DNA from: Halobacteriales archaeon QS_9_67_15
Lineage (GTDB): Archaea; Halobacteriota; Halobacteria; Halobacteriales; Haloarculaceae
Direction of reading: 5' to 3'
Length of the DNA: 33,093 bases
Assembly: GCA_003023165.1 (NCBI GenBank)
Contig: PXSD01000169.1
Coordinates: 12,582 to 45,674, forward strand
The notes beneath the pieces are model-generated. The model made no database searches. It worked only from the letters and a program-made list of their open reading frames with translations, and was not told the DNA's origin. Of the stretch, positions 1 to 33,093 are shown piece by piece. Each line of letters opens with the position of its first letter. Within the stretch, counting starts at the first letter, position 1. The position numbers and the translations under genes are program-made.

Positions 1-2
1 GC

Positions 3-566
3 GAGGGCGGCGACCGCGGCCAGCTATCGAGCGGGCTCGACGCGCTCCGCGACCACGGGAACATGTACGACTACTCGCTGGTGAGCCGACAGGACGACGT
101 GGCTCACATCAAGACGGTGATCGACGAGACCGACGCAATGGGGACGATCCGCGGCAACGACGGCTACATCACCGGCCCCTTCCACATCGAGGACGGCAGC
201 GAGGTCTGGCACGTCGGTTTCGACCGCGCCCGACAGGCCGACGACACGCTGGCGGATCTCGAGCGGAACAACGAGTTCGACGTCGTCGAGCGGACCAACA
301 CGTCGGTCCCGGACATGCAGGACCTCGTCCAGAACGCCGGGGCCGCGATGACGCTCATCGAGGGCTGTGAGGGCCTCTCGGAGACCGAACGCGAGACGCT
401 CGAGACGGCCGTCTCCTCGGGGTATTTCGAGTCGCCGCGGGACGCGACCCTCGGAACGCTCGCCGACGAGTTCGACGTCTCCAAACCCGCCGTCTCGAAG
501 AACCTGCGCCGTGGGCAGCGCAAGATGATCCAGCGCGTCGTCGATGCGCTCGACGACCTCGAATAG
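3..566 (+). CDS. HTH-type transcriptional regulator, bacterio-opsin-activator (HTH_10) family, C-terminal part; 5' end outside window
   Basis: The 63..566 frame stays open to the window start. C-terminus 'LSETERETLETAVSSGYFESPRDATLGTLADEFDVSKPAVSKNLRRGQRKM' is typical of the HTH_10 domain. Confidence 0.85.
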   Translation, partial: EGGDRGQLSSGLDALRDHGNMYDYSLVSRQDDVAHIKTVIDETDAMGTIRGNDGYITGPFHIEDGSEVWHVGFDRARQADDTLADLERNNEFDVVERTNTSVPDMQDLVQNAGAAMTLIEGCEGLSETERETLETAVSSGYFESPRDATLGTLADEFDVSKPAVSKNLRRGQRKMIQRVVDALDDLE

Positions 567-678
567 GGCAGTTCGGCCTGATACCCGAACCCCGACCCAT
601 CGTTCTGCATCGGTGAAATCGCTCGTTAACATGTGAACCCGGGGTGCTATGCCCGTCAGACCGGATATAATAGACATC

Positions 679-2145
679 ATGCGAGAGCATATCACGCGGA
701 GGCGAGCACTGAAGTCGATGGGTGCAGCAGGTATCGCAGCACTGGCCGGTTGTTCCGAGGGTGACGGGACGCCGACGAGCGGCAGTGACGGCGACGAAGA
801 CGGCAACGACGGCAGCGACGGCGGCGACGGCATGGACCCGACGGAGACGACCGATTCATCGATGGACGAAACACCTACTGGAACGGCGAGCGGCGTATCG
901 GGGGAACTGACTATCGGCGTGCTCCAGCCGATGTCGGGTGACCTGGCGTACTACGGCCAACAGAGCGTCTGGGGGTTCCTCTCCGGACTCGGGTACAAGG
1001 ACGGGTCGGAGCCGCCGGCGGACGTGGGGACCGGCGAGACGACGTTCTCGGTCGGCGACGTGGACTATCGACTGCTCGTCAGAGACACGGGGTTCTCGGC
1101 CGACGGCGCGCAGTCGGCGGCCACGTCACTCGTCCGAGAGGACGACGTGGACATGCTGTTTGGCTGTTCCTCCTCCGCGTCTGCCCAGCGGGTGATCGGC
1201 CAGGTCGTCAACCAGGCACAAGTGCCGATCATGGTCGGACCCGCCGCGTCGGCGGCGATCACCTCCGACGGGGAGAGCTGTAGCGACCTGGTGTACCGGG
1301 CCAGCGAGAACACGGCGATGGACGCCCGGTCCGGCGGTCGCTACGTCGCCAACGAAACCGACGTGTCGAAGGTGTATCTCTTCGGAGCCGACTACTCCTT
1401 CGGGCGCGCAGTGGTCAAGAACTATAAATCGGTCCTCGAGAGCGAGGGCGTCGAGATCGTCGGCGAGCAGTTCGTCGAGCGGGGCTACGCCGAATGGGAC
1501 GGGCTCCTCGACAACGCCGAGGAAGCCGGTGCGGAAGGGGTCGTCGGCGGATTCACCGTTGCGACGCTCCCGAACCTGTTCAGTTCGTACCTCTCGGGCG
1601 ATTACTCGTTCCGGACCTTCGGCGGGTACGCGACGCAGATCACGAACACCGTCGTCGGAAACACCATGAAGAACGTCCTCGGCGAGCCGCTGACCGAGGA
1701 GAAGATCCAGAACTCGAAACTGGGGTCGTTCACCACGCGCTATCACTGGAACCAGTACGACAACGAGATCAACGACTCGTTCGTCCAGTCCTACACGGAC
1801 ACCTACGGCGTCGTGCCCGACCTGTTCACCTCCGGGACGTTCACGGCGGCGTCGGCTATCCACCAGGCGGTCGGGGCGTCGGGTTCGACCACGGGCGAGG
1901 ACATCGCCGGCGCGCTCAAGGGCATGACGGTCACGGACACCCCGAAGGGCGAGGACGGCTACACGTTCCAGGAGTACAACAACCAGGCCCGGTCGGAGAT
2001 GACCGTCGCCGACCCGATCCCGACCAAGGACGAGTGGGCCGACTCGTGGGGCGCGGACATCCAGCCGGGAGAACCGAAGGCCCGTATCGCGGGCGAGGAC
2101 GCGACGATCCCGGTCGACAGCTCGGACATGAACTGTTCGCTGTGA
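679..2145 (+). CDS. Liv/HAAT-type ABC transporter substrate-binding lipoprotein (SBP1)
   Basis: Tat-like twin-Arg plus lipobox leader 'ITRRRALKSMGAAGIAALAGC', Asp/Gly/Thr-rich linker, then a type-1 periplasmic-binding fold ('LTIGVLQPMSGDLAYYGQQ'). ATG at 679 preferred over 649 because of the leader. Confidence 0.88.
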   Translation: MREHITRRRALKSMGAAGIAALAGCSEGDGTPTSGSDGDEDGNDGSDGGDGMDPTETTDSSMDETPTGTASGVSGELTIGVLQPMSGDLAYYGQQSVWGFLSGLGYKDGSEPPADVGTGETTFSVGDVDYRLLVRDTGFSADGAQSAATSLVREDDVDMLFGCSSSASAQRVIGQVVNQAQVPIMVGPAASAAITSDGESCSDLVYRASENTAMDARSGGRYVANETDVSKVYLFGADYSFGRAVVKNYKSVLESEGVEIVGEQFVERGYAEWDGLLDNAEEAGAEGVVGGFTVATLPNLFSSYLSGDYSFRTFGGYATQITNTVVGNTMKNVLGEPLTEEKIQNSKLGSFTTRYHWNQYDNEINDSFVQSYTDTYGVVPDLFTSGTFTAASAIHQAVGASGSTTGEDIAGALKGMTVTDTPKGEDGYTFQEYNNQARSEMTVADPIPTKDEWADSWGADIQPGEPKARIAGEDATIPVDSSDMNCSL

Positions 2146-2147
2146 AC

Positions 2148-2960
2148 ATGCTGCGGACGACGGGCCTCACCAAGCAGTTCGGCGGACTCACCGCCGTCGA
2201 CAGCGTCGACTTCGAGCTCGGGGACGAGCTCTGTTCGCTCATCGGCCCCAACGGAGCCGGGAAGACGACGGTTTTCGACCTCCTGACCGGGGTGCTCGAA
2301 CCCACACAGGGGTCGATAGAGCTCCGGACCGACGGTGAGTGGGTCGACGTGACCGACGCCTCGCCCGACGAGACGGCGACGATGGGCCTGCATCGGTCCT
2401 ACCAGATAACGAACGTCTTCCCGACGCTCACCGTGCTGGAGAACGTCCGCGTGGCCGCGCAGGCCCACGGCGACGACGCCGCGACGTTCTGGCGTAACGT
2501 CGGCACCTACGACGAGTACGTCCGCGAAGCGCGGGGCATCCTCGAACGCGTCGGCCTCGCCGACCGCGCCGACGACCTGGCGCAGAACCTCAGCCACGGT
2601 GCGAGTCGACAGCTGGAGGTGGCCGTCGCGCTCGCGGGCCACCCGGACGTGCTCCTGCTTGACGAACCGAACGCCGGCGTCTCCTCGGAGAGCGTCGGCG
2701 ACATCGTCGACCTCATCGAGGACGTGGCCGAGGACCACGCGGTCCTGCTCGTCGAGCACAATATGGACATCGTAATGGAGGTCTCGGACCGAGTCGTCGT
2801 CCTCAACCAGGGCGAAGTCATCGCCGACGACGAACCGAGCGCCGTCCGCGAGAATCCGGCCGTTCAGGAAGCGTACCTCGGCGGGTACGAACCCGGCGAC
2901 CTCGGCGACCGAACCGACGAACGGGCCGACGACGCACCCGGATCGGGAGGCGTCGCATGA
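2148..2960 (+). CDS. ABC transporter ATP-binding protein, LivG-like
   Basis: Walker A 'GPNGAGKTT', signature region 'LSHGASRQLEVAVALAGHPDVLLLDEP'. ATG at 2148 lies just after the SBP stop; the longer ORF start at 1494 overlaps the SBP gene out of frame. Confidence 0.88.
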   Translation: MLRTTGLTKQFGGLTAVDSVDFELGDELCSLIGPNGAGKTTVFDLLTGVLEPTQGSIELRTDGEWVDVTDASPDETATMGLHRSYQITNVFPTLTVLENVRVAAQAHGDDAATFWRNVGTYDEYVREARGILERVGLADRADDLAQNLSHGASRQLEVAVALAGHPDVLLLDEPNAGVSSESVGDIVDLIEDVAEDHAVLLVEHNMDIVMEVSDRVVVLNQGEVIADDEPSAVRENPAVQEAYLGGYEPGDLGDRTDERADDAPGSGGVA

Positions 2961-2976
2961 ACGCGAGGGAGACCCC

Positions 2977-3675
2977 GTGACGCTCCTCGAACTCCACGGC
3001 GTCGAGACCTACTACGGCGAGAGCCACGTCCTCGAAGGCGTGACGCTCTCCGTCGAGGAAGGGGAGGTCGTCGCGCTCGTCGGCCGGAACGGCGTCGGCA
3101 AGACCACGACGCTTCGCTCGATCCTCCAGTTGACGCCGCCTCGCGAGGGCAGTGTCACCTACCGCGGCGAGGAACTCGTCGGCCTCGGCACGCACGAAGT
3201 CGCCGACCGCGGCGTCGGCTGGATACCCGAGGACCGCCGGATCTTCTCGCAGCTGTCGGTCGCCGAGAACGTCCGCGTCTCCGTCCCCGACGGTCGGGAC
3301 ACGGAAGCGGCGCTGACGATGGCGTACGACACCTTCCCGGTCCTCGACGAGCGCCGCGACCAGGAGGCCGGCACGCTCTCGGGCGGCCAACAGCAGATGC
3401 TCTCGCTCGCCCGCGGCCTCGTCGGCGAGAACGCCCTCCTGCTCGTGGACGAACCGAGCGAGGGGCTGGCACCGCAGATCGTCGCCGACGTGGCGGACGC
3501 ACTGAACGACGCGGCCAAAGAGACGACGCTCCTCCTCGTCGAGCAGAACCTCCCGCTCGCGCTCGACCTTGCGGACCGCTTCTACGTCCTCGACAAGGGA
3601 CGAGTCGTCGACGACGGTGACACCGCCGAGGTCTCCGCCGACGACGAACGACTCAGGAGGTTTCTCTCGGCATGA
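2977..3675 (+). CDS. ABC transporter ATP-binding protein, LivF-like
   Basis: Walker A 'GRNGVGKTT', 'LSGGQQQMLSLARGL', 'LLLVDEPSEGLAP'. GTG start. Confidence 0.9.
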   Translation: MTLLELHGVETYYGESHVLEGVTLSVEEGEVVALVGRNGVGKTTTLRSILQLTPPREGSVTYRGEELVGLGTHEVADRGVGWIPEDRRIFSQLSVAENVRVSVPDGRDTEAALTMAYDTFPVLDERRDQEAGTLSGGQQQMLSLARGLVGENALLLVDEPSEGLAPQIVADVADALNDAAKETTLLLVEQNLPLALDLADRFYVLDKGRVVDDGDTAEVSADDERLRRFLSA

Positions 3676-4715
3676 CCGACCCGACAGTGCTCACCGAACT
3701 GACCGCGCTCGCACTGCAGGCGGGCTTCGTCGACGGGCTCACCGACTTCCTCGGCCCCTCGAACCTCGCGAGCGTGGTCGTCGAAGGGCTCGCCAAGTCG
3801 GCCATCTACGTGATGATCGCGAGCGGACTCACGCTGATATTCGGCCTGATGGGCGTGCTCAACTTCGCACACGGGTCGCTGACGATGATCGGTGCCTACC
3901 TCGCCGGCGTCGTCATGGTCGTCCTCGTCGGAAACGCGACCGGACAGTGGACCCGGATGGCGTTCTTCTTCGGCGCGCTCGTGGTCGTCTTCATCGCGCT
4001 GGCCTTCCTCGGTGGCGTGATGGAGATCGGACTGATCCGCGAACTGTACACCAGACCGCCGATCTACCAGATCCTCCTCACCTTCGGGCTGACGCTCGTG
4101 CTCGAAGAGACGGTTCGGATCGTCGTCCAGTTCTACGGGCTTCAGCCGATCTCCGAGTGGCAGGGCGCGCTCGGCACGAAGCCCGCGTTCATGGCGACAG
4201 AGCACTCGCTCGGTCCGCTCTCGGTGCGCGGACTGGCAGCCTTCGAGATCCTCCTCGGCCTCGCGACGGTCGCGGCGATCTGGGCCTTCTTGACGCGGAC
4301 GCGCTACGGCCTCTACATCCGTGCCGGCAGCGAGGACGCCGAGATGGCAGAAGCGCTCGGCATCGACGTGCGTCGCGTGTTTACCGTCGTTTTCGCGCTC
4401 GGTGCGGGCATCGCCGGTGTCGCCGGCGCGCTCCTGATGTGGGACCCGGTGTGGGGCGCGAGCGTGCCACTTGCCGCGGAGACGCTGTTGCCCGCGTTCG
4501 TCGTCGTCATCATCGGCGGCCTGGGCACCTTCCGCGGGACCGTCGCGGGCGCGCTGGTTGTCGGGATGGCAGACGCGACGACGACGTGGTGGTTCCAGAA
4601 CGTCTTCATCACCTGGACGTGGCTCCCCGAGATGGCAGTGTTCCTCATCCTCGTCGGGATGCTCGTCGTGAAACCACAGGGACTGTACGGCGTCGAGGAG
4701 GTAGGTGGCCATTAG
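3672..4715 (+). CDS. Branched-chain amino acid/amide ABC transporter permease, LivH-like
   Basis: Hydrophobic; 'SGLTLIFGLMGVLNFAHGSLTMIGAYL' LivH motif. ATGA overlap with upstream gene. Confidence 0.9.
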   Translation: MTDPTVLTELTALALQAGFVDGLTDFLGPSNLASVVVEGLAKSAIYVMIASGLTLIFGLMGVLNFAHGSLTMIGAYLAGVVMVVLVGNATGQWTRMAFFFGALVVVFIALAFLGGVMEIGLIRELYTRPPIYQILLTFGLTLVLEETVRIVVQFYGLQPISEWQGALGTKPAFMATEHSLGPLSVRGLAAFEILLGLATVAAIWAFLTRTRYGLYIRAGSEDAEMAEALGIDVRRVFTVVFALGAGIAGVAGALLMWDPVWGASVPLAAETLLPAFVVVIIGGLGTFRGTVAGALVVGMADATTTWWFQNVFITWTWLPEMAVFLILVGMLVVKPQGLYGVEEVGGH

Positions 4716-5985
4716 CTCCGTCACCCGCTGGGTCGAGAACCGCAGGCTCTCCTGGCCCGTGGACCACCTGCGAAGTCAGCAGGTCCACCTCCTGGTCGTC
4801 CTCGCCCTCCTGGCGTATCCGGGCTTCTACCACCTGCTGACGAGCTCTTCCGTCTCGAACCTCGCCGTGGCCATCCTGCCGCGGATGGACTCGATGGTCG
4901 CGGTGCTGTACTTCGCGCTGTTCGCGATGTCGTTCGACTTCATCAGCGGCTACACCGGCTACCTCTCGTTCGGGCACGCCGCCTTCTACGGCACCGGTGC
5001 CTATCTCGTCATTTTGGTCGCGAACGGCAAGATCCCCCTCCTCCCCCCGGGGACGCCGTTCATGATCTCGCTCCTCCTCGCCGGTCTCCTCGCGGCGCTC
5101 GTCGCGGTCGTGATCGGCCTCGTCTCCTTCCGGCTGACGGGCGTCTACTTCGCGATGGTCACGCTCGGCTTCGCGCAGGTCATGTACGTCTTCGTCCGCG
5201 GCTGGAACTACGTCGCGAGCAACCCGCGCGACGGGCCCGCGATCGGGTCGACCCACCCGGACGGCTTCGAGATCGGCGTCCCGTTCGTCGACCAGTTGAA
5301 CCTCGCCATCGGGAGTTTCTCGGGCGACGAAGTGACGCTGCTCGGCCACACGCTCGGGACGTACACCGTTTCGTTCTACATGGTCGGGCTGGTCGTGCTC
5401 CTCTCGTATTTCGCGATGCAGCGTGTCATCCACTCGCCCTTCGGCCGCGTGATGATAGCCATCCGCGAGAACGAGGAGCGCGCGGAGGCGGTCGGCTACG
5501 ACACGTTCCGGTACAAGATCGGCGCGTTCGTGATGAGCGCCTTCTTCGGCGGCATCGCGGGCGGGCTGTTCGCCGGATTCAAACGGTCGGTCACCCCCGA
5601 GAGCACGTTCTACTTCCTGACGACCGGCGACGCCCTGCTTGCGAGCATCATCGGCGGCTTCGGGACGCTCGCCGGACCGCTGTACGGCCACCTCTTCGAC
5701 TACGGCGTCCGTGAGTTCCTCTCGAACCGCGGTCTGGGCGGCGGTCTCCTGCCGTATCTCCAGGAGACGCTGAGCCAGGCAGTGCTCACGACGACGCTCC
5801 CCGGCGGGATCACCGTCGAAGGGTTCATTCAGGCGGCACTGAACGGGCACGCGAGTCTCTACGTGGGTATCGTCTTCGTCCTGTTCGTCCTCTACGTGCC
5901 CGGCGGCCTCCTCGGCACCCTCAGAATTGGATTGGGTGGCAAGGTGTCCGAGCGACTGCCGGCGAAGCTCTGGGGTGACCGATGA
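4705..5985 (+). CDS. Branched-chain amino acid/amide ABC transporter permease, LivM-like
   Basis: 'SGYTGYLSFGHAAFYGTGAYL' LivM motif, 'SPFGRVMIAIRENEERAEAVGYDTFRYK'. GTG start overlapping the livH end. Confidence 0.9.
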   Translation: MAISSVTRWVENRRLSWPVDHLRSQQVHLLVVLALLAYPGFYHLLTSSSVSNLAVAILPRMDSMVAVLYFALFAMSFDFISGYTGYLSFGHAAFYGTGAYLVILVANGKIPLLPPGTPFMISLLLAGLLAALVAVVIGLVSFRLTGVYFAMVTLGFAQVMYVFVRGWNYVASNPRDGPAIGSTHPDGFEIGVPFVDQLNLAIGSFSGDEVTLLGHTLGTYTVSFYMVGLVVLLSYFAMQRVIHSPFGRVMIAIRENEERAEAVGYDTFRYKIGAFVMSAFFGGIAGGLFAGFKRSVTPESTFYFLTTGDALLASIIGGFGTLAGPLYGHLFDYGVREFLSNRGLGGGLLPYLQETLSQAVLTTTLPGGITVEGFIQAALNGHASLYVGIVFVLFVLYVPGGLLGTLRIGLGGKVSERLPAKLWGDR

Positions 5986-6874
5986 CGGTCCACCTCACCG
6001 GCGTCGGGACGTACCTTCCCGACGAGACTGTCGACGGTGCCGACATCGCCGAGCGGAGCGGTATTCCGCGCGACGTGGTCGTCGAGCAGATGGGCATCCG
6101 CAGGAAGCACGTCTGCCGCGACGGCGACGACCAGCCGAGCGACATGTGCGTCGCCGCCGCGGAGGCCGCGCTGGCCGACGCGGACTGCGATCCCGATGCG
6201 CTGGACGCGGTCCGGTACCACGGCAGCGAATTCAAAGACTACGTCGTCTGGAGCCTCGCGGCGGACGTGGCCTCGCCGCGAGCCGCGAGGAGGACCTCGT
6301 CGACTACGAGGACCCGGACACCTCTTTCACGTTCAACTTCGGGAGCGGTGCGTCGGCGCTCGTCCTGGAACGCGACGCGCCGAGCCGAGCGCTCGCGACG
6401 GTCCGAGAGAGCGCGGCGGTGACCGACGGTAGTTTCTCCCGGGACGTGGTGATGCCGGCCGGCGGGACGCGACACCCCGCGAACCACGACACCGTTAACC
6501 AGGACATGCACAAGCTCCGTGTACGCGACCACGAGGAGATGAAAGAGCGCCTCGCCGAGGTGAGCCTGCCGAACTTCCTCGACGTGGCAGACACCGCGCT
6601 GGAGCGGTCGGGATACGACCGCGAGGACGTCGACTTCGCGGCGATCACCCACATGAAGCGGTCGTTCCACGACTCCCTCTGTGAGGAACTGGGGCTCGGC
6701 GACCGTCAATCGTACTATCTCGACGAGTACGGGCACGTCCAGAGCGTCGACCAGGCGCTCGCGACGGCGGAGGCACGGTCGCGCGACTGGCTCGACGACG
6801 GTGACGTGGTCCTGTATCTCGCCGCCGGAACCGGGTACACGTGGGCCGCGACGGTCATGGAGTGGCGGGCCTGA
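5982..6874 (+). pseudogene. 3-oxoacyl-ACP synthase III (FabH)-like protein, disrupted by an internal deletion plus frameshift
   Basis: N-terminal half in frame 5982..('MTVHLTGVGTYLPDETVDGADIAERSGIPRDVVVEQMGIRRKHV...GSEFKDYVVWSLAADVA'); C-terminal half in another frame ('ASREEDLVDYEDPDTSFTFNFGSGASALVLERD...EWRA'). The region expected to carry the catalytic Cys is absent. ATG overlaps the TGA of the upstream livM. Confidence 0.8.
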
Positions 6875-6895
6875 ACTCCCACAGAGCGCGTTCCT

Positions 6896-6916
6896 GAACG
6901 GACAGACTGTCCGTTC
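6896..6916. terminator. Perfect 9-bp stem hairpin (GAACGGACA-GAC-TGTCCGTTC) 21 bp after the FabH-like stop
   Basis: Direct reading of the inverted repeat; location suggests an operon-end or regulatory hairpin. Confidence 0.5.
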
Positions 6917-6999
6917 CAGAATGCCGATATCAGGGCGTTTGGCGGCGAATATCGGCCGTTTCCGTATCACTTATCACAGTTGCGTCCCGCGGTTCGCAC

Positions 7000-8073
7000 A
7001 TGGACCTCTACGAGTACTTCGAGGACTTCACGGCGCGCGACTGGCCGCAGGCGGACGAGGGGACGGTCCGGTTCGCGATGGTCGGACTCGGCTGGTGGAC
7101 GCTCGACTACGCCATCCCGGCGACGAACGAACTCGAACACCTCGAAACGACCACTGTCGTCAGTTCGACGACGGAGAAGGCGCGGGGCGTCGCAGACGAG
7201 CACGACAGCATCGAGCGCGCACTCACCTACGACGAGTTCACGGACGGCGAGGCGACCGACGCGTACGACGCAGTCTACGTCGCCACGCCGAACGCGCTCC
7301 ACCTTCCTTACGTCGAAGCAGCGGCGGAGTTCGGGAAAGACGTCCTCTGCGAGAAGCCGCTGGAGGCCACCACCGAGCGCGCCGAGAAACTCGTCGAGGC
7401 CGCACGTGACGTGACTCTCGGCGTCGAGTACCGGATGCACGTCCAGCCGGCGGTCCGCATGATGCGCGAACTCGTCGCCGACGGGTTCATCGGCGACGTG
7501 ACGCTCGTTCACGGGAACATGTCCCAGCGCATGCTGGAGATCAACGAGAATCCCGACCAGTGGCGGCTGAATCCCGACCTTGCGGGCGCGGGCGCGTCCG
7601 TGACCGACCTGGGAGTGTACTCCATCAACACGACCCGCTTCGTCACCGGCCGCGACCCGGTCGGCGTCTCCGGCGCGACGTGGTCCGAGCACGAGGCCTT
7701 CGACGACGTGCCGGACGAACGAGCCTCCTTCACCGTCGAGTTCGAGGACGGCGTCCTCGCGTCCTGCACGGCGAGCCAGAACGCCCACTACGCGAGCAGT
7801 CTCCGCATTGTGGGGACCGAGGGCGAACTCCTCCTCGAAGACGCGTTCCTCGGCGGCGAGCGGGAACTGACCGTCACCCGCGGCGATACGACTATTCAGA
7901 CGGAGTTCGACCAGATACGGGAGACCAAGCGCTCGATCGAGTCCTTCGCCGACCACGTCCTGACGGATACGCCGATCCTCGGCGACGGCGAGCACGGACT
8001 CGTCGACCAGCGCACCATCGACGCCGTCTACGAGGCCGCGGCGTCCGGCGAACGCGTCGACCTCTCGGAGTAA
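7000..8073 (+). CDS. Gfo/Idh/MocA-family oxidoreductase, similar to haloarchaeal D-xylose 1-dehydrogenase (NADP+)
   Basis: 'VRFAMVGLGWWTLDYAIPA' Rossmann motif, 'DAVYVATPNALHLPYVEAAAEFGKDVLCEKPLEAT' (EKP motif), C-terminal layout as in haloarchaeal Gfo6. Confidence 0.85.
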   Translation: MDLYEYFEDFTARDWPQADEGTVRFAMVGLGWWTLDYAIPATNELEHLETTTVVSSTTEKARGVADEHDSIERALTYDEFTDGEATDAYDAVYVATPNALHLPYVEAAAEFGKDVLCEKPLEATTERAEKLVEAARDVTLGVEYRMHVQPAVRMMRELVADGFIGDVTLVHGNMSQRMLEINENPDQWRLNPDLAGAGASVTDLGVYSINTTRFVTGRDPVGVSGATWSEHEAFDDVPDERASFTVEFEDGVLASCTASQNAHYASSLRIVGTEGELLLEDAFLGGERELTVTRGDTTIQTEFDQIRETKRSIESFADHVLTDTPILGDGEHGLVDQRTIDAVYEAAASGERVDLSE

Positions 8074-8161
8074 CTGCCGCGCGCGGTCACGACTCGTGAA
8101 TCGAGTGCTTCTTCGGCTCAATACGAGCGAGAGACGCGGAGCGTCACCAGTTCGACGCGGC

Positions 8162-9403
8162 TCACGCTTCGTCGAAGAGCGTCTCGCCGTTCACCATGTG
8201 CTCCTCGACGGTGTCGAGGTCGAGCGTGACGCCGAGACCCGGCTCTTCGGGCACCGTCATGTAGCCGTCGTCGATGAGGTTGTCTTCCTGGATTAGGTCC
8301 TCCCACCAGCCGAGCTCGTAGGAGTGGTACTCGACGGCGAGGGAGTTCGGCACCGCGGCCCCGACGTGGGCGCTCGCGACGGTCGCGACCGGCGAGGAGA
8401 CGTTGTGCATCGCCACGGGGACGTAGTACTGATTGGCCACGTCGGCGATCCTCCGCGTCTCGCGCATGCCACCGATCTTCGGCATGTCCGGCGCGACGAT
8501 GTCGACCGCCTGGTTCTCGAGGAGGCGCCGGTGCTCGGTGACGCGGTAGCGGTTCTCGCCGGCGGTGATGGGTGTCGTCGTGTCGTCGGTGACCGTCTCT
8601 TGGACCTCGAGATTCTCCGGCGGGACCGGGTCCTCGAGCCACCAGACGTCGTAGTCCTCGATCGCGTCCGCCAGTCGTTCGGCGGAGTTGGCTGAGAACG
8701 TCCAGTGGCAGTCGAAGGCCACGTCGGCGCGGTCCTTGACGCGCTCGGTGACCTTTTCGACGATCTCCGCCTTGTGGCGGATCTCGCCCGGTCGGAGGTG
8801 ACGGTTGGCGCGGTCCTTCTCGTACCCGGACGGCACGTCGAGGTCGAACTTCAGCGCGTCGTACCCGAGCTCCTCGACGACGCGCTCGGCCTCGTCGGCG
8901 CAGGCGTCGGCGTCCGCCTCCGACTCGGTGTGACAGTCACAGTAGACGCGCATGTCGTCGCGGTACTTGCCGCCCAGCAGTTGATAGGCGGGGACTTCGA
9001 TGAGCTTGCCGGCGAGGTCGTGGAGCGCGACCTCGACCCCGGAGATGGCGCTGACCGTGACGCCCTCGACCGACCCCTCGCCGGACATCTTCTGGACGAG
9101 ATGCTCGTAGAGGCGGTCGATGTCCAGCGGGTTCTCGCCGGTCAGAAACGGGGTCATCCGCTCGATCAGTTCCGGGATGCCCGCCCCCCAGTAGGCCTCA
9201 CCGGTGCCGACGACCCCCGCGTCAGTGTAGATGCGGACGAGCGTCCACGGGAAGTTCCCGTCGACCATCGTACACTGTACGTCCGTGATCTCGACGTCTC
9301 GGCCACCGCCGCGTTTGGCCGCCGCACCCATCGTCTCCTGGTCCAGTTTCCGCATCGTGTACTCCGCGTTGGGGTCGTGTAGACCCGCGTAGTCTCGTCC
9401 CAT
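8162..9403 (-). CDS. Mandelate racemase/muconate lactonizing enzyme (enolase superfamily) sugar-acid dehydratase-like protein
   Basis: 'ALKFDLDVP', 'DCHWTF', 'WWLEDPVPPENLE', 'ITAGENRYR', 'MHNVSSPVAT' active-site blocks. Confidence 0.85.
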   Translation of the reverse strand: MGRDYAGLHDPNAEYTMRKLDQETMGAAAKRGGGRDVEITDVQCTMVDGNFPWTLVRIYTDAGVVGTGEAYWGAGIPELIERMTPFLTGENPLDIDRLYEHLVQKMSGEGSVEGVTVSAISGVEVALHDLAGKLIEVPAYQLLGGKYRDDMRVYCDCHTESEADADACADEAERVVEELGYDALKFDLDVPSGYEKDRANRHLRPGEIRHKAEIVEKVTERVKDRADVAFDCHWTFSANSAERLADAIEDYDVWWLEDPVPPENLEVQETVTDDTTTPITAGENRYRVTEHRRLLENQAVDIVAPDMPKIGGMRETRRIADVANQYYVPVAMHNVSSPVATVASAHVGAAVPNSLAVEYHSYELGWWEDLIQEDNLIDDGYMTVPEEPGLGVTLDLDTVEEHMVNGETLFDEA

Positions 9404-9542
9404 GCGGCGGCCTACTGTGGGCCTGTACTAAAGTATGGAGGAATCGGTCCGACGGTGTTCGGCCCGCCGAAATGCCGCTCGTATCTATCCCACGAAACTG
9501 ACCGGCTGTTCGGACGATACGCGGTAGCGACCGACTCGACTC

Positions 9543-9573
9543 ATACGGATTATTGTAGCGATTTACCGGTACG
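9543..9573. repeat. Copy 1 of dispersed repeat ATACGGATTATTGTAGCGATTTACCGGTACG
   Basis: 31 bp identical to 21256-21286; no inverted partner visible here (half-element). Confidence 0.9.
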
Positions 9574-9628
9574 AGGTCGGCCCGGCCTCGGAGAGACGAC
9601 GCGAAGCGGTACGTATCGGCTCCGCCGG

Positions 9629-9811
9629 TCACCCGGACCACTCATCGCGGTGTGCGTCGCTACAGAAGTGTATCGTGACGACCTCGCCGTCGTCGACGCG
9701 CGTGACGACTCTGTGGTCGGGGTTCTCTACCAGCGCGTCGCCGCAGACGGCGCATGTCGGCGCCTCGTCCGCGGAGACGTCCTCGTTGAGATCAGAAGTC
9801 GGATCCACCAT
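9629..9811 (-). CDS. Small CxxC/FCSxxH zinc-binding protein
   Basis: 60 aa 'MVDPTSDLNEDVSADEAPTCAVCGDALVENPDHRVVTRVDDGEVVTIHFCSDAHRDEWSG'; TRASH/zinc-ribbon-like cysteine pattern. Confidence 0.75.
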   Translation of the reverse strand: MVDPTSDLNEDVSADEAPTCAVCGDALVENPDHRVVTRVDDGEVVTIHFCSDAHRDEWSG

Positions 9812-9938
9812 CTTGTCACAGCCGAGTACACGGACCTACTTAATCGCACACATCGACGGCGAGAGGTTGGACGCTCGCAGGTTCGGAACCGACGCGAAAC
9901 CGGGTCCGACACATCTAATGTAACACAGACGACGGGGG

Positions 9939-11123
9939 CTACCGGTCGCGCGTGACCGACTCGCCCGGGGTGGTCGTCGCGCCGGGGGAGAGCCGCAGGC
10001 CGGGGCTGAGACTCGTGTTGATCCCGGTCTTCACGCCGTCGCCGGCGACGACGCCGAACTTCCGGCGGCCCGTCGAGATGCGGTCGCCCTTCACGGCGAA
10101 TCGAACGTCCGCGTCGTCGTGACGGAGGTTCGCGACATTCGTCCCGGCACCGAAGTTCACGTCCCTGCCCAGAACGCTATCGCCGACGTACGAGAGGTGC
10201 GGAACGTGCGTTCCGGCCATGAGGACGCTGTTTTTCACTTCGACGCTCGTCCCGACGTGCGTGTCCTCGGCGAGGAGCGTCGCGCCGCGGACGTAGGCGT
10301 TCGGACCGACCCCCGCACCGGAGCGAACCAGCGCCGGTCCCTCCACGACGACGCCCGCGTCGACGGTCGCGCCCTCCTCGACGACGACCGGACCGCGGAG
10401 CTCGGCGTCTTCGTGGACCGAACCGCGGACGTCGCGGTCGAGTTCCGCAAGTTTCCACTCGTTGGCTTCCAGCAGTTCCCACGGGCGACCGCAGCCGAGC
10501 CAGCGCTCGACCTCCACGGTCGCGACGGACCGCTCGTCGATCACGCGGGAGAGAACGTCCGTGATCTCGTGTTCGCCGCGCTCGCTGAGCGGCACGTCCA
10601 GCCACTCGCGGACCGCGGCCGGGAACCGATACGCACCGACGTTGACGAGGTCCGTCGGCGGGTCGCTCGGCTTCTCGACGATGCCGGTGACGACGCCGTC
10701 CGCCACCTCGAAGACGCCGTAGCTCGCGGGGTCGTCGACGCGATAGGTTCCGACGGCGGGCCCCTCTGCCGAGAGGAGGGCGTCGATGCTCTCGCGGTCG
10801 TAGAGGTCGTCGCCGTTGAGGACGACGAACGGACCGTCGAGGTGTTCGCTCGCGCAGTCGACCGCGTGGGCCGTCCCGAGCTGCTCCTCCTGGACCGCGT
10901 ACTCGACGGGGACGCCGCGGTACTCGTCGCCGAAGTACTCTCTGACCGCGTCGGCCTCGTAGCCGACCACGAGGACCAGCTCCGAGGCGCCGGCGTCGAC
11001 GGCGGCGTCGGCTCCGTGCGCGACGAGCGGCCGGTCGGCGACCGGGAGCATCGGTTTCGGGAGCGACGCTGTCAGCGGCCGCATCCGGGTTCCCTCCCCG
11101 GCCGTCAACAGGACCACTTGCAT
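9939..11123 (-). CDS. Bifunctional sugar-1-phosphate nucleotidylyltransferase/acetyltransferase (GlmU-like)
   Basis: 'MQVVLLTAGEGTRMRPLTASLPKPMLPVADRPLV' nucleotidyltransferase motif plus left-handed beta-helix C-terminus ('NFGAGTNVANLRHDDADVRFAVKGDRISTGRRKFGVVAGDGVKTGINTSL'). Internal ATG at 11123 preferred over the 11150 ORF start. Confidence 0.88.
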   Translation of the reverse strand: MQVVLLTAGEGTRMRPLTASLPKPMLPVADRPLVAHGADAAVDAGASELVLVVGYEADAVREYFGDEYRGVPVEYAVQEEQLGTAHAVDCASEHLDGPFVVLNGDDLYDRESIDALLSAEGPAVGTYRVDDPASYGVFEVADGVVTGIVEKPSDPPTDLVNVGAYRFPAAVREWLDVPLSERGEHEITDVLSRVIDERSVATVEVERWLGCGRPWELLEANEWKLAELDRDVRGSVHEDAELRGPVVVEEGATVDAGVVVEGPALVRSGAGVGPNAYVRGATLLAEDTHVGTSVEVKNSVLMAGTHVPHLSYVGDSVLGRDVNFGAGTNVANLRHDDADVRFAVKGDRISTGRRKFGVVAGDGVKTGINTSLSPGLRLSPGATTTPGESVTRDR

Positions 11124-11262
11124 GGTCGTCCGGTGACCCGGACGGCTCAAAGAGCTACCGGCGTGCGCTCACTGTGGCGAGCGACCCCGGAGACCGGTGC
11201 CCGTTGATTGGTAACGCGACACATACTAAAGCGGCCGGGACATACATCGGCGACCGAGAGCG

Positions 11263-11655
11263 ATGTCTGGATCCGACGGTCCGAACGGGCGGAAGGGGAA
11301 TCGAACGGCAGCGACCGACGGCGGCGGATCGGCGAGAGAGGGCGGTTCCGGGTTACCGGCGTCGGTGGTCGCGGACATCCGGTCGGACGACCGTCGGCGG
11401 CGCGCGCTCGCGCGACTCGCCGAGACGGAGCGGGCGCTCCCCGTCTCCGACCTGGCGCGACAGGTCGCGGCGACGGAGCGAGACGAGGGGGTGGACGACG
11501 TGCCGACCGACGCGGTCGACACCGTCAGGCGAGACCTGTTCGAGACGCACCTCCCGAAACTCACCGCGACCGAAGTCGTCGACTACGATTCTCAGGTGGG
11601 AACCGTCGAGTTGGCGACCGACGACGAGCGGCTCTTCGCCGACAACGGGAGCTGA
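11263..11655 (+). CDS. Haloarchaeal winged-helix-like domain protein (DUF7344-like)
   Basis: 'DIRSDDRRRRALARLAETERALPVSDLARQVAATE...RRDLFETHLPKLTATEVVDYDSQVGTVEL' pattern. Confidence 0.75.
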   Translation: MSGSDGPNGRKGNRTAATDGGGSAREGGSGLPASVVADIRSDDRRRRALARLAETERALPVSDLARQVAATERDEGVDDVPTDAVDTVRRDLFETHLPKLTATEVVDYDSQVGTVELATDDERLFADNGS

Positions 11656-11734
11656 CAGAGGCGTACCGTCCGACCAGAACCGGGTCGTCGACAACGGAAA
11701 GAACAATACAGGCAGCCACCTAATCGCCGGTACT

Positions 11735-12523
11735 GTGACGAACACGCAGGTCACGCACGTACAGATCGACAACTACGGGCCGTGGACTGTCACGCCGGAG
11801 CCGCGGCGGGAAGTCGACCTCCAGACGCTCCAGTCGCGCCTCTACGCAGACCTCTCGCAGCTCGTCGGGAACAGGGGCGGGTACGTCTTCTTCTCGCGGT
11901 TCGACAACATGATCGCAGTGACGAACGGACTCGACGAAGCCGACCACCGGCTCATCCAGGAGTCCGTCGGCAACCGCTACCCCGTCACCATGAGTCTCAG
12001 CGTCGCGACCGGAACGACACCCGCCGAGGCGCTGGGGACTGCCACCGAACAGTTGCAGGAGGCCGGGAGCGCACAGGACAAGTCCCGCCGTGAGATCCTC
12101 CGCGGTCGCACCATCGATCCGGAGTTTCGGACCGGCGAGGACCTCCAGATCGCTCACTTCGACGTCAACGACGCGACCGGTAAGTACACCGACGAACTCA
12201 ACGAGTTCGACACCTTCATTCAGATCGAACAGGGGTACGCGGAGCTGATGCGGCACATGCGCCGAGCGTACGACTCCCTCTCTTTTTTCGTCGGTGGCGA
12301 CAACGTCATCGCTGTCTGCTCCGAGATGGACGCCGCCGAGTACCAAGACGCGGTCGACCACGTCCGCAAAGCGGTCGACGTGGAACTCAAGGTCGGCGTC
12401 GGACGCGGCGAACTCGCTAACGAGGCCGGAATAACGGCGAAGCACGCCCTCGAGGAGTGTCGAGCGACCGGTGACGACGTGCACGTCGACTGGGCGAGCG
12501 AGCAGACGGAACCGACGAACTGA
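11735..12523 (+). CDS. gch3: GTP cyclohydrolase IIa (GTP cyclohydrolase III family)
   Basis: GTG start 'VTNTQVTHVQIDNYGPWTVTPEPRREVDLQTLQSRLYADLSQ'; internal duplicated GGDN/FDN motifs ('YVFFSRFDNMIAVTNG', 'SFFVGGDNVIAVCSEM'). Confidence 0.93.
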   Translation: MTNTQVTHVQIDNYGPWTVTPEPRREVDLQTLQSRLYADLSQLVGNRGGYVFFSRFDNMIAVTNGLDEADHRLIQESVGNRYPVTMSLSVATGTTPAEALGTATEQLQEAGSAQDKSRREILRGRTIDPEFRTGEDLQIAHFDVNDATGKYTDELNEFDTFIQIEQGYAELMRHMRRAYDSLSFFVGGDNVIAVCSEMDAAEYQDAVDHVRKAVDVELKVGVGRGELANEAGITAKHALEECRATGDDVHVDWASEQTEPTN

Positions 12524-12633
12524 GCCGCGACCGTCGACACTTCCTGACCGGACGATGCCGCGTTGCATTGGGCGTGCGCCGTCTTAAGGGTGGCGTAGGT
12601 ACCTTTTAGATGACGTGTGTGAAACGTCCGCAC

Positions 12634-13212
12634 ATGGAGAGAGACGTGAGCGTCCGGGAGGTGATGGACCGGGAGTTCCTCGGTGCCAGCGAGTCCGACG
12701 GCCTCCGAGAGGCAGCGGAGTTGATGCTGGTGGAAGACGCCGACAGCGTCGTCGTCCTCCGGGGGAGCGACCCGGTCGGGGTCGTGACGGAACGCGATGC
12801 GCTGGAGACGTTCGTCCGGACGGACGGAGACTCCGCGACAGTCGCGGACGCGATGACCGAAGACGTCCCCACCGTCGCCCCAGAGATGACTATCGCCGAA
12901 GCCGCGGACGAGATGTCCGCACAGTCGACCCAGCGAGTCCTCGTCTCCGGCGAGTCCGAACCGCTCGGGGTCCTGACGGAACACGACCTCATGACGGCGT
13001 CGCCGTTTTCACCGACCGCCGACGGCCCGACCGCCGTCGAGGGAGGGCGTGCCGTGGCCGGCGTCTCAGCGGGCCGCGGCCAGTCAGCGACGGAACGGCG
13101 CGGCGAGGGCCGCTTCGCGGACCAGTCGCTCTGTGAGGCCTGCGGCTCGCTCGCGCGGGACCTCTCGCCGTTCAACGGACAGCTGCTCTGTTCCGACTGT
13201 CGAGACATCTGA
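12634..13212 (+). CDS. CBS-domain-pair protein with C-terminal zinc ribbon
   Basis: Two CBS repeats ('VREVMDREFLGASESDGLREAAELML...VVTERDALE', 'VADAMTEDVPTVAPEMTIAEAADEM...VLTEHDLM') and 'LCEACGSLARDLSPFNGQLLCSDCRDI'. A start at 12610 is possible. Confidence 0.88.
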   Translation: MERDVSVREVMDREFLGASESDGLREAAELMLVEDADSVVVLRGSDPVGVVTERDALETFVRTDGDSATVADAMTEDVPTVAPEMTIAEAADEMSAQSTQRVLVSGESEPLGVLTEHDLMTASPFSPTADGPTAVEGGRAVAGVSAGRGQSATERRGEGRFADQSLCEACGSLARDLSPFNGQLLCSDCRDI

Positions 13213-13377
13213 CCGACCGCCCGGCGGACTCCCCGACTGACTCGCGGTGGCCGTGAACGCGCCGTGACGACGGTAGGCTCCGATTACATGAGCGCGTTCT
13301 GGTACGATTCATTACTAGCAGTTCGCCGGTCGGTCCTGACCGGACAGTACCACCGCAGACGGCCAACTCGGCAGTCT

Positions 13378-13395
13378 CGTTTCGGTACCGAAACG
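13378..13395. promoter_or_regulatory. Perfect 18-bp palindrome CGTTTCGGTACCGAAACG upstream of the SBP2 promoter
   Basis: Sequence equals its own reverse complement; ends 19 bp before TTTATA at 13415-13420. Confidence 0.7.
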
Positions 13396-13414
13396 TGACA
13401 GTTTGTGGATCACC

Positions 13415-13420
13415 TTTATA
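13415..13420 (+). promoter_or_regulatory. TATA-box candidate (TTTATA) for SBP2
   Basis: 29-34 bp upstream of ATG 13449, consistent with a leaderless or short-leader haloarchaeal promoter. Confidence 0.6.
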
Positions 13421-13448
13421 CTTGTCGCCTGATAACGGACGGATCGAG

Positions 13449-14699
13449 ATGGCACGAAAGCTACGTCGACGGAGAGTACTGAAGGGACTCGGGGTCGCAG
13501 GTGCAGCCGGTCTGGCCGGGTGTGCACAGGCCGGCGACGACACGGCCACGGAGGGCGACGGTGGAGGCGACGGGGACGGTGACGGGATGGACGAAGGCAC
13601 GCCGACGGAGACGCCGGAGTCCGACGACGGCACGGAAACCGACGCCGGAACCGCCACCGAGGGCGGCGGTGACATGTCACGGACGCTCAGAGTCGGCATC
13701 CTGATGGGCGTCACCGGCGGGCTCTCGGAACTCGGCCCGCCGATCCGACAGGCGGCGGAACTGGCCGCCGACTACATGGACGAACAGAGCGACATGTTCA
13801 GCGTCGAGTACCAGTTCGAGGACACCGCGACCGACCCGAACACCGGGATCTCGGGGGCGGAGGCGCTGGTCGACGCCGACTATCCGGCCATCGCCGGCGC
13901 GCTGTCGTCGACGGTCACGATCCAGACGGCCGAGAACGTCACGGTCCCCGTCGGTCGCGAGCGCCTCGAAGCCGAGACGACGGCCACGCTCTCCCTGAAC
14001 AACGACTACGGGCAGGGACTGGCAGATGCCTACACCTCCGCGTGGGAAGACGCGGGTGGGAGCGTCCAGAACCAGGTGAGCTTCGAGCCGGGCCAGGGGT
14101 CGTACACCTCACAGCTGAGTTCGGCGCTCCAGGACCAGCCGGACCTGCTGATGGTCGTCGGCTACCCGAAGAGCGGGGTCCAGATCTTCCGTGACTTCTA
14201 CGGCGACTACTCGCAGGACTTCTGTGACATCATCGTCCCGGACGGGCTCCAGAGCGGGAATCTGCCGGGGGACGTCGGCAACTCGATGCGGAACGTCTGG
14301 GGAACCGCCCCGACCTCGACCGGACCGGGCCGCGAAACCTTCGACCAGCTCTACCAGGACGCGTACGACGCAGACCCGTCCGAGAGTCCGTTCACCGGTC
14401 AGTCGTTCGACGCCGTGGCCGTCCTCGCACTCGCCAACGCCGCCGCCGACGAGAACGACGGCGAGGCGATCCGCGACCAGATGCAGGCCGTCGCCAACGA
14501 GGGCGGCGAGGAGGTCACTCCCGAGAACCTCGCCGAGGGGCTCGAGATGGCCGCGAGCGAGATCGAGATCAACTACCAGGGCGCGTCCAGCGCCGTCGAG
14601 TTCGACGACGTCGGTGACATCGCCGCCGCGACCTACCAGCTCTACCGCTACGAGGAAGGCGGCTTCGAAGTGATAGAGAACATCGAGTACTCCGCCTGA
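13449..14699 (+). CDS. Liv/HAAT-type ABC transporter substrate-binding lipoprotein (SBP2), with apparent in-frame internal deletion
   Basis: Leader 'MARKLRRRRVLKGLGVAGAAGLAGC', acidic linker, 'RTLRVGILMGVTGGLSELGPPIRQAAELA'. The segment normally between 'ENVTVP' and 'ERLEAETTATLSLNNDYGQ' appears missing. Confidence 0.85.
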   Translation: MARKLRRRRVLKGLGVAGAAGLAGCAQAGDDTATEGDGGGDGDGDGMDEGTPTETPESDDGTETDAGTATEGGGDMSRTLRVGILMGVTGGLSELGPPIRQAAELAADYMDEQSDMFSVEYQFEDTATDPNTGISGAEALVDADYPAIAGALSSTVTIQTAENVTVPVGRERLEAETTATLSLNNDYGQGLADAYTSAWEDAGGSVQNQVSFEPGQGSYTSQLSSALQDQPDLLMVVGYPKSGVQIFRDFYGDYSQDFCDIIVPDGLQSGNLPGDVGNSMRNVWGTAPTSTGPGRETFDQLYQDAYDADPSESPFTGQSFDAVAVLALANAAADENDGEAIRDQMQAVANEGGEEVTPENLAEGLEMAASEIEINYQGASSAVEFDDVGDIAAATYQLYRYEEGGFEVIENIEYSA

Positions 14700-14710
14700 G
14701 GCGGCGTCCG

Positions 14711-14733
14711 TTTTTCGAGGGGCGCTCCGCCCC
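14711..14733 (+). terminator. T-run plus GGGGCG-CTC-CGCCCC hairpin in the 36-bp convergent gap
   Basis: TTTTT at 14711-14715 and a 6-bp stem at 14719-14733, between the SBP2 stop and the livF2 stop. Confidence 0.5.
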
Positions 14734-14735
14734 GC

Positions 14736-15533
14736 TCACCCACCGAGGAACTGCTGGCGGACTTCCTCGTCCGCCAGGAGGGCGTCGCCGGAGTCGACGA
14801 ACCGGTTCTCGCCCTGGACCAGCACGTACCCGCGGTCACAGCGTCTGAGCGCCTCCTTCGCGTTCTGTTCGACCATCAGGACCGCCGTCCCCGAGTCGTT
14901 GACGGCGTCGATGCGGTCGAACAGGTCCTCGACGAGGTCGGGAGCCAGTCCCGCCGACGGCTCGTCGAGCAGGAGGAGGTCGGGGTCGAGCATGAGCGCC
15001 CTGCCCATCGCGAGCATCTGCTGTTGCCCGCCCGAGAGCGTCCCCGCCCGTTGGTTTTCGCGCTCCTCGAGGATCGGGAAGCGGTCGTAGACCGCCGCGA
15101 GTCTGTCCTCGGGGAACTCCTCCAGGATGTACGCGCCCATCTCGAGGTTCTCGCGGACGGACAGGCCCGCGAAGACGTTCTCGTTCTGCGGGACGTAGCC
15201 GAGCCCGTGATGGACGAGCGTCTCCGGGGCCACACCGGTGACGTCCTCGCCGTCGAAGCTGACGGTCCCGCCGAAGACGTCTGTCAGCCCGAAGACCGAC
15301 TTCATCACGGTGGATTTGCCCGCGCCGTTCGGGCCGACGATGGTGACGTACTCGCCGTCGGCGACGGTCATGTCGACGCCGCTCAGGATCTGCAGGTCGC
15401 CGTATCCGGCGTCGAGGTCCCGGACGGCGAGCAAGGCGTCTCCCGGGGCGACCGCGTCCGCGTCGCTCGTCGCCGTGGTCTCCTCGGGCGACTCGGCCGT
15501 CGGGACGCCGTCGGGGTCGGTCGCGTCGCTCAT
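14736..15533 (-). CDS. ABC transporter ATP-binding protein, LivF-like
   Basis: 'GPNGAGKSTVMKSVFGL', 'LSGGQQQMLAMGRALMLDPDLLLLDEPSAGLAP'. Confidence 0.9.
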   Translation of the reverse strand: MSDATDPDGVPTAESPEETTATSDADAVAPGDALLAVRDLDAGYGDLQILSGVDMTVADGEYVTIVGPNGAGKSTVMKSVFGLTDVFGGTVSFDGEDVTGVAPETLVHHGLGYVPQNENVFAGLSVRENLEMGAYILEEFPEDRLAAVYDRFPILEERENQRAGTLSGGQQQMLAMGRALMLDPDLLLLDEPSAGLAPDLVEDLFDRIDAVNDSGTAVLMVEQNAKEALRRCDRGYVLVQGENRFVDSGDALLADEEVRQQFLGG

Positions 15534-16423
15534 ACGTCCTCACCCAGGTAGGCGTCGATCACCCTGTCGTTCGACCTGATCTCGGCCGGCGGTCCCTCGG
15601 CGAGTACCTGTCCCTGGTGCATGACGATGACGTGTTCGCAGTGTTCCATGATGAGGTCGATGTCGTGTTCGACGAGGAGGAAGGTCAGTCCCTCCTCGCG
15701 AAGCTCGTGGATTCGGTCGAGCAGTTTCTCCTCGAGCGTGGGGTTGACGCCGGCGAACGGCTCGTCCAGGAGCATCATCGTGGGGTCAAGCATGAGCGCC
15801 CGCGCGAGTTCGAGTAGTTTCCGCTGCCCGCCGCTCAGGTTGCCCGCGCGCTCCTCGGCGAGGTGGTCGATCTCGAACAGTTCGAGCGTCTCCCAGACCG
15901 TCTCCCGCAACTCGCGCTCTTCGTCGCGCACGCTGCCGCGCAATCCCGGGAGCACTGCGTTCGTGAGCGTCTCGCCGGACTGGCCGCGCGGCGACAGCAT
16001 CAGGTTCTCGAGGACGGTCATCTCCTCCAGTTCGCGAGCGATCTGGAAGGTTCGGACGAGGCCGCTGTTGGCGATCGAGCTCGTCCGCATCCCGGTGAGG
16101 GTCTCCCCCTCGAAGGCCACGCGGCCGGCGTCGGGTTCGTGGACGCCCGTGATCAGGTTGAACGTCGTCGACTTCCCGGCACCGTTGGGACCGATGAGTC
16201 CGGTCAGCGACCCTCGTTCGACCGAGAACGAGACGCCGTCGACGGCGTCGATACCGCCGAAGGACTTCCGGAGGTCCTCGACGACGAGCGACGCCGACTC
16301 CGCGTCCAGTTCCCGGCGCGCGGACTCGCCGCTGTCGACCGCTTGCTCGGTCTCGGCCTCGTCCGAGCGGTCCGCTGTCGCGGTCTCGCCCGACCCTTCG
16401 ACGGTCGTCCCGTCCTCAGTCAT
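15530..16423 (-). CDS. ABC transporter ATP-binding protein, LivG-like
   Basis: 'GPNGAGKSTTFNLITGVHEPDAG', 'LSGGQRKLLELARALMLDPTMMLLDEPFAGVNP'. ATG at 16423 overlaps the end of livM2. Confidence 0.9.
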   Translation of the reverse strand: MTEDGTTVEGSGETATADRSDEAETEQAVDSGESARRELDAESASLVVEDLRKSFGGIDAVDGVSFSVERGSLTGLIGPNGAGKSTTFNLITGVHEPDAGRVAFEGETLTGMRTSSIANSGLVRTFQIARELEEMTVLENLMLSPRGQSGETLTNAVLPGLRGSVRDEERELRETVWETLELFEIDHLAEERAGNLSGGQRKLLELARALMLDPTMMLLDEPFAGVNPTLEEKLLDRIHELREEGLTFLLVEHDIDLIMEHCEHVIVMHQGQVLAEGPPAEIRSNDRVIDAYLGEDV

Positions 16424-17816
16424 CGCGACCACCTCCGTCGGCCGCGGTCGGTGTCTCGGGCTTCTGGCGCGGTTCGCGGTCGAGGAGGTCGATGCTCGAC
16501 GCCACCTCCTTGCGGTGGCCGAGCAGGCCCGTCGGTCTGCGGTGCATCAGGACGATGAGCACGACGCCGACCAGGACGAACCGGAGCGACGAGATGTTCT
16601 GGAGCGTGTACGCGAGAAACGGCGTCACGTCCAGCGAACCCAGCGGTCCGAGCGCGGCCGCGAACGTGCTCGGTGCGTCGCCCGTCGGGATGTACTTCGA
16701 GAAGATGCGGCTCACGTACAGCGGTCCCTGAAAGAGGAGACTGGCGAACAGCGCTCCGCCGATGACGCTCCCGGTGTTCGACCCCGCACCGCCGATGATG
16801 AGCGCGATGAAGATGTAGAACGTCTGGAGCGGGCGGAACGTAGTCGACGTGGGGTCCGTGAACCCGCGCTGGGTCTCCCAGAGGATGCCGCCCAGTCCCA
16901 TCAGCGCGCAGCCGATCATGAATACCTTGACCTTGAACATCCGGGTGTCCTTGCCGAGCGAGTTTGCGACCAGTTCGTCCTCGCGGATGGCCTTGAGGAC
17001 GCGGCCGAACGGCGAGTTACCGATCCGGCGGAGCAGGACGTAGAAGAGGACGACGAACCCGATGAGGACGAGCGTGTAGGTCATCGAGACGACGACGGTT
17101 TCCCTGACACCGATCGACGCGAACGCCGGGAGGACCGTGTTCCCGACCACCGTTCGACTCCCGCTGGCCGGGTTCATCGGGTTCGTGTAGTAGAGCGACT
17201 TGACCGGTATCGTCGGATTGATCGGCATGCTGATCCCGCGCCCGGCACCGGAGCCGAGCGTGAGGTCGGGAACGACGGCGAGGCCGTCGAAGAGCGTGAA
17301 CTCCTCGAGCGAGGTCGAGAGCAGCGAGAGCCGGACGATCTCGGAGAACGCGACGGTGACGATGGCGAGGTAGTCGGCGCGGAGCCTGAGCGCCGGGAGC
17401 GCGACGAGCGCGCCGGCGAGCGCGGCCACGGCCATCCCGCCGACGATGCCGGCCCACAGCGGGAGGCCGAGGCCCGGTGGGCTCCCGCCGGTCGGTGCCG
17501 TCAGCGCGGCGAAGGTGTAGACGCCGACGGCCATGAAGCCTGCGACGCCGATGTTGAACAGCCCGGTGTAGCCCCAGTGGAGGTTCAGCGCGAGGACGAG
17601 CATGGCGTACAGCGCCGTCCAGAACGTGATCGCCTGGAGGGCGGCGACGATGCCGCCGATCCCCTGTGAGGGACCGAGGATGACGAAGATCGTGAACAGC
17701 GCGTAGACGCCGAACATGACGAGTGCGATGAGCCCGGCGTCGCCCTCCCGAACCTCCTCGGAGATCCGGTCGGTGACGGTCGGCGCGGTCGCAGCGTCGC
17801 GGTCGGCGTCGCTCAT
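16416..17816 (-). CDS. Branched-chain amino acid ABC transporter permease, LivM-like
   Basis: 'LHWGYTGLFNIGVAGFMAVGVYT', 'SPFGRVLKAIREDELVANSLGKDTRMFKVK'. Start MSDADRD at 17816. Confidence 0.9.
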   Translation of the reverse strand: MSDADRDAATAPTVTDRISEEVREGDAGLIALVMFGVYALFTIFVILGPSQGIGGIVAALQAITFWTALYAMLVLALNLHWGYTGLFNIGVAGFMAVGVYTFAALTAPTGGSPPGLGLPLWAGIVGGMAVAALAGALVALPALRLRADYLAIVTVAFSEIVRLSLLSTSLEEFTLFDGLAVVPDLTLGSGAGRGISMPINPTIPVKSLYYTNPMNPASGSRTVVGNTVLPAFASIGVRETVVVSMTYTLVLIGFVVLFYVLLRRIGNSPFGRVLKAIREDELVANSLGKDTRMFKVKVFMIGCALMGLGGILWETQRGFTDPTSTTFRPLQTFYIFIALIIGGAGSNTGSVIGGALFASLLFQGPLYVSRIFSKYIPTGDAPSTFAAALGPLGSLDVTPFLAYTLQNISSLRFVLVGVVLIVLMHRRPTGLLGHRKEVASSIDLLDREPRQKPETPTAADGGGRDD

Positions 17817-19087
17817 GCGGTCGTCACCCCCCCGAAGAGGCCGTCGGGACGGACCACGAGCACGAGGATCATGATCGCGAAGGCGGCGGCCGTCGAGAAC
17901 GACGACGGGATCCACACCAGCGAGACGGAGTTCGTGAGACCGATGAGGACCCCGCCGGCGATCGCACCGTATATCGACCCGATCCCGCCGAGGATGACCG
18001 CGGCGAAGATGAGCAACAGGAGGAGCCAGCCGAGGTTGAACGCGAGCGTCCCGCGCTCGAGGGCGATGAGGTACCCGGAGGCACCGGCGAGTCCGCCGCC
18101 GATGATCCACGTCGCGCGGACGACGCGTTCGGTCGGGATCCCGGTCACGCGCGCGAGGTCTTCGTTGTCGGCCATCGCGCGCATCGCCTTCCCGAGTTTC
18201 GTTCGCTGGAGCGTGACGTGGAGCGCGTACATCAGGACGACCGAGACGACGACGAGTGTCATCTCTGCGCTAGAGATGGTGACCAGCTCCGCCGAGTAGC
18301 TGCCGAAGTCGACCACGGGGAGTTCGGTGTAGAAAGCGCCGCTCGGCACGTCACCGCTCTGTGCCTGGATGACGGTCGACCGCTTGTCCGCGAACGCGAG
18401 TTTCCCGTCGACGCTCGCGAGGATGAGTTTCGCGCCCCCGGCGGTCAGCCCGCGGTTGCGCGCCCCGAAGACGAAGACGACGAGGTAGCGCAACGCGAGC
18501 GCAACGCCGATACTCGCGATGAGGACGGCGATGCCACTCTGGTCTCGCATCGGCTCGAAGATGATCCGGTCGAGGACCAGCGAGAGGACGATGGTCCCGA
18601 GGACGGCGACGACGAGGCCGGCGAAGACGGCGAGTGGCGTCTGGAAGACGTTGATCGAGAGTACCGCCGAACTGGGACCGTCCGGGCCGAAGCCGACGGT
18701 CGCGAGGTACAGGGCGTTCCCCTCGAACGCGCCCGAGCCGAACCCGGCGACGAGCCACGCGGCCGCCCACCCGGCGAACGCGCCGCTCGTGACGTAGTCG
18801 CCGTGCGCGAAGTTCGCGAAGCTCAGGATGCTGTAGGTCATCGAGAGGCCGATCCCCGCCAGTCCGATGCCGAGTCCGACGACGAGCCCGTTCCAGACCA
18901 GCGTGACCAGCCGGCCGACCGCGAGACTCCCGCCGAGGAGCGACGCGGACCCGACGGTCAGTTCGACCCCGACGAGCTTGAACAGGAGGTCGAGAAACAA
19001 CAGGACGAACAGACCGCCGAACAGCGTGGTCTTCGGGCGCTCGACGACCGCCAGTCGCCAGTCCGCGAGTCGCTCACTCGTGGCCAT
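17813..19087 (-). CDS. Branched-chain amino acid ABC transporter permease, LivH-like
   Basis: 'GIGLAGIGLSMTYSILSFANFAHGDYVTSGAF' LivH motif. Start MATSERLADW at 19087 preferred over the upstream Arg-rich extension. Confidence 0.9.
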   Translation of the reverse strand: MATSERLADWRLAVVERPKTTLFGGLFVLLFLDLLFKLVGVELTVGSASLLGGSLAVGRLVTLVWNGLVVGLGIGLAGIGLSMTYSILSFANFAHGDYVTSGAFAGWAAAWLVAGFGSGAFEGNALYLATVGFGPDGPSSAVLSINVFQTPLAVFAGLVVAVLGTIVLSLVLDRIIFEPMRDQSGIAVLIASIGVALALRYLVVFVFGARNRGLTAGGAKLILASVDGKLAFADKRSTVIQAQSGDVPSGAFYTELPVVDFGSYSAELVTISSAEMTLVVVSVVLMYALHVTLQRTKLGKAMRAMADNEDLARVTGIPTERVVRATWIIGGGLAGASGYLIALERGTLAFNLGWLLLLLIFAAVILGGIGSIYGAIAGGVLIGLTNSVSLVWIPSSFSTAAAFAIMILVLVVRPDGLFGGVTTA

Positions 19088-19427
19088 AGCTCGAGTACTG
19101 CGGCGGCGTCGGTCCGCGGTCGCGAGTCCACCCAGCTCGGCCCGTCCGTCGCCGCTTCGCGACGAACGAGCCGGTCCGTTCTGCGACCGACCGGCCCCAT
19201 CTCGACGACCGGCCGGAGCCGACGGACCCGGGCCGCCGGTCACCCCGTTCCCTCACGAATCTGTCATTCGTCACCGCCTGCGCTGTCGCCGTCGTGTCCT
19301 GCCGACGGACCGTGTGATCAATCGTCATACCGTATTCCTCTGTGGGACTGGAGCACCCAGGGTGATAAAACTCTTCGACAGTGGGCCGAAGAGATTAGTT
19401 CGTCCGCGGCCTCTGTTCGATGACTCG

Positions 19428-19910
19428 ATGGAAATCGAACTCGCGACGGTCGAGCAGGCCGAGCGCGTCACGGACCTGTGGGTCGCGCTCGCGGACGAGC
19501 AGATACAGTACGACTCGCACGTCCTGCCGGAGCGCAATCGGAGCATGGTCGCGGACGAGTTGACGCGCCACGCCGTGACCGACCGTCTCCTCGTCGCCAC
19601 GGAGAGAGGCGAGATCGTCGGATTCGTGATGTACGCACTCGACCGCGGCAGTTACGAGATGGACGTGACACAGGGGGTCGTCGAGAACCTCTACGTCGAG
19701 CCGGAGTCCCGCAACGAGGGGGTCGGTGGCGAGTTGCTCGCGGCTGCGGAGCGCCAGCTCGACGGACTCGGAGCGGAGACAGTTGTCCTGGAGGCGATGG
19801 CGGAGAATCTCGCCGCGAAACGGTTCTACCATCGGCACGACTACGACACCCATCGCGTGCAACTGGAGAAATCGCTGGAAAGCGATAACCACTCAAAGGA
19901 GGGGCGGTAA
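19428..19910 (+). CDS. GNAT-family N-acetyltransferase
   Basis: 'MEIELATVEQAERVTDLWVALADEQ...VENLYVEPESRNEGVGGELLAAAERQL...AMAENLAAKRFYHRHDY'. Confidence 0.88.
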   Translation: MEIELATVEQAERVTDLWVALADEQIQYDSHVLPERNRSMVADELTRHAVTDRLLVATERGEIVGFVMYALDRGSYEMDVTQGVVENLYVEPESRNEGVGGELLAAAERQLDGLGAETVVLEAMAENLAAKRFYHRHDYDTHRVQLEKSLESDNHSKEGR

Positions 19911-19921
19911 GGGACGACTGC

Positions 19922-19995
19922 GCCAGGGGAGCTTGGGTGGTTCAAGCACTCGACTTGTAATCGAGACTCCCGGGGTTCAAATCCCTGCCCTGGCT
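19922..19995 (+). tRNA. tRNA-Thr (anticodon TGT)
   Basis: Acceptor GCCAGGG/CCCTGGC, anticodon stem-loop CTCGA-CTTGTAA-TCGAG, T-arm CGGGG-TTCAAAT-CCCTG; hand-folded cloverleaf. Confidence 0.93.
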
Positions 19996-20053
19996 TCGGT
20001 TCGGACTCCCGGCTACCGTGATCACGCGCGCTCGAACACAGCCGGTCGGACGC

Positions 20054-20242
20054 TCAGGCTCCGCCTTCGAGCGGGTTGTACGTTCCGTTGATGTTCCACT
20101 CGTGGAGACAGAAGGGGTCGCCAGTGGGTCGGTCGCCGTCCTCGTCGGTCGCGACGGCCCACGTACCGCGGTCGTCGTCCCAGACGTCGGTTCGGCCGCA
20201 GCGTTCGCACTCGCGTTCATTCGGGGGGACAATGGTTGTCAT
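20054..20242 (-). CDS. Small HEWD-type zinc protein (CxxC ... HEWNINGTYNPLEGG)
   Basis: 62 aa 'MTTIVPPNERECERCGRTDVWDDDRGTWAVATDEDGDRPTGDPFCLHEWNINGTYNPLEGGA'; internal ATG at 20242 instead of the longer ORF. Confidence 0.85.
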   Translation of the reverse strand: MTTIVPPNERECERCGRTDVWDDDRGTWAVATDEDGDRPTGDPFCLHEWNINGTYNPLEGGA

Positions 20243-20255
20243 GCCACAGTCTCCG

Positions 20256-20280
20256 TCGCGGAGGGTAATTAATTCCGCGA
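20256..20280. promoter_or_regulatory. 7-bp inverted repeat TCGCGGA...TCCGCGA bracketing an AT-rich TATA-like core (TAATTAAT)
   Basis: Perfect arms at 20256-20262 and 20274-20280, centred about 26 bp upstream of the HEWD ATG (20242, - strand). Confidence 0.55.
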
Positions 20281-20336
20281 ACTCCGGACTCGCGCCGTCC
20301 CTCAGCCTGAAATGCCGACCGGTCGTACCCTCCGCT

Positions 20337-20960
20337 ATGATTTCGAGGCGCTCGTTCGTGGTCGCGACCTGTGGGGTGCTCGTCGCCGGTTGTTCGTCCG
20401 GATTGAGCGGGACCACGGACACCGACACCGACGAGGGGCCGGCGGGCACGACGGCGAGTACGGGAAACGGAACAACGACGGAGACCGGACGGATGGACCC
20501 GCTCACCGTCTCGACAAGTGCGTTCGACGACGGCGAATCGATCCCGAAGCGATACACTGGCGCCGGTGAGGACGTGTCGCCGCCGCTCACCGTCGAATCC
20601 GTCCCCGCCGACGCGGAGACGCTCGCCGTGGTGGTCGACGACCCGGACGCGAACGACTACCTCCACTGGCTGATCTGGAATATTCCAGCCGACCGGACGG
20701 AGATCCCCGAGGGGATCCCCCGGACGGAGACAGTCGACTCACTGGACGGTGCTCGACAGGGCACGAACGACTTCGGCGAGCTGGGCTATCGCGGGCCGTT
20801 CCCGCCGACGGACGACGGACCACACACCTACCGGTTCACGACCGTCGCCGTAGACACGACTCTCGACGTCGAGTCCGGTGCGGGACGCGACGCGCTCGAA
20901 TCGGCCCTCGACGGACACGTCGTCAACAGGCACCGATTCACGGGAGAATTCGAACGTTGA
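20337..20960 (+). CDS. YbhB/YbcL-family (PEBP-like) lipoprotein
   Basis: Lipobox 'VLVAGCSSG', then 'DGESIPKRYTGAGEDVSPPLTVESVPADAETLAVVVDDPDAN..HWLIWNIPADRTEIPEGIP' PEBP signature. Confidence 0.92.
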   Translation: MISRRSFVVATCGVLVAGCSSGLSGTTDTDTDEGPAGTTASTGNGTTTETGRMDPLTVSTSAFDDGESIPKRYTGAGEDVSPPLTVESVPADAETLAVVVDDPDANDYLHWLIWNIPADRTEIPEGIPRTETVDSLDGARQGTNDFGELGYRGPFPPTDDGPHTYRFTTVAVDTTLDVESGAGRDALESALDGHVVNRHRFTGEFER

Positions 20961-21074
20961 TCACATATCTCCCAAAGAACCGAATGTCTTAACGAACACC
21001 GTCTAAGATGGCGATTATACACCTAGTATCCCCTTGCAGGAACGCTTTTGATGACATGTGTTCACATAATAGGT

Positions 21075-21218
21075 ATGCATAAGGAGGACCCGTACACGCC
21101 GGAGAAGTCCCGGTACGAGTGCGTCGAGTGCCTGAACAGAGAGACGACCGACGGAACGGTGGGTGCCTGTCCCGAGTGTGGCGGTCGGATGAAGAACGTG
21201 GCCGTCCCGCGAGAGTAA
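21075..21218 (+). CDS. 47-aa rubrerythrin-like zinc-ribbon protein (missed by the ORF track)
   Basis: ATG..TAA: 'MHKEDPYTPEKSRYECVECLNRETTDGTVGACPECGGRMKNVAVPRE'; two CxxC knuckles. Confidence 0.85.
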   Translation: MHKEDPYTPEKSRYECVECLNRETTDGTVGACPECGGRMKNVAVPRE

Positions 21219-21255
21219 CAGAACACCGCGTTTCGGCGGCGACGGTGCTCGCCTG

Positions 21256-21337
21256 ATACGGATTATTGTAGCGATTTACCGGTACGCGCCGACCCCGGGG
21301 TCGTCGCAATCCGGAAATAATCTACAATAATCCGTAT
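21256..21337. repeat. 82-bp hairpin element with perfect 16-bp inverted ends and central palindrome; copy 2 of the dispersed repeat
   Basis: ATACGGATTATTGTAG (21256-21271) / CTACAATAATCCGTAT (21322-21337), central GACCCCGGGGTC palindrome (21291-21302); left 31 bp identical to 9543-9573. Confidence 0.92.
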
Positions 21338-21342
21338 GAGCC

Positions 21343-21804
21343 TTATTCGTCGAAGTCGGGGAGTTCGTCCGGCGGTTCGTAGTCCGCGCCCCAGTCGATG
21401 TACTCCGACTTGAGCACGTCACAGACAGTCTGCCCGAACTCGGTCAACCCCGCGTTGATAGTCGAGACGGTGCCCCAGGAGTCGAGCCCCGTGTGGATGT
21501 CCATCCGTCGCCAGTCTTCCGGGATCCCGGGGGCGTGGTAACCGACGCGGTCTGCGAAGTCGTCCCAGAAGAAGTCGAACTCCGCGAACAGACCCAGTTC
21601 GGTGCAGATGTCGAACGTCTCCTCGTCCATCTCGGTGCGGGCCGCCCAGTCATCGAATGCCTCCGCCCACGCGCCCGATTCGAGGAACTTGCCGAGTTCG
21701 TCGCGGCGGTAGTCGTCCACTTCGACGTTCACGTCGTCGTACTCCGCTGCGTCCAGTTGGGATTCGAGCTCGGGGGGGTCCGGCGGGGCGACGTCGAGTG
21801 TCAT
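21343..21804 (-). CDS. Conserved haloarchaeal hypothetical protein
   Basis: Acidic ORF from MTLDVAPPDPPELESQ; 'FDFFWDDFADRVGYHAPGIPEDWRRMDIHTGLDSWGTVSTINAGLTEFGQTV'. Confidence 0.7.
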   Translation of the reverse strand: MTLDVAPPDPPELESQLDAAEYDDVNVEVDDYRRDELGKFLESGAWAEAFDDWAARTEMDEETFDICTELGLFAEFDFFWDDFADRVGYHAPGIPEDWRRMDIHTGLDSWGTVSTINAGLTEFGQTVCDVLKSEYIDWGADYEPPDELPDFDE

Positions 21805-21874
21805 GCCACCGAGTACGTTCGGTCGCGGGAAAAGTCCACGCACACGCGGTCTCGCTCCGGCCGCTCCCCGGTCG

Positions 21875-22327
21875 TCACGAGTTCGCGTCCTTGTTGTCGC
21901 CGTCGAGCGCCTCTGCTCGCAGGCGCTCGCCCTCGTCGGTGGACACGGTGAGGGGTGGGACTTCCACGGGATTCCGGTCGCCGTCGATGGCGACGTAGAC
22001 CGAGTACGACTCGGTCGTCAGTTCGCGGTCGCCCGAGCGGGGATCCTCGCGGAAGACGCGCAGTCGGGCGCGGACGCTGGAGCGGCCGGTCTCGTAGACG
22101 TAGGCCTCGACGAGGGCCGTCTCGCCGACGGGAATGGGTCGCTTGAAGTCGACCTGGTCCATCCGGGCGGTGACGCAGTCCTGGCCGGCGAAGCGCATCG
22201 CGGCCATCGCGCCGACCTCGTCCATCCACTTGAGGACGTTCCCCCCGTGGGTGGTCCCGAGAGAGTTGGCGTGGTTCGGCTGGACCATGTAGCGGTTCTC
22301 CAGAAACGTGTCCATCAGGTCGGGCAT
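21875..22327 (-). CDS. Acyl-CoA thioesterase, hotdog fold
   Basis: 'MVQPNHANSLGTTHGGNVLKWMDEVGAMAAMRFAGQDCVTARMDQVDFKRPIPVGE' YciA/BFIT-like motif. Confidence 0.9.
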   Translation of the reverse strand: MPDLMDTFLENRYMVQPNHANSLGTTHGGNVLKWMDEVGAMAAMRFAGQDCVTARMDQVDFKRPIPVGETALVEAYVYETGRSSVRARLRVFREDPRSGDRELTTESYSVYVAIDGDRNPVEVPPLTVSTDEGERLRAEALDGDNKDANS

Positions 22328-22446
22328 TGCCGGCGGTTGGACGAGCGGCCTGTTAGGTCTGACCGTTCGGCGAGAACGCAGTCCGGAGTCCGAGTCGGAG
22401 CGTCCGCCTGCGGTCGGAGTGGCCCGCGATGGGCGGAATGGAGGGA

Positions 22447-22452
22447 TTTATA
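22447..22452 (+). promoter_or_regulatory. TATA-box candidate (TTTATA), leaderless spacing
   Basis: Centred about 27 bp upstream of ATG 22477. Confidence 0.6.
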
Positions 22453-22476
22453 CTCCGGCGAGGCAGGGGTAGGGGT

Positions 22477-23838
22477 ATGGACCGCGTAGACGTAGCGACC
22501 GTGGGCGGTGGCCCCGCCGGCACGTCGGCGGCGTGGGCGGCCGCCCGAGAGGGGGCCGACGCCCTCGTCGTCGAGAAGGGCGTCCCTCGGGCCGACCGCG
22601 ACCGCATCGGACCGGACTCGACGGACGCCGCCGGCATGCTCGACTACTGGGTCGACATCATGGACGTGTCGCCCGAGGCGATCCCGGACGACGTGATCCT
22701 TAGCGTCCTCGACGGCGCGGAGTTCATCGGCCCGACCGAGTCCGTCACGCTCGAAGAGACGGGCATCGATTCCTCGTACGACCACTTCGGGTTCGCCTTC
22801 CATCGCGCGAAGTTCGACGACTGGCTGCGCGACCGCGCCGAGGAGGCCGGCGGCACCTACCGCGTCGGAACCAGCGTCGACGGGGTCGAGACGGACCTCT
22901 CAGAATCCCCCCGACACACGCTTCGGCTCGCCGACGGCGACGAGATCGGAGCCGACTACCTGATCCTCGCCGACGGGCCACAGCGGACCGTCACCGCTGG
23001 CGTCCTCGACCAGTTCCTCCCCGGCGGCCGGAGCGCCTCGGACTACGTCGCGCCGAACGAGGCGAACCACATCGCCTACCAGGAACACCGCAAGATCCCG
23101 GAGGAGCTGTTCGACCCGGCCTACATCAAGTTCTGGTGGGGACTCATCCCTGGACACACCGCGTATCCGTGGATCTTCCCGAACGACGACAACGTCGCCC
23201 GCGTCGGCCTGACGATGCCCATCGGGATGGACCTCGACGACGTGGCGAACCCCGAGGGCTACGACCTGCTCGAACCCGACGACGAGCGGATCCCCTCCGG
23301 AGCGGTATACCTCCGGCGCCTGCTCGAACGGGAGTACCCGGGCTACGACCTCGACGACTTCCCGCTGGTCGAGGACCGCGGGAAACAGGACGGGACGGAG
23401 GCCTACCCGATCTCCTCGACGCGACCGATAGACTCGCCGACCGGCGCGGGCGTCGCCGTCGTCGGCGGCGCGATGGGGACGACCTCGGCGTTCCACGAAG
23501 GGGGTGACCACGTGGCCGTCCGAACCGGCAAGATCGCCGGCGAACTCGCCGCCAACGACCAGTTACTCAAGTACAATGGCCGCTGGAAGCGCGCCATCGG
23601 CGACGAGATCCTCAGGAACGTCGCGTTCGCGGAGATCGTCCGCGGCTGGGAACCGGACGACTGGGACCGCGTCTTCGCGGCGACCAGGCAGATGCAGCGC
23701 AAAGGCGGCTACGACTGGGGCGGCGCGCTGCGGTCGGGCGCGACCGCGCTGCGGGTTCTCGCGGACTACAAGTGGACGAAACGCGGCTTCAGCGACGGGA
23801 AGCACGTGCAGTTGCGACAGGACGAGTACACCGTCTGA
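22477..23838 (+). CDS. FAD-dependent oxidoreductase, geranylgeranyl-reductase-like
   Basis: N-terminal 'VDVATVGGGPAGTSAAWAAAREGADALVVEK' FAD-binding GxGxxG; 'FAFHRAKFDDWLRDRAEEAGGTYRVGTSVDGVE'. Confidence 0.85.
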   Translation: MDRVDVATVGGGPAGTSAAWAAAREGADALVVEKGVPRADRDRIGPDSTDAAGMLDYWVDIMDVSPEAIPDDVILSVLDGAEFIGPTESVTLEETGIDSSYDHFGFAFHRAKFDDWLRDRAEEAGGTYRVGTSVDGVETDLSESPRHTLRLADGDEIGADYLILADGPQRTVTAGVLDQFLPGGRSASDYVAPNEANHIAYQEHRKIPEELFDPAYIKFWWGLIPGHTAYPWIFPNDDNVARVGLTMPIGMDLDDVANPEGYDLLEPDDERIPSGAVYLRRLLEREYPGYDLDDFPLVEDRGKQDGTEAYPISSTRPIDSPTGAGVAVVGGAMGTTSAFHEGGDHVAVRTGKIAGELAANDQLLKYNGRWKRAIGDEILRNVAFAEIVRGWEPDDWDRVFAATRQMQRKGGYDWGGALRSGATALRVLADYKWTKRGFSDGKHVQLRQDEYTV

Positions 23839-23871
23839 AGACGAACAGAGTCGCGAACTGCCGGTTCGGGC

Positions 23872-24651
23872 TCAGGCGTCGGGGAACCGGACCGTGTGCC
23901 GGAGCGTCCCCACGTCGTCGACCTCTACCTCGACCTCGTCACCGTCCGAGAGCGGGCCGACGCCCTCGGGGGTCCCGGTGGCGATCACGTCGCCCGGTTC
24001 GAGCGTCATGTACTCCGTGGTCTCTTCGATCAGCTCTGGGACCGAGAAGACCATCCGGTCGATAGTCGAGGACTGTTTCGTCTCGCCGTTGACGCGCGAC
24101 TCGATGGTCGCGTCCGTCGAGAGGTGTTCGGGGGTTGCGATGACCGGCCCGATGGGTGCGGCGTTGTCGAAGGCCTTGCCGCGGACCCAGTTCCGTTCGA
24201 TGTCCTGGTCGTCGCGGTTGGAGATGTCGTTGAAGCAGGTGTAACCCGCGATCACGTCGTCCGCGTTGGCGGCGTCGACGTTCCGACACTGCTCGCCGAT
24301 GACGACGCCGAGTTCGGCCTCGTACTCGACGCGTTCCTTGCCGGCCGGGAGCGTCACCGTGCTACCGTGGGTCGCGACGGTGTTCGGCGTCTTGATGAAC
24401 AGGAGCGGACGGTCTGGGACCGCTTCGTCGCGCTCGTCGGCGTGGTCGGCGTAGTTGCGGCCGACGCAGATGATCTTCGTCGGTTCACAGGGTGCGAGGA
24501 TGTCGACCTCCTCGGGGTCGAACGTCTCGTCGCCGAACGCGATGCGCCCGTACGGTCCCGCGGCGGCGGTGACGACGTCTTCCCCCGCTTCGGTCGCCCA
24601 CCGACCGCCGCGCACGTTACCGGCAGAATCGCGAAAGCGGACGCGTCTCAT
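23872..24651 (-). CDS. Fumarylacetoacetate hydrolase family protein
   Basis: 'IICVGRNYADHADE', 'VEYEAELGVVIGEQCRNV', 'GYTCFNDISNRDDQ', 'MTLEPGDVIATGTPEGVGPL'. Confidence 0.92.
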   Translation of the reverse strand: MRRVRFRDSAGNVRGGRWATEAGEDVVTAAAGPYGRIAFGDETFDPEEVDILAPCEPTKIICVGRNYADHADERDEAVPDRPLLFIKTPNTVATHGSTVTLPAGKERVEYEAELGVVIGEQCRNVDAANADDVIAGYTCFNDISNRDDQDIERNWVRGKAFDNAAPIGPVIATPEHLSTDATIESRVNGETKQSSTIDRMVFSVPELIEETTEYMTLEPGDVIATGTPEGVGPLSDGDEVEVEVDDVGTLRHTVRFPDA

Positions 24652-24774
24652 GACCCGGATATGTCCCGGCCACCTGATAAGCGTTTTCAGAACGGGAGGA
24701 AGTAGCACACCGTCGTCGCCGGGGGGAGTCGAAGTACCGAACGGCTTTTGAGAGGCCGCACAGTAGCCCGCGCT

Positions 24775-25611
24775 ATGAACCTGCTCGTGGTCGGCGGCGG
24801 CGAGATGGGACGGTGGTTCGCCCGAACCGTCGCCGCCGGGACGCCCGACCCTCCGGCGGTCGCCGTCACCGACACCGACCCGAGCGTCGCCCGCGAGGCC
24901 GCCGACGCGCTGTCGGCGTCGCTCGACTCGGACGGAGCTGACGCGTCGGCCGCGCGGGTCCGTTCGGTCCCGACCGATACCGAGGAGGCCTTCGACGTGG
25001 TCGCATTCGCCGTCCCGGTCCCGGCCCTCGAAGCGGCCGTCGACTCGTACGCCGACCGCGCCGAACGGGCGCTCGTGGACGTGACGGGCGTCATGGGCCC
25101 GGCGGTCGAGACGATGGCCGCGGCCGCGCCCGACAGCGAGCGAGTCAGCTTGCACCCGCTGTTCGCCGCGTCGAACGCCCCGGGGAACGTCGCCGTCGTC
25201 CCCGACGCGCCCGGGCCGGTCACCGACGAGATCCGGGCGGCCATCGCGGCGGCGGGCAACAACTGCTTCGAGACGACCGCCGCGGAACACGACCGCGCGA
25301 TGGAGACGGTCCAGGCCCGCGCTCACGCGGCCGTGCTCGCGTTCGGACTCGCTGCCGAACCCGTCCCCGAGGAGTTCCAGACCCCCGTCTCGGCCGCGCT
25401 GTTCGACGCGCTCGAGACCGTCTCCGGGAACGACCCCGGCGTGTACGTCGACATCCAGAACGCCTTCGACGGCGCCGAGAGCGTGGCGGCCGCGGCGAGG
25501 GAGATCGCGGACGCCGACGACGAGACCTTCGAGCGATCGTATCGCTCGGCCGCCCCCGAATCAATCGACGATCCCGACGGTTCCACCGGACGCGAGGGGG
25601 GAGGATCGTGA
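24775..25611 (+). CDS. tyrA: Prephenate dehydrogenase-like (haloarchaeal TyrA)
   Basis: 'MNLLVVGGGEMGRWFARTV', 'ALVDVTGVMGPAVETM', 'VSLHPLFAASNAPGNVAVV', 'HDRAMETVQARAHAAVLAFGLAAE'. Confidence 0.85.
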   Translation: MNLLVVGGGEMGRWFARTVAAGTPDPPAVAVTDTDPSVAREAADALSASLDSDGADASAARVRSVPTDTEEAFDVVAFAVPVPALEAAVDSYADRAERALVDVTGVMGPAVETMAAAAPDSERVSLHPLFAASNAPGNVAVVPDAPGPVTDEIRAAIAAAGNNCFETTAAEHDRAMETVQARAHAAVLAFGLAAEPVPEEFQTPVSAALFDALETVSGNDPGVYVDIQNAFDGAESVAAAAREIADADDETFERSYRSAAPESIDDPDGSTGREGGGS

Positions 25612-27011
25612 ACGCGGACCAGCGCGAGCAGGTCCGCTCGAACGCCAAGTACCTGCGCGAGGTCAGGCCGGTCGACCCCGAAGAGATACACGAGTACGTC
25701 GACGGTCAGCCGCACCCGGCTGCGGTGAAGCAGGTGCTCCACGAGTCGGCGGTCGGCCTCGGCCTCGTCGAACGCGCAGACGGGACCTTCGAGCCGGTCG
25801 AGGAGGGGCCGTTCTCGCCGACGTTCCACGGCGTCGAGTCGTTCCCGGTCGAGTACGGTCGCGTCCTCGAAGACTTGCTGGTCGAGCGGTACGGCGCCGG
25901 CTGGCCCGACGGCGAGTCCGGCGACCGGTTGCGCGAACGGATCCGGGCGGTCAAGGACGACTACTACCACCAGCGCGACGTGACCTACGACGCCGAGACG
26001 GCGCTGGCCTACGGGCTCTACCACCTCCCGGACTACTATGCCGTCGTCCAGTACGTCCTCACAGACATCGCCCGTGACGGACTCGTCCCGCGCCGCTTGC
26101 GCGTCCTCGACGTCGGCGCCGGCGTCGGCGGGCCGGCCCTCGGACTGCACGATCTGCTCCCCGGGGACGCGCTGGTCGACTACCACGCCGTCGAGCCAAG
26201 CGAAGCCTCGGACGTGCTGGAGCGGCTGGTCGCCGAAACGAGACGGAACTTCCACCCGACGATCCACCGAGAGACGGCCGAATCGTTCGAGCCAGCGGAC
26301 CTCGCCGACGGAACTGGGAGCGACCAGGAGACGACCGACGGGGGCTTCGACCTGATCCTCTTCTCGAATGTCCTGAGCGAACTCGACGACCCGGAATCAG
26401 TCGTCCTGCGCTACGCTGGCGCCCTCGCGGAGAACGGGACCGTCGTCGGTCTCGCGCCCGCGGACCGCAACACGGCTATCGGCCTCCGAGAGACCGAGCG
26501 GGTGGTCGCCGACCGCGGGCCGGACGCGGCGCCCGACCTCGAGACGCCGGTCTTCCAGCGACGCCTGGACGAGGGCGAGGCGACCGAAGGCGGCCTCGAC
26601 GGGGAGGAACGGCGCGACGGCGAGTTCGTCACCGTCGACGTGCAGTACGCCTACACGTTCCTCAGGCGCGACGGGCGCAGGCGCGTCGACTTCACGCCGG
26701 ACGGCTCGCGCGCGGCGAAGCTCGCCGACAGCGACGACCACGTGACCGACCGGGTCGACTGCTACGCGGCCAAGCTGAGCCACGACCTCGCGGCGGGCGA
26801 CAACGCGCTCTACCGGATCGGCGACGGGAGCCAACAGGCAGACCACTTCGCGGTGCTCACGAAGGAGTCGACGCTCAACGCCGACCTCCGGACGGCCGAG
26901 TACGGCGACGTGCTCGCCTTCGAGAACGTGCTCGTCCTCTGGAACGACGACGAGGACGCGTACAACCTCGTCGTCGACGGCGAGACCGTCGTCGACAGAG
27001 TGCCGATATAG
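25608..27011 (+). CDS. Rsm22-like methyltransferase-fold protein (mitoribosomal small-subunit Rsm22 family)
   Basis: 'HQRDVTYDAETALAYGLYHLPDYYAVVQYVLTDIARDG', 'RVLDVGAGVGGPALGLHDLLP', 'FDLILFSNVLSELDDPESVV'. GTG start overlaps the tyrA stop. Confidence 0.8.
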   Translation: MNADQREQVRSNAKYLREVRPVDPEEIHEYVDGQPHPAAVKQVLHESAVGLGLVERADGTFEPVEEGPFSPTFHGVESFPVEYGRVLEDLLVERYGAGWPDGESGDRLRERIRAVKDDYYHQRDVTYDAETALAYGLYHLPDYYAVVQYVLTDIARDGLVPRRLRVLDVGAGVGGPALGLHDLLPGDALVDYHAVEPSEASDVLERLVAETRRNFHPTIHRETAESFEPADLADGTGSDQETTDGGFDLILFSNVLSELDDPESVVLRYAGALAENGTVVGLAPADRNTAIGLRETERVVADRGPDAAPDLETPVFQRRLDEGEATEGGLDGEERRDGEFVTVDVQYAYTFLRRDGRRRVDFTPDGSRAAKLADSDDHVTDRVDCYAAKLSHDLAAGDNALYRIGDGSQQADHFAVLTKESTLNADLRTAEYGDVLAFENVLVLWNDDEDAYNLVVDGETVVDRVPI

Positions 27012-27092
27012 CGCGAGGGTGGACAGCGGACCGGCGCGGAACGCGACGGCCTCGGACGGAGGGCTTTTGCGACGCCCCTCCTCACACGGTGT

Positions 27093-27887
27093 ATGGACGA
27101 GCCGTCGATCCTCCTGACGAACGACGACGGAATCGAGAGCGCCGGCCTGCGCGCGCTCTACGACACGCTGACGGACGTGGGCGACGTGACCGTCGTCGCC
27201 CCCGCCGGGGACCAGAGCGCGGTCGGGCGGTCGCTCTCGCACGACGTGACCGTCCGCGAGCACGGACTCGGATACGCCATCGAGGGGACGCCCGCAGACT
27301 GCACGGTCGCGGGGCTCGGGTCGCTCGCGCCGGAGACGGACGTCGTCGTCGCGGGCTGTAACCAGGGCGCCAACCTCGGCGCGTACGTGCTCGGCCGGTC
27401 GGGGACCGTCTCGGCCGCGGTCGAGGCCACCTTCTTCGACGTGCCCGCTATCTCCGTCTCGATGTACATCCCGGTCCGCGACGACGCGGCCTACGAGGAC
27501 GTGCAGGTCGACCCGGAGAGCTACTCGGAGGCCGCCCGCGCCACGAAGTACCTCGTCGAGCGCGCACCGGAGACGGGCGTTTTCGACCACGCGGACTACC
27601 TCAACGTCAACGCGCCGGTCGCAGAGTGGGGACCCGCCGAAATGACGGTCACCGTTCCCTCGGAGGTGTACCAGATGACCGCGACCCGCGAAGCGGACGG
27701 GGAGATCCAGTTACACGACCGCATCTGGGAACGGATGGCCGACGGCGACGTCCCCGACCCGAAGGGGAGCGACCGGCGGGCTGTCGTCGACGGGGAGGTG
27801 AGCGTCTCGCCGCTGACGGCACCCCACACCACCGAACACCACGAGGACCTCGACGCGCTGGTCGGCGAGTACCGCTCGCAGGGGTGA
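27093..27887 (+). CDS. surE: 5'/3'-nucleotidase SurE
   Basis: 'ILLTNDDGIESAGLRALYDTL', 'VVAPAGDQSAVGRSLS', 'GCNQGANLGAYVLGRSGTVSAAVEA'. Confidence 0.95.
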   Translation: MDEPSILLTNDDGIESAGLRALYDTLTDVGDVTVVAPAGDQSAVGRSLSHDVTVREHGLGYAIEGTPADCTVAGLGSLAPETDVVVAGCNQGANLGAYVLGRSGTVSAAVEATFFDVPAISVSMYIPVRDDAAYEDVQVDPESYSEAARATKYLVERAPETGVFDHADYLNVNAPVAEWGPAEMTVTVPSEVYQMTATREADGEIQLHDRIWERMADGDVPDPKGSDRRAVVDGEVSVSPLTAPHTTEHHEDLDALVGEYRSQG

Positions 27888-27988
27888 GGCTCGCTCAGGG
27901 GTGCTCGGGTGGACGCGGGTAGGAGCCGAAACGCATACGTTGCAGCCGAGTGATACGCAGAACAACCGCCCTCCAGCGGTTCCGACTC

Positions 27989-29328
27989 ATGAGACAGACA
28001 GTCGCCATCGTCGGCGTCGCCGCCCTCACCCTGTTCGCCGGTTGCGGCAGCCTCCTCGGCGGACAGGACACCGCAGCGCCGACACAGACCGACGTATCGA
28101 ACGACCGACAGACCGACGGTCCGACACCGACGCAGTCAGCGACGCCGACCGCATCGGCCACACCGTCGTCGACACCCACCGCGTCGCCCACGCCGTCGCC
28201 GACCGCGTCGCCGACGCCCTCGCCGACCGACACGCCGACCGCAACACCGGTTGACGAGGACGACCCCGAGGTCGCAGTCGAAGGCGGGAATCTCTCCGTC
28301 GATGCGACCCAGGTGTACGCGGACGTGCAGGCGTTGCTCGGGACGGACGTGGACCCGCCGACGGTGTACGTCCGTGACGAGATGCCCGCGCTCGAACGCT
28401 ACAACGACCAGCTCGCCGCGGACCCCTTCTACGACACGTTCGGCTACGGCTCCGAGTTCGTGAACACGAGCGTCTACCACGGTCAGGCGAGTCCGCGTCA
28501 GGTCGTCGTGATGCCGAAGAACGCCAGCGAGGCCCAGGTGAGGACGCTGCTGGCCCACGAGTTCGTCCACTGGCTGCAGTTCCACAGCGACGTGGCCGAC
28601 ACCAGCGGGTTCGGCGGATTCGTCGACGACACCGACTCCTCGCAGGTCGCCGCCGGACTCGTCGAGGGCGCGTCGGTCTACATCACCGACGCGTACGTCG
28701 AACGATACATGAACGTCTCGTGGAACCAGACGGGGGAGCTCCGGGCGCAGTACAAGCAGGGGCCGGCCGGTCGTCGGCTGTTCCGCGCGCGGTACCTCTA
28801 CGGCGCTCAGTACATCCACTCGACCGTCGAGAACCCGCGAAACGTCTCCTGGCTCTACGACGAGTCGACGCCGACGCCCGTCACCAGCGAACAGCTGATC
28901 GACGGGACGGCGCCGAGCGAAGAACCGGAGCGTAATCTCACGCTCTCGGTGAACGAAACCGAGAACTGGACGGTCTCGTCGAACCACTACGACACGAAAG
29001 GCGAGATCGTCGTCCGGACGATGGTCCGAGCGGAACTGAACCGGTCGGTCGCGTCGGCGGCCGCCGACGGCTGGGGCAGTGACCACGTCACGAGAGCCGC
29101 CTCGGTGTCGCCTGGGCCCTCCGCTGGGACGCCGCCGGAGAGGCCGACGAGTTCGCTGACGCGTTCCAGCAGTGGCGAACCGAGCGGCCCGACGACGTCG
29201 ATGACGACTATCGCCTCGTCCGCGTCGACGACCAGACCGTGGCCGTGTTCGCCGGCGACGACGCGTTCGTCTCGGACGCGACGGCCTCGGGCTCGAACGA
29301 CGCAGTCACCGTCTCTGCGGCGGGCTGA
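27989..29328 (+). pseudogene. Thr/Pro-rich surface lipoprotein with HExxH-like motif (Hvo_1808-like), apparent 1-nt frameshift near 29090
   Basis: Lipobox 'LTLFAGCGSLL', TP/SP-rich linker, 'LLAHEFVHWLQFH'. Coding continues in another frame as 'ESRLGVAWALRWDAAGEADEFADAFQQWRTERPDDVDDDYRLVRVDDQTVAVFAGDDAFVSDATASGSNDAVTVSAAG*' ending at 29328. Confidence 0.75.
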
Positions 29329-29429
29329 CCGCCGCCGGCTCGTGATAGGCTCCTCCGGACCGATTTCTCCCCCGTTAGGGCGGACGCGGCTCACACAACA
29401 CTGAAATCGCCGTTCCACGAAGGCAGTTC

Positions 29430-30248
29430 ATGGGAGAACACGCCGCGGTCGACCGCGTCGAAGAGCCCGTGACGGTGTCGTCGATGGTCGACGACCTCCG
29501 CGAGGTCGGCCTCTCGGCCGGCGAAACCGTGCTGGTCCACTCCTCGCTGTCCGCGCTCGGTTGGGTGTGTGGCGACGCGCAGGCCGTCGTCGACGCCCTC
29601 CGGCGAGCGGTCACGGAGTCCGGAACGGTCGTCGCCCCGACGCACACCGGACAGTACACGGACCCTGCCGTCTGGTCGAACCCACCGGTCCCCGACGCGT
29701 GGGTCGAGACGGTCCGCGAGGAGCGGCCGCCGTTCCGCCCGGAGAGCACGCCGACGCGGTCGATGGGTGCCGTCCCGGAGTGCTTCCGCTCGTACCCCGA
29801 CGTGGTCAGGAGTCGACACCCGACGTACTCGTTCGCGGCGTGGGGTGCCGACGCGCGGGAAACCGTCGCGGACCACCGCTACGACTGCGGGCTCGGCGAA
29901 TCTTCACCGCTCGCGGACATCTACGACCGGGACGGGTCGGTGCTGATGCTCGGGACGGGCTACGACACGAACACGTCACTGCACCTCGCGGAGTACCGGG
30001 CCGAGTTCCCGAAAGAGACGGTTCGGAACGACGCGCCGGTCGTCGAGAACGGCGAAGTCGTCACGGTCGAGTACGAGGAGTTCGCGACCGATACGTCCGA
30101 TTTCGAGGCGCTCGGGAGCGACTTCGAGGCCGAACGCGGAAGTGCGGTGGAGCGGGGTCCGGTCGGGGACGCCGAGACGGCGCTCCTCGACCACCCGGAA
30201 CTCGTCGACTACGCGGTAGACTGGTTCGAGCGAAACCGCGGCGACTGA
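29430..30248 (+). CDS. AAC(3)-family aminoglycoside N-acetyltransferase-like protein
   Basis: 'GETVLVHSSLSALGWVCGDAQAVVDALRRAVTESGTVVAPTHTGQ', 'PTRSMGAVPECFRSYPDVVRSRHPTYSFAAWG', 'LMLGTGYDTNTSLHLAEY'. Confidence 0.92.
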   Translation: MGEHAAVDRVEEPVTVSSMVDDLREVGLSAGETVLVHSSLSALGWVCGDAQAVVDALRRAVTESGTVVAPTHTGQYTDPAVWSNPPVPDAWVETVREERPPFRPESTPTRSMGAVPECFRSYPDVVRSRHPTYSFAAWGADARETVADHRYDCGLGESSPLADIYDRDGSVLMLGTGYDTNTSLHLAEYRAEFPKETVRNDAPVVENGEVVTVEYEEFATDTSDFEALGSDFEAERGSAVERGPVGDAETALLDHPELVDYAVDWFERNRGD

Positions 30249-30249
30249 G

Positions 30250-30280
30250 GTCCGGGGGCCGGTATGTGCCGGCCACGGAC
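30250..30280. terminator. Hairpin GTCC...GGCCGG-TATGTG-CCGGCC...GGAC after the AAC(3) stop
   Basis: Perfect 6-bp inner stem plus 4-bp outer stem immediately downstream of TGA at 30246-30248. Confidence 0.45.
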
Positions 30281-30299
30281 TGTTTATCGCTCGTCTATA

Positions 30300-31094
30300 A
30301 TGGCTCGTATGGAGGAACTGGTCTCGAAGCTCTCCGAGAGTCCGGACGCGGAGAAAGGCGACAGGGGGCGGCTCGGTATCGTCGGCGGAAGCATCGAGTT
30401 CGCCGGGCCGCCGGCACTCGCAGGCCTCGCGGCCCTCAGAACCGGGACGGACGTAACGAAGGTGCTCACGTCTGAGGTCGCGATAGAGGTGGTCGCGGGG
30501 TTCTCGCCGAACCTCCTCACGAATCGGTTCACCGGCGACGTGCTCACCGAAGACTCCGTCGGCAAGGTCGTCACCCTCGCCGAGTGGAGCGACGCGCTCG
30601 TGGTCGGACCGGGACTCGAGTCCCCGCATCCAGACGCAGTCAGGGGGATCCTCGAGCGGGTCGCCGTCCCGACGGTCGTCGACGCCGCCGCTATCGGGCC
30701 CGCGCTCGGTGGGCCGTTCGAGGGGACGGTCGTTACGCCGGACACCGCGGAAGTCGAGCGCATCGAGACGGAGTACTCGTCGCTGGACGCGTTCGCGCGA
30801 GAGACGGGTGCTGTCGTCGTCTCGAAGGGAGCCGAGGACGTGATCTACGCGGGCGACGAGCGGTTCCGCAACGACGAGGGGACCCCGTCGATGACGGTGG
30901 CCGGCACGGGTGACAGCCTCGCCGGCGTCGTCGGTTCGTTGCTGGGAGAGGGGTTCGACCCTGTAGACGCCGCCCGTCTCGGACCGTGGATCGTCGGTCG
31001 CGCCGGCGAACTGGCCGACGACGAGTACGGCATCGGCCTCCTCGCGACGGACCTGATCGAGCGGATCCCCGCCGCGATTCGGTCGAGTCGGTGA
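30300..31094 (+). CDS. ADP-dependent NAD(P)H-hydrate dehydratase-like (carbohydrate-kinase fold)
   Basis: 'GRLGIVGGSIEFAGPPALAGLAALRTGTD', 'ALVVGPGL', 'MTVAGTGDSLAGVVGSLLGEG'. The start could be 30309. Confidence 0.85.
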   Translation: MARMEELVSKLSESPDAEKGDRGRLGIVGGSIEFAGPPALAGLAALRTGTDVTKVLTSEVAIEVVAGFSPNLLTNRFTGDVLTEDSVGKVVTLAEWSDALVVGPGLESPHPDAVRGILERVAVPTVVDAAAIGPALGGPFEGTVVTPDTAEVERIETEYSSLDAFARETGAVVVSKGAEDVIYAGDERFRNDEGTPSMTVAGTGDSLAGVVGSLLGEGFDPVDAARLGPWIVGRAGELADDEYGIGLLATDLIERIPAAIRSSR

Positions 31095-31163
31095 CCGCCG
31101 GCGCCGGGTCTGCACGCGAACGCAAGCACCGCGCCGATACCGGCTCCAGCGGAACTGCCATCT

Positions 31164-31454
31164 ATGAGTACGCCGGAGGGGAACTTCGAGACCGCGATAG
31201 ACGACTCGAGAGACAGGGCGGCCCGCGAGCGGGCGATCGACGAACTCCAGACGGCCAACGAGTGCGACAGCCTCGCGGAACTCGCGCGCATGGACGACAT
31301 CGAAGCGGAGTACCGCGAACTGGCGATCCGGAACCTCGGCCACCCGCAGTGCGAGCCGACGCTATCGAACATCGTCGACGAGGGCGACCTCTCCGACGAG
31401 CTCGCACGCTCGGTCCTCACGGAGACACCCGACAGTTCGGGCGCCGGCCCGTAG
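31164..31454 (+). CDS. Small helical (HEAT-like) hypothetical protein
   Basis: 96 aa 'MSTPEGNFETAIDDSRDRAARERAIDELQTANECDSLAELARMDDIEAEYRELAIRNLGHPQCEPTL'. Confidence 0.7.
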   Translation: MSTPEGNFETAIDDSRDRAARERAIDELQTANECDSLAELARMDDIEAEYRELAIRNLGHPQCEPTLSNIVDEGDLSDELARSVLTETPDSSGAGP

Positions 31455-31545
31455 CACGCGCTCTTTCGACGATTTCCCGGGTAGAGTGCCGCGTTCGTCT
31501 GCCAGGGACCGAACCACTATACGGTCGTTCTACGATGTCGAACGT

Positions 31546-32226
31546 ATGAAGCAGGCGTTTGTCGACCTACTCCGGGACAACGCGGCTCACGCCGACGAGT
31601 TCCGGTCCCTGTTCGACGACGTGCAGGAGTCACAGCGTCCGGAGGTGGTCGCTGTCTGCTGTTCGGACTCCCGTGTGCTCCAGGACCACATGTGGGGAAA
31701 CGAACGACCCGGGCAGGTGTTCACGGCCAGTAACATCGGGAACCGGGTGAGCCAGCGGACCGAGCGCGGGGAGGTCGTCTCCGGGGACGTCCTCTATCCC
31801 ATCGCACACACGGGGACGGAGACGGCAGTCGTCACGGGGCACACCGGCTGTGGCGCGGTGACGGCGACCTATCAAGCCCTCACGGGCGACCTCTCGGAAC
31901 CGCCGGGGATCGAACACTGTCTGAGCCTGCTGAAACCCCGTCTCGAACCGGGCGTCGCGGCACTCCCCGACGGACTCGACGACGAGACGGCCGTCAACCA
32001 CCTCGTCGAGTACAACGTCGACCGCCAGGTCGAGTTCCTGATGGAGAGCGACACCATCCCGGACTCCGTCGAAGTGATCGGCGTCGTCTACGACTTCCAG
32101 GACGTCTACTCGGGCGAGCGAGGCGAGATTCACGTCGTCAATGTCAATGGCGAGACCGACGTGGAGAGGCTCCGGCGCGACAACGCCGCGGCCGCCTCGC
32201 GTATCGACCGGCTCTGGGAGTACTGA
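31546..32226 (+). CDS. Beta-carbonic anhydrase
   Basis: Zinc-site motifs 'CCSDSRV' and 'GHTGCGAV'; ATG at 31546. Confidence 0.93.
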   Translation: MKQAFVDLLRDNAAHADEFRSLFDDVQESQRPEVVAVCCSDSRVLQDHMWGNERPGQVFTASNIGNRVSQRTERGEVVSGDVLYPIAHTGTETAVVTGHTGCGAVTATYQALTGDLSEPPGIEHCLSLLKPRLEPGVAALPDGLDDETAVNHLVEYNVDRQVEFLMESDTIPDSVEVIGVVYDFQDVYSGERGEIHVVNVNGETDVERLRRDNAAAASRIDRLWEY

Positions 32227-32324
32227 GCGGCGGCGACGGCGAAGGCGGCCGTCACGACAGTCATTCGTCTCGACCGGCAACGGGTGGTCAACGACGGGCT
32301 CGACACGCGCCGGGTGACCGCCGA

Positions 32325-32664
32325 CGGCGACCCCGAAGAGGTGCCGGTCGACATTACCGTCGCACGCGGCACGCCCCCAGGTCGTCGGCCGGTACGGCGG
32401 CGACGTACACGCGTTGTGTGCTGCCTCGGAACAGCGAAGGTAGCGCTCTCCGAACCACGCCGCGTCCTCGGGGCCCAGGTACGGGGTCCCAACGGGACCG
32501 ATCGGGAGGGTGTCGCCAGCACTCTCCCACCGATAGCGACGCGTTCGGGATCGGCCTCGATATCCTCGGCGTTCTGTACAACCCATTCCGTCGCGGCGCA
32601 CGCGTTCCTGACCGCCGCCGGGAACGGATTCTCCGGCGCCGGTCGATAGTCGATGAGCCCGTGG
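32325..32664 (-). pseudogene. Remnant of an HSL-family alpha/beta-hydrolase (esterase), frameshifted and truncated
   Basis: Reverse strand pieces in different frames: 'IDYRPAPENPFPAAVRNACAATEWVVQNAEDIEADPERVAIGG' then 'ESAGDTL...GTPYLGPEDAAWFGERYLR..AHNACTSPPYR' then 'GVPRATVM'. GxSAG nucleophile elbow recognisable. Confidence 0.75.
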
Positions 32665-32750
32665 CTATAGTAGAATTTGAAAGCGTTTACACGGTCGATC
32701 GCACGTGGTCATGCGGTCGTCCGAGCGATGTCTTTCAAATTCTACTATAG
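32665..32750. mobile_element. 86-bp MITE-like element with perfect 19-bp terminal inverted repeats
   Basis: CTATAGTAGAATTTGAAAG (32665-32683) / CTTTCAAATTCTACTATAG (32732-32750); no ORF inside. Confidence 0.85.
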
Positions 32751-33027
32751 TTCGTCAGTCGCCGCGAGGTCCCGCTTCGAGTCAGTGCCCGTGTCGCCCG
32801 TGGAACGGTGGTATCGTTTACCGATTCGGGACAAACGAGCGACTGCCGGAAGAAGACCTGGCGACTCGATCAGCGATAGAAGTCCTGAAACGCCTGAATT
32901 CGTCTACCGCTTGCTCCTCTGTTCGACCTTGTTCAAATTGATGAAATCCATGGTACATTTGTGAGAAAACAAGCATCGTGGGTAATAGTGGGTAAAAGTT
33001 ATACAGCAGTGAGTTGTAGTGCACGAC

Positions 33028-33093
33028 ATGACGAAAGTGGACGCTCGCGACCTGCGAACCAACGAAACCGACGACCGAGGCCGAATCTACCTC
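33028..33093 (+). CDS. Start of a small AbrB/VapB-antitoxin-like protein; 3' end outside window
   Basis: 'MTKVDARDLRTNETDDRGRIYL...' resembles haloarchaeal SpoVT/AbrB-like antitoxin N-termini ('DDRGRIYL'). Confidence 0.45.
   Translation, partial: MTKVDARDLRTNETDDRGRIYL

Follow-up and report, generated by a model that had tools for sequence, protein, structure and literature searches.

The window, a 33,093-nucleotide stretch of a contig from Halobacteriales archaeon QS_9_67_15, carries at 21075–21218 on the plus strand a gene for a 47-aa rubrerythrin-like zinc protein (DUF7129, NF033497, by protein family match) and, convergent with it at 21343–21843 on the minus strand, a 166-aa ORF that has no Pfam match and whose 3' end is conserved in many relatives. 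Between the two 3' ends lies a hairpin that the initial annotation had placed at 21256–21337. The sequence agrees with that description: the 16-bp ends are perfect, the inner arms pair imperfectly and the centre reads GACCCCGGGGTC. Its distances from the end of the zinc protein gene (21218) and from the minus-strand gene, whose TAA stop is at 21343–21345, are also as annotated. The proposed extent of 82 bp stands only in part. Comparison among copies sets the mobile unit at an 80-bp core (21257–21336, plus strand), a near-complete palindrome by copy comparison and fold, and the first and last letters of the annotated hairpin, A and T, belong to flanking TGA triplets at 21254–21256 and 21337–21339 (both plus strand). 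The triplet pattern and the empty alleles of other copies identify these as the left and right halves of a 3-bp target duplication. The core is bounded by a left terminal inverted repeat, TACGGATTATTGTAG (21257–21271, plus strand), and a right one (21322–21336, minus strand), which match each other perfectly and whose end motif is kept in 17 subfamilies. The palindromic centre occupies 21291–21302, with no assigned strand, and the inner stem covaries across subfamilies.

Folded as a single strand, the window hairpin has a predicted stability of -42.5 kcal/mol; none of 200 dinucleotide shuffles was as stable (z = -7.1), and no 16-bp inverted repeat that was perfect and fell within 100 bp arose in any of 50 block-shuffled windows. 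This copy occupies the gap between the 3' ends of the convergent genes and is off any stop codon: its left TGA starts 35 nt past the stop of the rubrerythrin-like protein and its right TGA is 3 nt before the stop of the convergent gene. Since seven congeners keep both genes and a short spacer with the element absent, the window copy is a lineage-specific insertion; the congener spacers are too diverged for its original target to be read base by base. A truncated second copy, with the left end only, is present at 9544–9573 (plus strand) behind a TCA at 9541–9543, and reads TCA-TACGGATTATTGTAGCGATTTACCGGTACG with unrelated sequence beyond.

The genome-wide search for copies that the initial annotation had proposed finds, by BLAST, at least 41 at 88–100% identity in the source genome (G000, a 2.35-Mb, 191-contig draft that is 71% complete), where a 14-bp end motif occurs 61 times per strand with at most one mismatch and the same pattern read backwards does not occur. 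The annotation had named a lack of further copies as a refutation, and this does not hold. The multiple copies, the perfectly matching terminal inverted repeats, the 3-bp duplication and the empty sites together support the miniature inverted-repeat transposable element (MITE) that the annotation had offered as one option; it had recorded neither the duplication nor the stop-codon preference described below. The window subfamily is matched in 16 of 60 genomes and 12 of 43 genera, some of the matches being short and weak. All named carriers are haloarchaea, the matches being mostly from Halomicrobium katesii plus several Halobacteriales metagenome-assembled genomes, and the plasmid carriers are mainly Haloarcula and Halomicrobium. 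A sister subfamily, whose ends read TACTGCCGGCTGTAA, occurs in 32 of the 99 genomes searched and in 19 of 47 genera; first-look candidates reach 181 in a single genome, and their number is highest in the near-complete genome G032. At 80% identity, 174 copies with a clean duplication fall into 17 subfamilies, 15 of which are 76–80 bp long, and the superfamily has the end consensus TACnGnnnnnTGTAR. It is spread through the Haloarculaceae, and copy numbers in haloarchaea run from dozens to hundreds. Matches to the 14-mer in viral contigs are essentially at chance level, and phage records give short chance matches only.

Further observations concern individual copies. Those at L021 and L022 have a common right flank and different left flanks, as after recombination between copies or segmental duplication. 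A GGGTGGGACTGAAAGGGGC motif at the insertion point in L104 and L137, from two different genomes, looks like a separate repeat. One of the few genic insertions lies inside an IS transposase gene (L347:1455–1535, genome G082). The copies in L149 and L109 are interrupted by another element with GAGGGTGTCATAG ends, which at L149:4310–4725 is about 0.4 kb long and has TTTAT on both sides; it codes for a 66-aa protein whose likeness to ribbon-helix-helix regulators falls just under the Pfam cut-off.

When 27 diverse copies are aligned, 26 chosen pairs between the two arms are 88.6% formed, with two-sided changes at 21 of them. Two-sided changes occupy 148 cells compared with 54.5 in shuffles, a control that ignores relatedness, and pairing drops to 25–44% when the partner is slid by 1–3 columns, a control that keeps relatedness. 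One-sided changes of the G-U type are confined to 16 cells, and because these are so few the palindrome appears to be kept as DNA more than as RNA. A reason for such conservation may be that both ends have to be recognised or that one arm is copied onto its partner. The pattern bears on the protein-binding cruciform that the initial annotation had put forward as a possibility.

The flanks are TGA/TGA at 79 of 154 copies, TCA/TCA at 55 and TTA/TTA at 2, giving identical triplets of these kinds at 136, and a TAA/TAA duplication is seen for the sister subfamily on a plasmid. An empty Halomicrobium allele (94.6% identity over 497 bp) reads ...GACTGAG..., with a single TGA, and a comparison of the plasmids pHmuk01 and pLC1Hm-01 provides three clean filled/empty pairs in which the TGA is present twice when the site is filled and once when it is empty. 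The element is therefore a MITE that makes a 3-bp duplication at each insertion; parsing it as 82 bp with a 1-bp duplication gives an identical empty site and is indistinguishable by sequence from the 80-bp/3-bp parse. The target motif is GAC-TGA-G(A/T)C, with constraint on both flanks, and the orientation of the interior relative to the duplication is mixed (27 against 16). Tandem pairs of MITEs from different subfamilies, with one TCA/TGA triplet in common, are seen at L117:4049–4211 and L157:7040–7202.

Insertion into a TGA or TAA stop codon rebuilds the stop, since the duplicated triplet is itself a stop codon. In a first test by codon score, the TGA of the duplication was in frame with the upstream coding region in 72 of 85 confident cases. 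Sites were also classified after removal of the elements, with genes called by a codon-usage caller that recovered most annotated stops on four RefSeq-annotated loci. In a catalogue built from loci retrieved by element similarity, rather than from a random genome sample, 93 of 165 element sites coincide exactly with the stop of a predicted gene, another 58 fall between genes and 14 within them. The corresponding numbers for 460 control CTSAG sites are 39 (8%), 137 and 284, these classes being subject to uneven annotation quality and to a caller that misses short genes. The stop is TGA in 92 of the 93 stop-codon insertions compared with 451 of 690 predicted genes. Insertion rates rise from genic to far intergenic to 3'-proximal sites and are highest at stops. 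The enrichment at stop codons exceeds the local effect of the motif: matched by a motif score learned from the non-stop insertions, which are few in number, stop sites have an odds ratio of 4.7 relative to the remaining sites no more than 100 bp from a 3' end and of 8.9 relative to distant intergenic sites. Just one of 85 stop-codon copies lies inside a close tandem gene pair, against 71 of 339 TGA-ending control genes, which is consistent with a transcriptional effect or polarity and also with operon disruption.

RefSeq annotation provides a check that is independent of our own caller. By this measure, 11 of 20 elements on the two Halomicrobium plasmids adjoin an annotated stop, the 20 including some elements common to both plasmids and several without an intact duplication; for elements with an intact duplication the count is 7 of 12. 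Those that adjoin annotated CDS stops are at 4602, 21105, 87715, 187625, 202422, 208168 and 217012 on pHmuk01 and at 12941, 70887 (TAA), 129904 and 166547 on pLC1Hm-01. The annotated length of the pHmuk01 gene at 87430–87714 equals that of its pLC1Hm-01 homologue, which has no element; an upstream gene keeps its length because the duplicated TGA rebuilds the stop at the element edge. Two further stop-adjoining copies are found in Haloarcula hispanica pHH400 and Haloarcula litorea. At 307 of 348 ends a TAR triplet, in frame with the TGA, lies five codons inside the element. This TAG or TAA might act as a reserve stop, an idea that is speculative because the TAR bases are also part of the conserved end.

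At 76–80 bp with 15-bp ends, the element is non-coding and too short for an ORF. A transposase with matching ends, for which the initial annotation had suggested a search, was found neither in the 2.55 Mb of DNA scanned for paired ends nor beside PF01609 matches. There was no match to PF13359 or PF13586 in the eight genomes searched and none to PF01609 in G000, whilst PF07592 matched neither the genomes searched nor any control genome and is hence uninformative. Pairs of good ends at IS-sized spacing are mostly two neighbouring MITEs; the others are weak and unpaired, and several are in unrelated viral contigs. A 1.49-kb candidate for an autonomous element with a TCA duplication (L349, 1007–2498) was rejected. 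CTTTACGAAC is present at both of its inner edges, so its transposase gene is better read as belonging to an ISH8-like IS inserted into a MITE of the sister subfamily. A subfamily of 107–109 bp with TACGGATTACTGTAG ends (L253–L258) has full matches in G000 only and an interior that is largely non-palindromic; it is the strongest candidate for a form that arose by deletion from the missing parent transposon. IS5-family groups and PIF/Harbinger elements make 3-bp T-N-A duplications, and the core of the duplication described here is alike, although a member with the element's ends was not found in the searches made. The simplest inference is that the mobiliser is a DDE enzyme with a 3-bp stagger.

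The feature is very probably a MITE with no transposase of its own that is presumably moved in trans and rebuilds stops at TGA/TAA targets. Carrying no gene, the element would depend on a transposase that reads the TACnGnnnnnTGTAR ends and cuts a GAC-TSA-G(A/T)C target with a 3-base stagger, so that TGA/TCA (or TAA/TTA) is duplicated. In the case of insertion into a stop codon, where about half of the copies are found, the stop is rebuilt at the element edge and the upstream protein is unchanged. As for function, the likeliest reading is of a selfish element that is tolerated where genes end.

The preference for stop codons could be the work of natural selection alone, acting on an ordinary MITE whose target is of the GACTSAG(A/T)C type, if insertions that rebuild a stop are neutral and most others are harmful. 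We regard this as a serious possibility that falls a little short of being probable. It is in keeping with the depletion of genic insertions (14 of 165 sites against 284 of 460 control sites), with the graded rates of insertion from genic sites to stops and with the avoidance of close tandem genes; moreover, acidic C-termini ending in GAC-TGA already resemble the target motif. However, motif-matched sites in the 100 bp that follow a gene, where an insertion should do hardly more harm, are hit 4.7-fold less, and the bias is already present in the youngest copies, those at least 98.5% identical to another copy, of which 41 are on stops, 28 are intergenic and 7 are genic. An unrecognised haloarchaeal transposase might instead home on stop codons themselves, beyond the motif, with the duplication as a built-in repair and the in-frame TAG/TAA as a backup, a proposal that we put forward tentatively and consider rather unlikely.

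Explanations that dispense with a selfish MITE fare less well. A hairpin useful to the host, kept at gene ends by selection as the mobile bidirectional terminator of the initial annotation or as a 3'-end stabiliser of mRNA, is improbable, and the terminator is not needed to account for the data: the strong predicted fold would suit it, as would the near-absence of copies inside close tandem pairs and the position of stop-codon copies mostly before convergent genes (51 of 85 against 131 of 339 control TGA genes), but in archaea it is generally U-rich tracts that bring about termination and a scan for a T-tract at the element found none. The small number of G-U type changes (16 one-sided against 148 two-sided) also favours conservation as DNA over RNA, and presence or absence of copies varies widely between strains. 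Rfam gave no match above the gathering score and, below threshold, a match to an animal microRNA family only. It is more doubtful still that the element is a REP-like palindrome moved single-stranded by an HUH (Y1) transposase of the RAYT type after CTGA, the right TGA then being the element's own. Although the hairpins are near-perfect, the ends contain a GTAG tetranucleotide, a TGA always adjoins the insertion and the mixed orientation of the interior relative to it is as expected of a near-palindrome, the Y1 transposase family PF01797 is absent from near-complete G032 and from G103 (it was also not found in incomplete G000 and G029; seven other genomes have it), and the bases downstream of the TGA are also constrained, which fits a staggered double-strand cut. 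Finally, the draft state of G000, with its 191 contigs and some copies at contig breaks, might suggest an artefact of assembly or binning; this is refuted by the copies, duplications and empty alleles in isolate genomes and complete plasmids, and its probability is negligible.

As a kind, the MITE is already known. Prokaryotic MITEs are short, non-coding, hairpin-forming elements with perfect terminal inverted repeats, a target duplication and many copies (PMC10969869, PMC2229807), and the element agrees with those described (RUP, Correia, Sulfolobus, Haloquadratum) in all these traits. It differs from them in that its duplication is almost only TGA/TCA and about half of its copies are on stop codons, in its near-constant length of 76–80 bp, in a fully palindromic yet sequence-variable interior, and in a parent transposon that was not found. 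SMR-A of Haloquadratum walsbyi, of about 110 bp, has terminal inverted repeats and up to 54 copies without a matching transposon, and the Haloquadratum SMRs are reported to lack a target duplication and to lie mostly in other mobile elements (PMC3119063). The element is likewise haloarchaeal and has terminal inverted repeats, and differs by its 3-bp duplication at gene ends. REP elements are 20–40 bp extragenic, GTAG-tagged palindromes near gene 3' ends that have no target duplication and are associated with RAYTs (PMC3733652). The palindrome at the 3' end and the GTAG are alike here, whereas the 80-bp length, the 3-bp duplication and the copy-rich genome G032 without a Y1 transposase are unlike REP/RAYT systems. 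In the literature searched, which had most subscription journals and all bioRxiv preprints outside it, the end sequences appear in no relevant context and there is no description of stop-codon-targeting MITEs; nor was an earlier report found there of self-repairing stop-codon placement, of near-constant length with a changing palindromic interior, or of the breadth of the superfamily.

To reach safe sites, mobile elements usually stay out of genes or else home on tRNA genes or terminators. In the present case the damage is repaired by the very duplication of the target, a TGA being entered and a TGA given back, and each genome has a very large number of sites that are safe in this way. The element also accounts for a large class of palindromes at the ends of haloarchaeal genes that might otherwise pass for terminators or non-coding RNAs. 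Targeting and selection can now be put to a direct test in Halomicrobium and Haloarcula strains that grow in culture. If stop-codon homing is true, it would give a mobile element a harmless landing site in most genes.
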